Below, in pieces: positions 1-64,000 of a stretch of 64,000 nucleotides of DNA. The translations under genes and the position numbers were made by a program. Below the pieces are notes generated by a model. It made no database searches. It saw only the letters and a list, made by a program, of their open reading frames with translations, and had not been told where the DNA came from. Source of the stretch: Tepidiforma bonchosmolovskayae (GTDB lineage: Bacteria; Chloroflexota; Dehalococcoidia; Tepidiformales; Tepidiformaceae); contig NZ_CP042829.1 of the NCBI RefSeq assembly GCF_008838325.1, forward strand, positions 2,108,001-2,172,000, read 5' to 3'. Within the stretch, counting starts at the first letter, position 1; every line of letters starts with the position of its first letter.

Positions 1-48
1 CCGTCATCGAAGCCTACCTCGGCACCCGAGCCATCCAGGGAGGCGGCC

Positions 49-62
<14 letters not shown>
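1..62 (+). CDS. livG: Branched-chain amino-acid ABC transporter ATPase LivG, C-terminal tail (partial)
   Basis: Only the last 19 codons and a TGA stop are present, read in frame 3 from the window edge. The tail contains VIEAYLG, the usual ending of LivG/BraF ATPases. Its last 14 bases overlap the start of livF, which is the normal LivG-LivF order. The ATPase core lies outside the window, so the call rests on the tail motif and the neighbour. Confidence 0.75.
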
Positions 63-758
<696 letters not shown>

Positions 759-762
<4 letters not shown>

Positions 763-1415
763 ACCTCCGCCGCCTCGCACTCCTCGCGCCGACGTTCCTG
801 CTGATGGTGGGCGCGGCGGCCGCCGCATCCGCCGCCGGCGACCAGCCCCGGCTCGTCCCGCGGGCCGTCATCCCCAATGTCGCCGCCGGCGACCCCACGC
901 CCACCCCCACGCCCGTGCCCCCGTACGCCGGCCAGGTTGCCGCCCTGGTCATCCCCGCCGCCGGTGTCGATGGCCGCTTCCCCGTCGAGGTCCGCGACAC
1001 CGCCATCGTCGCCGGCCGCGAGGCCTTCGAAGACCCGTCCCGCCCGGACGCCATCGCCTGGTATCCACGCTTCGGCCGTCCTGGATTTCCTGCCGCAAAC
1101 AGCATCTTTGCCGCGCACATCGACTACGTCGGCTACGGTCCGGGCCCCTTCGCGCGCCTCACCGCCGTCCGGCCCGGCGACGCCGTCTCCGTCCTCATGG
1201 ATAACGGCCTCGTCTACGCCTACACCGTCGTCTCCGTCGATATCGTCCGCCTGTCCGACCTCGATATGGATGCGGTCGTCTTCCCATTCCTCCCCCTTGA
1301 GCGCGAGCGCGTCACGCTCATCTCCTGCGGGGGCACCTTCGTCCCTCGACCGGGCGGCGGCGGCGAGTACGATAGCCGGGTCATCCTCGTCGCCGAGCGC
1401 ACCATCCCGCGCTGA
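759..1415 (+). CDS. Sortase family protein (class E/F-like), secreted
   Basis: This 218-residue protein has an N-terminal hydrophobic signal/anchor (about residues 8-27) and a Thr-Pro linker (about 47-55). A sortase core follows with His120 in SIFAAHIDY, Cys190 in LISCGG and Arg207 in YDSRVIL, which is the catalytic triad order of sortases. Such enzymes cleave a sorting signal and join proteins to the cell surface in bacteria without an outer membrane. The ATG overlaps the livF stop, although no functional link to amino-acid uptake is evident. No LPXTG-type substrate gene was seen nearby. A relative lies at 49623-50333. Confidence 0.8.
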
Positions 1416-1492
1416 CGGCTCCATCGCGGGACAGACAGGGCACGAATCCGGCAGAATCTCGGCGGCAGCACACACCCCTTCGCGGAGGCAGC

Positions 1493-2695
1493 ATGGACGC
1501 ACTGCAGGGCGTCACCATCCTCGATTTCTCCAGTCACATCGCAGGCCCCTACTGCACGAAGCTCCTCGCCGACCTCGGCGCACGGGTCATCAAAGTCGAG
1601 CGCCCCGGCGGCGACCCCGCCCGCAACCTCCCGCCCTTCCTCGGCGACGAACCCGGCCCCGACCGCAGCGCAACCTTCCAGTACCTCAACACCAATAAGG
1701 AGTCGATCGTCCTCGACCTCAAGCGGCCCGAGGCCCGCGACGTCGTCCGCGCACTTGTCCAGCGCGCCGACCTCGTCGTCACCGCCTCGCCGCCCCGCGT
1801 CGAAAAAGCCCTCGGCATCGACTACGCCACCCTTTCCGGCTACCGCGACATCCCCGTCGTCGCCATCACGAACTTCGGCCACGAGGGGCCCTACCGCGAC
1901 TACTCGCTCGACGACCTCGTCGTCTACGCCATGGGCGCCGAGATGTACAGCCACGGGCTGCTGCATCGCGAACCGCTCAAGCTCGGCGGCACCGCGGCCA
2001 CGCTCCAGTGCGGCGCCATGGCCGCCGTCGCCGCCATGGGCGCCCTTACCGCGTACGAGGTCCACGGCGTCGGCCAGCTCGTCGATGTCCCCTGCTTCAA
2101 CGTCCAGGTCAACAACATCGACCGCCGCAGCTCCAGCATCCTCGCCTACCGCTTCTCCGGCCGCGTCCAGGACCGGCCCGCCTCCCACATCTCCGGCCTC
2201 GCCGGCGGCATTTACCCCGTCGCCGACGGCTACGTCGAAATCGCCGCCCTGCCCGGCACCTACTGGCGCCGCTTCGTCGAAATGATCGGCGACGAATCCC
2301 TCAAGGACCCCGCGCTCGATAGCCCCCTCGCCGCCCTCCAGCCCGGCGCCCGCGAGGCCGTCGACGCCATCGTCATCCCCTGGATGCTCGAACGCACCCG
2401 CGCCGAGGTCTGGGAAGCCGCCCGCGAACACCATGTGATGTGCGGCCCCCTCTACACCGGCCTCGACCTCCGGAACGACGAGAACTTCCGCGAACGCGGC
2501 CTCTGGACCACCATCCAGCACCCCGAGCTCGGCGAGCTTCCAATGCTCGGCCGCCCCTACATTTTCGAGAAGACGCCCTGGCGCATCCGTTCCGCCGCGC
2601 CGCGCCTCGGCGAGCACACCCGCACCATCCTCCAGGAGGCGGGCTTCGAACCCGCCGCCATTGACACCCTCGCTGCTGCCGGAGTCATCGCATGA
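1493..2695 (+). CDS. Family III (CaiB/BaiF) CoA-transferase
   Basis: This 400-residue protein opens with the hallmark of family III CoA-transferases, ILDFSSHIAGPYCTKLLADL followed by a lysine and glutamate. It contains GPYRDYSLDD, the region that carries the catalytic Asp in this family. These enzymes move CoA between acyl-CoA and a free acid in the cytosol. A GGAGG at 1484-1488 precedes the ATG at 1493. The stop overlaps the start of a second CoA-transferase, so they may form a heteromer or act in sequence. The acid substrate is unknown. Racemase-type members share the fold and are not excluded. Confidence 0.9.
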   Translation: MDALQGVTILDFSSHIAGPYCTKLLADLGARVIKVERPGGDPARNLPPFLGDEPGPDRSATFQYLNTNKESIVLDLKRPEARDVVRALVQRADLVVTASPPRVEKALGIDYATLSGYRDIPVVAITNFGHEGPYRDYSLDDLVVYAMGAEMYSHGLLHREPLKLGGTAATLQCGAMAAVAAMGALTAYEVHGVGQLVDVPCFNVQVNNIDRRSSSILAYRFSGRVQDRPASHISGLAGGIYPVADGYVEIAALPGTYWRRFVEMIGDESLKDPALDSPLAALQPGAREAVDAIVIPWMLERTRAEVWEAAREHHVMCGPLYTGLDLRNDENFRERGLWTTIQHPELGELPMLGRPYIFEKTPWRIRSAAPRLGEHTRTILQEAGFEPAAIDTLAAAGVIA

Positions 2696-4008
2696 GCGCA
2701 CCCCTTCCCCTGCAGGGCATCCGAATCTGCGACTTTACCGCCGTCTGGGCCGGCCAGACGGCCACCATGTACCTCGCCGACCTCGGCGCGGAGTGCATCA
2801 AGGTTGAGAACCCCTTCATCTGGAACCCGATGACCCGCGCCGCCAGCCCGCGCATGAACGCCATGATGGCCCAGCTCATGCCGCCCTGGATCGCCGGCCA
2901 TCCCCCGGAGCCCGGCCCCCGGCCCTGGAATAACAGCCCCGCCTTCATCCAGGTGCTGCGCAACAAGAAATCCTTCACGGTCGACAGCCGCCGCCCCGAG
3001 GGGCTCGCCATCGTCAGGCAGCTCATCGCCATCAGCGACATCCTCGCCGAGAACCTCGCCATCGGGACGCTCGAAAAGCTCGGCCTCGACGACGACGCCA
3101 TCCGCGCCGTCCGCCCCGACATCATCATCCTCCACATGCCCGCCTTCGGTCGCACCGGCAAGTACGTGGAAGGCCGCGGCTACGGCGCCCATATCGACAG
3201 CGTCGCAGGCTCCACCATCCTCCGCGGCTACCGCGACACCGCCCCGGTCGATAACGTCAGCATCTTCGCCGGCGACTACTGGGGCGGCATGCACGGCGCC
3301 GTCGCGGTGATGGCCGCCCTCCGCCACCGCCGCCGCACCGGCGAGGGCCAGGTCATCGAAATGGCCCAGGTCGAATCCTCCGCCCACATGTTCCCCCAGG
3401 CCGCCCTCGATGCCGCCTGGAACGGCCGCGAACAGCGCACCATCGGCAACCGCTCGATCGAAGGCTACGTCCCCAGCGGCGTCTTCCCCGCGGCCGGCAG
3501 CGACCGCTGGATCTGCATCTCCTGCCGCGATGACGCCGAATGGCGGGCCCTCGTCGCCTTCATGGGCAGCCCGCCCTGGGCCACCGCACCCGAACTCGCC
3601 ACCGCCGAGGGCCGGGCCGCCGCACAGGACATGATCGAAGAACGCCTCGCCGAGTGGACCGCCACGCGCGACCGCGATGAGCTCTTCCACGCCCTCCAGC
3701 AGGCAGGCGTCACGGCCGGCCCGGTCCTCAACGCCAAAGAGGCAGCCGAAGACCCCCACCTCGCGGCGACCGGCGCCTGGAAGCGCCTCCCCGCCACCGA
3801 GGACTACCCCGAGGTCGACTGGCTCCGCCCCGCCTACCGCTTCTCGAAGTCGGATGTCGACCTTCGCACGCCGCCGTGCCTCTTCGGTGAACATAACGAC
3901 TACGTCTACCGCGAGGTCCTCGGCCTCTCCGACGAGGAGATCGAGCGGCTCGCCGCCGCCGGCCATATCGCGACCACCTTCGACCCCGAGGTCATCGCCA
4001 CCGCATGA
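2692..4008 (+). CDS. Second family III (CaiB/BaiF) CoA-transferase
   Basis: This is a 438-residue paralogue starting in an ATGA overlap with the preceding CoA-transferase. The N-terminus has the family motif ICDFTAVWAGQTATMYLADL, and HIDSVAG holds a candidate catalytic Asp. An insertion near residues 45-75 (proline- and methionine-rich) is absent from its neighbour, so the two are diverged rather than a recent duplication. The stop again overlaps the next gene. The three-gene operon suggests activation and processing of a hydrophobic or epoxide-derived acid, which is inference from context. Confidence 0.9.
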   Translation: MSAPLPLQGIRICDFTAVWAGQTATMYLADLGAECIKVENPFIWNPMTRAASPRMNAMMAQLMPPWIAGHPPEPGPRPWNNSPAFIQVLRNKKSFTVDSRRPEGLAIVRQLIAISDILAENLAIGTLEKLGLDDDAIRAVRPDIIILHMPAFGRTGKYVEGRGYGAHIDSVAGSTILRGYRDTAPVDNVSIFAGDYWGGMHGAVAVMAALRHRRRTGEGQVIEMAQVESSAHMFPQAALDAAWNGREQRTIGNRSIEGYVPSGVFPAAGSDRWICISCRDDAEWRALVAFMGSPPWATAPELATAEGRAAAQDMIEERLAEWTATRDRDELFHALQQAGVTAGPVLNAKEAAEDPHLAATGAWKRLPATEDYPEVDWLRPAYRFSKSDVDLRTPPCLFGEHNDYVYREVLGLSDEEIERLAAAGHIATTFDPEVIATA

Positions 4009-4982
4009 TCCCGGGCACCGAACGCCGCCTCGTGACCGTCGCGCCCGGCGTCAACCTCGAGCTCTTCGAGGCCGGCGCCGGGCCGGCGGTCATCCTCCTC
4101 CACGGCTTCCCCGAGCTGGCGTACTCCTGGCGCCACCAGGTCGGCCCGCTCGCTGCCGCCGGCTACCGCGTCATCGTGCCCAACCAGCGCGGCTACGGCG
4201 CCAGCAGCGCCCCTGCTCCTGTCGAGGCGTACGACCTCGAAAGCCTCGCCGCCGATGTCGCCGCCCTCGTCCGCTGGGCCGGTGCCGGCCCGGCCGTCGT
4301 CATCGGCCACGACTGGGGCGCACCCGTCGCCTGGCACGCCGCCCTGCGCTACCCTGGCCTCGTCCGCGCCGTCGGCTCGCTCAGCGTCCCCCACGCCGCC
4401 CGTCCGTCCCGGCCTCCGCTGGAGCTCATGCGCGAAGCCGCCGGCCCCGACCATATCCACTACATCGACTACTTCCAGCAGCCCGGCGTTGCCGAAGCCG
4501 AGTTCGAAGCCGATGTGCGTGCCGGTCTCCTCGGCTTCTACTGGTCCATCTCCGGCGATGCACCCCGCGACGAACGATTCCGGCCCATCCGCCGCGGCGC
4601 CCGCTTCATCGACTCGTTCGCCCCGCCCGCGCAGCTCCCCGCCTGGCTGACCGCCGCCGACCTCGAGGTCTACGTCGAGGCATTTACTCTGAGCGGATTC
4701 CGCGGCGGGCTCAACTGGTACCGCAACGTCGACCGCAATTGGGAGCGCTCCGCCGACCTCGCTGGCGCAGTCGTCCGGCAGCCCGCGCTGTTCGTGACCG
4801 GCAGCCGCGACCCTGCCCGCAACCCGCCCGCCATCGAGCGCCTCCGCGACGTCGTCCCCGACCTCCGCGTCTTCGCCATCCTCGAAGGGTGCGGCCACTG
4901 GACCCAGCAGGAGCGCCCGGCTGAAGTCACCGGCGCCATCCTCCGCTTCCTGCGCGACATCGACGCCCGGGCGGCCCCGTAA
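4005..4982 (+). CDS. Alpha/beta hydrolase, soluble epoxide hydrolase type
   Basis: This is a 325-residue alpha/beta hydrolase. HGFPE (33-37) supplies the oxyanion-hole strand and GHDWG (101-105) places Asp103 as nucleophile, as in epoxide hydrolases and haloalkane dehalogenases rather than serine esterases. FVTGSRDP holds a likely acid residue, and CGHW near residue 290 holds the catalytic His. A lid with several Trp and Tyr lies between. It opens an epoxide, or less likely removes a halide. It is translationally coupled to the CoA-transferase pair. The substrate is not predictable from sequence. Confidence 0.88.
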   Translation: MIPGTERRLVTVAPGVNLELFEAGAGPAVILLHGFPELAYSWRHQVGPLAAAGYRVIVPNQRGYGASSAPAPVEAYDLESLAADVAALVRWAGAGPAVVIGHDWGAPVAWHAALRYPGLVRAVGSLSVPHAARPSRPPLELMREAAGPDHIHYIDYFQQPGVAEAEFEADVRAGLLGFYWSISGDAPRDERFRPIRRGARFIDSFAPPAQLPAWLTAADLEVYVEAFTLSGFRGGLNWYRNVDRNWERSADLAGAVVRQPALFVTGSRDPARNPPAIERLRDVVPDLRVFAILEGCGHWTQQERPAEVTGAILRFLRDIDARAAP

Positions 4983-5090
4983 CTCTTCCGCCACCCGGCG
5001 GCTACTCAACCGTCCGCACAATTTGCGCACCGTTTACGAACTCCCCGGACCGGTTTCACATCGCCCCGCTACCGTATTTGGCGAAGGGCC

Positions 5091-5241
5091 CGGAGGTCCG
5101 CACGCTCTCCCCCACCTTCTCCGCACCCGGACCACGGTCCGGGGACGGCCATGGCGGACCTCCTCCCTCGGCAGCACCCCCGCCGATCCAGTCGGCGGGT
5201 CCGTCCTCCCAGGCGCCCGTCTATCCCCGGGACGGGCGCCT
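5091..5241. repeat. Cluster of inverted repeats in a convergent spacer
   Basis: The 398-base spacer 4983-5380 has no credible gene. It holds a 10-bp outer arm at 5092-5101 paired with 5154-5163, an inner 8-bp dyad (5126-5133 with 5136-5143), an 8-bp hairpin (5179-5186 with 5192-5199) and an 11-bp hairpin (5211-5221 with 5231-5241). All arms are perfect complements. The order suggests a folded RNA or a compound terminator. No known riboswitch class is recognised. Confidence 0.6.
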
Positions 5242-5302
5242 GGCCCAAACCCCCGGACTCCTGGCGTTTACGCTCCTGCCTCTCCAGCAACAACGCCGCA
5301 AA

Positions 5303-5335
5303 AGCGAACCCGCCGTTTGGCCCGGCGGGTTCGCT
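5303..5335 (-). terminator. Intrinsic terminator of nuoIG
   Basis: A perfect 12-bp stem (5303-5314 with 5324-5335) with a 9-base loop is followed on the minus strand by TTTT. It lies 46 bases past the nuoG stop. The convergent upstream operon could use the same hairpin. Confidence 0.8.
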
Positions 5336-5380
5336 GCTTTGTGCGCTGAAACGAAAGCAGAGTGGCTCCGCTTCCTGGGG

Positions 5381-7837
5381 TCAGGCAGTTGCTGCCGGCA
5401 CGCGTGCCTCGACGCGCACCGTCGCGACGTCGGCGCCGCCGAACAGGCCGGTCACGGCGCCCCCCTGGAGCATGCAGGAGATGTAGACGTGCCCGGCCGG
5501 CACCCGCTCCGTCACCCAGGCCGGCGCCTCGATGCTCATCCCGTTCGCCGATACCCGGACCGGGTCGCCCGTGGCGATGCCCAGCGCCCGCGCATCCTCC
5601 TCGCTCACCTGGATCCGGTCGTACCGGTGGAGCTTCTCGGCCTCGGGGTGGCGCAGCGCCGCGGCATCGGCGGCCGTGTACAGGTCCCGCGAGGTGATCA
5701 CCCGCCAGCCCTCGCCGGCCGCCGCCGCAGGTACCGGTGCGGCCTGAGCCTTCGGGGCCGGGCCGACCGGCAGCTTCACGCCCTCGCCGATAATCAGGTC
5801 CCACGCCGGCTCGTAGGCGGCGTTCGCTTTCGCAATCTGCCCGAGCGCATCGCCCGGCGTCGTCGGCAGCTCGACGCCCAGCTCCTTCGCAAGGACATGG
5901 AGCGCCTCCCACAGCGGCACCGCATCGCCCTCCGGCCGGACCGCCGGCGCGAGCTTCTGCACGCGGAAGTCCGCTGCGGTGTACGTGCCCGCCGACGCGT
6001 ACGCGCGCCCTTCGGCGATCACTGCCTGCGCCCGCTTCGCCGTCGGGTGCGCGACACCGTCGACCACCACGACCGTGCCGATCTGCTCGAGCGCCGCCGC
6101 AGCGCCCGGCAGCCGCATCGTCGGGTCGTCGCGGATGACCAGCAGCCCCGCGAGCCCCTCGAGCGGGTTCGCGCCGCCCTCAGCGCCGATGCCCTGGTCG
6201 AGCAGTCCCCACGTGTTCGCCTCCGGCGGCAGCACCGCGAGGCCTTCGCTCGCCCGTTCGCCCAGCAGTGCAATCGCCAGGTTCGCCGCGCCGCCGGTCA
6301 TCGCCGCCGCGATAGCCGGGCTCACCGGGTTCGGCGCGCACACCACCATCGTGGCCTCGGGCTGAGCCTCGCGCAGCAGCGCAGCCGCCCGCGCAATCTC
6401 GTCGTTCGCCGGGGTGCCGCCCTGCAGCGCCTCCGCCAGCTGCGCCGCCGCCAGGCCCTCCTCGCCGGCGGCCGTCCGGATCCAGGCGGCCGCGAAGTCC
6501 ACCAGCTCGCTGCGGAGCGGCCCGATCGCCACGAGCTTCGCCTTCTCCCAAACCACCGCGTCTTTGATGCGGACGCTTACCACGTTGTGGCTCTCTTCGA
6601 TGTCGTCCGCGACCGTCACAATCGCCTTCGCTTTCGGCAGACGTTCGAGGTTTGCGGCCATCCGCCACGTGCCGAACCGCTCCTCCAGCGCGCCCTTCAC
6701 GGCGCGCACCACCGGCCCGAGCGTCTGGTCCGGCGTTGCTCCCAGCGCCCGCGCCAGCTCCCTGATGGCGAGCGCCTCTTCATTCGTCACCGTTCCGCCG
6801 ACCAGCACGCCGACGCGTCCGCGGCCCTTCGCCTCGCGCAGCAGGCGCGCCGCTTCGGCCGCCGTCTCCGCCAGGGTCGCCGGGGCCTGGATGTTCCCGC
6901 GCCCCAGGAGATGCTTCGACAGCCGCTCGCGCGGCTTCAGCGAATCGTAGTGGTACCGCCCGCGGACGCAGATCTGGTCGCCGCTGAAGGCGTTGCCGTC
7001 GCCGGGCCGCACAATCACGCCCCGGCCGTCCACCGAGCCGAGCCGGATGCTGCAGCCCACCGCGCACGAGTCGCACGTCGTCGAGGTCCACTTCTCCGGC
7101 TTCGCCACCCACTTGTTCGGGTGCTCCATCAGCGTCGCCGTCGGGCAGACGTCGATGCACGCCCCCGAGAAGTCGCAGTTGCTCTCGTGGATCGGCCCGC
7201 CCGCGCCGAACGCGATCATCGCGTCCCAGCCGCGCCCGCTCAGCGTAATCGCGCCGGTGTGCCGCTTTTCGTCGCACGCCCGCACGCAGCGCGTGCAGAT
7301 GATGCACATCTGCGGGTCGAACTCCATGAACGGGTTACCCCGGTCGGCCGGCGGCTGCGGCGTCTGGTACCACGTCCGCTGCTCGCCGACCCACGGCTCG
7401 TACCCCGCGCTCCCCACCATCTCGCAGGTCGCCTGCAGCTCGCACCGGTAGTTCTTCGAACAGGTCAGGCAGCGGTGCGTCACCACGTCATCGCGCAGGC
7501 AGATATCGCCCGGGTGGCAGTGCTCCCGCCGGTGGCACGTCAGGCAACGGTCGCTGTGGTTCGCCAGGATGATCGACAGCACCGACCGGCGGCCTTCGAG
7601 CACTTCCGGCGTGTTCGTCCGCACCACCATGTTCTCGGTGACCACCGCCGTGCACGAAAGCTGGAGCCCCGGCGGCCCTTCGATATCCACCAGGCACGAC
7701 CGGCAGCCCGCGTACGGTTTCAGGCCATCGATGTAGCACAGGCTCGAAACATAGAACCCGTTGTTCTTCAGCACTTCAACCAGCGGCGCACCCGCCGGCG
7801 CCTCGATGACCTTGCCGTCGACTGTTATCTGGACCAT
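5381..7837 (-). CDS. nuoG: NADH-quinone oxidoreductase subunit G (NuoG-like, molybdopterin-fold iron-sulfur protein)
   Basis: This is an 818-residue protein. A plant-type [2Fe-2S] domain (Cys in LCYIDGLKPYAGCRSC) comes first, then a Cys-rich segment, then two ferredoxin-like [4Fe-4S] sets (CIICTRC and CIDVCP). A CDSCAVGC cluster motif follows, then a molybdopterin-oxidoreductase fold and a C-terminal dinucleotide-binding-like domain. The usual single NuoG Cys motif is doubled here: CLTCHRREHC and CLTCSKNYRCELQ lie about 22 residues apart. The second copy resembles formate dehydrogenase alpha subunits. Complex I is supported by the adjacent nuoI; a formate-dehydrogenase-like electron input is the alternative. 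Other nuo genes are not in the window. Confidence 0.82.
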   Translation of the reverse strand: MVQITVDGKVIEAPAGAPLVEVLKNNGFYVSSLCYIDGLKPYAGCRSCLVDIEGPPGLQLSCTAVVTENMVVRTNTPEVLEGRRSVLSIILANHSDRCLTCHRREHCHPGDICLRDDVVTHRCLTCSKNYRCELQATCEMVGSAGYEPWVGEQRTWYQTPQPPADRGNPFMEFDPQMCIICTRCVRACDEKRHTGAITLSGRGWDAMIAFGAGGPIHESNCDFSGACIDVCPTATLMEHPNKWVAKPEKWTSTTCDSCAVGCSIRLGSVDGRGVIVRPGDGNAFSGDQICVRGRYHYDSLKPRERLSKHLLGRGNIQAPATLAETAAEAARLLREAKGRGRVGVLVGGTVTNEEALAIRELARALGATPDQTLGPVVRAVKGALEERFGTWRMAANLERLPKAKAIVTVADDIEESHNVVSVRIKDAVVWEKAKLVAIGPLRSELVDFAAAWIRTAAGEEGLAAAQLAEALQGGTPANDEIARAAALLREAQPEATMVVCAPNPVSPAIAAAMTGGAANLAIALLGERASEGLAVLPPEANTWGLLDQGIGAEGGANPLEGLAGLLVIRDDPTMRLPGAAAALEQIGTVVVVDGVAHPTAKRAQAVIAEGRAYASAGTYTAADFRVQKLAPAVRPEGDAVPLWEALHVLAKELGVELPTTPGDALGQIAKANAAYEPAWDLIIGEGVKLPVGPAPKAQAAPVPAAAAGEGWRVITSRDLYTAADAAALRHPEAEKLHRYDRIQVSEEDARALGIATGDPVRVSANGMSIEAPAWVTERVPAGHVYISCMLQGGAVTGLFGGADVATVRVEARVPAATA

Positions 7838-7844
7838 GGGCTCC

Positions 7845-8318
7845 CTACAGGCGGTGGAAGTCGGCGTCGGGGTCCGGCGCCTTCATGCCGTTCGGATACG
7901 TGTTGTTGTTCCGCTTCAGGAATTCCTGCGCAACCCGCGTCAGCGCGTGTTTGTCGCGGTACATCTCCTCGAAGTTATATACCGCGTCGTCGAGCGGGCC
8001 GCCCGGCTGGATCGCCTCGTACGGGCACGCCTCCGTGCACAGCCCGCAGTACATGCAGATCCGGAAGTCGATCTCGTACCGGTCGATGTTCCGCCGGCCT
8101 TCCGCGTCCTGGCTCGTCGCCACCAGGATGCAGCCGTCCGGGCACGCCTGCGCACACGTCGAACAGCCGGTGCACCGCTCCTCGAACCAGAGCAAGTTCG
8201 TCCGTGCGTAAACCGGGACCTTGCGGACCTCCTCCGGGTACTGGATCGTCGCCGGCGGCCTGAACATATTCCGCAGCGTCAGGCTCATCCCCTTCGCGAT
8301 GCCCTTGCCATATGCCAT
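7845..8318 (-). CDS. nuoI: NADH-quinone oxidoreductase subunit I (NuoI, 2x[4Fe-4S])
   Basis: This 157-residue ferredoxin-type subunit has two Cx2Cx2Cx3CP sets, CTGCSTCAQACP and CMYCGLCTEACP, which bind the N6a/N6b clusters of complex I and carry electrons from NuoG towards quinone. It sits 7 bases upstream of nuoG in the same direction, with a promoter just before it. The order NuoI then NuoG, without the membrane subunits, is unusual; the rest of complex I must be elsewhere or be of another type. Confidence 0.88.
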   Translation of the reverse strand: MAYGKGIAKGMSLTLRNMFRPPATIQYPEEVRKVPVYARTNLLWFEERCTGCSTCAQACPDGCILVATSQDAEGRRNIDRYEIDFRICMYCGLCTEACPYEAIQPGGPLDDAVYNFEEMYRDKHALTRVAQEFLKRNNNTYPNGMKAPDPDADFHRL

Positions 8319-8369
8319 GGGGGAGGTCCTCCAGTGCCGCGGGGCGCAAACCCCCGTCGTGGCGCCTCG

Positions 8370-8398
8370 ATCCTACCAACGGGGGATTGTGATTACAA
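8370..8398 (-). promoter_or_regulatory. Candidate promoter of nuoIG
   Basis: On the minus strand TTGTAA (8398-8393) and TAGGAT (8375-8370) are separated by exactly 17 bases, about 50 bases before the nuoI start. The same TAGGAT -10 element occurs before sdhC and galU. Confidence 0.55.
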
Positions 8399-8407
8399 AC
8401 ACAAGGC

Positions 8408-9625
8408 TCACTCCGCAGCCAGCTCGCCGCGCCCTGCCCCGGCCGGGCCCCGCTCCTCTACGAACAGCCCGTACATCGCCATCGAAACGAGCGCCAGCAC
8501 CGCCGCCGTCGGCCCCAGCGCCGCATACCCGCCGGCCTCCAGCGCCAGTCCGCCGACCACCGACCCCGTCACAATCCCGAACTGCTGGCCGGCCGCGTTC
8601 AACGCCATCACCGTCCCCCGGTCATCCGGCGACATCTCCGTCATAATCGCCTGCGAACTCGCGAACCGCGCCCCGCCCGAGACCGCAAACAGGAACAGGA
8701 ACCCGAGCCCTACCGCCATCGCGACCGCCGCGGTCGTCGTGAGCGCAATGAACACCGCGCAGGTCAGCGAGGTCCACAGGATGACCGGCCGCTTCCCCAC
8801 CCGGTCCGCCAGCCGCCCGCCCGCGTTGCTGCCCAGCAGCACCCCCAGCCCCATCGTCATCGTCAGCCCGCCCAGTGCCCACTTCGCCACCCCGAATTCG
8901 TCGTGGAAGTAGGCACCCATGTACGTCGCGAACACAAACCAGTAGCTCGTCGAAAGGTAGTTCGAAAACAGCGCCGCGCTCGTCGGCAGGTCGCGCAGCA
9001 CCCGCGGGATCGCCGCCATCCCGCTCCCCGCCCTGCCGTCCGCGCGCCGCGGCGGATCCGCCGGCAGCTTCCGGAAGAGCAGCCACGTGAACACCACCAG
9101 CAGGACCGCCAGCGCCACGAACGTCCACCGCCACGAAAAGACGCCGCTCAGCACCGCGCCCGCCGGCACCCCGAAGATGCTTGCGCTCGTGTTCGCCGAA
9201 ATCACCCACGACATCGCCCGCCCCCGCTCCTCGTACGAAAAGTAATCCCCCACCGCAGCGAACACCGCCGGGGTGAGGCAGGCCACGCCCAGCCCGGCCA
9301 TCGCCCGCGCAAGGAGCAGCGGTACGAACCCCGGCGCGGCCGCCGAGAACGCTGTCGCCACAGTCAGCGTGGCCATCCCCGCGACGACGACCGGCTTCCG
9401 CCCCAGCCGGTCGATGAACGGCCCCGAGAACACCGCCGCAATCCCGCCGGCTACCGCGTACGCCGTCACCAGCAGGCCCGCCACGGCGACCCGCACCCCG
9501 AAGTCCTCCGAAATCTCCGGCAGGATCGGCGTGATGATCAGGTTGTTGAAGACGACAGCAAACGAGGCCACGCACAACAGCGCCAGCACCAGCGTCCGTT
9601 GTGACCGTGGCCCCGTGAGTGACAC
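8408..9625 (-). CDS. Major facilitator superfamily transporter
   Basis: This 405-residue protein has about 12 hydrophobic segments and a loop RLGRKPVVV after the second helix, matching the MFS motif A (GxxxDRxGRR). The second half has the related RVGKRPVIL. It belongs to the drug/sugar efflux type of permease in the cytoplasmic membrane. The GTG start lies 6 bases after a TAGGCT element, with no separate Shine-Dalgarno leader. The substrate is unknown and the neighbours (nuo, mdh) give no clue. Confidence 0.88.
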   Translation of the reverse strand: MSLTGPRSQRTLVLALLCVASFAVVFNNLIITPILPEISEDFGVRVAVAGLLVTAYAVAGGIAAVFSGPFIDRLGRKPVVVAGMATLTVATAFSAAAPGFVPLLLARAMAGLGVACLTPAVFAAVGDYFSYEERGRAMSWVISANTSASIFGVPAGAVLSGVFSWRWTFVALAVLLVVFTWLLFRKLPADPPRRADGRAGSGMAAIPRVLRDLPTSAALFSNYLSTSYWFVFATYMGAYFHDEFGVAKWALGGLTMTMGLGVLLGSNAGGRLADRVGKRPVILWTSLTCAVFIALTTTAAVAMAVGLGFLFLFAVSGGARFASSQAIMTEMSPDDRGTVMALNAAGQQFGIVTGSVVGGLALEAGGYAALGPTAAVLALVSMAMYGLFVEERGPAGAGRGELAAE

Positions 9626-9631
9626 GCCTTC

Positions 9632-9637
9632 AGCCTA
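9632..9637 (-). promoter_or_regulatory. -10 element giving a possibly leaderless MFS transcript
   Basis: TAGGCT on the minus strand ends 6 bases before the GTG at 9625, so initiation would fall at or near the start codon. The intervening GAAGGC could instead act as a short ribosome site. Confidence 0.4.
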
Positions 9638-9657
9638 CACGGCAGGCGCACTGGACG

Positions 9658-10596
9658 TCAGTTCAGCAGCTTCAGCAGCTCCTTCGTCGCTTCCGCCGCC
9701 GCAATAACCTTTGCCCGCTCTTCGTCCGTCAGCGGCAGCTCGAACGTCCGCTGGATGCCGCCTTCGCCCAGCTGGCACACCGTCCCGCTGAACACGTCGC
9801 GGATGCCGTACTCGCCCTGGTGGTACACCGAGCAAGGGATCAGCCGCCGCTGGTCGAGCAGGATCGCCTCCACCATCGCAATCGTCGCCGCCGAGGGCGC
9901 GAAGTACGCCGACCCCGTCTTGTACAGCTCGCCGATCTCGGCGCCCCCGCGCATCGCCCGTGCCACGATCGCCTGCACCCTCTCCGGCGGCAGGAGGTCC
10001 GTCAGCGGCACCCCGCCCACCCGCGTCTGCGAAACCACCGGCACCATCGTCGTGTCCGTGTGCCCGCCGATCACATACCCGTGGACGTCGTTCACCGAAA
10101 CGCCGAGCTCGGCCGCAATGAAGTACCGGTAGCGGGCGCTGTCCAGCGCGCCGCCCTGCCCGATGACCCGCTCTCGCGGAAAACCGCTCGCCTGCATCGC
10201 CACGTGGCACATGGCGTCCATCGGGTTCGAGAAGACGATGATCACCGCGTTCGGCGAGGCCTTCGCCGCCGCGGCCACCTTCGACCGCACAATCTCCGCG
10301 TTGCCGTTCAGCAGCTCCTCCCGGCTCATGCCCGGCTTCCGCGGCGCGCCGGCCGTCACCACCACCACGTCGCTCCCTGCGGTCTCCTCCCAGCCGTCAG
10401 TCGCAATGATCCGGGTCGAAAACCCCTCCCACGGCGCCGCCTGCGACTCATCCAGCGCCTTCCCGTGGTGCATCGTGCCCGCAAACTGCGGGTCGTCCTG
10501 CAGCACCACATCGCAGATGTCGCGCTCGATCAGCCGCTGCGCCATCGCTCCGCCGGTCATCCCGGCGCCGACAATCGTGACCTTCTTCCGAGGCAT
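9658..10596 (-). CDS. mdh: Malate dehydrogenase (lactate/malate dehydrogenase family)
   Basis: This 312-residue NAD-dependent dehydrogenase has a Rossmann motif GAGMTGG (residues 10-16). The mobile-loop sequence [10 protein letters not shown] carries Arg at the substrate-selecting position, which favours malate over lactate. DSARYR and the catalytic His in [10 protein letters not shown] are present. It interconverts malate and oxaloacetate in the TCA cycle, matching sdhCAB in this window. The stop is 32 bases upstream of the MFS start on the same strand, and lepA diverges from it. Confidence 0.93.
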
Positions 10597-10688
10597 GGGG
10601 CTCCCTGCTGAACTGGTGTGTGCCTGCCAAGGCTAGCACGCGCCTGCCTTACCCGCGCCGTGCAACGCCCCGTACGCCCGCCCTCGCG

Positions 10689-10694
10689 TACACT
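10689..10694 (+). promoter_or_regulatory. -10 element of a probably leaderless lepA promoter
   Basis: TACACT lies 6 bases before the lepA GTG and no Shine-Dalgarno is present between. The surrounding GCGTACACTCG is identical to that before the sortase at 49623. Confidence 0.5.
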
Positions 10695-10700
10695 CGAATC

Positions 10701-12524
10701 GTGGACAAGTCCCACATCCGCAACTTCTGCATCATCGCCCACATCGACCACGGCAAGTCGACCCTCGCCGACCGGCTCCTCGAACGCACCGGCACCATCT
10801 CCGAGCGCGAAATGGCCGAACAGGTCCTCGACTCCATGGACCTCGAGCGCGAAAAGGGCATCACCATCAAAGCCGCCGCCGCCCGCATGCTCTACCGCGC
10901 CTCCGATGGGCAGGAGTACGAACTCAACCTGATCGATACCCCCGGCCATGTCGACTTCGCCTACGAGGTCTCCCGCTCCCTCGCTGCCTGCGAAGGCGCC
11001 CTCCTCGTCGTCGATGCCTCGCAGGGCATCGAGGCCCAGACGCTCGCCAATGTCTACCTCGCGATGAACCAGGACCTGGCCCTGATCCCGGTCCTTAACA
11101 AGATCGACCTCCCCCACGCCGAGCCCGAACGCGTTGCCGCCGAGCTCGAGCGCGTCATCGGCTTCTCCCGCGACGAAATCATCCTCGCCAGCGCCAAGGA
11201 AGGCATCGGCGTCGACGAAATCCTCGAGGCCATCGTCGCCCGCATCCCGCCGCCCTCCGGCAACCCCAACGCCCCCCTCAAGGCGCTCATCTTCGATTCA
11301 AAATACGACGCCTACAAAGGCGTCGTTGCCCACGTCCGCGTCGTCGACGGCGAGATGCACGGCCGGCGCAACCTGAAGCTCATGTCCACCGGCGCCGTCT
11401 TCGAGCCGCTCGAGTTCGGCATCTTCAGCCCCGGCATGCGCCCGCTCGAAGGCCTCGCCGCCGGCGAAGTCGGCTACGTCGCCACCGGCCTCAAGGACGT
11501 TGCCGAGTGCCGCGTCGGCGACACCATCACCTGGGCCGATGAGCCCGCCCCGGAGCCGCTTCCCGGCTACCGCCGCGCCAAGCCCATGGTCTTCGCCGGC
11601 ATCTACCCCACCGATTCCGACCAGTACCAGGAGCTCCGCGACGCGCTCGCCAAGCTCGTCCTCAACGATGCCTCCCTCGTCTACGAACCCGAATCCTCCG
11701 TCGCCCTCGGATTCGGCTTCCGCTGCGGCTTCCTCGGCCTCCTCCACCTCGAAATCGTCGTCGAACGGCTCGAGCGCGAGTACGGCCTCTCCCTCCTGAC
11801 CACCGCGCCCTCCGTCGAGTACCGCGTCCAGACGACCTCCGGCGAGGAGATCATCGTCGATAACCCCGCCGACCTCCCCGACCCCTCCCGCATCGCCGTC
11901 ATCTCCGAGCCCTGGGCCAAGATCGATGTCATCACGCCCAGCCGCTACATCGGCCAGGTCATGGACCTCGTCACCAGCCGGCGCGGCCAGTTCCTCCGCA
12001 TGGAGTTCCTCGAAGCGGAGAACGAACTCGCCCCGGGCGAGGCCCGCGTCCTCCTCGAGTACGACGTCCCCATGGCCGAAGTCCTCGTCGACTTCTACGA
12101 CCAGCTGAAGAGCTCGACCTCGGGCTACGCCAGCCTCGATTACCAGGTCAAGGAGTACCGGCCTGCCCGGCTCGTCAAGGTCGACATCCTCGTCAACGGC
12201 GTCCCGGTCGATGCCCTCTCCGTCATCACCCACGCCAGCAATGCCGAGAAGGTTGGCCGCACGCTCGTCACCAAACTGAAGGACCTCATCCCGCGACAGC
12301 TCTTCGAGGTCCCCATCCAGGCTGCCGTCGGCGGCAAGATCATCGCCCGCGAAACCATCCGCGCCATGCGCAAGAACGTCCTCGCCAAGTGCTACGGCGG
12401 CGACGTCACCCGCAAGCGGAAGCTGCTCGAGAAACAGGCCGAGGGCAAAAAGAAAATGAAGCGTGTCGGCAGCGTTGAAATTCCCCAGGAAGCCTTCATG
12501 GCCGTCCTTCGCCTCCGCGAATAG
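10701..12524 (+). CDS. lepA: Elongation factor 4 (LepA), ribosome back-translocase GTPase
   Basis: This is a 607-residue translational GTPase. The G1 motif AHIDHGKST is close to the N-terminus, DTPGH is the G3 motif and NKIDLPHA contains G4. The C-terminal LepA domain runs to [19 protein letters not shown]. LepA acts on stalled or mistranslocated ribosomes. The GTG at 10701 is chosen because it gives the family N-terminus ([20 protein letters not shown]). An upstream ATG at 10620 would add 27 unconserved residues. The gene diverges from mdh. Confidence 0.95.
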
Positions 12525-12615
12525 CCGCCCCGCGCTTCGTAATCCCTTCGAAACGCTCGCCTGTTACCCTTTACCAATCCCGGCGCACTGCGCCGAACCA
12601 ACCGGAGCGCCAGCC

Positions 12616-12864
12616 GTGGTCAAAGCCTTCGTCCTCATCGTTGTCGACCCCGCCAAAACCATCGAGGTCTACGAAAAGCTCCGCGCCGTCGAAGGCATCT
12701 CCGAGGTCTACCAGGTCATGGGCCCCTACGACATCGTCGCCGTCGTCGAGGTCCCCAGCCTCACGGATGTCCCCGCCGTCATCTCGCGCCACATCCGCGC
12801 AATCGAGGGCATCGAGAGCACCACGACCTGTGTCACCTTCCCCGAGGCGGCCGGCGCCCGCTGA
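12616..12864 (+). CDS. Stand-alone Lrp/AsnC ligand-binding (RAM) domain protein
   Basis: This 82-residue protein consists only of the RAM ferredoxin-like fold that forms the effector domain of Lrp/AsnC regulators. It has no helix-turn-helix. The sequence VKAFVLIVVDPAKTIEVYEK and the later GPYDIVAVVEV are typical. The GTG at 12616 is preceded by GGAG at 12604-12607. Such domains form decamers and may bind amino acids or modulate full-length regulators. The function here is unknown. It ends 3 bases before a convergent gene. Confidence 0.85.
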   Translation: MVKAFVLIVVDPAKTIEVYEKLRAVEGISEVYQVMGPYDIVAVVEVPSLTDVPAVISRHIRAIEGIESTTTCVTFPEAAGAR

Positions 12865-12867
12865 CGC

Positions 12868-13830
12868 TCAGGGGCAGGCCGCAAGCGTCTCCTCGACCAG
12901 CCGGAACAGGCCCTCGGCATCAACCCGGGTCGCCAGGCGGCAGTTCGGCTCCGGTGCGCCGGCCGCCCGCCGCTGCTCCGCGGCTTCTGCCCCCAGGAAT
13001 CGCCGGTCGACCACCGTCATCCCGCGCGTCTCCTCCCCCCGCAGCTCCACCGCCACGTGCGCCGGTGTTACCTCGAAGAGCTCCGGCGCCGCCAGCGCCG
13101 CGACCGCACACGGGTCGTGCAGCGGCACCGCGGGCGTCCCGTACACCCGCTCCGCGGCCGCCCGGTAGTGCTCCAGCAGGTCCGCAACCACCTCCGCCGT
13201 GTGCGTCCCCACAGCCCGGAACCGGGCGATGGTCTCCGGCCCAACGGCCGCCTGCCGCGTCAGGTCGAGCCCGCACATGGTGATGCGCGCCCCCGATGAA
13301 AACACGATGTGCGCAGCCTCCGGGTCCGCCCAGGCGTTGAACTCCGCGGCGGCGGTCACATTCCCCCACGTCGCCGACCCGCCCATGATGCTCAGCCGCG
13401 CGATGCTCTTCGCCAGCCGCGGCTCCACCCGCATCGCCAGCGCAAGGTTCGTCAGCGGCCCCGTCGCAATCACGACCGTGCCCGGGTTCCCCATGACCGT
13501 CTCGACCAGGAACTCAACCGCGCCCTTCGTGATAACCCGGTTCGAACCGCGCGGCAGCTCCGCTCCGTCGAGCCCCGTCGCCCCGTGCACCCGTTCGCCG
13601 GCCCGCGGCAGGCTCCCGAGAATCGGGCCGGCTGCCCCCCGCGCCACCGGCACCTCCGGCCGGCCGATGAGTTCGAGCACCCGCAGCGCATTCTCGGTCA
13701 CCCGCCATACGGGTGCATTGCCGCCGACCGTCGTAACGCCCAGCAGGTCGAAATGCCGCGCCGCCAGCAGGATGGCCACCGCATCATCGTGGCCGGGGTC
13801 GCAGTCGATAATCGCCTTCGTCCGCTTCAT
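12868..13830 (-). CDS. Inosine-uridine-type nucleoside hydrolase
   Basis: This 320-residue protein has the diagnostic N-terminal calcium-binding motif DCDPGHDDAVA, followed by GPLTNLALA and the distal HDPCAVAALAAP that supplies the catalytic His and Asp. It hydrolyses ribonucleosides to base and ribose for salvage. A GAGGAGG sits just before the ATG. It stands alone, with a convergent neighbour downstream and an unknown gene upstream. Purine versus pyrimidine preference cannot be decided from sequence. Confidence 0.93.
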   Translation of the reverse strand: MKRTKAIIDCDPGHDDAVAILLAARHFDLLGVTTVGGNAPVWRVTENALRVLELIGRPEVPVARGAAGPILGSLPRAGERVHGATGLDGAELPRGSNRVITKGAVEFLVETVMGNPGTVVIATGPLTNLALAMRVEPRLAKSIARLSIMGGSATWGNVTAAAEFNAWADPEAAHIVFSSGARITMCGLDLTRQAAVGPETIARFRAVGTHTAEVVADLLEHYRAAAERVYGTPAVPLHDPCAVAALAAPELFEVTPAHVAVELRGEETRGMTVVDRRFLGAEAAEQRRAAGAPEPNCRLATRVDAEGLFRLVEETLAACP

Positions 13831-13902
13831 AGAGGCACCTCCTCATCGAGTCGTGACAGGTGAAGCGTACGGCACGGCAGGACAACGCCGACGCCCGGCC
13901 GG

Positions 13903-15261
13903 TCAGAAAATCGGGCCCGTTTCGGGCGCTTCCTCGTCTTCGAGCCCCAGCAGCTTCGGCGCCTCCAGCAGCCCCGCACCGTTCAGGAGCCGCCGCCGCA
14001 TGCCGAGAAGCGCCGCATCGTCCGCGCCCCCGAGCGCCCGCCGGACCAGTTCAAACAGGGTCCGGGCCGTCACCAGCGCGTACCGGTAGTTCTCGCACGC
14101 GCGGATGAGCGGGTCGCTCAGTTCTCCGCTCCGCTGCTCCGGCTCCCGGTCGCGGTACCCGTTCGCGATGATCAGCCCCCGCGGCGCGGGCCGCCCTGCG
14201 AGCAGCTCCGCCTCGATCCGCCGCTGCAGGCGGATGTACGGCCATTCCACCACCTGCCCGCTCGCGCTCTCCAGCTCCACGAACGCCAGCACATCCTCGC
14301 TCTGGACCGCCAACGGCTCGCCCGGCCGCGAGACCACCGCAAAGCCCAGCGCCTGGAGCGCAGCACGGGCAGCCTCCCCGAAACCGGGACCATCCTTCCA
14401 GAGCAGGCCCCGGTGGCGCGCCAGCGCATCGTGCCGCTCCTGCACCGCCGCCAGTCGCTCCCGCGCCGCCGCCTCGGCAGCCGCCGCTTCTTCCAGTTCC
14501 GCTTCCACCTGTTCGAGCCCCGGCACCGCCACCGACCGCACCCAGTACGGCGCCTCGGCCCCGGTGTCCACGCCGGCCATCTGCCGGCAGGCATCGACCA
14601 GCGCCTGCGCGAGGTTCGTGCGCGGCGTGCCGTACGACTCCGACATCGCGGGAATGAACACCACGCGCCCACCCAGCACCTCGAACTCCGCCGCAATCGG
14701 CACGCCCGAGCCGCCGAGCGCAATCGGCCGCCCGTGCCGCCGGAACTCCGCCTGCCGCTCATCGAACCATGCCCGCCAGCCCACCTCGCTGCGGAACTCC
14801 CGCAGCACCGCGCTCATCGGATGGTGCTCATCGGCAATCCTGACCGTCTTGCCTTCGCCCGCCCGCAGCCACGGCGTCGACCAGCTCATCCCGCCCGGGG
14901 CCGGCAGCCAGTGATACCGGTCGCAACCCTCGAAGCCGACCACCCCATGCTGGAACGCATCCGGGCGCCCGAACACCACCACCAGCCCGCCCGCCTCCAG
15001 CAGACGCCGCGTCTCCTCCAGCCGCCGCCGCAGCTGTTCGGCAATCCCCGCCACCGTGGCCGAACCCGGCACATTCAGCACCGGGCGCCCGTCGAACGCC
15101 TCGAACTCCTTCCCCTCCTCGATGACTTCCCGCACCACCCGGTCGATCCCGGCCGGGTCGATAATCAGCGCGTCGTAGTCGTTGTAGTTCGGCGCCGTCA
15201 GCGGGTTGTAGTTGTCAATCGCCACATTCGGCAGCGGGAACGAAATGCTCAGGATGCGCAC
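13903..15261 (-). CDS. Unrecognised 452-residue protein with a possible nuclease-fold C-terminus
   Basis: I do not recognise the full-length family. Residues 1-240 are a mixed alpha/beta region with many small-residue turns (LIIDPAGID, VVVFGRPDAF). Residues 247-285 are strongly Glu/Ala/Arg-rich and probably coiled coil. Residues 286-410 resemble a PD-(D/E)XK-type domain: GLLWKDGPGFGEAARAAL, then AFVELESASG, then LIIANGYRDREPEQR and LVTARTLFEL. The expected catalytic Lys after the Glu is replaced (ELE, not EVK), so nuclease activity is doubtful. The start overlaps the galU stop by 13 bases, suggesting one transcript with galU and a possible surface-polysaccharide link. Confidence 0.7.
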   Translation of the reverse strand: MRILSISFPLPNVAIDNYNPLTAPNYNDYDALIIDPAGIDRVVREVIEEGKEFEAFDGRPVLNVPGSATVAGIAEQLRRRLEETRRLLEAGGLVVVFGRPDAFQHGVVGFEGCDRYHWLPAPGGMSWSTPWLRAGEGKTVRIADEHHPMSAVLREFRSEVGWRAWFDERQAEFRRHGRPIALGGSGVPIAAEFEVLGGRVVFIPAMSESYGTPRTNLAQALVDACRQMAGVDTGAEAPYWVRSVAVPGLEQVEAELEEAAAAEAAARERLAAVQERHDALARHRGLLWKDGPGFGEAARAALQALGFAVVSRPGEPLAVQSEDVLAFVELESASGQVVEWPYIRLQRRIEAELLAGRPAPRGLIIANGYRDREPEQRSGELSDPLIRACENYRYALVTARTLFELVRRALGGADDAALLGMRRRLLNGAGLLEAPKLLGLEDEEAPETGPIF

Positions 15262-16139
15262 GGCTCCTCCCCTTGCAGCAGCGGGGCCAGCCGCTGCCGC
15301 AGCGGCCCGGCGAGGTCCGGCCGCGCGAGGGCTGCCGCCACGTTCGCGACGATGTAGCCCAGCGGCCGTCCCGTATCGTACCGCCGGCCCTCGAACCGCA
15401 GCGCCGAAACCGGCTCGCTCGCTGCAATCTGCCGCGCAATCGCATCGGTGATCTGCAGCTCGCCGTTCTTCCCCGGCGGCGTCGCGTCGATGTGCGCGAG
15501 GATCGTCTCCGAAAGCACGTATCGCCCCACGATGCCCAGCCGCGACGGCGCCTCCTCCAGCCGCGGTTTCTCAACGACCCGCCGCAGCCGCACCGGGTTC
15601 CCGTCGCCCTCAGGGTCGACGATGCCGTACTGCGGCACGTCCGCGTCTGCCACTTGCTCGACGGCAATCACCGTGCCGCCCGTGGCCTCGTAGGCCGCCA
15701 CCAGCTGCGCCGTGCACGACTGCCGTCCGAGAATGACGTCATCGGGGAAGAGCAAGGCGAACGGCCTCCCCTCGATGAACTCCCGGGCGCACGCCACGGC
15801 ATGCGCGATGCCCAGCTGCTTCGGCTGGTACACCGCATGGAACTCCGCCTTCGCCGCAATGGCCGCCAGCGAATCCGCGAGCGCCTGGTTCCCTGTCTCC
15901 CGCAGCGCCGTCTCCACCCGCGCGCCGGCGCGGAAGTGCTCAAGGATCGACTCCTTCCCCTCCGCAATAACGAACACAATCCGCGTGATCCCTGCCGCCA
16001 CCGCCTCGTCGACGCACCAGTCGACCAGCGGCCGGTCCACCAGCGGCAGCATCTCCTTCGGCACCGCCTTCGTCGCCGGGAGCATGCGCGTCCCCAGCCC
16101 CGCCGCGAGAATCACCGCCGTCGTCACCGGCTGCACCAT
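15249..16139 (-). CDS. galU: UTP-glucose-1-phosphate uridylyltransferase
   Basis: This 296-residue nucleotidyltransferase opens with ILAAGLGTRMLPATKAVPKE, the nucleotide-binding loop of GalU. It also has LPLVDRPLVDWCVDEA and the downstream LLFPDDVILG and VVEKPR motifs. It makes UDP-glucose for glycans. Its position before an unknown gene and away from the glycogen genes at 60386-64000 fits a role in cell-surface sugars. A TAGGAT lies 9 bases before its ATG. The related RfbA-type enzymes have a different activator loop. Confidence 0.93.
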   Translation of the reverse strand: MVQPVTTAVILAAGLGTRMLPATKAVPKEMLPLVDRPLVDWCVDEAVAAGITRIVFVIAEGKESILEHFRAGARVETALRETGNQALADSLAAIAAKAEFHAVYQPKQLGIAHAVACAREFIEGRPFALLFPDDVILGRQSCTAQLVAAYEATGGTVIAVEQVADADVPQYGIVDPEGDGNPVRLRRVVEKPRLEEAPSRLGIVGRYVLSETILAHIDATPPGKNGELQITDAIARQIAASEPVSALRFEGRRYDTGRPLGYIVANVAAALARPDLAGPLRQRLAPLLQGEEPCAS

Positions 16140-16148
16140 ACGCCCCCG

Positions 16149-16154
16149 ATCCTA
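16149..16154 (-). promoter_or_regulatory. -10 element upstream of galU
   Basis: TAGGAT on the minus strand ends 9 bases before the galU ATG at 16139. No convincing -35 was found. The resulting leader would be very short or absent. Confidence 0.35.
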
Positions 16155-16175
16155 GGCCGGTGCATCGTTACCGGA

Positions 16176-16204
16176 TATACAGAACACGCGGTCCTTGCTA
16201 GCAT
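16176..16204 (+). promoter_or_regulatory. Candidate promoter of infC-rpmI-rplT
   Basis: TATACA (16176-16181) and TAGCAT (16199-16204) have a 17-base spacer and give a leader of about 30 bases before infC. Each hexamer matches the consensus at 4 of 6 positions. Confidence 0.45.
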
Positions 16205-16237
16205 GGGAAGCTGTCCGAAACTTGAACGGGGAGCATT

Positions 16238-16942
16238 TTGAGGAGACGACCTAAGGTTCCACCACGGCCGGCACCGCCGGAGCCCCGGATCAACGAGCGC
16301 ATCCGCGTCCCCGAGGTCCGGCTCATCGACGAAGAAGGGCGCCAGATCGGCATCGTCAAGACATCCGAGGCGCTCGCCATGGCGCGGCAGCGCGACGTCG
16401 ACCTCGTCGAGGTCGCGGCCCAGGCCAGCCCGCCTGTCGCGCGGCTCATGGATTTCGGCCGCTACAAGTACGAACAATCGAAAAAGGAGCGCGAGGCCCG
16501 CAAGCACCAGGCGAACGTCCAGCTGCGCGAGGTCCGCATGAAGCCGAAAATCGACGACCACGATATCGACTTCAAGACGCGGACCGCGGCCAAGCTCCTC
16601 AAAGAAGGGGACAAGGTGAAGGTCACGGTCATGTTCCGCGGCCGCGAAATCACCCACCCCCAGATCGGCAAGGCCCTCCTCGACCGGGTGGTGAAAAGCC
16701 TCGAGCACATCGCCGTCGTCGAGAAGGAAGCCATGCTCGAAGGCCGTCACATGACGGTCATCCTCGCCCCCGACAAGAAGAAGCTGGCCGCGCTGGCCAA
16801 GGCTTCCGCGCAAAAGCAGGCCGAGGCATCGGCCGCCGATGAGGAGGACGAGGCCGTCGCTGCCGCAGCCGCAGCAGCACCCGTCGTCGGCGACGACGAC
16901 ACAGACAGTGATGACGACGGCGACGACGCCGAAGAGGAGTAA
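16238..16942 (+). CDS. infC: Translation initiation factor IF-3, non-AUG start
   Basis: IF-3 binds the 30S subunit and rejects poor start codons. The 234-residue product has the N-domain (EPRINERIRVPEVRLIDEEG), the linker and the C-domain (VKVTVMFRGREI). A long acidic Ala/Asp/Glu-rich tail after about residue 195 is absent from short IF-3 proteins. No ATG or GTG fits: an in-frame stop lies at 16223-16225 and the next in-frame codons include ATT (16235) and TTG (16238). GGGGAG at 16228-16233 leaves 4 bases before TTG and 1 before ATT, so TTG is preferred. A rare start matches the known autoregulation of infC. Confidence 0.93.
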   Translation: MRRRPKVPPRPAPPEPRINERIRVPEVRLIDEEGRQIGIVKTSEALAMARQRDVDLVEVAAQASPPVARLMDFGRYKYEQSKKEREARKHQANVQLREVRMKPKIDDHDIDFKTRTAAKLLKEGDKVKVTVMFRGREITHPQIGKALLDRVVKSLEHIAVVEKEAMLEGRHMTVILAPDKKKLAALAKASAQKQAEASAADEEDEAVAAAAAAAPVVGDDDTDSDDDGDDAEEE

Positions 16943-16945
16943 CCG

Positions 16946-17146
16946 ATGCCCAAGCTCAAGACGCACAAAGGCGCCGCTGCACGCTTCCGCGTAACCGGCG
17001 GCGGCAAGATCATGCGGATGTACGGCAGCCGCAACAACTTCCGCCGTAAAAAGCGGACGGCCGTCAATGCGCTCTACAGCCGCACGGTCGAGGTCGCGCC
17101 GTCACACACGAAGATCGTCCGCCGGCTCCTCGCTGGCCAGAGCTGA
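16946..17146 (+). CDS. rpmI: Ribosomal protein bL35
   Basis: This 66-residue basic protein begins MPKLKTHKGAAARFRVTGGG, the standard L35 N-terminus, and contains NFRRKKRT. It is a component of the large subunit. The ATG follows the infC stop by 3 bases, in the universal infC-rpmI-rplT order, so it is translationally coupled. Confidence 0.97.
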   Translation: MPKLKTHKGAAARFRVTGGGKIMRMYGSRNNFRRKKRTAVNALYSRTVEVAPSHTKIVRRLLAGQS

Positions 17147-17166
17147 CCTAACCCAGGAGTTACCCC

Positions 17167-17526
17167 ATGAGCCGCGTCAAGCGGGGCGTCACCGCCCACC
17201 GCCGACACAAGAAAGTCCTCGCCCTCACGAAGGGCCACGCCGGCCAGCGCCACCGGCTCTTCCGCCGCGCCAACGAGAGCATGCTCCACGCGCTGCGCTA
17301 CAGCTACGAAAACCGGCGCGACCGCAAGGGCGACTTCCGCGAACTCTGGATCGTCCGCATCAACGCAGCAGCCCGTCTCAACGGCCTCAGCTACAGCCGC
17401 TTCATCAGCGGACTCAAGAAGGCCGGCATCGAGCTCGACCGCAAGGTCCTCGCCGACCTCGCGGTCACCCGGCCCGACGCCTTCTCCCAGCTCGCTGAGA
17501 AGGCCCGGGCGGCACTCGCATCCTGA
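17167..17526 (+). CDS. rplT: Ribosomal protein bL20
   Basis: This 119-residue protein begins [18 protein letters not shown] and includes [16 protein letters not shown] and [12 protein letters not shown], all diagnostic for L20. L20 is an early 23S rRNA assembly protein and in many bacteria represses its own operon. The leader before infC is too short here to show an obvious L20 mimic. AGGAG is close upstream of the ATG. Confidence 0.97.
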
Positions 17527-17547
17527 CCCTCCCCGCCGCAGGAACTG

Positions 17548-17580
17548 CGGGGCGGCGCCATTCCCGGCGCCGCCCCGTTT
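17548..17580 (+). terminator. Terminator of infC-rpmI-rplT
   Basis: A perfect 12-bp GC stem (17548-17559 with 17566-17577) with a 6-base loop is followed by TTT, 21 bases after the rplT stop. Confidence 0.85.
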
Positions 17581-17619
17581 CGCGTTCTGCACCGCTGGCC
17601 GGCCCCGCCGTGCGCCGCG

Positions 17620-18474
17620 CTACTGCCCCGACCAGGTCAGTTTCGGCAGCCGGCTGAAGCCCAGCGCATACACCGCCGCACCAAGCACGGCCAGCACCGC
17701 AAAATCCACGCCGTACCCGATGAACCCCCCGCTCCCGGTCGCATACGTGGCCAGTTGCAGCGCATCAACCGCGTACGTCAGCGGGTTCACGTAGGCCAGC
17801 ACCTTCATCCAGGCCGGCAGCCCATCGACCGGGAAGAACGCCCCCGAGAAAAACAGCAGCGGAAAGAGCGCCAGGTTCATGATCAGGTGAAACCCCTGCA
17901 TCGACTGCACCCGGGTCGCCAGCGCCTGCGCCAGCCCGGTCAGCATCAGGTTCAGCAGCACCACCGTCAGCAGTGCCAGCCCAAATCCTGCGGCCATCCC
18001 GTGCTGCCAGCCGAAATCGACGAACGGCGCGGCGACGGCCAGCACCAGGAACGCCTGGACCGCACCAATCAGCAGCGCCGCCAGCGATTTCCCGAGCAGC
18101 ACCGTTCGCGGGTCGTGCGGGGCCGATAGCAGCAGCCGCAGAAACCCGCTGTCACGGTCCCGGTAGTACGAGGCCGACGAAAACGTCGACGAGAACACCG
18201 AAGTCATCACCACCGTCCCGGCTACCAGGTAGGCGGTGAAATTACCCGCCGGCAGGCGCGAGGGCTCGAGCCCCTTCGATACCCCGTTGCCGAGGAACAC
18301 CAGCAGCATCAGCGGCGTCAGCACCGAGGAGTACAGCTGCGACCGCGCCCGCGCCACCGCCCGCAGGTCCCGGAGCGCAATCGTTGCCGCCACCCGGGCG
18401 CCGTTCATCGCACCCCCGCCCGGCGCCGCCGGGCGCACCGCCGCTCCTGCCGCGGCTGACGCTGTCTGACTCAT
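17620..18474 (-). CDS. ABC-2 type transporter permease
   Basis: This 284-residue membrane protein has about six hydrophobic segments. The FYRDRDSGFLRLLLSAP-like loop (SYYRDRDSGFLRLLLSAPHD) is typical of ABC-2 permeases of the drug and polysaccharide export type. It is the channel partner of the ATPase encoded immediately upstream, and its ATG sits in an ATGA overlap. About 40 N-terminal residues rich in Ala and Gly precede the first helix. The cargo (drug, lipid or antibiotic) is unknown. Confidence 0.9.
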   Translation of the reverse strand: MSQTASAAAGAAVRPAAPGGGAMNGARVAATIALRDLRAVARARSQLYSSVLTPLMLLVFLGNGVSKGLEPSRLPAGNFTAYLVAGTVVMTSVFSSTFSSASYYRDRDSGFLRLLLSAPHDPRTVLLGKSLAALLIGAVQAFLVLAVAAPFVDFGWQHGMAAGFGLALLTVVLLNLMLTGLAQALATRVQSMQGFHLIMNLALFPLLFFSGAFFPVDGLPAWMKVLAYVNPLTYAVDALQLATYATGSGGFIGYGVDFAVLAVLGAAVYALGFSRLPKLTWSGQ

Positions 18475-19406
18475 CGCACCGCCTCCTTGCGTCGCTGCAC
18501 AAACTGGAAATACGCATCCTCGAGCGACGCCTCGTCGATGCGGAGACTGCGGATCGCCGCGCCGGCCGCTTCGAACAGGCGCGCGGCAAGCGCCGCCGCG
18601 TCGTCGGTCGTGATCAGCAGCTCGCCGTTCGCCGCGGTCACGTTGTCGGCCCCGGCCAGCTCCGCAATCTGCGCCTCAACCTCGCTGCTCGCGCTGTGGA
18701 GCTCGACCCGCACCGTCTGCTTCCGCAGGTTCCGCTTCAGTTCAGCCGGCGAGCCCGTCGCCACCACCCGCCCCGCCTGGACGAACGCCACCAGGTCGCA
18801 GACGGCGTCGGCCTCGTGGAGGTCGTTTGTCGCCAGCAGCACCGTCGCCCCGCTCCGCTCTACCAGCACCGTCTCCCAGAGCAGTTTCCGCTCCTCCGGG
18901 TCTACCCCGGTGGTCGGCTCATCCAGCAGCAGCAGCGCAGGCCGGTGGAGCAGCGCCCGCGCGACCTCCAGGCGCCGCCGCATTCCGCCCGAGAGAGTCG
19001 AAATCGGGTCCTTCGCCCGCCCTGCAAGCCCAAATCGCTCCAGCAGCTCCGCCGACCTCTCCCGCGCAGCCTGCCCGGTCACCCCGAACAGCCGCCCGGC
19101 GAAGAGCAGGTACTCCAGCGGCGTCATCAGCGGGTCCGATGCGTTCTCCTGGAACACGGTTCCGATGCGGGCGCGGACGCTGCGCGTCGGCGGTCCCCCG
19201 AGGATTGTCAGCGAGCCCTCGGGCGGCCGTTCAGCGCCGGCAACCAGCGCGAGAAAGGTGCTCTTGCCGCTTCCATTCGGGCCGAGCACCCCGAACACGC
19301 TCCCCTCGGGGACCTCGAGCGAAAAACCGTCCAGCGCGGTCCGCTCACCGTAGCGCCGCCGGATGCCCTGCGCCGTGACCGCGCTATTCACAGATTCCAG
19401 TGTCAC
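18471..19406 (-). CDS. ABC transporter ATPase (drug/export type)
   Basis: This 311-residue protein has Walker A GPNGSGKST, signature LSGGMRRRLEVARAL and Walker B LLLLDEPTTGVDPEER, the DrrA/CcmA-like export class. A C-terminal extension of about 80 residues resembles the domain seen in DrrA-type ATPases. It starts at a GTG (19406-19404) and is coupled to the permease gene. The two genes form a complete simple exporter. Confidence 0.92.
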   Translation of the reverse strand: MTLESVNSAVTAQGIRRRYGERTALDGFSLEVPEGSVFGVLGPNGSGKSTFLALVAGAERPPEGSLTILGGPPTRSVRARIGTVFQENASDPLMTPLEYLLFAGRLFGVTGQAARERSAELLERFGLAGRAKDPISTLSGGMRRRLEVARALLHRPALLLLDEPTTGVDPEERKLLWETVLVERSGATVLLATNDLHEADAVCDLVAFVQAGRVVATGSPAELKRNLRKQTVRVELHSASSEVEAQIAELAGADNVTAANGELLITTDDAAALAARLFEAAGAAIRSLRIDEASLEDAYFQFVQRRKEAVR

Positions 19407-19458
19407 ACCGCCGCCATGCTCGATCGAGTGCTGACCGCAGCCCGCATCGCCCGCGCGC

Positions 19459-19722
19459 TTACGCCGGAACGACCAGCATCGCCACCAGTTGCTGCATCAC
19501 CAGCAGCGCGAGGATCGCCATCATCGGCGAGAGGTCGATCATCCCCGCCCGCGGCATCACCCGCCGGAACGGGTCGATGATCGGCTCGGTCACCCGGAAG
19601 AGCAGCTGGTAGAGCGGGCTCGCCTGGTCGATCGGCAGCCAGCTCAGCAGCGACCTGGCGATGACCGCCCAGGTCAGGATGTTCAAAAACGTGAACGTTA
19701 GCTGGGCAACGTACGGATTGAT
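19459..19722 (-). CDS. YggT family membrane protein, start codon uncertain
   Basis: YggT proteins have two membrane helices joined by a conserved amphipathic loop, visible here as TEPIIDPFRRVMPRAGMIDL. Canonical starts would be a TTG at 19686, which cuts into the first helix. Reading back to 19722 adds INPYVAQLTFTF, restores the family N-terminus and gives 87 residues, close to the 86 of the sister gene at 19792-20052. GGAGGA lies 6 bases before the ATC at 19722. So either a rare ATC start or the shorter TTG form is used. The role (cell division, ion or osmotic homeostasis) is only suggested in other bacteria. Confidence 0.75.
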   Translation of the reverse strand: MNPYVAQLTFTFLNILTWAVIARSLLSWLPIDQASPLYQLLFRVTEPIIDPFRRVMPRAGMIDLSPMMAILALLVMQQLVAMLVVPA

Positions 19723-19791
19723 GGCTCGTCCTCCCGGCGTCGCTCCCTCCAGCTTACCAGATCGGCAGGTTCGGCCCCGGTCATGAGCGCC

Positions 19792-20052
19792 CTACTGCCC
19801 TGCCGCCCGCCGCACGACTTCAATCATCACGTACAGCAGGATGATCACCACCATCCCCGAGAAATCGATCATCCCCGTCCGCGGCAGCACCCGGCGCACC
19901 GGCTCCAGCAGCGGCTCTGTGATCCGGTACAGCAGCCGCGCGGCCTCGTTCTCCTGGCTGATGGGGAACCAGCTCAGCAGCGACCGCAGGAACACCGCCA
20001 GGATCAGCAGCCACAGGAACAGCGTGAACAGCGACGCCACAGTGTCGTTCAT
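19792..20052 (-). CDS. YggT family membrane protein
   Basis: This 86-residue protein has two hydrophobic helices and the YggT signature TEPLLEPVRRVLPRTGMIDFS. The ATG overlaps the proC stop (ATGA). It shares the fold and signature with the next gene downstream, so the two arose by duplication. The order yggS-proC-yggT is common in bacteria, often near cell-division genes; none are here. Confidence 0.88.
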   Translation of the reverse strand: MNDTVASLFTLFLWLLILAVFLRSLLSWFPISQENEAARLLYRITEPLLEPVRRVLPRTGMIDFSGMVVIILLYVMIEVVRRAAGQ

Positions 20053-20840
20053 GCCGGCCCGCCCAGCTCGACGGCGCGGGCGTACGCCGCCCGCACGCCT
20101 TCGATAATCGCCGCCCTGAGCGCCGCGCGCTCCATCTCGAGCAGCCCCGCCGCGGTCGTCCCCGCAGGCGAAGTTACCATCGCCCGCAGCTCGGCCGCGC
20201 TCTTGCCGCTCTCCTGCAGGTACTGCGCCGAGCCCGCCACCGTTTGGATGACCAGCTCCTCCGCCTGCGCCCGCGGCAGCCCGACGTTCACGGCCCCTTC
20301 GATGAGCGCCTCGATGAACAGGAACACGTAGGCTGGCCCGCTGCCGCTCACCGCCGTCGCCATGTCGATCTTCCGCTCGTCGTCGACGTAAAGCTCCCGC
20401 CCGATGGCCCCCAGCAGCCGCCGCGCCACGCTCCGCTGCTCGACCGTCACGCCCGGCGCCGCCGTCCACGCGGTCATGCCGGCCCGGATCGCCGCTGGCG
20501 TGTTCGGCATCGCGCGTACGACGAACTGGTGGTCGAACGCCTCCTGGATCGTGGCGATCCGCACGCCGGCCATGATCGAAAGGATGAGCGCACCCGGCCG
20601 TACCCGCCCCTTCACCGTCGCGAGCTCCTGCGGCTTCACCGCCAGCACCACGAGCCCGGCATCGCCCATCGGCCCGAACTCGGCCGTGGCCTCCACGCCG
20701 TAGGCTGCCCGCAGCTGCGTCCGCCGGGCATCGACCTTCTCGATGACCGTGACATCCTGCGGCTCGAACACCCCCCGGTCGAGCGCCCCGGCGAGGATCG
20801 CCTCGCCCATCACGCCGCCGCCGACGATTGCGACCTTCAT
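20049..20840 (-). CDS. proC: Pyrroline-5-carboxylate reductase
   Basis: This 263-residue NAD(P)H enzyme begins MKVAIVGGGVMGEAILAGAL, the Rossmann loop of ProC. It carries VLAVKPQ, VRAMPNTPAAI and the C-terminal VTSPAGTTAAGL substrate loop. It makes the last step of proline synthesis. The ATG overlaps the stop of the upstream PLP-binding gene and the stop overlaps the yggT start. Confidence 0.95.
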   Translation of the reverse strand: MKVAIVGGGVMGEAILAGALDRGVFEPQDVTVIEKVDARRTQLRAAYGVEATAEFGPMGDAGLVVLAVKPQELATVKGRVRPGALILSIMAGVRIATIQEAFDHQFVVRAMPNTPAAIRAGMTAWTAAPGVTVEQRSVARRLLGAIGRELYVDDERKIDMATAVSGSGPAYVFLFIEALIEGAVNVGLPRAQAEELVIQTVAGSAQYLQESGKSAAELRAMVTSPAGTTAAGLLEMERAALRAAIIEGVRAAYARAVELGGPA

Positions 20841-21529
20841 GCGCGTTCTCCAAATATCGCCCGCCCGATCCGCACCATGGTGGCCCCTTCCTCAATGGCG
20901 ACCTCGAAGTCCTCGGTCATCCCCATCGACAGTTCGGGCAGCCCGAGCTGCCGGGCGAGCTCCGCCAGGCCGCGAAAAACCGGCCGCACCGCCTCCGGGT
21001 CCTCCGCCCGCGGCGCCACGGTCATCAGTCCGGCCACTTCGATGTGCGGGAGGGTCTGCGCCAGCGCCACGGCGCCGGCCACGTCCCCCGGCGCGAAGCC
21101 GAACTTGGTCGGCTCGCCGGCCACGTTGACCTCGAGCAGCACCCTGGTGGGGGCCGCAGCAGCACGGTCGAGCGCCTGGAGGAGCCGGGTCGAATCGATG
21201 CCGTGGAGTATAGCAAAGGCCCCCGCAGCGGCCCGCGCCTTGTTCGTCTGGAGGTGCCCCACCAGGTGCCACGTCGGCGCCGGGAGCCCCCGCTGCGCCG
21301 CCAGCTCCGCAACCGCCGGGATTTTCGCCAGCGCTTCCTGCACCCGGTTCTCGCCGAACTCGCGGATGCCGGCCGCGAGCGCCTCCGCCACCGCTTCCGG
21401 CCCGAAGGTCTTGCTCACCGCGATCAGCCGCACCGATGCCGGGTCCCGTCCGGCACGGGCGCAGGCCCGCGCGATCCGTTCGCGCACGGCCGCCGCCCGC
21501 TCCGCGATGCTGCCTGCCGCCGCGGTCAT
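20837..21529 (-). CDS. yggS: PLP homeostasis protein (YggS/ProsC)
   Basis: This 230-residue single-domain TIM-barrel protein binds pyridoxal phosphate through the Lys in LIAVSKTFG. It also has FGENRVQEA, WHLVGHLQTNK and the final MGMTEDFEVAI and TMVRIGRAIFG. It buffers PLP and affects amino-acid pools. The ATG at 21529 in an ATGA overlap with the upstream gene is chosen over a longer reading to 21637, whose extra residues are low complexity and overlap that gene. Confidence 0.93.
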   Translation of the reverse strand: MTAAAGSIAERAAAVRERIARACARAGRDPASVRLIAVSKTFGPEAVAEALAAGIREFGENRVQEALAKIPAVAELAAQRGLPAPTWHLVGHLQTNKARAAAGAFAILHGIDSTRLLQALDRAAAAPTRVLLEVNVAGEPTKFGFAPGDVAGAVALAQTLPHIEVAGLMTVAPRAEDPEAVRPVFRGLAELARQLGLPELSMGMTEDFEVAIEEGATMVRIGRAIFGERA

Positions 21530-21789
21530 GGCAGGTCCGGCGGGTGGCGGGCCTCCCAGATTCCCCGCGCGACCACCGCCGCTGCTGCGAGCCCAAGGAG
21601 CGCGAGCCCCAGCCAGGGCGAGGTCAGGAACGCCCACAGGATGAGCACGAACCCGAGAACTGCCCCGAACAGCAGCCCGAGCGGCAGCGCCAGCGCCTTG
21701 AACACCACCCAGATGATCAGCAGCGTCTCACGCCAGGAGCCGGGCGGCGGCTCGTCCTGCGGCTGGCTCGGCCCGTAGTAGAACCCCAT
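21526..21789 (-). CDS. Small membrane protein of unknown function
   Basis: This 87-residue protein has a Pro-rich polar N-terminus, then two hydrophobic segments (about residues 22-54 and 58-75). No family is recognised. It is coupled to yggS by an ATGA overlap, so it belongs to the yggS-proC-yggT operon. A role at the membrane with the YggT proteins is plausible but not shown. Confidence 0.7.
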   Translation of the reverse strand: MGFYYGPSQPQDEPPPGSWRETLLIIWVVFKALALPLGLLFGAVLGFVLILWAFLTSPWLGLALLGLAAAAVVARGIWEARHPPDLP

Positions 21790-21830
21790 GCATCCGATTG
21801 TGGCCGCGCCGGCGTCCCCTGTCGAACGCG

Positions 21831-21862
21831 CGGAGGTGCAGGCCGCACGGCCTGCACCTCCG
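21831..21862. repeat. 14-bp perfect hairpin between nrdJ and the yggS operon
   Basis: Arms 21831-21844 and 21849-21862 pair perfectly around a 4-base loop. It lies 27 bases past the nrdJ stop. No T-run follows on either strand, so it may be a U-less terminator or an RNA-stabilising hairpin. Confidence 0.6.
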
Positions 21863-21888
21863 GAGTGTGCGTGCGCTCGCGGCTCAGC

Positions 21889-24282
21889 TCAGCCGCACTT
21901 GTTGTAGAAGCAGTTGTGGCAGACGAGGCAGCCCTCCGCGTAGTACAGCACCGCGCCGCACTCCGGGCAGCCGACCCCGCTGGCCACCGCGTCGCTGTGT
22001 AGCTTCGCGGCCACGTTCGCGCCCGTGCTCTCGACCACCAGGTCCGGCGGGATGAGCGCCGGCTGGGCCGCCGCCTTCGAACCGCCGAACTTCAGCTCCA
22101 GCCACCGGAACACGTAGTCCACGATGCTTGTCGCGATCGGGATCTCCTTGTTGCTGGTCGGGCCGCTCGGCTCGAACCGCGTGTTCTTCAGCTTCGAGGC
22201 CAGCTCCGAGAGCGGCACGCCATACTGCAGCGCGTAGCTCGTCAGCATCGCGACCGTGTCCATCAGCCCCGAGACCGTCGAGCCCTGCTTCGAGACATTG
22301 ATGAACACCTCGCCCGGCGTCCCGTCCTCGAACAGGCCGACCGTCATGTACCCTTCCTGCTCGCCGACGCGGAACTTGTGCGTGATCGCCTGCCGCTCGT
22401 CCGGCAGCCGCCGCCGCACCGGCCCCGCGGCCTGCGCCACAATCGCCTGCGCCGCCTCGACCGCCTTCTCGGCGTCCGACTTCTCCGCGTGCTTCAGCAC
22501 CTGGAACTCGCGCGAGCCGTCCCGGTAGATGGTGATCCCCTTGCACCCCGTCCGGTACGCCAGCTCGTACGAAATCCGCACGTCATCGACCGTCGCCGAG
22601 TTCGGGAAGTTGATCGTCTTCGAGACCGCATTGTCGGTGAACTCCTGGAAGGCCGCCTGCATCCGCACGTGCCACTCCGGCGAAATCTCGTGCGCGGTCA
22701 CGAACACGTCCTTCACCCACTTCGGCACCTCCGGCCGCTCCGACAGGTGCCCGCCCTCGGCGAGGAACCGCATCAGCTCCTCGCTGTAGAACCCCTCTGC
22801 TTTCGCCACTGCCTCGAACTGCTCGTTCACCTCGGTCAGTTCGGTCCGCTTCGTCGGGTCGTTCTTGTCCAGGTAGTGCGAGCGGATGAAGGCCAGCGCG
22901 AAGACCGGCTCAATCCCGCCCGAGCAGTTCGCAATGATGCTCAGCGTGCCCGTCGGCGCAATGGTCGTCCGCGTTGCGTTCCGCATCGGCCGCGGCCCTT
23001 CGGGCCCCTTCGGCCCGTAGATCGAATCGGCCCAGTCCGGGAAGTTTCCCCGCACCCGCGCCAGCTGCTCGCTCGCCGCGTCCGCCTCCTTCTGGATGAA
23101 GGACATCACCTCGCGCGCCAGCCGCAGCGCCTCCTCCGAGTTGTACGGGATGCGCAGGTCGATGAGCATGTCGGCCCAGCCCATCACCCCGAGCCCGATC
23201 CGCCGAATCGCGTGCGAAACCTCCGCAATCTCGGGAATCGGGTACTGGTTCATCTCGATCACGTTGTCGAGCAGGTGCACCGCCCGCCAGACCGTCGTCC
23301 GCAGCCGCTCGAAATCAACCGTCTTCGCCCCGGGCTCCCCCTTTGTGAAGTGCTTCAGGTTGATCGAGCCGAGGTTGCACGAGTCGTGCGGATAGAGCGG
23401 CTGCTCGCCGCACGGGTTCGTCGACTCAACCGGCCCGCGCTTCGGCACCGGGTTCGCCCGGCTTGCGTTGATCCGGTCGATGAAGATCACCCCCGGGTCG
23501 CCGTTCTTCCAGGCGTTCCGCACCATCTTCTCCCACACCTCGCGGGCGTCCCGCTTCGCAACCGGCTGGCCGGTTTGTGGGTCGATGATGTCGTAGGTCG
23601 TCCCCGCCTCCAGCGCCTTCATGAACGCCTCGGTCACGGCCACGCTGATGTTGAAGTTCGTCAGCGTGGTCATGTCGGCCTTCATCTCGATGAACTCATC
23701 GATATCCGGGTGGTCGACCCGCAAAATGCCCATGTTCGCGCCCCGGCGCGTCCCGCCCTGCTTTATCGCCTCGGTTGCCGCATCGAAGACTTTCATGAAC
23801 GACACCGGCCCGCTCGCCACGCCCATCGTCGACTTCACCTTGGCGTTGGCCGGCCGCAGGCGGGAGAACGAGAACCCGGTCCCGCCGCCCGACTTGTGGA
23901 TGATCGCCGTCTGCTTAATCGCCTCGAAGATGCCCTCGATCGAGTCCGGCACCGGCAGCACGAAGCACGCCGAGAGCTGCTGCAGCTCCCGCCCGGCATT
24001 CACCAGCGTCGGCGAGTTCGGCAGGAAATCGAGCGACGCCATCAGCCGGTAGAACGACTCCTCCGCCGCGGCCCGGTCCTGCTCCGTCCCGCCGAACCGA
24101 AGTTCCGCTTCAGCCAGGTTCCGGGCAACCCGCCGGAACACCTCGTCCGGCGTCTCAACCGCATCGCCCTGCTCGTTCCGCTTGGCGATGCGGCGTTCGA
24201 TCACCACCTTCGCATTGTGTGAAAGCTCCGCCGGCTGAAAGTCGCCCCCGAGCCCGGGAATGTCGTGCGTGGTGGTGACCAT
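21889..24282 (-). CDS. nrdJ: Adenosylcobalamin-dependent (class II) ribonucleotide reductase
   Basis: This 797-residue enzyme reduces ribonucleotides using vitamin B12. FLPNSPTLVNAG, ESTNPCGEQPLYP and the glycyl-like barrel motifs mark the NrdJ catalytic core. HKSGGGTGFSFSRLRP and GGTRRGANMGIL are also typical. The C-terminus has paired cysteines (CPECG and CHNCFYNKC) used for redox shuttling or zinc binding. Class II enzymes work with or without oxygen. The gene has its own promoter containing a LexA-like dyad and lies downstream of nrdR on the same strand. Confidence 0.96.
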   Translation of the reverse strand: MVTTTHDIPGLGGDFQPAELSHNAKVVIERRIAKRNEQGDAVETPDEVFRRVARNLAEAELRFGGTEQDRAAAEESFYRLMASLDFLPNSPTLVNAGRELQQLSACFVLPVPDSIEGIFEAIKQTAIIHKSGGGTGFSFSRLRPANAKVKSTMGVASGPVSFMKVFDAATEAIKQGGTRRGANMGILRVDHPDIDEFIEMKADMTTLTNFNISVAVTEAFMKALEAGTTYDIIDPQTGQPVAKRDAREVWEKMVRNAWKNGDPGVIFIDRINASRANPVPKRGPVESTNPCGEQPLYPHDSCNLGSINLKHFTKGEPGAKTVDFERLRTTVWRAVHLLDNVIEMNQYPIPEIAEVSHAIRRIGLGVMGWADMLIDLRIPYNSEEALRLAREVMSFIQKEADAASEQLARVRGNFPDWADSIYGPKGPEGPRPMRNATRTTIAPTGTLSIIANCSGGIEPVFALAFIRSHYLDKNDPTKRTELTEVNEQFEAVAKAEGFYSEELMRFLAEGGHLSERPEVPKWVKDVFVTAHEISPEWHVRMQAAFQEFTDNAVSKTINFPNSATVDDVRISYELAYRTGCKGITIYRDGSREFQVLKHAEKSDAEKAVEAAQAIVAQAAGPVRRRLPDERQAITHKFRVGEQEGYMTVGLFEDGTPGEVFINVSKQGSTVSGLMDTVAMLTSYALQYGVPLSELASKLKNTRFEPSGPTSNKEIPIATSIVDYVFRWLELKFGGSKAAAQPALIPPDLVVESTGANVAAKLHSDAVASGVGCPECGAVLYYAEGCLVCHNCFYNKCG

Positions 24283-24324
24283 AGTGTTCCTCCCTGTATT
24301 TGGCGGTCCGCGGGGTGGGACCGT

Positions 24325-24353
24325 AGTGTACGAACAAATGTTCCGCTTGCCTA
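24325..24353 (-). promoter_or_regulatory. nrdJ promoter with a LexA/SOS-like operator in its spacer
   Basis: On the minus strand TAGGCA (24353-24348) and TACACT (24330-24325) are 17 bases apart. The spacer contains GAACATTTGTTC (24343-24332), which fits the Gram-positive SOS box GAAC-N4-GTTC, with an outer C/G end. The -35 overlaps the stop codon of the gene upstream. Binding of LexA here would block polymerase. Confidence 0.55.
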
Positions 24354-24674
24354 GGGGCTCAATCGGCCGGTTTCGGCCAGCGGCACCTCGTCGTTCCGCC
24401 GCAAAATCGGCTCGCCGAGGCGCGTCCGCCCCAGCGTCAGCGTCCGCCCGGTGCCGTCGGCATCGAACCCGGCGAACTGCACAAGCAGCCGGTCCGCGGC
24501 GCCGGCCGGCCCCTCGGCAGCCACCAGCGCCGTCAGCTCCTGCGGGCGGAGCGCCCGCATCACCAGCAGGTACGCCTTCTCCGAGAGCAGCAGCCCGCCC
24601 ACATCCGCGTCGCCGTCCGGCGTCGTCCGAATGGGGCCATGGCCCAGGCTGGCGTGCACCTCCCAGATCTTCAC
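24351..24674 (-). CDS. Hypothetical protein between nrdR and nrdJ
   Basis: This is a 107-residue protein of unknown family, beginning MKIWEVHASLGHGPI. It has no signal, membrane segment or Cys. It follows nrdR by 4 bases and precedes the nrdJ promoter, so it is cotranscribed with nrdR. A ribonucleotide-reductase-related role is only guilt by association. The compact, mixed alpha/beta composition looks like a real folded protein. Confidence 0.65.
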   Translation of the reverse strand: MKIWEVHASLGHGPIRTTPDGDADVGGLLLSEKAYLLVMRALRPQELTALVAAEGPAGAADRLLVQFAGFDADGTGRTLTLGRTRLGEPILRRNDEVPLAETGRLSP

Positions 24675-24678
24675 GGCG

Positions 24679-25245
24679 CTACCGTGCCGTTTCCGCCAGG
24701 GATGCGGCCTCGTCCCGCCCGAGCCGGACGGCCCGCAGGTCGGTCGGCTCGGGCTCCGGGAGCGACAGCTGCAGCGTCCGCTCCTCGAAGGTTGGGACCC
24801 GGCCCTGCTCCAGCTGCTCCACCGCCTCCTTCAGCGACTCGATGTCGGCAAACGACCGGTACACCGAAGCGAAGCGGATGTAGGCGATGTGGTCCAGCTT
24901 CCGCAGCGCGTCCATCGCAAGTTCTCCCACCACCTGCGATGGCACCTCGGCGCGGCCGTCCGCCTGCACCTTCGCTTCAATCTCGGCGACGATCGCTTCC
25001 AGCTGCGCCACGGAGATCGACCGCTTCGCGCACGCGGCCCGCAGACCCCGGAGCAGCTTCTCGCGCGAGAACTCCTCCCGGCGCCCGTCCCGCTTCACGA
25101 TCTGCACCGTCGAAACCTGCACAACCTCCACCGTCGTGAACCGCTCGCCGCAGCGGATGCACTGCCGGCGCCGGCGGATCCCGTCGTCGGTCGAACGGCT
25201 ATCCGTTACCCGCGAATCCCGGTAGTGGCAGTAGGGGCAGCGCAC
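24679..25245 (-). CDS. nrdR: Transcriptional repressor NrdR
   Basis: NrdR senses ATP and dATP and represses ribonucleotide reductase genes. The 188-residue product has the zinc ribbon MRCPYCHYRDSRVTDSR...CIRCGERFTT (four Cys), followed by the ATP-cone domain with VQIVKRDGRREEFSREKL. It is longer than the usual 150-160 residues by a Glu/Arg-rich tail after about residue 155. Two NrdR boxes lie in its own promoter, which indicates autoregulation. No matching box was found before nrdJ. Confidence 0.96.
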   Translation of the reverse strand: MRCPYCHYRDSRVTDSRSTDDGIRRRRQCIRCGERFTTVEVVQVSTVQIVKRDGRREEFSREKLLRGLRAACAKRSISVAQLEAIVAEIEAKVQADGRAEVPSQVVGELAMDALRKLDHIAYIRFASVYRSFADIESLKEAVEQLEQGRVPTFEERTLQLSLPEPEPTDLRAVRLGRDEAASLAETAR

Positions 25246-25304
25246 CGCGGCAACAACTCCTGAACGGTATAGGCGCCTGCGCAGTTCCGTGCCGGCGCCC
25301 GCAA

Positions 25305-25357
25305 ATACTGCCCCAATATCTGGTAGCCTGTCAACAGGTCCCTACAAGATCTTGTAG
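25305..25357 (-). promoter_or_regulatory. nrdR promoter with two NrdR boxes
   Basis: Box 1, CTACAAGATCTTGTAG (25342-25357), is a perfect 16-bp palindrome. Box 2 (25311-25326) reads CTACCAGATATTGGGG on the minus strand. Their starts are 31 bp apart, three helical turns, as in known NrdR operators. A perfect TTGACA (25334-25329) lies between them, and a weak -10 (25310-25305) follows with an 18-base spacer that contains box 2. Confidence 0.8.
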
Positions 25358-25374
25358 CAGGTCAGCCGCCCCGC

Positions 25375-25755
25375 CTACGGGCGCCACACCCCATCCCGGC
25401 GCCCGCGGCTCCAGAACTCGCACGCCGGCGTGTCCGTCCACGGGTGCAGCACCCCGCTTCCCGGGTGCAGGCAGGTCCCCCGGCCGAGGTCGCCGTCCTC
25501 CACGAACTCCCTGCACCCGCCGCAGGTGCGCGCCGCCGCCGCTTCCGGCCGGGCCGGCTCCGACGCCCGCGCCGCGAACGCCTCCCACAGCGCGTCATCG
25601 CTGCTCGCGAACGGCACCCGCCAGGCTGTCCCCACGTCCCGCCGCTCCTCGAGCTCCTCCCATGCCGCCAGCGGCCCGGGGTCCTCCCGCCACGCCCCGG
25701 TCCACTCCCGGCGCTGCTGGCGCCGCTCCGCCTTCCGGCTCCGTCTGCGCCCCAT
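25375..25755 (-). CDS. Hypothetical Cys-rich protein
   Basis: This 126-residue protein has a very basic N-terminus (GRRRSRKAERRQQRREW), an acidic/aromatic middle, then CGGCREFV, GTCLHPGSG and a final CEFW. Three to four Cys with His suggest a metal site, probably zinc. Neither a signal peptide nor a known family is recognised. It is separated from the receptor gene upstream by a terminator hairpin. Confidence 0.6.
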   Translation of the reverse strand: MGRRRSRKAERRQQRREWTGAWREDPGPLAAWEELEERRDVGTAWRVPFASSDDALWEAFAARASEPARPEAAAARTCGGCREFVEDGDLGRGTCLHPGSGVLHPWTDTPACEFWSRGRRDGVWRP

Positions 25756-25821
25756 GCCCGGTACCGTACCGCACCGGCCTCGGCCTGTCAGGTCCGGCGC
25801 CGGTTGCGACGAAGGAAACGC

Positions 25822-25845
25822 GCCCGCCGGTCTCCCGGCGGGCGT
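25822..25845 (-). terminator. Terminator of the receptor gene
   Basis: A 10-bp GC stem (25822-25831 with 25836-25845) with a 4-base loop is followed on the minus strand by a T-rich stretch (TTTCCTT). It lies 37 bases beyond the stop at 25883. Confidence 0.65.
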
Positions 25846-25882
25846 CCGCGACCCGTTGCGCCTCCCCCTGTAGCGCCGGCGG

Positions 25883-27517
25883 TCAGGCCGCCGGCCGCTT
25901 CCGCCGGTCCACCGGCACCGGCATGTTGACCTTCCGGCGCTCCCACGCGAACCGCTCCGACGATGCCCGGAGTTCGCTCGCCAGCGCCTGCATCTGCACC
26001 GCCGTCTGGTTCAGCCGGTCCGCGTGCGCCGTCAGCTCCTCGGTCGAAGCCGCCACCTCTTCGGCCGCCGCCGAGTTCTCCTCGCTCGTGGCCGCAACCT
26101 GCAGCACGGCGCTCCGCAGCGCCGCCGCCGACCGCGCCGTCTCCGCTGCCCGCCCTGCGTTCTGGTCGGCCGCCTCCGCGATCGACGTCACTGCCGCCAC
26201 AATCCGCTCCGCGCCGTTCCGCAGGTCGCCCACCTCGACGGCGATCGCCTGGATGTGCTCCGTCGACTTCCGCACCGCATCGATGATCGCCCGCAGCGAT
26301 TCCCCTGCCCGTGCCGAGACCGTCCGGCCCTCCTCGGCCTGCGCGACGCCCTCGTTCATCGCCGCCACCGCCAGCTGCGTCCCTTCCTGCACCCGCGCCA
26401 CCAGCGCGGCGATCTCCTTCGTTGCCGCCGACGAGCGCTCCGCCAGCGCCCGGACGCTGTCGGCCACCACGGCGAACCCGCGTCCCTGCTCGCCGGCCCG
26501 CGCCGCCTCGATCGCGGCGTTCAGCGCCAGCAGGTTCGTCTGCCCGGCAATCTCGTCGATTGTCCGCACAATGTCGCCGATCTGCTCCCCGAAGGTCCCG
26601 AGCTCATCGACCGTCCGCGCGGTCGCCTCCACCGACGCCGCCAGCCCGTCGATCGCCCGAATCGCCCGCTGGACCGCCTCGTACCCCTCCGTCGCCACCT
26701 CCTGGCTGTGCGCCGCTTCGCTCGCCACCCGGGAGGCCCGCGCGGCCATCTCCGTCACCCTGGCCCCGATCGCCTCGGCCTCATTCCGCGCCTCCCGCGC
26801 CGAGGCCGCGTTCTCCCGCGCCGTCTCCACCATCATCTCGAGCACATCGGTCAGCTCGTTCGAATGCCGGTCCGAATTCGACGCCAGCTCCGCAAGGTGC
26901 ACCGACGACGCGCTGACGTCGCCAATCGCCGTGGCAATCTCCTGCGACGCGCTGCGCATCATCTCCGAGGACTGGTGCATCTCACCAGAGGCATCAACCA
27001 GCCGCTTCGTGCCCGAAAGCAGCGTCCCCACGACCTCGCGCAGGTCATCAATCATCTGCTGCATCGCCGCCCCGAGCACGTCGCCGTCCGACGCCTTCGG
27101 CACCGCGATGGTCAGGTCGCCCCCGGCCACCTTTTGGGCCACGTCGCTCAGCTGCCGAAGGTGGGCGACCGCCGCCCCGAACGACGCCGCCAGCTCGGCG
27201 AACTCGCCGACGCCGCCTGCCGGCACCTCCGCCGGCAGCTCGCCCAGCGCGAGCTGCCGCGCCGCCCGGACGACCGGCGCCGAACCGGCCCGGATCTGCG
27301 CCCACAACCAGAACCCGGCGCCCAGCGCGCCCGCGCTCGCCACGATGGCGATTCCGGCGAGCAGGCGCGCCCTCCCCGCTTCGCCAGCGTCAAAAAGGAA
27401 CGTATACCCGAGGACGCCCATCACCGCGATGAGCGCGACCGTTCCCAGGCACGCAGCCAGCAGCAGATTGGCCACAGAGAAGCGCGCGAGCGCCCGCGAA
27501 GCACCGGTTCCAGACAT
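25883..27517 (-). CDS. Methyl-accepting chemotaxis-type receptor without an external sensor domain
   Basis: This receptor has two hydrophobic segments close together near the N-terminus, leaving almost no extracytoplasmic loop. A HAMP-like region and a long signalling domain follow. The signalling hairpin tip [21 protein letters not shown] is recognisable (about residues 345-365), followed by [18 protein letters not shown]. No CheA, CheW or flagellar gene is nearby. It may sense membrane or energy state, or act in a non-chemotaxis pathway. ATG 27517 is used; a GTG at 27547 would add 10 residues and puts the start in a hairpin loop. Confidence 0.9.
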
Positions 27518-27521
27518 GCAA

Positions 27522-27563
27522 CGGCCCCCGAGGAAGATGCGTCGCACTCAGTCTCGGGGGCCG
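27522..27563 (-). promoter_or_regulatory. Hairpin covering the receptor gene start
   Basis: An 11-bp perfect inverted repeat (27522-27532 with 27553-27563) encloses a 20-base loop that holds the alternative GTG start. The G-run of the 5-prime-proximal side of the ATG lies in one arm. It could control translation. A smaller 7-bp hairpin (27578-27584 with 27589-27595) lies just upstream. Confidence 0.4.
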
Positions 27564-27624
27564 CTGCCGGTTTCTGTATCGGGAACGCTCCCGATGCGCT
27601 CCCCGGCGACTCCCTACCGGGCGC

Positions 27625-28416
27625 TCAGCCGGCGGCCTCCGTCATATCGACCTTCACGACCTCGCGGCGGTCCTTGAACTTCGCCTTCAGGTAGTCGCGG
27701 TTCATCTTGGCGATGAATTCGATGCTGATCCCCTTCGGGCACACGGCTTCGCACTCGGCATAGTTCGTACAGCTGCCGAAATACTCCTCCATCGTGTCGA
27801 CCATCGCGACCGTCCGGCTCCACCGCTCCGGCTGCCCCTGCGGCAGCAGGTTCAGGTGCGCGAGCTTCGCCGCAGTAAACAGCTGCGCCGCACCGTTCGG
27901 GCACGCCGCCACGCACGCCCCGCAGCCGATGCATGCCGCCGCATCGAACGCCCGGTCTGCAACCGGCTTCGGGATCAGGATGCTGTTCGCGTCCCGCGCC
28001 GCGCCGGTGGGCGCCGTGATGTACCCCCCGGCCTGGATAATCTTGTCGAACGCTGAGCGGTCCACCACCAGGTCTTTGATCACCGGGAACGCCGTCGCCC
28101 GGAACGGCTCCACCACAATCGTGTCGCCGTCCTTGAAGTTCCGCATGTGCAGCTGGCAGGTCGTCGTCAGCTTCTTCGGCCCGTGCGGTACCCCGTTGAT
28201 GACCATCCCGCACGACCCGCAGATCCCTTCCCGGCAGTCGTGGTCGAAGGCGATCGGCTCCTTGTTCTCCGCAATCAGCCGCTCGTTCACCACGTCCAGC
28301 ATCTCGAGGAACGAGCTGTCCTCGTTGATGTCCCGCGCCTCGTACACCTCGAAGCGGCCCGGGTCGTTCGGCCCCGACTGCCGCCACACCTTCAGCGTCA
28401 GGTTCAGCGTCCTCAT
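27625..28416 (-). CDS. sdhB: Succinate dehydrogenase iron-sulfur subunit
   Basis: This 263-residue protein has the [2Fe-2S] motif [19 protein letters not shown] with a distal Cys, then [15 protein letters not shown] and [15 protein letters not shown] for the [4Fe-4S] and [3Fe-4S] clusters. It passes electrons from FAD in SdhA to the membrane anchor. The ATG overlaps the sdhA stop. The order sdhC-sdhA-sdhB is that of Bacillus-type (type B) enzymes. Confidence 0.96.
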
Positions 28417-30326
28417 TTGTAGCTCCTCTGCGTCGGGTGCACGTACTCGAACACCAGCTCCTCCTTGTGGAGCTTCGCGTCCTTCCCTGGCCCGCAGTAC
28501 TCCCAGGCCGCCACGTACGCGAAGTGCTCATCATCCCGCTGGGCCTCGCCGTCGGGCGTCTGGTACTCCTCCCGGAAGTGCCCCCCGCAGGATTCCTCGC
28601 GGTGCAGGGCGTCCTGGCACATCAGTTCCGCCAGCTCGAAGAAGTCCGCCACTCGCCCTGCCTTCTCCAGCGACTGGTTCAGCGTCTCGCCTTCGCCGAG
28701 CACCTTCGCGTCGTTCCAGTATTCCTCCCGCAGCTCCGCGATCCGCTTCCGTGCATACTTCAGGCCCTCGGCATTGCGCGACATGCCGCAGTAGTCCCAC
28801 ATGATCTTCCCGAGCTCGCGGTGGAAGGAGTCCACCGACCGGCTGCCCTTGATGCTCAGCAGCCGGTTGATCTGCTCGCGGACGCCCTCCTCCGCCTCCT
28901 TGAACGCCGGCGAATCCGTCGAGGGCACCGGGTGGTTCAGCTGCGGCGCAAGGTCCCCAGCAATCGTCGTCGGCAGGATGAAGTAGCCGTCGGCCAGCCC
29001 CTGCATCAGCGCCGAGGCGCCCAGCCGGTTCGCGCCGTGGTCGCTGAAGTTCGCCTCGCCGAGCACGAACAGCCCCGGCAGGTTCGACATCAGGTTGTAG
29101 TCCACCCAGAGGCCGCCCATCGTGTAGTGCACCGCCGGGTAGATCCGCATCGGCACTTCGTACGGGTTCTCCCCTGTGATGTTCTCGTACATGTCGAACA
29201 GGTTGCCGTATCGCTGTTCGATCACCGCCCGCCCAAGCCGCTCGATCGCCGTCTTGAAATCGAGGTACACCCCGTTCTTCAGCGGCCCGACACCGTAGCC
29301 CGCATCGACCATCCGTTTCGCCGCCCGCGAGGCCACGTCGCGCGGCACGAGGTTGGCGAACGACGGGTACATCCGCTCCAGGTAATAGTCCCGCTCCTCC
29401 TCCGGGATCTGGTTCGGCGGCCGGTTGTCATCCTTGTTCTTCGGAACCCAAATTCGGCCGTCGTTCCGCAGCGACTCGCTCATCAGGGTGAGCTTCGACT
29501 GGTAATCGCCGCTCACCGGAATGCAGGTCGGGTGGATCTGCGTAAAACACGGGTTCGCGAAGAACGCGCCCTTCTTGTGCGCCCGCCAGGCCGCCGTTAC
29601 GTTGCTTCCCTTCGCGTTGGTCGAAAGGTAGAACACGTTCCCGTACCCGCCGGTGGCGAGCACTACCGCATGCCCGGCATGCCGCTGGATCTCGCCAGTC
29701 ACCAGGTCGCGCGTGATGATCCCGACCGCACGTCCGTTCTCGACCACCAGGTCGAGCATCTCCGTCCGCGGGTACATCTTCACGGTGCCCGCATCAATCT
29801 GCCGGCAGAGCGCCTGGTAGGCGCCGAGCAGCAGCTGCTGCCCCGTCTGCCCCCGTGCATAGAACGTGCGCGCCACCTGGGCACCGCCGAACGACCGGTT
29901 ATCGAGCAGGCCGCCGTACTCGCGCGCGAACGGCACCCCCTGGGCCACGCACTGGTCGATAATCTGCACGCTGATTTCGGCGAGGCGGTACACATTCGCC
30001 TCGCGCGAGCGGTAGTCGCCGCCCTTGATCGTGTCGTAGAAGAGCCGGAAGACCGAGTCGCCGTCATTCTTGTAGTTCTTCGCGGCGTTGATGCCGCCCT
30101 GCGCCGCAATCGAGTGGGCCCGCCGCGGGCTGTCCTGGAAGCAGAACACCTTCACGTTGTAGCCCATCTCCCCGAGCGTCGCTGCCGCCGAGGAGCCCGC
30201 CAGCCCCGTTCCGACCACGATGATTTCGAACTTCCGCCGGTTCTGCGGAGCCACCAGCTTCGTCTCAAACTTGGCGTTGCTCCACTTCTCCGAAAGGTGT
30301 CCCGCGGGAATCTTCGCGTCCAGCAT
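28413..30326 (-). CDS. sdhA: Succinate dehydrogenase flavoprotein subunit
   Basis: This 637-residue FAD subunit has a [18 protein letters not shown] dinucleotide motif. [14 protein letters not shown] contains the conserved His for covalent FAD attachment. Later motifs are [20 protein letters not shown] and the active-site Arg region [13 protein letters not shown]. It oxidises succinate to fumarate. It is longer than the E. coli protein and matches the type B family. It follows sdhC by 10 bases. Confidence 0.96.
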
Positions 30327-30336
30327 GGCTCTCCCC

Positions 30337-31077
30337 CTACTCCACGATGCCGGTCAGCACAGCAATCGGGAACGACACATTGCCGATGACGATGACGGCT
30401 GCGAACGCCATCGCGAACCACCGGCGCCAGTGGTTGAACCGCGGATGCGACCACCCCAGCGACTGGAAGAGGCTCCACGCCCCGTGGTAGATGTGCATCC
30501 CCAGCAGCAGGTTCGCCACGATATACACCCCCGCCACCGGCGCCCGCGAAAGGCTCGCGACCACGTTCTCGTAGGGGTGCCCCTTTGTGAAGTCGGCCCC
30601 GCCCATACCCCAGGTCAGGTCCATCAGGTGGTACAGCACGAACAGGCCGACAATGACGCCGCTCCACCGCATCGTCCGCGCCGCGTAGTTTGCCGCGAGG
30701 TAATCGCGCCCGCCCTGGTACTTCGTCTGCCGCGACTGCCGGTTCATCAGCGTCAACGTCGCCGCGGCGTGGATGTGCAGCGCGAACGAGACAATGAGCA
30801 GGCTCCGCACAATCCAGAGCAGACCTGTCCGCGGCAGCACCGGCTCGCCAATCTCGCGCAGGTACTCGCCGTACCAGTTCATCTTCTCGGCGCCTTGGTA
30901 CAGGTGCAGGTTCCCGAGCATGTGCACCAGGACAAAGCCCAGGAGCACGATGCCCGTGACGGCCATCACCGCCTTCTTGCCGACCGCCGAGCCGTAGAAA
31001 TCGAGAATCCAGATGCGCGGCCTCACGCGCCGCTGCCGCAGCGGCTGCACGCCGCGCGCCCGTGTCCCTGAGAGCAT
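30337..31077 (-). CDS. sdhC: Succinate dehydrogenase cytochrome b558 subunit
   Basis: This 246-residue membrane anchor has five hydrophobic helices and several candidate haem His residues ([37 protein letters not shown]). This is the single-subunit diheme type of Bacillus and Chloroflexota, with no SdhD. It reduces menaquinone. The first gene of the operon, it follows a promoter with a TAGGAT element. About 25 basic residues precede the first helix. Confidence 0.93.
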
Positions 31078-31183
31078 GCCCCCCTCCTTGGACGTCGTTC
31101 GCCCGGCCGTGGCAGTTTCCCGGGCGAGCTGGTCCTGCCCCGGCGATTCCCCGCACCGTCACGCCTGCTGCAGTTCCCCGCGA

Positions 31184-31213
31184 ATCCTACGACCCCATCC
31201 GCCGGGCGTTCAA
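31184..31213 (-). promoter_or_regulatory. Candidate sdhCAB promoter
   Basis: On the minus strand TTGAAC (31213-31208) and TAGGAT (31189-31184) are 18 bases apart. They lie about 110 bases before the sdhC start in the spacer 31078-31252, which holds no gene. Confidence 0.5.
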
Positions 31214-31252
31214 TCAGCCGTCATACATCCCAGCTATTGAACCTGCGCACAC

Positions 31253-31795
31253 CTATCGATTCGATGATTCAACCATTCGCGCCCAGCGAAGCACCCCGAT
31301 GACCGACTTCGCATCGCAGATCTCGCCCGCCTCCACAGCGGCCAGCGCTTCCGCCAGCGTCCGCCGCTCCACCTCGATGTCCTCATCCTCGTCGCCGGCC
31401 AGCCGCGACGGCTCCAGGTCAAGGCAGGCGAACAGGTGGATGTACTCGCTCGTGTACCCCGGCGCCACGTAGAACCCTCCCAGCGGCACCACCCTGCCGG
31501 GAGCGTGGCCGACCTCCTCCTGGAGCTCGCGCGCAACGGCCGCCTGCGGAGCCTCTCCCGGTTCGAGGGTGCCGGCCGGCAGTTCGAGCAGCCGCCGGCC
31601 CGCAGCGTACCGGTACTGGGTCACCAGCAGCAGGGACCCGTCCGCCAGCACAGGCACCATGCACACCGCGCCCGGGTGCCGGATCGTCTCCCGGCGCGCT
31701 ACCACGCCGCCGTCCATCTCCAGGGTCGCCAGCTCCACATCGAACAGGCGGCCGCGGTACACCGTCTCGATCGAAACCACGCGCGGGTCGGCCAT
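31253..31795 (-). CDS. NUDIX hydrolase, ADP-ribose pyrophosphatase type
   Basis: This 180-residue protein has a full Nudix box, GTLEPGEAPQAAVARELQEE followed by VG, which gives GX5EX7REUXEEXGU. The N-terminal region (YRGRLFDVELATLEM) and VTQYRYA...LELPAG are those of ADP-ribose pyrophosphatases. It probably clears ADP-ribose or other nucleotide sugars. The ATG at 31795 is preferred to an upstream start at 31906, whose product segment is Ala/Gly filler that covers the rpoD terminator. Confidence 0.9.
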   Translation of the reverse strand: MADPRVVSIETVYRGRLFDVELATLEMDGGVVARRETIRHPGAVCMVPVLADGSLLLVTQYRYAAGRRLLELPAGTLEPGEAPQAAVARELQEEVGHAPGRVVPLGGFYVAPGYTSEYIHLFACLDLEPSRLAGDEDEDIEVERRTLAEALAAVEAGEICDAKSVIGVLRWARMVESSNR

Positions 31796-31871
31796 CCCGC
31801 CGATTCTCGGCCATCCCGCCCGAACCGTCGACGCGGCCGCCTGCCCCGGCGCCACAGCAGCAACACAGCAG

Positions 31872-31893
31872 TGCGGCCCCCGACCGGGGGCCG
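31872..31893 (-). terminator. Hairpin after rpoD
   Basis: A 9-bp GC stem (31872-31880 with 31885-31893) lies 34 bases after the rpoD stop. There is little T-run after it, so termination strength is uncertain. Confidence 0.5.
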
Positions 31894-31926
31894 CCCTGCC
31901 CGGCATGCCGCAGACCGGCTGCCGAA

Positions 31927-33516
31927 TTACTCCAGGTAGTCCTTGAGCTTCTTGCTCCGGCTCGGGTGCCGCAGCTTCCGCAGCGCCTTCGCCTCGATCT
32001 GCCGGATCCGTTCGCGCGTCACGCCGAACTCCCGGCCCACCTCCTCCAGGGTCCGGCTCCGGCCGTCCTCCAGCCCGAACCGCAGCTGGAGCACCCGCCG
32101 CTCACGGGCCGTCAGGCTCGCCAGCACATCTTCGACCTGCTCCCGGAGCAGCTGCTGGCTCGCCGCCTCGGCAGGCGAGAGCGCGCCCGGGTCCTCGAGG
32201 AAGTCGCCGAGGTGGCTGTCCTCCTCCTCGCCGATCGGCGTCTCCAGCGAGACCGGCTCCTGCGAAACCTTCTGGATCTCGCGAATCCGCTCCGGCGTAA
32301 AGAGCGCCGCATCGCCCTTCCCCGATTCGCTCATCCCGCGCGCGATCTCCTCGCTCGTCGGCTCCCGGCCGTACTCCTGCACGAGCCGCCGGCTCACCCG
32401 CACCAGCTTGTTGATCGTCTCTACCATGTGGACCGGGATCCGGATCGTCCGCGCCTGGTCGGCAATCGCCCGCGTGATCGCCTGCCGGATCCACCACGTC
32501 GCATAGGTCGAGAACTTGAACCCCTTCCGGTAGTCGAACTTTTCCACCGCCCGGATGAGGCCGATGTTCCCTTCCTGGATCAGGTCCAGCAGCGACATCC
32601 CCCGGCCGATGTACTTCTTCGCCACCGAGACCACGAGGCGGAGGTTCGCCTCCGTCAGCCGCCGCTGGGCCTTCTGGCCGTTCCGCTTAATCGTGTCGAA
32701 GTGGTACCGGAGCTTCTCCTCCAGCGGCGCCAGCTTCTCGATCAGGTCCGGCGCCGGCGGCACCAGCTGGTCCTCGCCGCCGGCCTCTTCCGCCATCTCC
32801 CGCATCAGCTCCGGCGTCAGCACCGCCGTCACAATCGAGAGCTGCACGATCCGCTGGTGCGCGTCCTCGTCCGAAATCTTCAGCTTGTTCGCGATGTGCT
32901 GCTTGAAGTCCGGGTCGATCTCGCCGTCGACCAGCCCGCGGAACTGCGGGTCGCCGATGACCTCGCTGTAGCTCAGGTTCTTCAGCTTCCGGCCGTTCGG
33001 GTCCCGCCACTTCCGCACGACGGTCGCCTCGCCCTCCGCAGCCGGCTTGACGAACTTGTCGAACTCGTCAATGAACCGCTTCGCTTCCTTGTACACCGGA
33101 AGCAGGGCAGCCCACTGCTCCAGCAGCCGCACCGCAATCCGCCCGGCCGAAGGCGGATGCCCGTAATTCTGCACGTACTCCTTCTCGATCGACTCGATGT
33201 GGAGCCCGTGCTCCATCTGCCGCGCGAGATGCTTCTCGTCGTCGGCCGTGAGCAGGTACACCTTGCCGATTTCGCGCAGATACATCCGGACCGGGTCGTC
33301 GATTCCCTCCGACTCCTCGGTCAGGAGCGCGATGCTCGCCTCTTCGTCCTCCTCTTCTTCGTCGAGCGGGCTCTCCTCTTCCTCCTCGACCGCCAGGCCC
33401 GCAAGGTCCTCCTCGGCAGCCTCGGCGTCGTCGTAGGAAGACAGCCGGCTCAGGACCCCGTCCAGAACGGAGTCGTCGCTCGTGATGGTCGAATCGGCCA
33501 GGACATCGTCGGACAT
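31927..33516 (-). CDS. rpoD: Primary RNA polymerase sigma factor (sigma-70, group 1)
   Basis: This 529-residue sigma factor has region 1.2 ([17 protein letters not shown]), a spacer of about 110 residues, and region 2 ([20 protein letters not shown]...[19 protein letters not shown]). Region 3 and region 4 follow ([19 protein letters not shown]). The N-terminus lacks a clear region 1.1 and is instead very acidic (a run of Glu and Asp at residues 40-70). It directs housekeeping transcription. The region 2.4 sequence indicates TATAAT-type -10 recognition, matching the TANNNT elements reported here. Confidence 0.96.
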
Positions 33517-33584
33517 GCTCAGATTGCTGCTCCCTCTCCCTCTCGGGAAACCTCAAGTCGCGCAGGGCAGAATGCGCCTTTTCC

Positions 33585-33612
33585 ATGATAGCAAGTTTTC
33601 AGAGAAGGACAA
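33585..33612 (-). promoter_or_regulatory. rpoD promoter
   Basis: TTGTCC (33612-33607) and TATCAT (33590-33585) are 16 bases apart on the minus strand. TATCAT matches TATAAT at 5 of 6 positions. The leader is about 60 bases with purine-rich GGGAG repeats before the ATG. Confidence 0.65.
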
Positions 33613-33643
33613 GCCCCCGGCGAGCGCCCGCCCCGCCCGGTGC

Positions 33644-33945
33644 TATACTCCTCCCGATTGCTCCCAGCGGACGTGCCCGCGTCCGCAAACAGGCGACGAC
33701 CGGGACGAGTAGCCCGCCGACCCCGACAGAGAGCCGCGCCACCGGCTGAAAGCGCGGCGCCAGGCAGGCGAACACCCCCCGCGAGCCCGCGCCGAGGCGC
33801 CCACGGGCGATAAGGCCGCGCGGATGGCCCCGTTATCGGCCGCCAATGAGTCCGTGCCTCCGCGCGGAAAAGCCGGGTGGAACCACGAGCGCGCCGCTCG
33901 TCCCGGCCTTGCGGCGCCATCCGCATCCCGCCGGAGGTTCCCGCA
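33644..33945 (+). promoter_or_regulatory. T-box leader (threonyl) with promoter, controlling thrS
   Basis: A TATACT -10 is at 33644-33649. The T-box core GGGTGGAACCACG (33875-33887) is followed by the pairing partner CTCGTCCCGG, giving an antiterminator/antisequestrator helix. Stem I shows an AGTA at 33709-33712, AGAGAG at 33728-33733 and GAACACC (33770-33776) with ACC as specifier for threonine. TGGA in the T-box would pair with an uncharged tRNA ending UCCA. No U-run follows, but CCTCCG (33857-33862) can pair with the ribosome site CGGAGG (33932-33937), so control is probably translational. Confidence 0.85.
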
Positions 33946-33947
33946 CC

Positions 33948-35771
33948 ATGGCCACGCCAATCGAATCCCACGTCGACCTCGCCTCCCTCCCGAAGGAAGA
34001 GCGCCTCGCGCGCATGCGCCACTCCGCCGCCCATCTCCTCGCTGAGGCGATGCTCGAGCTCTTCCCCGATGCCGAACTCGGCATCGGCCCGCCCATCGAT
34101 GCCGGCTTCTACTACGACTTCCGCCTCCCGCGCTCCCTCACCCCCGAGGACCTCGCATGGCTCGAAAACCGCATGCGCGAGAGCGTCGCCCGCAGGCTGC
34201 CCTTCCAGATGGCCGCCATCACCCGCGAAGAGGCCCTCGAACGCTGGAAGAATCAGCCCTTCAAACTCGACCTTCTCAAAGACCTCGAAGACGGCACCAT
34301 CACCCAGTGCACCCACGGCAGCTTCACCGACCTCTGCAAAGGCGGCCACGTCAACCACACCGGCGAAATCGGCGCCTTCAAGCTCACCTCGGTCGCCGGC
34401 GCCTACTGGCGCGGCTCTGAGAAGAACCCCCAGCTCCAGCGCGTCTACGGCGCCCTCTTCGAAACCGAAGAAGAACTCGCCGCCTACGAACGCCAGCTCG
34501 AAGAGGCCCGCCGCCGTGACCATCGCCGCATCGGCAAAGAGCTCAAAATCTTCGAGCTGTTCGATGAAACCGGGCCCGGCCACGTCGTCTGGCTCCCCAA
34601 CGGCGCCACCATCCGCCGCGAACTCCAGCGCTGGATGGAAGACCTCGAACTCGAGCGCGGCTACCGCCACGTCGTCACCCCCGCCGTCTCCAAGCGCCAG
34701 CTCTACGTCAAGTCCGGCCACTGGGACCACTTCCACGACGCCATGTACCCCGTCATGGAGCGCGAAGGCGAGGAGTATGTCCTCCGCCCCATGAACTGCC
34801 CTTCCCACATCATGGTCTTCGCCTCCGAGCTCCACTCCTACCGCGAGTTCCCCATCAGGATCGCCGAGTTCGGCAACATGCACCGCTGGGAGAAGAGCGG
34901 CCAGGTCTCCGGCATGAGCCGCGTCCGCATCATGACGCTCAACGACGCCCACATCTTCTGCACCGACCCCGCCATGGTCGAAGCCGAGGTTGAAGGGGTC
35001 CTCCGCCTCATGGAGCACGCCTACGGCGTCCTCGGCCTGCGCAACTACCGCTACCGCCTCTCACTCGCCGACCCCGACGATAAGGAGAAGTACGTCGACA
35101 ACCCCGAGATGTGGCAGAAGGGCGAAGCCCTCCTCCGTCGCGTCCTCGATCGCCTCGGCCTCAACTACTTCCCCGCCGTGGGTGAAGCCGCCTTCTACGG
35201 CCCCAAGATCGATGTCCAGTTCATGACCGCCGCCGGCAAGGAGGAGACTCTCTCCACTATCCAGGTCGACTTCCACTTTCCCCGCCAGTTCGGCCTCGAG
35301 TACATCGGCGAGGACGGCGAGCGGCACCAGCCCATCATCGTCCACCGCGGCATCATCTCCACCCTCGAGCGCATGGTCGCCCTCCTCATCGAGGAGTACG
35401 AAGGCAACTTTCCCCTCTGGCTCGCCCCCGTCCAGGCCGTCGTCATCCCGATCGCGGACCGCCACCAGCCCTACGCCCGCGAGGTCGCCGGGGCGCTCCG
35501 CCAGCATCGCCTCCGCGTCGAGGTCGATGACCGGAACGAGCGGATGAACGCCAAAATCCGCGACGCCCAGCTCCAGAAGGTGCCCTACATGCTCGTTGTC
35601 GGCGACCGCGAAGCCGAGGCCCGCGCTGTCTCCCTCCGCGTCCGCGGCGAAGGCGACCAGGGCTCCGTCCCCCTTACCGAAGTCATCGATCGGCTCCGCC
35701 GCGAGCGCGATGAACGCCTCCTTACTCCCGGCGTGCATCCCGCAGCCCCTGCCCCCGCGCCAGGCGGCTGA
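33948..35771 (+). CDS. thrS: Threonyl-tRNA synthetase lacking the TGS domain
   Basis: This 607-residue class II synthetase starts directly in the editing domain with MRHSAAHLLAEAML and DLCKGGHVNHTG, the zinc-site/editing motifs. The usual N-terminal TGS domain (about 60 residues) is absent. The catalytic core follows, with LRPMNCPSHIMVF (zinc Cys), HRWEKSGQVSGMSRVR and the final GIISTLERMVALLIEEY. An anticodon-binding domain closes it. The ATG at 33948 has GGAGG at 33933-33937. An uninterrupted reading back to 33846 would run into the T-box. Confidence 0.95.
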   Translation: MATPIESHVDLASLPKEERLARMRHSAAHLLAEAMLELFPDAELGIGPPIDAGFYYDFRLPRSLTPEDLAWLENRMRESVARRLPFQMAAITREEALERWKNQPFKLDLLKDLEDGTITQCTHGSFTDLCKGGHVNHTGEIGAFKLTSVAGAYWRGSEKNPQLQRVYGALFETEEELAAYERQLEEARRRDHRRIGKELKIFELFDETGPGHVVWLPNGATIRRELQRWMEDLELERGYRHVVTPAVSKRQLYVKSGHWDHFHDAMYPVMEREGEEYVLRPMNCPSHIMVFASELHSYREFPIRIAEFGNMHRWEKSGQVSGMSRVRIMTLNDAHIFCTDPAMVEAEVEGVLRLMEHAYGVLGLRNYRYRLSLADPDDKEKYVDNPEMWQKGEALLRRVLDRLGLNYFPAVGEAAFYGPKIDVQFMTAAGKEETLSTIQVDFHFPRQFGLEYIGEDGERHQPIIVHRGIISTLERMVALLIEEYEGNFPLWLAPVQAVVIPIADRHQPYAREVAGALRQHRLRVEVDDRNERMNAKIRDAQLQKVPYMLVVGDREAEARAVSLRVRGEGDQGSVPLTEVIDRLRRERDERLLTPGVHPAAPAPAPGG

Positions 35772-35796
35772 TCCCCCGTCCAGCCGGGAAAAAGAA

Positions 35797-35826
35797 CCGG
35801 GCCGGCGCAGCCCTGCGCCGGCCCGG
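35797..35826. terminator. Bidirectional terminator between thrS and the MaoC genes
   Basis: A perfect 13-bp stem (35797-35809 with 35814-35826) with a 4-base loop lies between the convergent stops. On the minus strand it is followed by TTCTTTTTC, a good T-tract. Confidence 0.85.
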
Positions 35827-35851
35827 CTGTGCTCGTCGCCCGGCGCGCCGG

Positions 35852-36250
35852 CTAGACGGCGTCGGCCTTCGCGACGGCCTCGCCCTCGATCACCGTCTCG
35901 CCGTTCTGGTTCACGGTGACCACCTTGATGGTCGCGAGGCCATCTTCCACCTTCGTTACCTCGAACTTCGCCGTCAGCGTATCGCCCGGCCACACCTGCC
36001 GCGTGAACCGGACCCCGTACCGCTTCAGGGCCATCACCCCGAGCCAGTCCGTGAGCGCCCGGCCCGTGAGCCCCATCGAGAGCATCCCGTGGGCGAACAC
36101 CGACGGGTAGCCGGCAACCTCCTTCGCGAACACCTCATCGTGGTGGATCGGGTTGAAGTCCCCGCTCGCGCCCGCGTACTTCACGATGTGCGTCCGGTTG
36201 ATCTTCTCGATCACCACCTGCTCGCGCGTATCGCCAACCTTCAGCGGCAT
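35852..36250 (-). CDS. MaoC-like hotdog dehydratase
   Basis: This 132-residue single hotdog-fold protein contains YAGASGDFNPIHHDE, with the hydratase Asp and His of MaoC/R-hydratase enzymes, and FAHGMLSMG. It adds or removes water across an enoyl thioester. It follows a FAS1-like hotdog gene by 10 bases; the pair resembles HadAB-type heterodimers in which one subunit carries the motif. The likely substrates are acyl-CoA esters in degradation. Confidence 0.9.
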   Translation of the reverse strand: MPLKVGDTREQVVIEKINRTHIVKYAGASGDFNPIHHDEVFAKEVAGYPSVFAHGMLSMGLTGRALTDWLGVMALKRYGVRFTRQVWPGDTLTAKFEVTKVEDGLATIKVVTVNQNGETVIEGEAVAKADAV

Positions 36251-36260
36251 CTCGGTCCTC

Positions 36261-36740
36261 CTACTGCTCCACAGCCTTCTCGGTCTGCACGCCCACGCTG
36301 ATCGCCGTCACGCACAGCACCCCGTCCTGGTTCCGGTACTCCGTAATCGTCTCCGAGAACTGAAGCCGCCCGCCGCGGCGGCCCTCCTTCTCCCACCGCC
36401 GCCCTGGCCGGGTTGTCACCGTCAGCGTGTCCCCGACAAAAATCGGGTGATGGTACTCGTAGTGCTGCTCGGCATGCAGGCCGCGGCCCAGCCCGCCGCC
36501 ACTCTGCCCCTCCGGCCGCGGCTGGCGCGGCTCCTTCCGCGGGCGGGTCAGGTCGAGCGGGTAATCCGGCTGCCAGTGCGCGCTGCACTGCACGAAGGTG
36601 GGCGGCACCGTGATGCCGCCGATCGCCTTCGTCGCCGGGTCGTTCGGGTCCCAGTACTCCGGCCGGATGTCCAGGAGCGACCGCGCGAACAGCATCACCT
36701 GCGTCCGGTCGACCGGGAACTCGAAGCCTTCATCAGCCAT
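36261..36740 (-). CDS. FAS1-like dehydratase domain protein (HadA-like partner)
   Basis: This 159-residue hotdog-fold protein has PPTFVQCSAHW and YHHPIFVGDTLTVTTRPG, typical of the FAS1-like/MaoC N-terminal dehydratase family. It lacks the GDxNPxH catalytic motif found in its neighbour, so it probably forms a heterodimer with that protein. A Gly/Arg-rich loop lies in the middle. The two genes form a compact acyl-CoA hydration unit. Confidence 0.85.
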   Translation of the reverse strand: MADEGFEFPVDRTQVMLFARSLLDIRPEYWDPNDPATKAIGGITVPPTFVQCSAHWQPDYPLDLTRPRKEPRQPRPEGQSGGGLGRGLHAEQHYEYHHPIFVGDTLTVTTRPGRRWEKEGRRGGRLQFSETITEYRNQDGVLCVTAISVGVQTEKAVEQ

Positions 36741-36817
36741 CGCAAGACTCCTCGGTGCGAAGAATGTGCGGGCGCATCCTACCCGAGGCCGCCCGCTCCC
36801 GCCATGCAGCCCGAACC

Positions 36818-37540
36818 TCAGCTGCCCGCTGCCTGCTCCGGGATCGTGACCCCGGTCGCCTTCAGCCGCTCCCGGTTCCGCTCAAGGAACGCCGCCCACC
36901 ACGCCGGGAACTTCGACTCCAGCGGCTCGCCGGCCGCCCGCTTCGCCAGCAGCCGGTCCAGCTCCCCGTAGACGGCCTCCCGCAGCTCCTCCAGCGTCCC
37001 GTTGTTCCGGTAGACCCAGTCCGCGCCCGGAGCGCGAACCTCCAGCGGCACCATGCTCGCCAGCCGCTGGTTCGCCTCCTCCTCGCTCATGCCGCGGGTC
37101 TCGATCAGCCTCTGGCGCGCAATCGCATCATCGACCCCGATGAGCCACGTTTGGTCGCACCAGCGCGCGTACCCCGGCTCCATCAGGTTCACCGCCTCCA
37201 TTACGCAGATGGCGTCGTCGCCCAGCTCGGCCCGCCACCCGTCGATGACGCCTTTCACCGCCTCCGTAATCGAGCCGATCGCCCGCGTCAGCCGGTTCAT
37301 CTCCTCCGGCTTCCCGAAGACCTTCGCCCCCAGCACCTTCCGGTCGATGTAGCCGTCCGGGCCGACAATCTCCTCGCCGAAGGCCTCCACCACCCGCGCG
37401 AACCCGGGCGTGCCCGGGTCGTACAGCCGGTGGACCAGCTTATCAGCGTCGCAATGGTGCGCCCCGCGCTCCACCAGCAGCTGCGCCACGGTGGATTTCC
37501 CCGCGGCAATCGTCCCCGCAAGTCCAATGACGAGCGGCAT
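36818..37540 (-). CDS. coaE: Dephospho-CoA kinase family protein
   Basis: This 240-residue P-loop kinase starts MPLVIGLAGTIAAGKSTVAQ, has the ADKLVHRLY motif of CoaE and a helical lid (RGMSEEEANQRL). CoaE phosphorylates dephospho-CoA in the last step of CoA synthesis. It carries about 40 extra C-terminal residues beyond the usual 200, rich in Trp, Arg and Glu. The neighbourhood of CoA-thioester enzymes fits. The ATG at 37540 is preferred because the P-loop follows it directly. Confidence 0.88.
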   Translation of the reverse strand: MPLVIGLAGTIAAGKSTVAQLLVERGAHHCDADKLVHRLYDPGTPGFARVVEAFGEEIVGPDGYIDRKVLGAKVFGKPEEMNRLTRAIGSITEAVKGVIDGWRAELGDDAICVMEAVNLMEPGYARWCDQTWLIGVDDAIARQRLIETRGMSEEEANQRLASMVPLEVRAPGADWVYRNNGTLEELREAVYGELDRLLAKRAAGEPLESKFPAWWAAFLERNRERLKATGVTIPEQAAGS

Positions 37541-37564
37541 GTCCGTCCTCCTTGAGCATACGAG

Positions 37565-37592
37565 CGGGGCGGGCCGGCGCCGGCCCGCCCCG
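37565..37592. repeat. 12-bp hairpin between the thiolase and coaE
   Basis: Arms 37565-37576 and 37581-37592 pair perfectly around GCGC. It is placed where a terminator would be for the thiolase transcript, but no T-run follows on the minus strand. Confidence 0.55.
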
Positions 37593-37617
37593 TTAAACGC
37601 ATCGTTCCCGGCGAACC

Positions 37618-38766
37618 TTACGGCCGCTCGTTCGAAAGCACCACCGTCCCGGAGGCGCCGAACATCCCGCCGACGCCGTGCGCAACGCTCACCTTCACGC
37701 CGGGAATCTGCGCCGGCGCGGTCCCGCGGCACTGCCGGACGCTCTCCTGCAGGGCGTACATCCCGTACATGCCCGAGTGGGTGTAGCTCAGCCCGCCGCC
37801 GTTGGTGTTCAGCGGCAGCTTGCCGTTCGCCCGGGTGTTGCCCTCCCAGATGAACTGCGCCGCTTCGCCCCGGCCCACAAACCCGAGGTCCTCGAGCCCG
37901 TAGAGCGGCAGATGCGCGAACGCGTCATAAATCATCAGGTGGTCGACGTCGTCGTGCGTGATCCCCGCCTCCTGGAAGGCCCGCGGCCCCGCAACCCGGA
38001 ACGCCCGCGAGCTCGTGAAATCCTCCATCTGACTCACCATCGGGGTTTCCACACTCTCGCCCGTCCCGAGGATGTAGACCGGCTTCGTCGGGAAGTCCTT
38101 CGCCCGGTCCGCCGAGGTCAGGATGAGCGCCCCGCCGCCGTCCGTCACCAGGCAGCACATCAGCAGCCGGAACGGGTACGCGATCATGCGCGAGTTCAGC
38201 ACATCCTCGATGGTGATCGGGTCCTTCATCATCGCGTTCGGGTTCCGCGCCGCATATTCGCGCTGGACCACCGCCACCATCGCCAGGTGCTCCTCGGTGA
38301 CCCCGTACGTCTTCATGTACCGCAGCACGGGCACCGTGAAGAGCGTCGGCGGGCCCATCGGCCCCGTCCACCCTTCGAACTGGGCATTCAGCGACTGCCG
38401 CGCAAAACCGAAGCCGCCCCGCCCGATGCCCGACCGGCCGCTCTCGCCGTGCGTAATCAGCACGGTCCTCGCAAGGCCCGTCTCAATCGCGGCCACGGCG
38501 TGCCGCACGTGGATCATGAACGAACACCCGCCCACGGCGGTGCCGTCCACGTACGTCGGCGTGATGCCCAGGTAGAACGCGACCTCGGTCGGGCTCGCGC
38601 CCGCGCAGGCCACGCCGTCGATGTCCGACGGCTTCAGCCCGGCCTCCTGCATGGCGAGGATGGCCGCCCGGGCATGCAGCCCCAGCTGCGAAAGATTGGG
38701 GAACCGCCCCTCCGGCGAGACCAGCTCGGCCGCGCCCACAATGGCAACACTTCCCGGTTTCGGCAT
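37618..38766 (-). CDS. Thiolase / SCP2-like acyl-CoA thiolase
   Basis: This 382-residue protein has VAIVGAAELVSPEGRFPN at the N-terminus. The nucleophilic Cys is in VGGCSFMIHVRH, and NTNGGGLSYTHSGMYGMYAL is a thiolase motif. The C-terminal VSVAHGVGG region has His and no terminal catalytic Cys, typical of SCP2-type thiolases. It would cleave beta-ketoacyl-CoA or act in steroid/branched-chain breakdown. It is paired with an OB-fold protein 2 bases upstream, as in known thiolase/DUF35 complexes. Confidence 0.9.
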   Translation of the reverse strand: MPKPGSVAIVGAAELVSPEGRFPNLSQLGLHARAAILAMQEAGLKPSDIDGVACAGASPTEVAFYLGITPTYVDGTAVGGCSFMIHVRHAVAAIETGLARTVLITHGESGRSGIGRGGFGFARQSLNAQFEGWTGPMGPPTLFTVPVLRYMKTYGVTEEHLAMVAVVQREYAARNPNAMMKDPITIEDVLNSRMIAYPFRLLMCCLVTDGGGALILTSADRAKDFPTKPVYILGTGESVETPMVSQMEDFTSSRAFRVAGPRAFQEAGITHDDVDHLMIYDAFAHLPLYGLEDLGFVGRGEAAQFIWEGNTRANGKLPLNTNGGGLSYTHSGMYGMYALQESVRQCRGTAPAQIPGVKVSVAHGVGGMFGASGTVVLSNERP

Positions 38767-38768
38767 GG

Positions 38769-39182
38769 CTACGCCTCCTTCGCCGGCCGCCACGTGGGCA
38801 GCGTGATTTCGTCGTTCACCTTCGTCGGCGCCAGCTCGAGCCGCATGTCCAGCTGGAGCGCTTCCGGCGTCTGCGGGCAATCGATGATGTTCGTCATCAT
38901 CTTGATGCCCTCATCCGTCTCGACGACCGCGATCGCGAACGGCGCCTCGAACCCCGGCGGCGGCCGGTGGCTGATGACGTAGCTCAGCAGCCGGCCCTTG
39001 CCGCTCGCCTCGAACCATTCCACCTCCGCGAACGGGTCGCGGGGATCGAACGGCCGTGGCGGGAAGTACGCCTTCCCTGTCTGCTTGTTCCGCTGGAGCA
39101 TCAACTTGCCCTGCTTCAACCCATCCCAAAACGGCTGGGTCTCCGGCGTGGCCTGCGGGAGAACCTTCGAATAGTCGTGCAA
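38769..39182 (-). CDS. OB-fold (DUF35) partner of thiolase, degenerate zinc ribbon
   Basis: This 137-residue protein starts HDYSKVLPQATPETQPFWDG, typical of DUF35 proteins. The usual zinc-ribbon Cys pairs are missing: the segment reads LQRNKQTGKAYFPPRPFDPR. The OB-fold half (GRLLSYVISHRPPPGF, VVETDEGIKMMTNI) is intact. These proteins activate or stabilise thiolases and shuttle acyl groups. The TTG at 39182 follows AGGAAGG and is chosen over an ATG at 39221, whose extra 13 residues are unconserved. Confidence 0.85.
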   Translation of the reverse strand: MHDYSKVLPQATPETQPFWDGLKQGKLMLQRNKQTGKAYFPPRPFDPRDPFAEVEWFEASGKGRLLSYVISHRPPPGFEAPFAIAVVETDEGIKMMTNIIDCPQTPEALQLDMRLELAPTKVNDEITLPTWRPAKEA

Positions 39183-39289
39183 CCCTCTGCCTTCCTGAAC
39201 TGCCAAGAGTCCGGGCCGCATTTCGGTCCCGGCTGCGAACGTGCAACGTCAATGTCTACCGTGAACGTGAAGGTGAGGCAAGCGGCCAG

Positions 39290-40210
39290 TTACGCCGCCA
39301 CGTCGTCCGCCACCCGCACCAGCACGCCGGCCGCTTCCGCGAGCACCCGCGCGCGCTCGTCAATCGCCCGCCCGCCGACCGCGGCCCGTGCCCGGTAGCC
39401 CGCCTTCTCCAGCGCCTTCGCCCTGGTCAGGGCGCGGCTCACATCGTCCGCATCGATCGTCCGCGAAATCTCCACCGCAAGCAGCAGGGGACGCTGGGCC
39501 GGGTCGGACCGGTCCCGCCCCTCGATGATCAGGTCGAGCGCCCGCAGCTCCACCAGCTCCCGTTCATCGAGTTTGCCCGCATCCTCCGCCTCATCGACCA
39601 GGTCGAGATCGCTGAGGGTCACCACTCTCGGCTTTCGCAGCCACTTGCCAAAGAGTGACGGCGCCTTTCGCTCGAACCGCATCTCGTAGAGATAGCCGAG
39701 CTCGGCGTCGAGCCGCTGATGTGCCCGGTTGATATCCACGCGCATAACGCCGACTGCCTGTACCAGCTCGTCGACCCGGGCGGCCAGCTGGTCGACGCGC
39801 GCGGTCAGCTCCTCAAGCCGCGCAGCAAGTTCATCGACGCGTTGCTCGGTTCGCCGCTGGGCCTCCGCCAGCTCATCCACGCGCCGCCCGAGCTCTTCGA
39901 GCCGCTGTTCGGTGCGCCGCTGGGCCTCCGCCAGCTCCTCGACCCGTTGCTCGGTGCGCCGCTGGGCCTCGGCAAGCTCGTCCACGCGCCGCCCGAGTTC
40001 TTCGAGCCGCTGCTCGGTGCGCCGCTGGGCCTCCGCCAGCTCCTCGAGCCGCTGTTCGGTGCGCCGCTGGGCCTCCGCCAGCTCCTCCACAATCCGAGGC
40101 AGCCGGTCGAATTCGTCCCCGAGGATCAGCGGGCGCAGCTGCGCCCGCCACTCCGGCCGCTCGGCCAGCAGGCGGATCAGGTCCTGCACATCCTCAACCG
40201 TGAATGCCAC
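39290..40210 (-). CDS. Coiled-coil repeat protein with a possible nuclease-like C-terminus
   Basis: This 306-residue protein has an N-terminal helical segment (1-40), a heptad-rich coiled coil (41-155) and a C-terminal alpha/beta domain (165-306). The coil is built from ELAEAQRRTEQR units and VDEL spacers; 35-residue units are tandemly duplicated at residues 55-89 and 90-124. The C-terminus (LDLIIEG, LLLAVEISRTIDADDVSRAL) resembles DUF3782-type PD-(D/E)XK domains, but Ser replaces the catalytic Lys after the Glu. The coil should make it an oligomer. Function unknown. Confidence 0.75.
   Translation of the reverse strand: MAFTVEDVQDLIRLLAERPEWRAQLRPLILGDEFDRLPRIVEELAEAQRRTEQRLEELAEAQRRTEQRLEELGRRVDELAEAQRRTEQRVEELAEAQRRTEQRLEELGRRVDELAEAQRRTEQRVDELAARLEELTARVDQLAARVDELVQAVGVMRVDINRAHQRLDAELGYLYEMRFERKAPSLFGKWLRKPRVVTLSDLDLVDEAEDAGKLDERELVELRALDLIIEGRDRSDPAQRPLLLAVEISRTIDADDVSRALTRAKALEKAGYRARAAVGGRAIDERARVLAEAAGVLVRVADDVAA
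39839..40090 (-). repeat. 42/105-bp tandem repeats inside the coiled-coil gene
   Basis: The repeats encode residues 41-124 of the coiled-coil protein. Two near-identical 105-bp units (39839-39943 and 39944-40048) each hold two 14-residue units and one heptad. High DNA identity points to recent expansion by slippage or unequal recombination. Confidence 0.9.
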
Positions 40211-40249
40211 GCTTCAATCCTACCACGGGCCCCCGGGCCCTCCTCGGCC

Positions 40250-42232
40250 TCACCCCTGCCCGTAGAGCACTTCGCGCAGGTCGATGCACACACTCGTCCC
40301 GTCCAGCCGCAGGTGGCGCGGGTTGAACCCCTCCGCGTGCACCGCCGCCAGCAGCTCGCCCGGCTCCAGCTCCGCCGGCACGGCGCACGCCGCCAGCCCG
40401 TTCGCATCGGTGACCACCCGGGCAACCAGCCCATCCTTCCGGTCGGTGACCACGATCTCCGCGCCCGCCACCGGCGGGTGCTCCCCGTGCGCGTCCGCGT
40501 CGTTATCGGCGACGGCGAAGCGCGCGCTCCGGCCGTCGTGCGTCACCTCTACCTCCACGCGCAGGTCGCGGAGGTAGATGCACGGCTCTGCGGTGATCGC
40601 CGCCATCCCGTCCCGCTGCGGAATGCGCGCCGGGTTCGCCCGCAGCTCAACGTTCTGCGTCGCCATGCCGTGGTCCGTCGTGATCACGAATAGCGTCGTC
40701 TCGAACAGGCCCCGCTCCTCCAGCGTCCGCAGGATGTGCCCGATCCGTCGGTCCGTCTCATCCAGCGCAGCCCGCGCGCCCTCATGGTGCGGCCCGTAGT
40801 CGTGCGCCGAGCTGTCCGGCTGTGCGAACTCGTGGTACACGAAGACCGGCGCCGGGTGACTCTCATCAAGAAAGAGCAGCCGCGCCTGCGCGAGCGCCCG
40901 GTTGTCAATCTGGCCCTGCAACCGGTGCCCCTCCTCCTCCAGCTCCTCGTACCAGCGCGGGTTAATCTCGTGCTCTGTCTCTTTTGTCAGCGCAATCAGC
41001 CGGCCCCGGTCGCCGACCAGCCGCCGCTCGAGCGACGCATGGTCCGCGCCGCGCGTGCACGGCTCGTTAATCGATGCCGTAAACGCCCCATCCCCAAGCA
41101 CCCGCTTGAACGCTTCGAACAGCGTCTCCACCTCCGGATTGAGAAACCGCGCCGTCTCGAACTGCATCCCCTGCGGTGAAACCAGCTCCCGCGTCGCCCG
41201 CAGGTAGTAGGTCGGGTTCACGACGTCGTGGTGCCCGCTCCACGTCCCCGTGCCAATGGCGTTGTGGCTCGGCCACGTGATGCTCGGGAAGTTCGTGATG
41301 CTCCCGTACTGCAGCAGGCACCCCCGCACAATCAGCCGCCGCAAATTCGGGATCGCCTCGGGCTCCCGTTCGAGCCGGTAGAGCAGCTCCGTATGCGACT
41401 GCCCGTCCAGCAAGAGGATATAGACCCGTTCGGGCCGCCCCGTCGCCTCGTCCAGCACCTCCTCCAGCACTCTGCCGTCCTGCCGCTCCAGGTAAACGTC
41501 CGGCGGGCATCCCCGCTCACTCGACGTCCGCCCCGTGATGTCACGCCCGTCGATCAGCGGGAAGCCCATCAGCCGCGCGATCGTCGGCGCAATGTCCACC
41601 TGCTTCGCCGGCGCATCGACCACCGCCCCGCGCTTCACGCCCGGCCCGGAGATCACGAGCGGAGACCGCGATTGCACCACATCGAGCGCCCCGTGCTGAC
41701 CCGGCTGCCGGCCGTAGGCGTAGCTCTTCGGGTTGACGATGAGGTCCGGCCCGTTCGGGCTGTCGAACAGCTGCGAGATCCGCTCGTACGCGTACGGGTA
41801 GGTCAGCCGCTCCGGCTCGATGTACGCCTGCTGCACGTCCGCCGGGTTCCCTGCCGCTGCCATCTCCTCGTCGTAGGTCGCGAGCGCCCGGTAGTCCTGT
41901 CGCTCCAGCGGGTTCTCGCCGACGACCTCGACCACCTCGTACACGTATCCGCCTTCCGGCGCGTACCGGCGTATCCAGCGCACCATCCCCCGCAGCGCCC
42001 ACGCCTCATAGCTCCACGAACCGTCCCGCTCCTGCCGCGCAGTCGCCACGAAGTCGGTCCACGCCCGGCCGTCCTCGGTCGTCAGCAGCTTGTGGATCGC
42101 CAGGCTCCCAGACTCCTCCTGGTGCGGGTCGAGCCCCTGTCCGCCCGGCCGCTCCGGCCCGACCGCTGCTGCCGTCATCGTTGTCTGCATCGCCCGAACC
42201 CCCAGTCGCGTGCTGCGCGCATCGGCCACCAT
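40250..42232 (-). CDS. Alkaline phosphatase-superfamily protein with permuted motif order
   Basis: This 660-residue protein has all the landmarks of phosphodiesterase/phosphopentomutase-type alkaline phosphatases, in rotated order. Residues 178-217 contain GQHGA and DIAPT, normally the C-terminal metal His and PTLA segment. The first metal Asp (LLLDGQSH, Asp276) and the nucleophile region SITWPSHNAIGTG (Thr319) follow. Then come QPDSSAHDYGP and TTDHGM, which bind the metals. The last 110 residues are beta-rich and include an Ig-like or carboxypeptidase-regulatory-like segment (DRKDGLVARVVTDANGLAA). No signal peptide. The substrate is unknown. It could also be two fused half-domains. Confidence 0.8.
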   Translation of the reverse strand: MVADARSTRLGVRAMQTTMTAAAVGPERPGGQGLDPHQEESGSLAIHKLLTTEDGRAWTDFVATARQERDGSWSYEAWALRGMVRWIRRYAPEGGYVYEVVEVVGENPLERQDYRALATYDEEMAAAGNPADVQQAYIEPERLTYPYAYERISQLFDSPNGPDLIVNPKSYAYGRQPGQHGALDVVQSRSPLVISGPGVKRGAVVDAPAKQVDIAPTIARLMGFPLIDGRDITGRTSSERGCPPDVYLERQDGRVLEEVLDEATGRPERVYILLLDGQSHTELLYRLEREPEAIPNLRRLIVRGCLLQYGSITNFPSITWPSHNAIGTGTWSGHHDVVNPTYYLRATRELVSPQGMQFETARFLNPEVETLFEAFKRVLGDGAFTASINEPCTRGADHASLERRLVGDRGRLIALTKETEHEINPRWYEELEEEGHRLQGQIDNRALAQARLLFLDESHPAPVFVYHEFAQPDSSAHDYGPHHEGARAALDETDRRIGHILRTLEERGLFETTLFVITTDHGMATQNVELRANPARIPQRDGMAAITAEPCIYLRDLRVEVEVTHDGRSARFAVADNDADAHGEHPPVAGAEIVVTDRKDGLVARVVTDANGLAACAVPAELEPGELLAAVHAEGFNPRHLRLDGTSVCIDLREVLYGQG

Positions 42233-42255
42233 CGGCCCCGGCCGTGAATGTCGTG

Positions 42256-42804
42256 TTATCCGTTCAGCTGCCAGCCGACGAACGGCTCCTCCAGCTCCAC
42301 CTCCATCGACGAGAGAAACCGCGCGGTCATCCCGTAGAACCCCGTCAGCAGATTTACCCCGACCACGGTCCCGGGCGCTACGAGCGCAGCCAGCCGGTCA
42401 TGAACTTCCTGCCCCGGGTGCCCCGAGGCGTTCACCGCATCGACATACTCGAGAATCGCCCGCTCGACCTCGTTGAAGAGGTCGCTTGTCTTCCAGTGGT
42501 GGAGCGCCACGATCTTCGCATCGCTCAGGCCCGCCTGCCGCCCGATCCGGACGTGCTGGTGCCACTCGTACTGGCTGTGGTGGAGGATCGCCGTCCGCAG
42601 AATCACCAGCTCCCGCGTAGCCACATCCAGTCCGCAGTGGTTCCACAGCCCGTTCCCGAGCCGAAGGTAGGCGCGCCACACCTCCGGGTTGTTCGCCATC
42701 GTCCGGAAGATGTTCGGCACCTCCCGGCCGACCGCGTTCCGGTCCCACACGTACCGGAGCTCCTCCGGCAGCTCTTCCTTTGTCACAAACGGCAGTCGCG
42801 CCAT
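42256..42804 (-). CDS. Carboxymuconolactone decarboxylase (CMD/AhpD-like) family protein
   Basis: This 182-residue helical protein has RELVILRTAILHHSQYEWHQH, the CMD core. The peroxidase CXXC of AhpD is missing (HHSQ), so it is more likely a hydrolytic or binding member. It follows the phosphatase-fold gene with 23 bases between them and is on the same strand. Its substrate is unknown. Confidence 0.88.
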   Translation of the reverse strand: MARLPFVTKEELPEELRYVWDRNAVGREVPNIFRTMANNPEVWRAYLRLGNGLWNHCGLDVATRELVILRTAILHHSQYEWHQHVRIGRQAGLSDAKIVALHHWKTSDLFNEVERAILEYVDAVNASGHPGQEVHDRLAALVAPGTVVGVNLLTGFYGMTARFLSSMEVELEEPFVGWQLNG

Positions 42805-42867
42805 CCGTTCCTCCGTACGGGCCGGTCCCCGGCCACGCGCGGAGTGTACCGGCTTCCCACGCCGCTA

Positions 42868-43029
42868 TCAGCCCGCCCGCCGCAGCAGCAACAGGCTCGC
42901 CGCCGCCACCGCGCCTGCCCCCACCGCCGACCCGGCTCCGCCCAGTGTCCCGGTTGCGGCCCGCAGGCTAACCTCCAGGATGCACCACCCCAGCATGGCG
43001 CCCGAAGCCGCGGCCCCGGCCTTCCTCAC
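42868..43029 (-). CDS. 53-residue small membrane protein
   Basis: The GTG start at 43029 sits in a GTGA overlap with the stop of the c-di-GMP enzyme gene, which signals translational coupling. The product has 53 residues: a short basic N-terminus (MRKAGAAASGAM), one hydrophobic stretch with WCILEV and a second (AVAAASLLLLRRAG end). It has one Cys and one Trp. Small membrane peptides are often missed. Its position suggests a partner for the signalling enzyme, which is inference. Confidence 0.55.
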   Translation of the reverse strand: MRKAGAAASGAMLGWCILEVSLRAATGTLGGAGSAVGAGAVAAASLLLLRRAG

Positions 43030-44537
43030 GCGGCCTGCTCTGCGCCCTCCCGGGCCGTCCGTTCAATCATCGCCACGAACGCCTCGGCCAGCTCAGGGTC
43101 GAACTGCGTTCCCCTCCCGCGCAGGATCTCCTCGACGGCCATCTCGAGGGTCAACCCCTTCCGGTACGGCCGGTCGGTCGTCATCGCCGAATACGCATCG
43201 GCCAGGGTGAACAGCCGGGTCGCGAGCGGCACTTCCGTCCCCTTCAGCCGCCCCGGGTACCCCTCGCCGTCAAACCGCTCGTGGTGATGCCGCACGAGGT
43301 TCACCACCGAATCGAGGTCGGTCACCGCCGCCGTGATCGCGGCGCCCATCACCGGGTGCTCCTCCATCGCCCTGCGCTCCTCAAGCGTCAGCGGGCCCGG
43401 CTTCCGCAGGATTTCGTCCGGCACCACGATCTTCCCGAGGTCGTGAATCGGCCCCCCGATCGCCAGCGCCTGCATCGCCCCGTCGTCCAGTCCCAGTTCC
43501 GTGCCAAGCCGGATGGCGAGCTGGGTCGCGTGGTCGCTGTGGAACCGCGTGTACGAATCGCGCCGGTCGATCGCCTTCACCAGGTTCCGCAGCGCCTTGA
43601 TGTTCCCTGCCTTCAGCAGCGCATCCTCCTGTGCGATCGCCCGTTCCATCGCTGCCGTCACCATCGCCGGCGAGACGGCCTTGTCGAGGTACATCGCATC
43701 CTCGGCCTCGGCGACCAGGTCGCGGGGCGACTGTCCCTCCCGCAGGCTCGCCACGCCCACCGAGATGCGCGTCGGCAGCGCAACCCGCGCGCCGTTCACC
43801 ACCTCGATCTGCCCGATGGCCCGCCGCACCCGCTCCATCAGCCGCCGCGCACGCTCCTCCGTCCAGCCCGGCAGCACCACCACGAACTCGTCGCCGCCGA
43901 AGCGGGCGAACTGCGCCGGTGGCTCCACGTGCCGCTCCAGCGTCCGGACCACCCGCTGCAGCACCCGGTCGCCCTCCTCGTGCCCCACGAAGTCGTTCAG
44001 CAGCTTGAAGTTGTCGATGTCGAGGTACGCAACCGAAAGCTGCCCGCCCTCCTGCCGCGCCCGGAAGACCGCGTCCGCCAGGAACTCGTCGATGAACCGC
44101 CGGTTCGGGCAGCCCGTAAGCGCATCGGTATAGGCCAGCTGCCGGTACACCGCCGCCTGCTCCGCTGCAATCTGCCGCGCCCGGTTATCCGCCGCCTTGT
44201 TCAGCACATGCCAGAGAATCTCGGCGTCGAACGGCTTCCCCAGGAAGTCGTCGGCCCCTGCCTTCATTGACCGCACCGCCGTGTCGACGTCGACGAACCC
44301 GGTAATCGCCACAATCCCGGCCGCCGGCGCCCGCTTCCGCGCCTCCGCAATAACGTCCAGCCCCGACATGTCGGGCAGGCTGATGTCCGACGCAATCGCG
44401 TCGAACTGGCCGGCCGAAAGCTCCGCAATCGCCTCCGCGCCGGACCGCGCCAGCCGGATCTCCGCGAGGTGCTGCCCGAGGACGAGCTGCATGAGGCGCC
44501 CCAGCGCCGGGTCATCCTCCACCACGAGGACCCGCAT
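43026..44537 (-). CDS. REC-GGDEF-HD-GYP cyclic di-GMP enzyme
   Basis: This 503-residue protein starts MRVLVVEDDPALGRLMQLV, a receiver domain with the phospho-acceptor Asp in SDISLPD. A GGDEF domain follows (FARFGGDEFVVVLPG intact, so diguanylate cyclase activity is possible). The HD-GYP domain has IGGPIHDLGKI and HHERFDGEGYPGRLKG, all metal and substrate residues present. It can make and break c-di-GMP under control of a sensor kinase, none of which is nearby. GGGGA precedes ATG 44537; a GTG at 44573 would add 12 residues. Confidence 0.93.
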   Translation of the reverse strand: MRVLVVEDDPALGRLMQLVLGQHLAEIRLARSGAEAIAELSAGQFDAIASDISLPDMSGLDVIAEARKRAPAAGIVAITGFVDVDTAVRSMKAGADDFLGKPFDAEILWHVLNKAADNRARQIAAEQAAVYRQLAYTDALTGCPNRRFIDEFLADAVFRARQEGGQLSVAYLDIDNFKLLNDFVGHEEGDRVLQRVVRTLERHVEPPAQFARFGGDEFVVVLPGWTEERARRLMERVRRAIGQIEVVNGARVALPTRISVGVASLREGQSPRDLVAEAEDAMYLDKAVSPAMVTAAMERAIAQEDALLKAGNIKALRNLVKAIDRRDSYTRFHSDHATQLAIRLGTELGLDDGAMQALAIGGPIHDLGKIVVPDEILRKPGPLTLEERRAMEEHPVMGAAITAAVTDLDSVVNLVRHHHERFDGEGYPGRLKGTEVPLATRLFTLADAYSAMTTDRPYRKGLTLEMAVEEILRGRGTQFDPELAEAFVAMIERTAREGAEQAA

Positions 44538-44611
44538 CGGTCCCCGCGGCTCCCGCCAGTGCGTCGGTTCCACGCCTTGGTTGTCGGCTGATGCCCGGCG
44601 GGCATGAAGCG

Positions 44612-45310
44612 TTAACGCCGCGTTTCGGCCGAAGTTCCCGTCTTCGCCGGCTGCACCACCCAGATCTTGTTCGCCACCGGTGTCCCCAGCACGATGCGCC
44701 GCTCGCCCACCCGCACCGTGATCGTCCCGCGGTAGGGCGCCACCTCCTCGATAACAACCTTCACCCCAGGGCGAATCCCTTCCTCGTCGAAGAACCGGAG
44801 CAGCTGCTCATCCTCCTCGAAGACGCGGTCGATCTCCGCCTCCTGCCCCTCCTTCAGGTCGCCCAGCGTCACCATCGATAGCTTCTGCGGTGCCCCCGGC
44901 CCCGGGATCGGATAGCCGAACGGGCTCTTCTTCGGCCGCCCCAGCATCTCGTACAGGTTCCGCTCCGTGATGTCCGAGATCCCGTGCTCCAGCAGGTGCG
45001 CTTCCTCGTACGCCCGCCACCAGTCCACCTTCAGCACGTCGGTCAGCAGGCACTCCGCAAGGCGATGCCGCCGCACCATCTGCTCCGCCCTTCGGAAGCC
45101 CTCCGGCGTCAGGTGAATCACCTTCTTCGCATCGATGTGCACCAGCCCGTCCCGCATCAGCCGCTTCAGCATCCCCGCAACTGATGGCGGCGTAATCTCC
45201 AGCCGGTCCGCAAGCCGCACGGCGATGACGTCCTGGCCCTCGTCGTGGCTCATCCGGTAAATCGCCGTCAAATAGTCGTCGCTGGCAACATTCCTGACCT
45301 GTTTCGGCAT
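44612..45310 (-). CDS. DtxR/MntR family metal-dependent regulator
   Basis: This 232-residue protein begins MPKQVRNVASDDYLTAIYRM, a winged helix typical of the DtxR family. The dimerisation/metal region reads AYEEAHLLEHGISDITERNL, and HR LAECLL adds a His and Cys. His replaces Cys at the first ligand site of DtxR, which is closer to the manganese regulators. The C-terminus holds an SH3-like FeoA domain. It would repress metal uptake genes when metal is plentiful. It diverges from the PadR gene across an 80-base spacer. Confidence 0.9.
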   Translation of the reverse strand: MPKQVRNVASDDYLTAIYRMSHDEGQDVIAVRLADRLEITPPSVAGMLKRLMRDGLVHIDAKKVIHLTPEGFRRAEQMVRRHRLAECLLTDVLKVDWWRAYEEAHLLEHGISDITERNLYEMLGRPKKSPFGYPIPGPGAPQKLSMVTLGDLKEGQEAEIDRVFEEDEQLLRFFDEEGIRPGVKVVIEEVAPYRGTITVRVGERRIVLGTPVANKIWVVQPAKTGTSAETRR

Positions 45311-45390
45311 GGCACGCCGATCATGGCATGCCGCCTGCTCCCGGGAAATTCCGCTGGCGCATCCCGGCCACACCCGCGAAACTCGCGGAG

Positions 45391-45951
45391 ATGTCGCTCC
45401 GCTTCGCCATCCTCGGCCTCCTGACCGCCGGCGAACTCTCCGGCTACGAAATCACCCGCCGCTTCGAGCAGTCGGTCGGCTACTTCTGGCACGCCCGCGC
45501 CCAGCAGATCTACCCCGAGCTCGCCCGCCTCGAATCCGAAGGCCTCGTCGCCGGCCGCGCCGTCCAGCAGACCGGCAGGCCCGACAAACGCGTCTACACC
45601 GTCACCGCCCGCGGTCTCGCAGAGCTCGCCGATTGGGTGGTCACGCCGTCCCCGCTCACCCTCACCAAGGATGAGTTCCTCGTCAAAGTCTGGAGCTACG
45701 GCCTCGTCGAGCCGGAGCGCGCCATCGAGGCCCTCACCGCGCACCGCCGCCAGCAGGAGGAGCGCCTGGCCGCCTACCGCGCCATCGAAGCCGCGTTCGA
45801 AGGCGCCGACCCCGTGACCGTGCCGCCGGCCTTCCTCGGGCCATACCTCACCCTCCGCGCCGGCATCCAGTTCATCGAGGCGTTCCTCGCCTGGGCCGTC
45901 GAGGCCGAGCGCATCCTCCGCGCCCGCACAGAATCCCCGCCGGCACCGTGA
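45391..45951 (+). CDS. PadR family transcriptional regulator
   Basis: This 186-residue protein begins MSLRFAILGLLTAGELSGYE, the standard PadR winged-helix N-terminus, with PELARLESEGLVAGR and GRPDKRVYTVT next. The C-terminal helical domain (about residues 95-175) is that of the VirR-type PadR. Ligand unknown. The ATG at 45391 lies next to a GGAG; ATG 45328 would add an unconserved 21-residue N-terminus. It points towards the ferritin-like pair but a small divergent gene lies between. Confidence 0.9.
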   Translation: MSLRFAILGLLTAGELSGYEITRRFEQSVGYFWHARAQQIYPELARLESEGLVAGRAVQQTGRPDKRVYTVTARGLAELADWVVTPSPLTLTKDEFLVKVWSYGLVEPERAIEALTAHRRQQEERLAAYRAIEAAFEGADPVTVPPAFLGPYLTLRAGIQFIEAFLAWAVEAERILRARTESPPAP

Positions 45952-45976
45952 TCCCCGGCCGTCCTCCCTGTCGCCG

Positions 45977-46162
45977 CTAGGCGGCCCGCCGGCTCGCGGC
46001 CCGCTCGATAACGTCCAGCCGGATGACGCCCTCGGCCGCCGGGCTGCCGCCGAGGTACGCCGCCACACACGGCGGGACACCGCCGTGTGCCGTCCAGCAC
46101 CGCTCGCAGTGGGCTGCGCGTGTCGCTGCCGTAAAGGGACAGGCCTTCTCCATCCTGGTCAT
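45977..46162 (-). CDS. Small Cys-rich protein (61 residues)
   Basis: Four cysteines occur in MTRMEKACPFTAATRAAHCE followed by RC and then PPC, a spacing that suggests a zinc or iron-sulfur site. GGGAGGA stands 8 bases before the ATG at 46162, which selects this start over a longer reading at 46270. Its strand is opposite to that of the di-iron pair. Family unknown. It may be a small regulator or metal chaperone. Confidence 0.65.
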   Translation of the reverse strand: MTRMEKACPFTAATRAAHCERCWTAHGGVPPCVAAYLGGSPAAEGVIRLDVIERAASRRAA

Positions 46163-46359
46163 GCTCGTGTCCTCCCGGTTTCTACCACAGGTATCGGCTG
46201 CGACGGCCCGGTTGATAAGAGGTAACGCCCGTCCACCTGCACCTGGGTTTCGAAGCTTCGCTCCCACCAAATTTACTCGCCGGTAATTGCCGCTCTTCCA
46301 GCGCGCTCGGGCAGGGTGTAGGCTATCGCGAACATAGACGCCGGCCCCAGGAGACCCCC

Positions 46360-47403
46360 ATGGCAGCCAATCCCGCCACCGAATCCAGCCTCGACCTGTC
46401 CTGGCTCGACCTCTACGAGGACGCCACCTCCGCCGAGCCCGGCAAGAAGGGCCTCACCCTCAAGGAGATCAACCTCGGCCGCTACGCCGATACCGCCCGC
46501 GGTGCCGGCGACATGACCTACCGGATGCGCGGCGCAATTCCCCGTCCCGGCGCCCAGCGCTTCGGCCCCAACTACCAGTCCAAGGCCGATGTCTGGGCCG
46601 AAAACTGCCTCATGCTCTACGAGGAGGCCACCCAGCGCCAGTGGAGCTCCGCCCGCGACATCCCCTGGGATACCCTTGAGCCCCTCCCCGACGAGCTCGA
46701 GCGGGCCATGTGCCAGCTCGCCACCATGCTCACCGAGGTCGAGTTCATCGCCGGCGACGTCCCCGGCCAGTGGATGCCCTTCGTCTCCGCCCAGGACTTC
46801 GAAGCCGGCCTCTTCCTCATGACCCAGATCATGGACGAGGCCCGCCACACCGACGTCTTCCGCAAGCGCGCGCTTGCCAACGGCGGCGGCCTCCTTGCCC
46901 AGGGTGCCGGCCTCGGTCTCCGCACCCTCATCGAAGCCCGCGACTTCACCGAAATGTCGGTCCTCATGCACGTCCAGGCTGAAGGTTTCGTCCAGTCGAT
47001 GTTCCGCATGGGCGAACTCATCGGCCAGACTGAGGCCGATAAGCGCATCTTCCGCATGAGCGCCCAGGACGAGTCCCGCCACCTCGCCTTCGGTGTCATG
47101 CACCTCAAGTACGTGCTCGATACGGAGCCCGAGCGCCGCGAAGAAATCCACCACTACCTCGACAAGGCCGAGGGCGACGCCGCCGGCGGCGGCTCCGGCG
47201 ACGTCACCTTCCCGCCCGTCTTCGAAGCCCTCTGCATCCTTCTCGGCGGCGGCGTCGATAAGTTCGACGAAGGTCTCCAGAAGTTCCTCCTCCTCCGCAA
47301 ACGGCAGATCAACGAGTACGTCCACCGCCTCACCGTCGCCGGCCTCGGCGACCGCCGCCAGCGTCTCGGCCCCCTGATGGCCCAGTTCCTCGACCCGGCC
47401 TGA
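46360..47403 (+). CDS. Ferritin-like di-iron protein (active member of a pair)
   Basis: This 347-residue all-helical protein has a complete di-iron ligand set: Glu88/89 in LYEEATQRQW, Glu160 and His163 in MDEARHTD, Glu208 in VQAEGF, and Glu238 and His241 in AQDESRH. This is the pattern of R2-like and AurF-like oxygenases. It would bind two irons and activate oxygen, on an unknown substrate. AGGAGA precedes the ATG. A related gene lies 73 bases downstream on the same strand. Known R2 proteins have a radical Tyr near the site; whether one is present here needs a model. Confidence 0.8.
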   Translation: MAANPATESSLDLSWLDLYEDATSAEPGKKGLTLKEINLGRYADTARGAGDMTYRMRGAIPRPGAQRFGPNYQSKADVWAENCLMLYEEATQRQWSSARDIPWDTLEPLPDELERAMCQLATMLTEVEFIAGDVPGQWMPFVSAQDFEAGLFLMTQIMDEARHTDVFRKRALANGGGLLAQGAGLGLRTLIEARDFTEMSVLMHVQAEGFVQSMFRMGELIGQTEADKRIFRMSAQDESRHLAFGVMHLKYVLDTEPERREEIHHYLDKAEGDAAGGGSGDVTFPPVFEALCILLGGGVDKFDEGLQKFLLLRKRQINEYVHRLTVAGLGDRRQRLGPLMAQFLDPA

Positions 47404-47476
47404 CGCCGGCCCACCGCCTGACGACCGCGGCGGGGCGAACTGCCCCGCCTGTCCAACCCCGCCCGGAGGTACCCCC

Positions 47477-48697
47477 ATGTCGACAGGAGAAGCTCTCGCC
47501 CGCGCCGCCCAGGCCGCCCAGGTTGAAATCCCCCAGGAGGCCCGCGACCGCGCCCGTGAACTCGGCTGGGAAGACGGCCTCATCGAACTCGCCCTCGCCA
47601 AAGGCCACAGCCTCCAGGTCATCTGGCAGGCCCTCCGCGGCGGCGTCGATGGCAAGCGCGCCAAAGAGTTCCTCCAGGGCGGCCAGGCCGCCATCCCCCG
47701 CGACCTCTCCTGGATGCACGTCCCCACTGAGTGGGGCATCCGCGCCCGTCCGAAAGACCCCGCCATGGGCCTCACCATCGCCGACCTCATGATCGGCACC
47801 TACGGCGATGTCCCCGACGTCTGGACCAACCGCTCGGAAATCGCCCGCGGCTCCTACCCCAATCCCGTCGTCGAAGACATGGGGTACACCATCTTCGAAA
47901 AGGCGCTCGTCTGGGCCGACTGCTGCATCCCGCTCTACGAAGAGGCCATCCGCGACCGCTGGGTCTCGGCCACCGACCTCAACTGGAACAGCCTCGAGCC
48001 GCTCCCGCACGACATCGAGCGCGCCGTCTGCCAGTTCATGACCGAACACTCCGAGCGGGCCTACGTCGCCGGCGCGCTCTGGTCCGGCTGGCTCCCCGAA
48101 ATCTCCTACGGCTTCCTCGAACTGAAGCTCTTCCTCTCCACCGTCATCTACGACCTCGCCCGCCACAGCGAGGCCTTCCGCAAGCGCGCCCTTGCCAACG
48201 GCGGCGGCCTCGGCCTGCAGGCGCCCACCGACTTCTCCCGGGTCGCCCGCGAAGCTCGCTCCTTCCCCGAGCTTGCTGCCATCCTCTTCGTCCAGGACAG
48301 CATGCTCTACACCCTCTTCTCCCACGGCGACGAGTTCGCCCAGAACCAGCTCGAGCGCGACCTCTACCGCCTCGTCGCCCGCGACCGCAAGCGGATGCTC
48401 GACTACCACATCGAGCGCCTGAAGCACATGCTCTTCAAACTCCCCGACCGCCGCGACGAGCAGAACCTCTACTTCAACAAGGCCGAATCCCGCATGGGCA
48501 AAGAGTGGCTCGACCCTGCCGTCAGCGAACCCCTCGCGATCCTCCTCGGCGGCGGCGTCGACAACATCGCGCGCGGCCGCGAGAAGCTGCGGGAGCTCCG
48601 CAAAGCCCAGGTCGACAACTACCTCGAGCACCTGCGCCAGGCCACCTTCATCCGCAAGCACATCAACGGCCGGCTGGAGCAGGCCGCCCAGGCCTGA
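47477..48697 (+). CDS. Ferritin-like paralogue with lost di-iron ligands
   Basis: This 406-residue protein aligns over most of its length with the preceding one, sharing LYEEAIRDRW, ARHSEAFRKRALANGGG and the LGGGVD segment. Four of six metal ligands are changed: Glu160 to Leu227, Glu208 to Ser275, Glu238 to Arg304 and His241 to Met307. Glu156 and His230 are kept. It also has about 70 extra N-terminal residues forming helices. It cannot bind a di-iron centre in the normal way, so it probably serves as a structural or regulatory partner. It may be a heterodimer subunit. Confidence 0.78.
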   Translation: MSTGEALARAAQAAQVEIPQEARDRARELGWEDGLIELALAKGHSLQVIWQALRGGVDGKRAKEFLQGGQAAIPRDLSWMHVPTEWGIRARPKDPAMGLTIADLMIGTYGDVPDVWTNRSEIARGSYPNPVVEDMGYTIFEKALVWADCCIPLYEEAIRDRWVSATDLNWNSLEPLPHDIERAVCQFMTEHSERAYVAGALWSGWLPEISYGFLELKLFLSTVIYDLARHSEAFRKRALANGGGLGLQAPTDFSRVAREARSFPELAAILFVQDSMLYTLFSHGDEFAQNQLERDLYRLVARDRKRMLDYHIERLKHMLFKLPDRRDEQNLYFNKAESRMGKEWLDPAVSEPLAILLGGGVDNIARGREKLRELRKAQVDNYLEHLRQATFIRKHINGRLEQAAQA

Positions 48698-48717
48698 ACC
48701 GCACCGCCGGACACGAT

Positions 48718-48744
48718 CCGGGGCTCCCCGCAGGGGAGCCCCGG
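48718..48744 (+). terminator. Hairpin after the ferritin-like pair
   Basis: A perfect 12-bp GC stem (48718-48729 with 48733-48744) with a 3-base loop lies 20 bases past the stop. No T-run follows, so it may act by structure alone. Confidence 0.6.
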
Positions 48745-48779
48745 CCGCGCGGAGCGGACGCGCTCCGCACACAGGCGCG

Positions 48780-49019
48780 TCAGCGGACGCCGAACGCCGC
48801 CCGCAGCCGTGCCCAGCGACCCGTCGCCACCCGGGCTGGCGCCCGCCGGTCTGCTGCGGAGCCGCCGCCCTTCAGGGCCTCCGCGTGTTCGAACCGCCGC
48901 CGCAGCCACTCCGGCTCCGGCACCCCGGTCGCGAACAGCCGCCCGTCGTGCGTCGCCGCGAGCCCATGCTCACGCGGCTGGAATGGATACTGGAACATCA
49001 CGTCACCATCCTTTCGCAT
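48780..49019 (-). CDS. Hypothetical small basic protein
   Basis: This 79-residue protein has MFQYPFQPREHGLAATHDGR at its alternative start (ATG 48998), and the ATG at 49019 gives seven extra residues. It is rich in Arg, Glu and Pro and ends in a basic segment. No Cys, signal or membrane helix. The upstream small gene overlaps its start, so the two may be coupled. No family is recognised. Confidence 0.5.
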   Translation of the reverse strand: MRKDGDVMFQYPFQPREHGLAATHDGRLFATGVPEPEWLRRRFEHAEALKGGGSAADRRAPARVATGRWARLRAAFGVR

Positions 49020-49218
49020 CTGCCGATGCCTGCCGGCGCCGATCGCCGCCCGCGCGTCCTGGCCGCCACCGGAGCCGGAGGCTGCGCTCCTCCCTGCGGA
49101 TCGCAGCCAGCGCGACCCGGTGGGTGAATCCGGGCTGACGGGTAAGCCTCTCGCCGAGCGGCTTCCCGGTCACCCATGCCGTTTCTTCCACTGATTTGCC
49201 AAGTATTGGATGCAACAC
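49003..49218 (-). CDS. Hypothetical 71-residue basic protein
   Basis: A GTG at 49218 is preceded by AGGAGGGG with a 4-base spacer, and gives a basic protein with ILGKSVEETAWVTGKPLGER and an Arg-rich C-terminus. The TGA ends just before the alternative ATG of the next gene. The reading is supported mainly by the ribosome site and spacing; the region has lower GC than its neighbours, so it may be decayed sequence. Confidence 0.35.
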   Translation of the reverse strand: MLHPILGKSVEETAWVTGKPLGERLTRQPGFTHRVALAAIRREERSLRLRWRPGRAGGDRRRQASADAKGW

Positions 49219-49342
49219 CGTGCCCCTCCTGCCCGCTGAACTGGGCAGCATTGTCCGATGCAGACCACTGCACCGTGAGCTGGTCTACATCCTGGTGGAG
49301 CAAAAACTGGTGCGGACCCGGCCGCTTTGGAGAAGAAAGAAA

Positions 49343-49370
49343 AGCGCCGTACCGCTGGCGGTACGGCGCT
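49343..49370 (-). terminator. Strong terminator of a mini transcription unit
   Basis: A perfect 13-bp inverted repeat (49343-49355 with 49358-49370) has a tiny loop and is followed on the minus strand by TTTTCTTTCTTCTCC. This is the best T-tract in the window. Confidence 0.85.
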
Positions 49371-49395
49371 CTGCCGTGGTGCCGTTGCGGTTCGT

Positions 49396-49482
49396 TTAGC
49401 CTGGCAATGTGCCCGGGAGTGCGTCATGACGCGGCGCAGTCGAAATCGTCTTGCTGGTCATCATCGTCTCCTTCGGCGTCAT
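49396..49482 (-). CDS. 28-residue peptide or small RNA unit
   Basis: An ATG at 49482 follows AGAAGG at 49492-49487 with a 4-base gap, and opens a 28-codon frame with four Met and five Thr, ending in TAA at 49396. The unit has its own promoter and terminator, 26 bases beyond the stop. It may be a small peptide, or the DNA may encode an RNA with an incidental frame. No homologue can be named. Confidence 0.45.
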   Translation of the reverse strand: MTPKETMMTSKTISTAPRHDALPGTLPG

Positions 49483-49506
49483 GTCGCCTTCTGCTAACTG
49501 GTAACG

Positions 49507-49535
49507 ACCTTACCCCGAAAAGGTTACCCCGGCAA
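49507..49535 (-). promoter_or_regulatory. Promoter and operator-like repeats of the mini unit
   Basis: TTGCCG (49535-49530) and TAAGGT (49512-49507) have a 17-base spacer on the minus strand. Overlapping direct repeats of CGGGGTAA and a GGTAAC/GTTACC dyad surround the -10, suggesting a protein-binding site. The unit diverges from the second sortase gene. Confidence 0.5.
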
Positions 49536-49615
49536 GGCCAATTCCTGTGAAATCGGCTGGACCACACCGAGCTGCCCGGCTCCCCCCGCTCCGGTTCCGC
49601 CGGGACGAACTGGCG

Positions 49616-49621
49616 TACACT
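49616..49621 (+). promoter_or_regulatory. -10 element of a probably leaderless sortase gene
   Basis: TACACT ends 7 bases before the ATG at 49629, within GCGTACACTCG, identical to the lepA promoter core. Transcription would start at or next to the ATG. Confidence 0.45.
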
Positions 49622-49622
49622 C

Positions 49623-50333
49623 GTGCCCATGGTCGTCCGGCCCGCCCTCGGCGCTGCCCTCATCCTGGCAGCAGCGTTCCTGCCCGGCGCATATCGCCTG
49701 CCCGCGCCAGCCGCCGCCGGCCCGGGAGAGGCGCCGCCCTTCGCTGCCGGCCTCCGCTACATCGGCCGCGACCCCCTCACCGGCCTTCCCGACCGCGTCG
49801 ATGACCGCTTCATCGCCGCGGCCGAGCGCGCCATCGAACGCTACGGCAGGGACGCGGGCGAGCCGGTTCCGCCCCCGCCGCCGGGCGCAGTCGATGTGGC
49901 CGCCCTCGCCATCCCGGCTATCGGCATCGACGGAGCGCCCATCCGCCGCTTCGGCCTCGATGCCTACGGCCGGCTCGATGTCCCGCAGGACACCGTGACC
50001 GTCGGCTGGAACCCCGCCTACACCAGTCTGCCCGGCACCGGAGGCAGCACCTTTTTCGCCGCGCACTTCGAATACCGCGGGCGACCCGGGGTCTTCGCCC
50101 GCCTTGCTGCGCTCCGCCACGGCGACCGCGTCGAGGTGACCCTCACCGACGGCTCGGTCCACACCTATCGCGTCGTCTCCGTCGTCGACTATGCCCTGGC
50201 CGCCATCGACATGGGCGCTATCCTCCGCGGCCTCGAGGGCCGGGAAAGCGTGGTCCTCATGACCTGCAGCGGCCCCGCGAACGAAGGCGAGTACGCCTTC
50301 CGCACCGTCGTGCTCGCCGAACGGGCCGACTGA
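49623..50333 (+). CDS. Sortase family protein (second copy)
   Basis: This 236-residue protein has an N-terminal hydrophobic signal (about residues 6-22), a Pro-rich linker (VPPPPPG near 82-88) and a sortase core. The triad is His148 in FFAAHFEYRG, Cys215 in LMTCSG and Arg227 in YAFRTVVL (numbered from GTG 49623). It may start at GTG 49623 or ATG 49629, which is better placed for a leaderless message. It differs strongly from the sortase at 759-1415 outside the core, so the two probably have different substrates. Confidence 0.8.
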   Translation: MPMVVRPALGAALILAAAFLPGAYRLPAPAAAGPGEAPPFAAGLRYIGRDPLTGLPDRVDDRFIAAAERAIERYGRDAGEPVPPPPPGAVDVAALAIPAIGIDGAPIRRFGLDAYGRLDVPQDTVTVGWNPAYTSLPGTGGSTFFAAHFEYRGRPGVFARLAALRHGDRVEVTLTDGSVHTYRVVSVVDYALAAIDMGAILRGLEGRESVVLMTCSGPANEGEYAFRTVVLAERAD

Positions 50334-50342
50334 CCGCGCCCG

Positions 50343-51518
50343 CTACCCCGCCAGCCGCCGTCCTTTCCATTCAGCCCGCCCGCCCCGCCACGCCGCCAGC
50401 GACCGCACCGCCGCAAACGCCCCTGCAGCGGCGACCAGCGGTCCCTCGGCCGCCAGCCGAAGCGGCAGCCCGAATTTCCGCGCGACGGCCAGCCAGGTCG
50501 CCGCCCCAAGGACGAGTTCGGCCCCACCGGCCGCCGCGGCGCGCCGCCGCCCGGCAGCGGCGCCGATTACCAGCGCGAGCGCCGGCCACGTGAACGCCCG
50601 CAGCAGCCAGGCCCAGGCCAGCACGTAGGGCACGGTCCGCCCGCCCATCGCCGGGAACAGGTTCTTCTCCAGCCCCGCCAGAGCCTCGCTCCGGCCCCGG
50701 TACATCCGGCACGCGCTCACCTCGCGGCCCGACGCAACCCGCCACCGCAGGCCCGCGCGCGTTGCCAGCCGGGCGAACGCCACATCCTCTGCCGCCGCAC
50801 TCCGGACCGCAGCGTGGCCGCCCAGCCGGCCGTACGCCTCCCGCCGGAAGGCAAGCACCTGCCCGACGGCGCCCGCCGCGAATGCCAGCCCGAACCGCTG
50901 CGCTCCGGCCGGCGAGAGGTGCGTCATCAGCGCCCACGGGATCAGCGGCACCGTCCACCGCTCCCACGCGCCGCCGAGCTCCTGCCGCGGCACCACCGAA
51001 AGCAGGTCCAGCCGCTCCCGCTCCATCGCCGCAGCCACGGCAGCGACCATCCCCGGCGCGTGCCACGTGTCCGCGTCCGCGAACACCAGCAGCTCCGCAT
51101 CGGCCGCGGCCTCCGCCAGCTGCGCGCAGGCCCACGGTTTCCCCAGCCACCCGTCGGGCAGTGGGCTCCCGCGAAGCACGGTCAGCCGTCCGTCCTCCTG
51201 CTGGAGCCGCGCGAGAATGTCCGCCGTTCTGTCGGTCGAACCGTCGTCGAGAACGATCACCCGCAGCGCCTCCCACTCCTGCGCCAGCAGCGAACGCACG
51301 CACCGCCCGATTCCCCGCTCCTCGTTCCGGGCCGGCACCAGGACCGCGACGGCCGGCCTCCACGCAGCCGGGCGTGCGCCCCCGTCCAGCACCGGCGTGC
51401 GCCGCAGGTTCCAGGCCGTGTTCGCACCTACCGCCGCCAGGTAGATGAGCACACCGCGGTCGTTGCGGAGCGCCCGCGTCACTGCTCCGGAGGTGCGCCC
51501 GGCCAGCCGGCGGATCAT
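50343..51518 (-). CDS. Family 2 glycosyltransferase in the carotenoid operon (CrtQ-like)
   Basis: This 391-residue protein has VAVLVPARNEERGIGRCVRS, then VLDDGSTDRT and LVFADADTW (DxD). It has hydrophobic segments near the N-terminus (about 25-40) and at the C-terminus, so it is membrane-attached. The architecture and context match CrtQ-type glycosyltransferases that add sugar to carotenoids. It overlaps the plsY-like stop by ATGA. It may alternatively act on hopanoids or glycolipids. It is the last gene of the operon. Confidence 0.85.
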   Translation of the reverse strand: MIRRLAGRTSGAVTRALRNDRGVLIYLAAVGANTAWNLRRTPVLDGGARPAAWRPAVAVLVPARNEERGIGRCVRSLLAQEWEALRVIVLDDGSTDRTADILARLQQEDGRLTVLRGSPLPDGWLGKPWACAQLAEAAADAELLVFADADTWHAPGMVAAVAAAMERERLDLLSVVPRQELGGAWERWTVPLIPWALMTHLSPAGAQRFGLAFAAGAVGQVLAFRREAYGRLGGHAAVRSAAAEDVAFARLATRAGLRWRVASGREVSACRMYRGRSEALAGLEKNLFPAMGGRTVPYVLAWAWLLRAFTWPALALVIGAAAGRRRAAAAGGAELVLGAATWLAVARKFGLPLRLAAEGPLVAAAGAFAAVRSLAAWRGGRAEWKGRRLAG

Positions 51519-52090
51519 CGCTCCCGCACGGGCGGCCAGCCGAACCGCGCCCGGTACGCCCACGCCAGCGAGGCCGTCGTCAGAAGCCACGCCGCGAACG
51601 ACTCCGCCCGCCGTTGCGGCCGGTTGAGGAGCGCCGCAACCAGCAGCGCCGGCGCGCCCGCCGCCACTGCCCACCCTTCCCGCAGGTGCAGCACCCCGTG
51701 CCCGAGCGCCAGCGCGGCCCCGAACGCCAGCGCAGACCACGGCCCGCCGAGCGCCGTCCAGGCCCCGAATGTGGCGGCCAGCCCCTTCCCGCCCCGCCCG
51801 CCCAGTAGCGGGCTCGTCCGGTGCCCGAGCACGGGCGCCACCGCCGCAGCGACCAGCTCCGGGCCGCGCGTCCCCCGCCGCAGCGCGAGCGCCACCGGAG
51901 CCGCCCCCTTCGCCCAGTCGGCCACGGCAGCGGCCGCACCGGCCAGACGTCCTCCTCCCTTCCAGGCGTTGGCCGCGCCCGGGTTCCCATCGCCCACCGC
52001 CCGGATATCCGCGCCGCGCAGCCGCGCCGCCCATGCCGCGAACGGCAGCGCCCCGAGCGCGTACCCCGCCAGCGCCCATCCTCCCCTCAT
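51515..52090 (-). CDS. PlsY-like glycerol-3-phosphate acyltransferase, divergent subtype
   Basis: This 191-residue membrane protein has about five to six hydrophobic helices. It carries GDGNPGAANAW instead of the classical GSGNXGATNXXR of PlsY, and GHRTSPLLGGRGGKG in place of GHXFPXXLKFKGGKG. It therefore belongs to a diverged subclass. PlsY moves acyl groups from acyl-phosphate to glycerol-3-phosphate. The position between lycopene cyclase and a glycosyltransferase, with ATGA overlaps on both sides, suggests that it acylates a carotenoid glycoside, as CrtO does in staphyloxanthin synthesis. This is inference. Confidence 0.82.
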   Translation of the reverse strand: MRGGWALAGYALGALPFAAWAARLRGADIRAVGDGNPGAANAWKGGGRLAGAAAAVADWAKGAAPVALALRRGTRGPELVAAAVAPVLGHRTSPLLGGRGGKGLAATFGAWTALGGPWSALAFGAALALGHGVLHLREGWAVAAGAPALLVAALLNRPQRRAESFAAWLLTTASLAWAYRARFGWPPVRER

Positions 52091-52869
52091 GCCGGTCCCG
52101 CCTCCGCGGCCCGTCTCCGGATCGCCGCGGCGATCGTCCGCGCCCGCTCACGGCCTTCGGGCGCCAGCAGCAGCGTCAGCCCGACCGCGACCAGGCCGTT
52201 CGTGACCAGGAAGAACACGAACTCTTCAACCGGCAGCCCGCCCGGCAGAAAGACCTCCGTCGACGTCCGCTCAGCGATGTGCCAGATGCCGTCGTTGATG
52301 GCAATCGTATCGGCCGCCGCCAGGTACAGCGTCGGGACGCCGAACCCCGGCACCACCACCCGCCACCAGCGAACCAGGATGTCCGCGCCGAACCCGAGCT
52401 GCAGCGCCAGCGGCGGGGCAGCCCACGCGAGGATCAGCCCGAGATACCGCATCGACTCCGGCCCCGCAATCGCCAGTAAGCCGCCCAGCGCAACCGCCAG
52501 CAGGGCTGCCGCCCCAGCCGTGCGGAGGGCCGTGCCGCCCCCTCCGCTGCCAGCGTTCGGCTGGACGCGCAGCAGCAGCCCCACCCACAGGCCGGTCATT
52601 ACCGTCTGCAGGACGAAGAAACAGTACTCCTCGAGGGGCACCCACCCCAGCCGGATCCCCCACGTGCGCTCCTCTGGATACGTCCATGTCTCCGAGGCCA
52701 CGAGGTAGTTGTCCCACGGTGTCGTGTACAGCACCGCGACTGTGGCGAGCAGCGCGATGCCGCCCGCGAGCGCCCGCCGCGGCACCGGCGCCGGCCAGCG
52801 GAGGTGTGCCGCGAGCAGCGCCGCGATCGGCGGCAGCAGGAACAGCCCGAGAAACGCGCCGTAGCTCAT
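52087..52869 (-). CDS. crtY: Lycopene cyclase, fused CrtYc/CrtYd type
   Basis: This 260-residue membrane protein has about seven hydrophobic helices and two related halves, each with a PxEE motif: VPLEEYCFFVLQT in the first and LPVEEFVFFLVTN in the second. The two halves correspond to the separate CrtYc and CrtYd subunits of actinobacterial and archaeal cyclases. It converts lycopene to a beta-ring carotene. It is coupled upstream to the P450 and downstream to the plsY-like gene. Confidence 0.92.
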   Translation of the reverse strand: MSYGAFLGLFLLPPIAALLAAHLRWPAPVPRRALAGGIALLATVAVLYTTPWDNYLVASETWTYPEERTWGIRLGWVPLEEYCFFVLQTVMTGLWVGLLLRVQPNAGSGGGGTALRTAGAAALLAVALGGLLAIAGPESMRYLGLILAWAAPPLALQLGFGADILVRWWRVVVPGFGVPTLYLAAADTIAINDGIWHIAERTSTEVFLPGGLPVEEFVFFLVTNGLVAVGLTLLLAPEGRERARTIAAAIRRRAAEAGPA

Positions 52870-54176
52870 CGCCGCCGCACCTTCAGCCGCCCGCCCCGCG
52901 GCTCCAGCGTCGCCCCCATCGCCCCCCGCAGCGGCCGCCGCGTGACCGCCACGTCCACCAGCTGGAGAATCCGCGCCAGCACCAGCCGCCCCTCGAGGTT
53001 CGCGAACCCCGCGCCGATGCAGTTCCGCGGCCCGCCGCCGAACGGCGCATACGTGAACGGCCCCGGCGCGCCGCCGTTTAGCCACCGTCCCGGGTCGAAG
53101 ACGTCCGCCCGAGCCCAAATCGCCGGGTCGCGCTGAACCAGCAGGTACGAGAGCATCACCCGCTGCCCCGCCGGCAGCCGGTGGCCGTCCAGCTCGACCT
53201 CTTGCACCGTGCGCCGCCCGCCGACGTGAATCGGCGGCCACAGCCGCAGCGCCTCCTTGAGCACGGCGTCGATGACCGGCAGCCCGTCGCCCCTGAGCGC
53301 CGCGAGCCCCTCCCCGGCCGGCGCCGCCCGCGCTTCGCGCGCCGCCCGCGCCAGCCATTCCGGGTGCCGCGCCAGCAGATGGAGCGCCCACGAAAGCTGC
53401 GCCGTGCTCGTATCGTGCCCCGCAATCAGCATCGTCAGGGCGTGGTCCCGCACCCGCTCGGTATCGAATTCCGCCAGCAGCAGGTCGAGGAGCGTCGCGC
53501 CGGGCTCGCCGTGCTCCGCACGCCACGCCATCACCCGCCGGACGTGCTCCTCCAGCAGGGCGGCCCTTCGCGGCGGCGGCCCGGCCCGCCCCCGCAGCAC
53601 CCACAGCCCCGGGCCGATGTAGCGCAGCGCCGCGTGGAGCCCGGGGAGCGTCGCCTCCAGCTCCTCCTGCCCGAGCCGGTAGCCGAAGAACACCTGCTCG
53701 AACACCCGCCACGCAATCCGCCGCATCGCCTCAACCGGCTCGATGAAGCCCTCCGCCGGCCACCGCCCCACCTCTTCATCAACAATCGCCACGATCGCCG
53801 AGGCCTGCTCCCGCAGCCGAGCCGGTTCGAACGCCGGCGCCATCGCCTGCCGGGCCCGGTCGTGCTCCTCGCCGTCCGTCACGAGGATGCTCCGCCGGAA
53901 CAGCCGCGCCACCGGGTCGCCCTCCGGCCGCCACGAGAACGCCTCGCGTCGTTCGACCAGCGCCTCCCGCAGTCCGCCCGGGGAGGCCACCACCACCGGC
54001 CGGAACCGCCCGAAGCCCAGTTCGAACACGGGCCCCAGCCCGGCCCGCGCCACCTCCAGCGCTTCGTACAGCCCCGCCGTTCCGTGACGCAGCGTCCAGA
54101 GGGCGCGGAGGCCGTCCCGCGGCGAAAGCTGGTCGGTCCGCGGGAGGGTGCGCCCCGGGGGCTGCGTCCCTGCCAT
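52866..54176 (-). CDS. Cytochrome P450 in the carotenoid operon
   Basis: This 436-residue P450 has LIAGHDTSTAQLSW (I-helix with Thr), the ExxR motif in LKEALRLWPP, and the haem-Cys signature FGGGPRNCIGAGFA. It resembles the CYP175-type carotenoid hydroxylases of Thermus. In this operon it probably hydroxylates or ketolates the beta-ring made by the cyclase. Its ATG (54176) is 43 bases after the crtI stop and its stop overlaps the cyclase start. A redox partner is not in the window. Confidence 0.9.
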   Translation of the reverse strand: MAGTQPPGRTLPRTDQLSPRDGLRALWTLRHGTAGLYEALEVARAGLGPVFELGFGRFRPVVVASPGGLREALVERREAFSWRPEGDPVARLFRRSILVTDGEEHDRARQAMAPAFEPARLREQASAIVAIVDEEVGRWPAEGFIEPVEAMRRIAWRVFEQVFFGYRLGQEELEATLPGLHAALRYIGPGLWVLRGRAGPPPRRAALLEEHVRRVMAWRAEHGEPGATLLDLLLAEFDTERVRDHALTMLIAGHDTSTAQLSWALHLLARHPEWLARAAREARAAPAGEGLAALRGDGLPVIDAVLKEALRLWPPIHVGGRRTVQEVELDGHRLPAGQRVMLSYLLVQRDPAIWARADVFDPGRWLNGGAPGPFTYAPFGGGPRNCIGAGFANLEGRLVLARILQLVDVAVTRRPLRGAMGATLEPRGGRLKVRRR

Positions 54177-54219
54177 GCCGTTCAGCGTGGAGCCCTCCCG
54201 GGCCGCGCGCAACCGCCCG

Positions 54220-55710
54220 TCACCACCCCTCCTCCTCCGCGATGATCCGTTCCACCACCTTCGCCGAGGAGAGTACCCCCGGCACCCCGGCGCCCGGGTG
54301 GGTCCCGGCGCCGACAAAGTACAGGTTGTCGATATCCTCCGACCGGTTGTGCGGGCGGAACCACGCCGACTGCCAGAGCGTCGGCTGCACGCTGAACCCC
54401 GTACCGAGGTAGGTATTCAGGTTGTCCCGGAAGTGCCGCGGGTCGACCGTGTGCTCCGCAACGATGTGGCTCCGCAGCCCCGGCAGGTACTCCCGCTCGA
54501 GGAACTCGAGGATCAGCTCACGGTACTTCGGCGCCATCCGCTCCCAGTCAGTGGGAGAACCGAGGTGCGGCACCGGCGAAAGCGCGTAGAACGCCTCGTG
54601 CCCCGGCGGCGCTCCGCTCGGGTCCGTCATCGTCGGCACGTGCACGTACAGCGAGAAGTCCCGCGGAAGCCCCTTCGCCCGGAAGATGTCCCGGATCAGC
54701 CCCTTGTACCGCTCGCTCAGGATGATGTTGTGGTGCACCAGCGGCGTATCGCGGTAGAGCCGGTCCGTCCCGAAATACACCACGAAGAGCGACATGCTGT
54801 ACGCCGTCAGCTTCCGGTAGCGCAGGTCCGAATTCCGCCAGCTCCGGTGCTCCGGGTCGATGAGCGACAGGTACGCCTGCGGAACGTCCCCGTTGCAGAT
54901 CACGCGGTCCGCCTCCAGCACGTCGCCGTTCGCGAGCTCCACGCCCGTTGCCCGCCGCCCCCGCACGCGGATGCGCGTCACCTCGCTCCCCAGCCGCACC
55001 TCGCCGCCGAGCTCCTTGAACAGCCGGACGAGCGCATCGACCAGCGCGCCGGTCCCTCCCTGCGCATACCACACGCCCCACTCGCGCTCGAGGTGGTGAA
55101 TCATCGCGTAAATCGACGATGCGACGAACGGGTTCCCGCCGATCAGCAGCGGGTGGAACGTAAAGCACCGCCGCAGGAACGGGTCCCGGATGTACTGCGA
55201 AACAAACCCGTAGACCGACCGGTACGACTGCAGGCGCAGCAGGTCCGGCGCCACCTTGAGCATGTCGGTCACGTGCAGGAACGGCGCAGCCGCCAGCTCC
55301 ACAAACCCTTTCTGGAAAATCGCGCGGCTCGCCTCAAGAAACCGCCGGTACCCCTCGATGTCTGCCGGATTCCACCGCTCTATCTGCCGGGCCACATCGT
55401 CGAAGTTCCCGTTGTACTCGAACCATCGGCCGCGGGCGTCGAAAATCCGGTAGAACGGGTCGACCGGCAGCAGCGTCGCGCAGTCCTCGAACCTCCGTCC
55501 TGCCAGCTCGAACAGCTCCTCGAAGAGGAACGGCGCCGTAATCACCGTCGGCCCGCCGTCGAAGCGGAACCCGTCCACCTCGACGGGAGCGGCCCGCCCG
55601 CCCGCCTTCGGCTGCTTCTCCACCAGCGTGACGGCGTCGCCCCGCGCGGCCATCCGGACCGCGGCCGCCAGCCCGCCGAACCCGCTGCCGATCACCACCG
55701 TGCGCTTCAC
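54220..55710 (-). CDS. crtI: Phytoene desaturase (CrtI)
   Basis: This 496-residue FAD protein begins VKRTVVIGSGFGGLAAAVRM. FAD motif VVIGSGFGG and the conserved C-terminal signature VGAGTHPGAGVPGVLSSAK identify carotenoid desaturases. It introduces four double bonds into phytoene to give lycopene. The GTG start (55710) overlaps the stop of crtB (GTGA), so the two are coupled. Confidence 0.95.
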   Translation of the reverse strand: MKRTVVIGSGFGGLAAAVRMAARGDAVTLVEKQPKAGGRAAPVEVDGFRFDGGPTVITAPFLFEELFELAGRRFEDCATLLPVDPFYRIFDARGRWFEYNGNFDDVARQIERWNPADIEGYRRFLEASRAIFQKGFVELAAAPFLHVTDMLKVAPDLLRLQSYRSVYGFVSQYIRDPFLRRCFTFHPLLIGGNPFVASSIYAMIHHLEREWGVWYAQGGTGALVDALVRLFKELGGEVRLGSEVTRIRVRGRRATGVELANGDVLEADRVICNGDVPQAYLSLIDPEHRSWRNSDLRYRKLTAYSMSLFVVYFGTDRLYRDTPLVHHNIILSERYKGLIRDIFRAKGLPRDFSLYVHVPTMTDPSGAPPGHEAFYALSPVPHLGSPTDWERMAPKYRELILEFLEREYLPGLRSHIVAEHTVDPRHFRDNLNTYLGTGFSVQPTLWQSAWFRPHNRSEDIDNLYFVGAGTHPGAGVPGVLSSAKVVERIIAEEEGW

Positions 55711-56687
55711 GCTTCTGCTCCCTTCGGCGGCTTCGCCCGGTACGCCCGCCACGCGACGAGCGGCAGCAGGGCCGCGCGCCGCCACCCGGGCACGCTCGGC
55801 CGGGCCGTGAACACGTCGTAGTCGCGCCGCTCGACCTCGTCGAGAATCCGCGAGTACAGCTCCAGCGCTGCCGTCACCGCCAGCCGCCCGTCACGGTGGA
55901 GCAGTCCCACGCCCGGCCGCGCCACGGCGTACAGCCGGCGGGCCCGCGCAACCTGGAACCGCATCAGCGCCCGCCAGCGGTCGTCCACCCGGCCGGCCCC
56001 GATCTGCTCCTCGGTCACCCCGAACCGCTCGAGCTCCTCCCGCGGGAGGTACACCCGCCCGTTCCGCCAGTCCTCGGCCACGTCGCGGAGGATGTTCGTC
56101 AACTGCATCGCGACGCCCAGCCGGATGGCGTAGAGAGACGGGTCGCCCGACCAGCCGATGATCCGCATCGACATCAGGCCGACGGTCGACGCCACGCCGT
56201 AGCAGTACCGGGCCAGCTCATCAAAGGTGTCGTACCCCCGGTGGCCGAGGTCGTCGGCCAGCGCATCGACGAGCTGCTTTGCAAAGTGCGCCGGGATCCC
56301 GAACGCCGCCCGCGTGGCTGCCCACGCCTGCAGCACCGGGTCATCGCCGGCCGGGGCTTCCCCCGTCCCGGCGCGTCCCCACTCCCGGAGCCGGAGCTCC
56401 CGGTCCTCGCCGGGCTCGTCGACGATGTCGTCGGCAACGCGGCAGTAGGCGTAGAGCGCCCGGACCGCCCGCCGCTTCTCGACCGGCAGCAGCCGTGTGG
56501 CCGTGTAGAACGTTTGGCTGTGCTCCTTCGTCACCGCCGCGCACCGCGCGAACGCGGCGTCCAGCGCTCCGACGTCGGCCGGCCCGTCCGCTGCCGGCGG
56601 CGTGCCGCTGCCCTCACCATGCGCCATCGCGAGGAGCGCGCGCTCCCACGCCTCGGTCGCTCCTGCTGGAGGGCTCGCCGGCTTCAC
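55707..56687 (-). CDS. crtB: Phytoene synthase (CrtB)
   Basis: This 326-residue prenyl-condensing enzyme has AYCRVADDIVDEPGED, the first Asp-rich motif of CrtB, and QLTNILRDVAEDWRNGRVYLP, the second. HSQTFYTATRLLP is also typical. It joins two geranylgeranyl diphosphates to give phytoene and starts the operon crtB-crtI-P450-crtY-plsY-like-GT2. The GTG start (56687) follows a TAGCGT element by 7 bases, so the message may be leaderless. Confidence 0.95.
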   Translation of the reverse strand: MKPASPPAGATEAWERALLAMAHGEGSGTPPAADGPADVGALDAAFARCAAVTKEHSQTFYTATRLLPVEKRRAVRALYAYCRVADDIVDEPGEDRELRLREWGRAGTGEAPAGDDPVLQAWAATRAAFGIPAHFAKQLVDALADDLGHRGYDTFDELARYCYGVASTVGLMSMRIIGWSGDPSLYAIRLGVAMQLTNILRDVAEDWRNGRVYLPREELERFGVTEEQIGAGRVDDRWRALMRFQVARARRLYAVARPGVGLLHRDGRLAVTAALELYSRILDEVERRDYDVFTARPSVPGWRRAALLPLVAWRAYRAKPPKGAEA

Positions 56688-56780
56688 CCGTCCTACGCTA
56701 CCGCCGCCGGACGCCCCCCGCCAGTAAGCGGCTCAACCAGCCGGCGGCGCTGCTCCCCCGGCTCGCTTGCAGGCGGAGGC

Positions 56781-57146
56781 TCAGCAATGCCAGTGTCGAA
56801 CGAGCCCGTTCTGGCCGGCCGAACAGGCAAGCTCGAACGAGGCCAGCTGCACCGCCACCATCGTCACTGCCAGCGCCACTACCAGGAGCGTCGCCCAGGC
56901 CAGCCCCAGCCCGTTAATCCATCGCCCGGCGGCAAACCCCGCAATCGCCCCGAGGAGCAGGAGGCCGCCGTGGAGCGCCAGGTACACCTGGTCACGGACC
57001 GCCGCATCGCGGTCGCTCTGCACCTCGCTCACCCCCAGGGTTGCGCGCAGCGCGGCCAGGTACCCCGCCGTCAGCAGCAGGAAGAGCAGGAGGGCGAGCC
57101 ATGCCCGCCCTCCCGAATGTCGCGGTTCCCGCTCCATCGTCGTCAC
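56781..57146 (-). CDS. Small membrane protein of unknown function
   Basis: This 121-residue protein has three hydrophobic helices (about residues 15-35, 55-75 and 82-103), a basic N-terminus and a Cys-containing C-terminal tail. No family is recognised. It lies between the carotenoid operon and the thioredoxin-fold gene. It could help with pigment membrane organisation but no motif supports that. Confidence 0.65.
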   Translation of the reverse strand: MTTMEREPRHSGGRAWLALLLFLLLTAGYLAALRATLGVSEVQSDRDAAVRDQVYLALHGGLLLLGAIAGFAAGRWINGLGLAWATLLVVALAVTMVAVQLASFELACSAGQNGLVRHWHC

Positions 57147-57217
57147 TGCCGCATTTCACCGGCCCGGGCCCCGCGGGACAAGTGCCGCGCCCGCCACCCG
57201 TTCGCCGGCCGGCGCGC

Positions 57218-57892
57218 TTATCCGCCGAGCTTCGAACGGAGCAGCTCGATGCACTCGTCGACCGTCGCCACCCGCCAGCCGGCCCAGACCTCGCCTTTCT
57301 GCCAGGCCAGGTACCGCTCCCGCGCTGCAGCGCGCGCCGCCTTGATCTCCTCTTCCGAGGGCTCGTGCCCGAGCTGCTTCGCGATCCCCTCCGGCGACGT
57401 GTCGCCGATGACATCGCGCGTCAGGTGCAGCTGCTCGTTGGCCAGCTTCGGCCGCTCGATGAAGTGGGCGATCTCCCGGTGATTCTTGTCATAAAAGATG
57501 AACACCGGGATCGACTCGAACTCGCCGTCCTTCAGGTACTCGGCCATCATGTCCTTGTTCTGGTCGCGTTCGAAGAACCGCAGCTCGGCGCCCATCGCCT
57601 CCGCCATCCGCTGCGCGACCCCCGTGCCCCGGTACACATCCGGGCACCAGTCCTCGCCGATCACCACGATGTGGTGCGGCCCGTCCGGGCGCGCCGCCAG
57701 CTCCTTCAGCGCAGCTTCCTGCTCCGGCGTCAGCTTCGTGTTCTCGTAATTCTCGAGAAACAGCTCCCGGTTCCGGATGCCGGAGTCCAGGTACTCCTGG
57801 AACGTCTTTCCCCGCTTGAATCGCTCGAGCGTAATGACCGATTCCTTTGCCTGCGTCATCGCCTGCCTCCCGTAGGTTGCTGGTTGCAACAC
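57218..57892 (-). CDS. Thioredoxin-fold protein
   Basis: This 224-residue protein carries a thioredoxin-like region with IVVIGEDWCPDVYRGTGVAQ, where the usual CXXC is reduced to a single Cys (CPDV). SIPVFIFYDKN and the downstream strands match the fold. It starts TQAKESVITLERFKRGKTFQ, has no signal peptide and resembles a thioredoxin family member found with bacterial respiration genes. A monothiol or peroxiredoxin-like role is possible. It has a GGGAGG before the ATG. Confidence 0.8.
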   Translation of the reverse strand: MLQPATYGRQAMTQAKESVITLERFKRGKTFQEYLDSGIRNRELFLENYENTKLTPEQEAALKELAARPDGPHHIVVIGEDWCPDVYRGTGVAQRMAEAMGAELRFFERDQNKDMMAEYLKDGEFESIPVFIFYDKNHREIAHFIERPKLANEQLHLTRDVIGDTSPEGIAKQLGHEPSEEEIKAARAAARERYLAWQKGEVWAGWRVATVDECIELLRSKLGG

Positions 57893-57918
57893 ACCAGCCT
57901 ACGCGGCCGGCCCCCGCT

Positions 57919-59361
57919 TCACAACGCCCCGCCGCCGGCCTTCGCCTCCTCCCATAGCCGGTCGAGCGCCTCCAGGTCGAGCTCCCGAAGGTCCAGGCCG
58001 CGCGCCGCCGCCAGCCGTTCGACCGCGCCGAACCGCTCCCGGAACTTCTCGTTGGCGCCCCGCAGCGCCTGCTCCGCGTTCACGCCAAGCCGGTCGGCGA
58101 TATTCACGAGCGTGAAGAGGATGTCGCCGAATTCCTCTTCGCGGGCTGCGCCGTCGGCTGCCCGGGCCAGCTCCCCTATCTCCTCACGCAGCTTCTCCAG
58201 CGGCCCGTCGATGTCCGGCCAGTCGAACCCTACCCGCCGCGCCCGCCCCTGGATCGCCTGGGATGCCGCCAGCGCCGCCAGTGTCCGGGGCACCCCGTCG
58301 AGGATCGACGCGCGCGGCTTCTCCGCCTGCTTCAGCGCCTCCCAGTTCCGGTACACCTCCTCCGCGGTGCGCGCTTCTCCCTCACCGAAAACATGCGGGT
58401 GCCGCCGCACCAGCTTCCGCGTGATCTGTTCGAACACGTCGCCGAGCACGAACTCCCCTTCCCGCTCCGCCACGGCCGCGTGCATCAGCACCTGCAGCAG
58501 CAGGTCGCCCAGCTCCTCCTCCAGCGCCGCCGGGTCGCCCCGGTCGATCGCTTCCAGCGCCTCGTACGCCTCCTCGAGCAGGTGCGGCCGGAGCGTCGCG
58601 TGGGTCTGCTCCCGGTCCCACGGGCACCCATCGGGCGCATGCAGCCGCCGCACGACGTACTCCAGCCCGTCGAAGCGCCGCACATCGTCCACAGGCTCCA
58701 GCGGCGGCACGAACACCGCGTCGAGGTAGCCGAACGGCCGGTGGTCCAGCTCCGCCAGCGGCAGCTCCTCCACGCGCGCTGCCTCCGTTCCCAGCCGCGA
58801 ACAGACCCGCACCCGGTGGTCCGCGGGGTACCACTCCAGCAGGCGCAGCTTCAGCTCCGACGCGATATCACGGCTGTACACCTGCCCGATGAGCGCCGGC
58901 CGCCACGTGTCCACCCGCACTGCGTGGGCATCGCACACCTGCAGGTCGGCGCCGTCGATTCCCAGCGCCGGCAGCGCGGCATCCACAAAGCTCACCCCCG
59001 GGTACACCCGCACCCCCAGCCCGCGCTCCGCCGCCAGCGCGAGCACCGCCTGCACGCTCCGCTCGGCAACGAGCGGATGTCCCGGCACGGCGAACACCAC
59101 CGGCTCCCCCTCCGCCGCCGCAACCACCCGCCCCGCGACCGCGGCGTACACGTCCTCGAACCGCCCTCCCGTCGCGTACAGGTCGTCGCAATCCATCACG
59201 CGCCCCGCGAACGTCAGGGCCGCGACGGTCGGGTGGTGCCGGGTCCGCAGGATGACCGGCAGCCCCGACCCCAGCAGCCGGTCCGCATCACGCGTGAGCA
59301 GCCCGGCGTCGCCCGGCCCCAGCCCGACGATGTGAACCCGGACCTCGCCCCCCTGCGTCAT
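57919..59361 (-). CDS. Fused tetrapyrrole methylase-like / MazG nucleotide pyrophosphohydrolase (YabN type)
   Basis: This 480-residue fusion has an N-terminal SAM-methylase-like domain (VHIVGLGPGDAGLLTRDADR, then EPVVFAVPGHPLVAERS) and a C-terminal MazG region with two helical units. MazG hydrolyses nucleoside triphosphates and removes damaged dNTPs. EEAYEALEAI and the EEELGDLLLQ motif supply its metal site; REEIGEL and EEEFGDILF form the second. Its ATG overlaps the stop of the oxidoreductase gene upstream (ATGA). YabN-like fusions are common in Firmicutes and Chloroflexota. Confidence 0.9.
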   Translation of the reverse strand: MTQGGEVRVHIVGLGPGDAGLLTRDADRLLGSGLPVILRTRHHPTVAALTFAGRVMDCDDLYATGGRFEDVYAAVAGRVVAAAEGEPVVFAVPGHPLVAERSVQAVLALAAERGLGVRVYPGVSFVDAALPALGIDGADLQVCDAHAVRVDTWRPALIGQVYSRDIASELKLRLLEWYPADHRVRVCSRLGTEAARVEELPLAELDHRPFGYLDAVFVPPLEPVDDVRRFDGLEYVVRRLHAPDGCPWDREQTHATLRPHLLEEAYEALEAIDRGDPAALEEELGDLLLQVLMHAAVAEREGEFVLGDVFEQITRKLVRRHPHVFGEGEARTAEEVYRNWEALKQAEKPRASILDGVPRTLAALAASQAIQGRARRVGFDWPDIDGPLEKLREEIGELARAADGAAREEEFGDILFTLVNIADRLGVNAEQALRGANEKFRERFGAVERLAAARGLDLRELDLEALDRLWEEAKAGGGAL

Positions 59362-60350
59362 TCGACCCGCTCGACGTTTCCACTTTCGAGGCTCCGGTGC
59401 AACGCCACCAGCAGGCGAGTCACCAGCACGCCATCGTCAAAGCTCGCGCCCGGGGGCCCGCCCGCCTCCGCTGCCCGGAGAAATGCCGTGAGCCGCTGTG
59501 GAGCCCACTGGAGCGTCGCAGGGAACCGATACCGGTCGGTGGCCACCGAAAGCCCTTGCCGTCCGCCGTCAGCTTCGACTGCCCCCCGGGTTCCCACCAC
59601 CCGCACTGCGAGGTCGCTCGAGGTCGGCCAGCTCTCCGGCAAAATCCAGCACGCCTCGAAGACGCCGTCTGCCCCGTCGGCGTACCGGACGATGGCATGG
59701 ACCCAGTCGTAGGTCTCGATGCCGTGGCCCGCCAGCTCGCCTCGTCCTCCCAGCGCGTACACGCTGATGGCTCGCTTGCGGCCCATCCAGAGCGCCAGGT
59801 CGAACAGGTGTGACATCAGATACCACGCCGGCGTCGTCCCACCGCTCCAGTGCAACCGTTCCCGTGGCGACGTCACCGGTTGATTCAAGCGCGCGTTGAA
59901 CAGCCGAACGTCGCCCAGTTCGCCGCCCGCGACCGCCCGCGCGGCTTCCGCCATCGGCGGGTTCCAGCGCTGCATCCAGTTCACTTCTGCGTGCAAACCG
60001 GACGTTCTCACCGTCGCCGCCATCGACTCAGCATCCTCGACGGTCGTCGCGAGCGGCTTCTCGACCAGCACCGGCACTCCCAGCGCGACCAGCTCCTCGA
60101 CAGGAGCCCGGTGCACCGCATCCGGCGTCGCCACGTAGGCCGCGTCCGGCCGGGTCTGCCGTACCGCGCCCGCGATGTCGCCGAACGCGCGCGTTCCGGT
60201 CGCATTTGCGAGTTCAAGCGCCCGCGCCCCGTCGATGTCCACAACACCAGCCAGCCCAACCCCAGGCACTCGGCCATCGGCCAGCATCCTCGCCCACGCC
60301 GTGCCCATGGTCCCGGCGCCGATGACCAGCACGCGCTTCCCGTTCGTCAT
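59358..60350 (-). CDS. Gfo/Idh/MocA family oxidoreductase
   Basis: This 330-residue protein begins MTNGKRVLVIGAGTMGTAWA, a Rossmann NAD(P) motif, and carries VLVEKPLATTVEDAE, the EKP motif of the Gfo/Idh/MocA family. It acts on a sugar or inositol-like substrate, which is unknown. ATG 60350 is chosen because it lies 7 bases after a TATGCT -10 element; ATG 60362 lies within that element. It follows glgA by 35 bases. Confidence 0.85.
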   Translation of the reverse strand: MTNGKRVLVIGAGTMGTAWARMLADGRVPGVGLAGVVDIDGARALELANATGTRAFGDIAGAVRQTRPDAAYVATPDAVHRAPVEELVALGVPVLVEKPLATTVEDAESMAATVRTSGLHAEVNWMQRWNPPMAEAARAVAGGELGDVRLFNARLNQPVTSPRERLHWSGGTTPAWYLMSHLFDLALWMGRKRAISVYALGGRGELAGHGIETYDWVHAIVRYADGADGVFEACWILPESWPTSSDLAVRVVGTRGAVEADGGRQGLSVATDRYRFPATLQWAPQRLTAFLRAAEAGGPPGASFDDGVLVTRLLVALHRSLESGNVERVE

Positions 60351-60357
60351 CCCCGGG

Positions 60358-60363
60358 AGCATA
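60358..60363 (-). promoter_or_regulatory. -10 element of a possibly leaderless oxidoreductase message
   Basis: TATGCT on the minus strand ends 7 bases before the ATG at 60350, with CCCGGGG between. It would give a start at or next to the ATG. Confidence 0.45.
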
Positions 60364-60385
60364 ACACGGCTGCCTGCCCCGGCCC

Positions 60386-61765
60386 CTACTCCAGCGGGAC
60401 AATCCCGCGCGCCCGCAGGGCCTGCGTATACGCCTCAATGTAGTACGTCGCCGAGGCCCGCCACGAGTAGTCGCGGCTCATCCCGTTCCGCTGCAGCCGC
60501 AGCCACGTCTCCGGCTCCCGGAAGGCCCGGAGCGCCCGCTCATACGCCGAAGCAAGCGCAAACTGGCTGAATTCGTCGAACAGGAACCCGGTCCCCGTCT
60601 CCGGGTGCTCATCGAGGTCGAGGATCGTATCTGCCAGCCCCCCCGTGCGCCGCCCAATCGGAACGGCGCCGTACCGCATCGCAATCAGCTGGCCGAGACC
60701 GCACGGCTCGTACCGCGAGGGCATCAGGAAGAGGTCGCACCCGGCATAAATCCGCTGGGCGAGCCCGGGGTCGTACCGCGGCGCCAGCCGGACGTGGTCC
60801 GGGTACTCCGCAGCCAGCCGCCGCAGCTCCTCTTTCAGCCAGGCGTCACCGTCGCCAAGGACCACGAACTGCCCGCCCGCCAGCACCATCTCCGGCACGA
60901 CCTGGATCGCGAGGTCCACCCCCTTCTGTTCCGTCAGGCGGGTCACCATCGCCGCGATCGGGCCGTCGGTGTTCGGCAGACCCAGCTCCTCGCGGAGCGC
61001 ATCGCGGTTCGGCGAGCGCTGCTCCACCGTCGCGAGGTCGTAGTGGTGGCGCACATGCGGGTCCGTCCGGGGGTTGAACAGGTCGTAGTTCAGCCCGTTC
61101 AGGATGCCCAGCAGCGCATTCCCCCGCAGCCCGAGCAGCGCCTCGAGCCCCTCGCCGTACTCCCGCGTGAGAATCTCGCGGGCGTACGTCGGGCTCACGG
61201 TCGTCACGATGTCAGCGTAGTAGATCGCCTGCGCCAGGAAGTCGTTCAGCTCATCCGGTCCCCGGTAGCGCAGGTTGTGGATGGTGAATACGCTCGCCAC
61301 CCCGCGCAGTCTCGGGTTCGACCACGCCTGGTTCCGCAGCCCAAACGCCAGCGGCGCCGTGTGCCAGTCGTTCAGATGGAGAATGTCCGGCACCCACTCG
61401 TCCGTCCGCAGCATCTCGATGATGACCCGGCAGAAGAACTGGTACCGGAGCAGGTCATCCGGCTCCCCGTACACGTTCGGCCGCAGGAAGTAGTGCTCGT
61501 CGGCGACCAGCTCGACCGGCACCCCGCCAATGCCCTCGACCGTCGCAATGTCGACATCCCGCGGCTTCCCCGGGCTCTGCACCGTCAGCAGCCGGTGCTG
61601 GCGCGATGCGGCGTGCGCCGCTTTCCCGGAGGCATGGCACGGGGTCACCACCCGCACATCGTGCCCGATCTCCTTCAGCCGCTGCGGCAGCGATGCCGCC
61701 ACGTCCGCCAGCCCCCCGACCTTTGCGAACGGGTCGACCTCCGCCGACGCGAACAGGATCCTCAC
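60386..61765 (-). CDS. glgA: Glycogen synthase (GlgA)
   Basis: This 459-residue family 5 glycosyltransferase begins MRILFASAEVDPFAKVGGLA, with the substrate-binding KVGGL. It has FTIHNLRYRG and the C-terminal MPSRYEPCGLGQLIAMRYGAV motif. It extends glycogen from ADP-glucose or UDP-glucose. It ends beside the oxidoreductase and its start overlaps the GH57 stop, placing it in a glycogen operon with glgP and a GH57 gene. Confidence 0.95.
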   Translation of the reverse strand: MRILFASAEVDPFAKVGGLADVAASLPQRLKEIGHDVRVVTPCHASGKAAHAASRQHRLLTVQSPGKPRDVDIATVEGIGGVPVELVADEHYFLRPNVYGEPDDLLRYQFFCRVIIEMLRTDEWVPDILHLNDWHTAPLAFGLRNQAWSNPRLRGVASVFTIHNLRYRGPDELNDFLAQAIYYADIVTTVSPTYAREILTREYGEGLEALLGLRGNALLGILNGLNYDLFNPRTDPHVRHHYDLATVEQRSPNRDALREELGLPNTDGPIAAMVTRLTEQKGVDLAIQVVPEMVLAGGQFVVLGDGDAWLKEELRRLAAEYPDHVRLAPRYDPGLAQRIYAGCDLFLMPSRYEPCGLGQLIAMRYGAVPIGRRTGGLADTILDLDEHPETGTGFLFDEFSQFALASAYERALRAFREPETWLRLQRNGMSRDYSWRASATYYIEAYTQALRARGIVPLE

Positions 61766-62985
61766 GGCGCCCTGCTCCCGATCAGTTCACGCTCCAGTTC
61801 GAGGCGGGTCTCATTCGCCGCGGCCAGCCGCCACCGCGCCTCCTGCTTCACCGGCTCCGAAGCATCGCCCACGGCGACCGCATGCGCAGCGTACGTGGCC
61901 ACCTGGTTCAGCAGCAGGAACCCCCGGTAGATCATCGGGATGCTCCACATCGGCCGCCGGCTCGCCCACCAGAACTGGCAGCTGTGCAGCGCCGGCCCGA
62001 GCCGCTCATACGCGGCCGCCGCGAACTCCTTCGCCTCAGGTGTCGTCGCGTACCGCCGCGCGACCGCCACCAGGTCGAGGCAGTGGTCCACGTACTCCCA
62101 CTGCAGCTCGTGCAGCCGGTTCCCCGGCGACTTCCACAGCGGAAACGGGTTGTGCGCCGCAAGGTCGTCCCTGCTGGTGCTCCAGCTCGATGCGTACGGC
62201 TCAATGACCGGCCCGTCCGGGAACAGCTCCAGCAGCTCGCTCGGGAAGACCATCTGCACGCCGCTGCCGTTCGCTGCGAGCAGCTCGAGCGTTGCCCCGA
62301 GGAACTCCCGCTCCCAGTCCCGGATGTGGTGGCCGTACGTCTCCGCATCCATCGCCGTCACGACATACGCGTCCTTGCTGCCGCCGACCCCGGCGAGGTC
62401 CCGCAGAAACGCCTCGGGGTTCGTCTCCCGGAACGAAATCCGGTTGCTCCGGATGTCATCGCGGAACAGCACGCGCAGGTGGTTGCCGTTCACCGGCACC
62501 CGGCACACCACATCCGTCGGCCACTCAACCGGGCACGCGACCCCGCTCACAATGAGCCACTCGTGCCCGCTCGCGTTGATCGCCGGCAGAATCTCCCGCG
62601 AATAGCACATCTCCGGCGGGAAGAACCCCCGCGGGTTCCAGGCCCGCCCGAGCGCAGCCCGGTTCGTCCGGGCGTTCTCCTGGATCTGCCGCTTCCGCTC
62701 CGCCTCCGGAATCAGCGGCAGGATGGGGTGGTACTTCCCGCTCCCCACGAACTCCACCCGCCCGGCCTCCGCAAGCTCCCGCAGCCCGGCCACCACATCG
62801 CCGAGCCCGTGCTCCAGCAGCAGGTCGGTCAGCACCCCCTGCAGGTTGACTGCCACCCGCGCATTTGCGTGTGCCCGCAGCACCGCGATGAGCGGCCGGT
62901 ACGACTCCTCCGCAACCTTGACCAGCACGTCGTGCGTCTGTGTCGGCGGCTGGTAGAAGTGCAGCAGCAGCGCCCAGCAGGTCAT
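61762..62985 (-). CDS. Glycoside hydrolase family 57 / DUF1957-type protein
   Basis: This 407-residue protein resembles GH57 alpha-glucan enzymes: WALLLHFYQPP at the N-terminus carries the substrate-binding His, RGFFPPEMCYSREIL contains the Glu nucleophile region, and VVTAMDAETYGHHI holds the acid/base Asp region. It may branch or trim alpha-glucan. It lies between glgP and glgA with 13 bases and an ATGA overlap. It could also be an inactive scaffold; this needs structure-based checking. Confidence 0.85.
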   Translation of the reverse strand: MTCWALLLHFYQPPTQTHDVLVKVAEESYRPLIAVLRAHANARVAVNLQGVLTDLLLEHGLGDVVAGLRELAEAGRVEFVGSGKYHPILPLIPEAERKRQIQENARTNRAALGRAWNPRGFFPPEMCYSREILPAINASGHEWLIVSGVACPVEWPTDVVCRVPVNGNHLRVLFRDDIRSNRISFRETNPEAFLRDLAGVGGSKDAYVVTAMDAETYGHHIRDWEREFLGATLELLAANGSGVQMVFPSELLELFPDGPVIEPYASSWSTSRDDLAAHNPFPLWKSPGNRLHELQWEYVDHCLDLVAVARRYATTPEAKEFAAAAYERLGPALHSCQFWWASRRPMWSIPMIYRGFLLLNQVATYAAHAVAVGDASEPVKQEARWRLAAANETRLELERELIGSRAP

Positions 62986-62998
62986 CGCAGCTCCTTCC

Positions 62999-64000
62999 TC
63001 AGGCCCAGTGCGCCAGCCCCGTGTGGATGACCGGCGGCAGATGCGGGTGGTACGGCGTCACCCGGACCGCATACCCGACCCGGCCGCCCGTTTCCGGCGC
63101 GAAGCTCCCTTCGTACCGGCACAGCCGGTCTTCCTGCTGCGAAACGAAGCTGAGCGGCGCCTCCGCTTCGATATGCAGCTCCCGGCCGGCGGACGTACGC
63201 CCATACACAATATCGACCTTCAGGTCTGCCGGCTGGAGCGGCCCCGGGTACAGCTGCACATCCACCCGCACAGGCGCACCGGCAGGGCGCACCTCGCTCC
63301 CGTCGTCGTCCACGGCGTACACCTTCACTGCATCCCAGCCGGCCCGCACCCGTTCGAGCCAGGCAGCCAGCTCCCGCGCCCGCTCCAGGCCGTTCGCCCG
63401 CAGGGCGTGCCAGGCCGCGGCGGCCGGCCCGTATGCCCGCGTCGCATAATCCGAAACCATCCGGCTCGTGCTGAAGCGGGGCGCATACGTCACGATGGTG
63501 TCCTTCATCCGCCGGACCCACTCCCGCGGCACGCCCTGGGCATCCCGGTCGTAGAACAGGGGAATCACCTCGTCCTCGAGCAGCCCGTACAGGGACTCGG
63601 CGTCGAAGGCGTCCTGCGCCTCAGGGTCGTCGTCCACCCGGTTCCGGCCGATTGCCCAGCCTGTGCCCGGCCGGTACGCCTCCCACCACCAGCCGTCCAG
63701 CACGCTCATGTGGAGGACCCCGTTGGCGCACGCCTTCATCCCGCTCGTTCCGCTCGCCTCCAGCGGCCGGAGCGGCGTGTTCAGCCAGACGTCGGAGCCT
63801 GCCACCAGCAGCCGGCCAAGCTCCACATCGTACCGCTCCAGCAGCAGCAGCCGGCCCCGGAACTCCGGCGAGCGGCTCGCCTGCACCACCTCGCGGATCA
63901 GCGCCTTCGCGCCGTCGTCCCGCGGATGCGCCTTCCCCGAAAACAGCACCTGCACCGGCCGCTCGGTATTCCCGACAATGCGCGCCAGCCGGTCGAGGTC
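62999..64000 (-). CDS. glgP: Alpha-glucan phosphorylase, C-terminal part (partial)
   Basis: The last 333 codons of a glycogen phosphorylase of the short archaeal/Thermus type are present; the N-terminus lies beyond 64000. The PLP-binding Lys is in ASGTSGMKACANG. LNTPLRPLEASG and VLFSGKAHPRDDGAK match the family. It releases glucose-1-phosphate from alpha-glucan and is the first gene of the glgP-GH57-glgA operon. Confidence 0.92.
   Translation of the reverse strand, partial: DLDRLARIVGNTERPVQVLFSGKAHPRDDGAKALIREVVQASRSPEFRGRLLLLERYDVELGRLLVAGSDVWLNTPLRPLEASGTSGMKACANGVLHMSVLDGWWWEAYRPGTGWAIGRNRVDDDPEAQDAFDAESLYGLLEDEVIPLFYDRDAQGVPREWVRRMKDTIVTYAPRFSTSRMVSDYATRAYGPAAAAWHALRANGLERARELAAWLERVRAGWDAVKVYAVDDDGSEVRPAGAPVRVDVQLYPGPLQPADLKVDIVYGRTSAGRELHIEAEAPLSFVSQQEDRLCRYEGSFAPETGGRVGYAVRVTPYHPHLPPVIHTGLAHWA

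Follow-up and report, generated by a model that had tools for sequence, protein, structure and literature searches.

The window, the whole 64,000 nt stretch analyzed here, belongs to a single-contig 2.75 Mb genome of the heat-loving genus Tepidiforma (Chloroflexota, class Dehalococcoidia) and contains two neighboring genes on the forward strand, which we call A and B, separated by a gap of 73 nt (Table 1). Over 319 aligned residues their products are 38% identical (E 4e-68), which makes them true homologues. A preliminary description of this DNA had already recognized the two adjacent homologous open reading frames, the RKRALANGGG motif common to both proteins, and ~70 additional N-terminal residues in B, and in these points it was accurate. 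That extension of B consists of a ~45 residue helical motif that is absent from A and occurs in 0 to ~4 tandem copies in relatives (L085, L088, L091, L203-L210 and other loci). Two B proteins contain a SinI-like match (E ~1e-6) inside this extension, and two B reading frames (L170:5480-6865, L222:4570-5913) extend at their 5' ends into sequence that resembles by eye a SnoaL/NTF2-type domain, either a real fusion or a start-site artefact. The inverted repeat within the A-B gap could possibly form an RNA hairpin, and the longer hairpin downstream of B is likely the end of the A-B transcript.

Table 1. Features of the A-B locus (window coordinates)
Feature	Position	Strand	Size or basis
Shine-Dalgarno-like AGGAG, 5' of A	46349..46353	+	sequence
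Gene A, putative catalytic subunit, R2-like dimetal protein	46360..47403	+	347 aa
8 bp perfect inverted repeat in A-B gap, no T run	47429..47449	+	
Shine-Dalgarno-like GGAGG, 5' of B	47465..47469	+	sequence
Gene B, ligand-less paralogue (putative pseudoenzyme)	47477..48697	+	406 aa
N-terminal extension of B (~residues 1-75), one helical-motif copy	47477..47701	+	helices in model
12 bp perfect hairpin, 20 nt past B stop, no T run	48718..48744	+	

Just upstream of A lie two divergent, overlapping regulator genes, one for a DtxR/MntR-type metal-dependent repressor with a FeoA domain (44615-45373, reverse strand) and one for a PadR protein (45328-45951, forward strand). Ten A/B-family loci retain the repressor gene, and the two regulators may control the A-B pair through metal supply. 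Downstream of the pair, the region 50343-57000 (reverse strand) resembles by eye a carotenoid cluster (phytoene synthase, desaturase, P450, glycosyltransferase). Elsewhere in the window, a reading frame at 39290-40210 (reverse strand) contains tandem repeats of the type RLEELAEAQRRTEQ, a coiled coil, and a C-terminal part that appears nuclease-like by eye.

Alignment of all homologues reveals a complete 4-Glu/2-His metal ligand set in A, comprising E128, E160, H163, E208, E238 and H241. In the structure model these residues are carried by four consecutive bundle helices (111-141, 144-173, 196-216, 225-255), such that A presents the ferritin-like dimetal carboxylate arrangement of a four-helix bundle with E, ExxH, E and ExxH, together with Foldseek matches to such proteins. 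E128 is invariant in A and aligns with the first Glu of R2lox. The preliminary description had overlooked this first bundle-helix ligand and named Glu88/89 in its place, residues of a short helix (83-92) that is not part of the four-helix bundle, with E88 conserved in B too; the five remaining ligands that it listed all belong to the invariant set. The equivalent sites in B are Ala195, Leu227, His230, Asp274, Arg304 and Met307, meaning that four ligands are lost outright, one Glu is replaced by Asp, and one His is retained. An earlier reading of the losses as Leu, Ser, Arg and Met is correct for Leu227, Arg304 and Met307, but its Ser is the residue following Asp274.

This difference extends across the family. 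Among non-redundant complete proteins from ~100 genomes, the six-ligand set is intact in 119 of 120 A, whereas none of 92 B retains more than one of the four Glu, so ligand loss in B is not a matter of chance, and the search for B homologues with intact ligands that had been suggested as a check returned none. B keeps the ferritin-like fold in the model and lacks an intact ligand set in 92 of 92 cases; it is a fold member of the ferritin-like superfamily and not a dimetal enzyme. One might suppose instead that B is some other metal or cofactor protein, in which the kept His together with Asp or with Lys/Arg replacements forms a new site, since equivalents of H241 or H163 are retained in many B and the residues conserved only in B include Arg at position 94 and Ser at 209 (A numbering). 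The replacements, however, vary by B clade (Ala, Gly, Leu, Tyr, Lys, Arg and others), and no common new ligand set is therefore visible; we give this explanation a very small chance.

Scans against Pfam and NCBIfam found no family above cut-off for either A or B. The nearest curated models to A by sequence are those of R2lox (PDB 4hr0, 6f6f, 7qbk), which has the same four-helix dimetal fold and the same 4-Glu/2-His pattern, and even this match to the NCBIfam R2lox models is sub-threshold (32.5 bits versus a cut-off of 194). R2lox binds a fatty acid, and its reference positions are V72, Y162, E69 and E167 (PMC6060897). Compared with R2lox, A is without the cross-linking Val and Tyr, the E+3 position being Ala131 and the E-5 position Leu, Met, Val or Ile203 (32/32 A), and it has both a ligand-less partner and a companion with the sterol carrier protein 2 (SCP2) fold. 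The missing cross-link residues, along with a score far under the cut-offs, rule out A as an R2lox.

Two other families were considered and rejected for A. In class Ia ribonucleotide reductase (RNR) R2 proteins the radical Tyr is found four residues past the first His ligand; this place is occupied in A by Phe167, invariant in 32 aligned A proteins, which excludes a class I RNR R2. AurF N-oxygenases use a seventh ligand, a His four residues before the ExxH Glu, where A has Ser234, and the match to PF11583 is weak and confined to 1 of 32 A. The azoxy synthase VlmB, for which we know of no ligand-less paralogue, is among the best fold matches of A, at 17% identity in the fold alignment. VlmB and its homologues (PDB 6d9f, 8wvr) are also the best solved match to A by profile (E 2.9e-6). 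VlmB acts together with VlmO in valanimycin biosynthesis (PMC11705231). The corresponding profile search with B matched no solved structure.

In one relative (L009), A and B occupy a single reading frame, which made it possible to obtain one chain with a short linker by reading the intervening stop codons as Gly. The alignment for this A-linker-B model consisted of 12 fused rows plus B rows; A-only rows were excluded because a mixed alignment had placed A rows on the B half. The resulting model has a pLDDT of 88.5 and a pTM of 0.88, with a disordered linker. Simple arithmetic indicates that an undefined orientation of two such halves would limit pTM to ~0.54, and that 0.88 needs an inter-domain error of ~3 Å, a value to be read knowing that the network may impose the R2 homodimer arrangement on any two such domains. 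Foldseek places the fold with the methane monooxygenase hydroxylase alpha subunit, VlmB, R2lox and RNR R2. The linked chain is as expected for a defined A:B heterodimer, which is accordingly a predicted one, and the confident relative placement of its halves favors the pairing for which the preliminary description had suggested a structure prediction as a check.

B follows A directly, on the same strand, at 66 non-redundant places, and a second pair in the same order is present in the Tepidiforma host genome (1629297-1631553). Another 40 A genes have no adjacent B, and in the genomes of many of these a B is located elsewhere. Members of the A/B family were detected in 115 of the 393 genomes of class Dehalococcoidia sampled; a plasmid search gave one distant match only. 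Co-occurrence was tallied in 34 genomes, of which all 31 with a main-clade A (or, for G122, with a second type of pair described below) encode at least one B, and the three without B (G305, G225, G079) carry only older, single A types. A and B numbers are mostly equal per genome, some genomes having more A than B. Pairwise distances in A and B are correlated (mirror trees, r=0.87 for 59 pairs; shuffled maximum 0.12), a statistic that, like the co-occurrence counts, is inflated by shared descent. The co-occurrence and order that had been proposed as checks on the pairing are thus borne out, and the expectation of linkage in relatives is borne out in part: A and B lie apart in several families, but both are present there and B stays beside a third gene, C.

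Among nearest relatives, dN/dS is ~0.17 for B and ~0.016 for A, and by this measure B is under purifying selection, looser than that on A. Faster evolution than A and the loss of the metal site would also suit a functionless B, the product of a pseudogene in decay, but we attach practically no credence to this, as dN/dS is well under 1, B frames are open across the class and conserved over dozens of genera, the loss is ancient, and 25 residues are conserved across both A and B, with some conserved in B alone. A broken frame was observed on the A side, in Tepidiforma flava (NZ_CP115149.1; L011:5091-6333), where the first pair has an open B but an A gene broken up among several frames, and where the locus is ~400 nt longer than in relatives. 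The split A is either a pseudogene or a sequencing error; the second pair of that genome is intact (L242).

Gene C encodes a protein of ~147 aa. Of 43 non-redundant places, 39 have it immediately downstream of B and 3 downstream of A. It is present in 112 of the 393 class genomes, 109 of these being among the 115 with A/B (Fisher p 2e-85, inflated by kinship). The A/B pair described earlier holds as a pair, but its third component had been overlooked. Tepidiforma has a single C (1471556-1471978; L224:6542-6976, reverse strand) that is unlinked to A/B; a divergently oriented short-chain dehydrogenase gene lies beside it and a phosphotriesterase-like gene nearby. Searches of Pfam and NCBIfam with C produced no match reaching threshold, curated SCP2 models included, and a profile search of the PDB gave an SCP2 match that is suggestive only (E 0.15). 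The structure model of C (pLDDT 93.8, pTM 0.88) has a Foldseek top ten made up of SCP2 or UbiJ-SCP2 proteins, with 1wfr as the best (E 2.5e-4), followed by UbiJ-SCP2 and AF1534, and rabbit SCP2 lower in the list. On the evidence of this model C has the sterol carrier protein 2 fold, as in UbiJ-SCP2 (6h6o, 6h6p) and 1wfr; likeness by eye and the PDB profile did not suffice for the assignment. C differs from the known SCP2-fold proteins in being tied to an R2-like enzyme, a pairing that we did not find described; the literature consulted, mainly openly accessible, described neither the A-B pair nor any R2-like enzyme accompanied by SCP2.

B is the neighbor common to both layouts, A-B in Tepidiforma and B-C where A has moved, and we therefore propose that C docks on the B half. 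The same B-C linkage can be read differently, with A a homodimer like R2lox and B an independent protein that has put the fold to another use, for instance serving C as a ligand-binding or carrier partner. B does stay with C while A lies elsewhere in several families, the older A proteins work without any B, and B evolves faster than A; against this are the fixed A-B order in most lineages, the co-duplication and mirror trees of the two genes, the presence of A wherever B is found in the genomes tallied, and the confident A-B placement in the model, and on balance we consider a homodimeric A unlikely. Conserved neighbors beyond C were also sought. CoA-transferase III, luciferase-like monooxygenase, thiolase, S49 peptidase and other genes recur around A/B loci at varying positions, and for this reason we name neither an electron donor nor a substrate. 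Apparently conserved open reading frames opposite A were rejected as antisense artefacts.

In phylogenetic trees, main A and main B descend from a single duplication, one on either side, and their sub-clades match, which implies that the pair was later duplicated as a unit. Six intact A genes (L080, L215, L216, L221, L238, L239) form an older branch, having C directly downstream and no B. This A+C type occurs in the same class, and even in the same genome, as A-B pairs, and it likely represents the ancestral state before A was duplicated. In another family (G122, G458) we identified an A-B'-C operon with a ligand-less B' that groups with the local intact A proteins rather than with main B, a single origin being rejected (p-AU 0.004). 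The ligand-less partner thus likely arose independently at least twice, a conclusion that we grade as likely and not certain because B' sits on a long branch. In other Chloroflexota (L109, L111, L112, L113), intact single homologues of a more distant kind share two conserved neighbors of their own (e.g. L113:1836-2996, L112:5200-6687).

The preliminary description knew of no two-component system of this type, but precedents exist in other families. In methane monooxygenase, the catalytic alpha subunit MmoX is joined by a homologous beta subunit without a metal site, MmoY. The hydroxylase of this enzyme (1fyz) is the best fold match of the A-B model; A/B differs in having an SCP2 companion. Membership of A/B in the bacterial multicomponent monooxygenases was rejected, there being no hydroxylase Pfam match in 32 A and 33 B. 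A search of the genome for MmoB/DmpM effectors gave no match, but neither did its controls. The second precedent, in another family and with another reaction than A/B, is the asymmetric R2 dimer of yeast Rnr2/Rnr4, in which Rnr2 can be activated only with the help of Rnr4, a subunit with three iron ligands lost (PMC2704937). Since Rnr4 aids formation of the Rnr2 metal site (PMC2704937), B might by the same token be a transient regulator, inhibitor or metal chaperone of A rather than a fixed subunit, and its variable N-terminal repeat could bind another partner. Such a role appears decidedly improbable given that the model predicts the two halves to be placed as in a stable dimer and that ligand loss apparently occurred twice at the same gene position, and it leaves the B-C linkage unexplained.

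The reading of A as catalytic subunit and B as pseudoenzyme, first put forward in the preliminary description, is strengthened by the ligand counts and the conserved gene order. We consider it probable that A and B form a heterodimeric, asymmetric dimetal oxygenase that uses the SCP2-type carrier C. In such an enzyme A would bind an Fe/Fe or Mn/Fe dinuclear site through its six ligands and, judging from its fold family, would activate O2 with electrons reaching it from a separate donor. B, with the same fold and without the ability to hold metals, would be the structural and docking half that keeps A in active form. C would bind a hydrophobic substrate and present it to A:B, mainly by way of a putative docking site on B. 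The set would have arisen from an intact A+C ancestor in which A was duplicated and one copy lost its metal site, apparently at least twice. A hydrophobic class of substrate is weakly suggested by the SCP2 fold of C, the fatty-acid binding of R2lox, and the recurrent CoA- and lipid-type neighbors.

The principle of an inactive partner is already known in ferritin-like enzymes, and the actual novelty is the larger unit of A, B and C, which is a new family. At close to an even chance, we would go further and see in it a new family of asymmetric dimetal oxygenases, found across Dehalococcoidia and in a small number of other Chloroflexota. A homodimeric ancestor would have given rise to a ligand-less paralogue on two or more occasions, and this paralogue would dock an SCP2-type carrier, making a three-component system for hydrophobic substrates unlike any described. 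If true, methane-type monooxygenases and yeast ribonucleotide reductase would be joined by one more family of two-metal enzymes that has kept a silenced half. Since there were apparently two or more such losses, and since members of the same bacterial family still carry A+C without the duplication, the question of why an inactive twin is kept becomes directly testable by comparison. The SCP2-type companion suggests a route by which poorly soluble substrates may reach a dimetal site, and the set as a whole offers a first handle on genes without a Pfam family that occur in ~29% of sampled Dehalococcoidia genomes.
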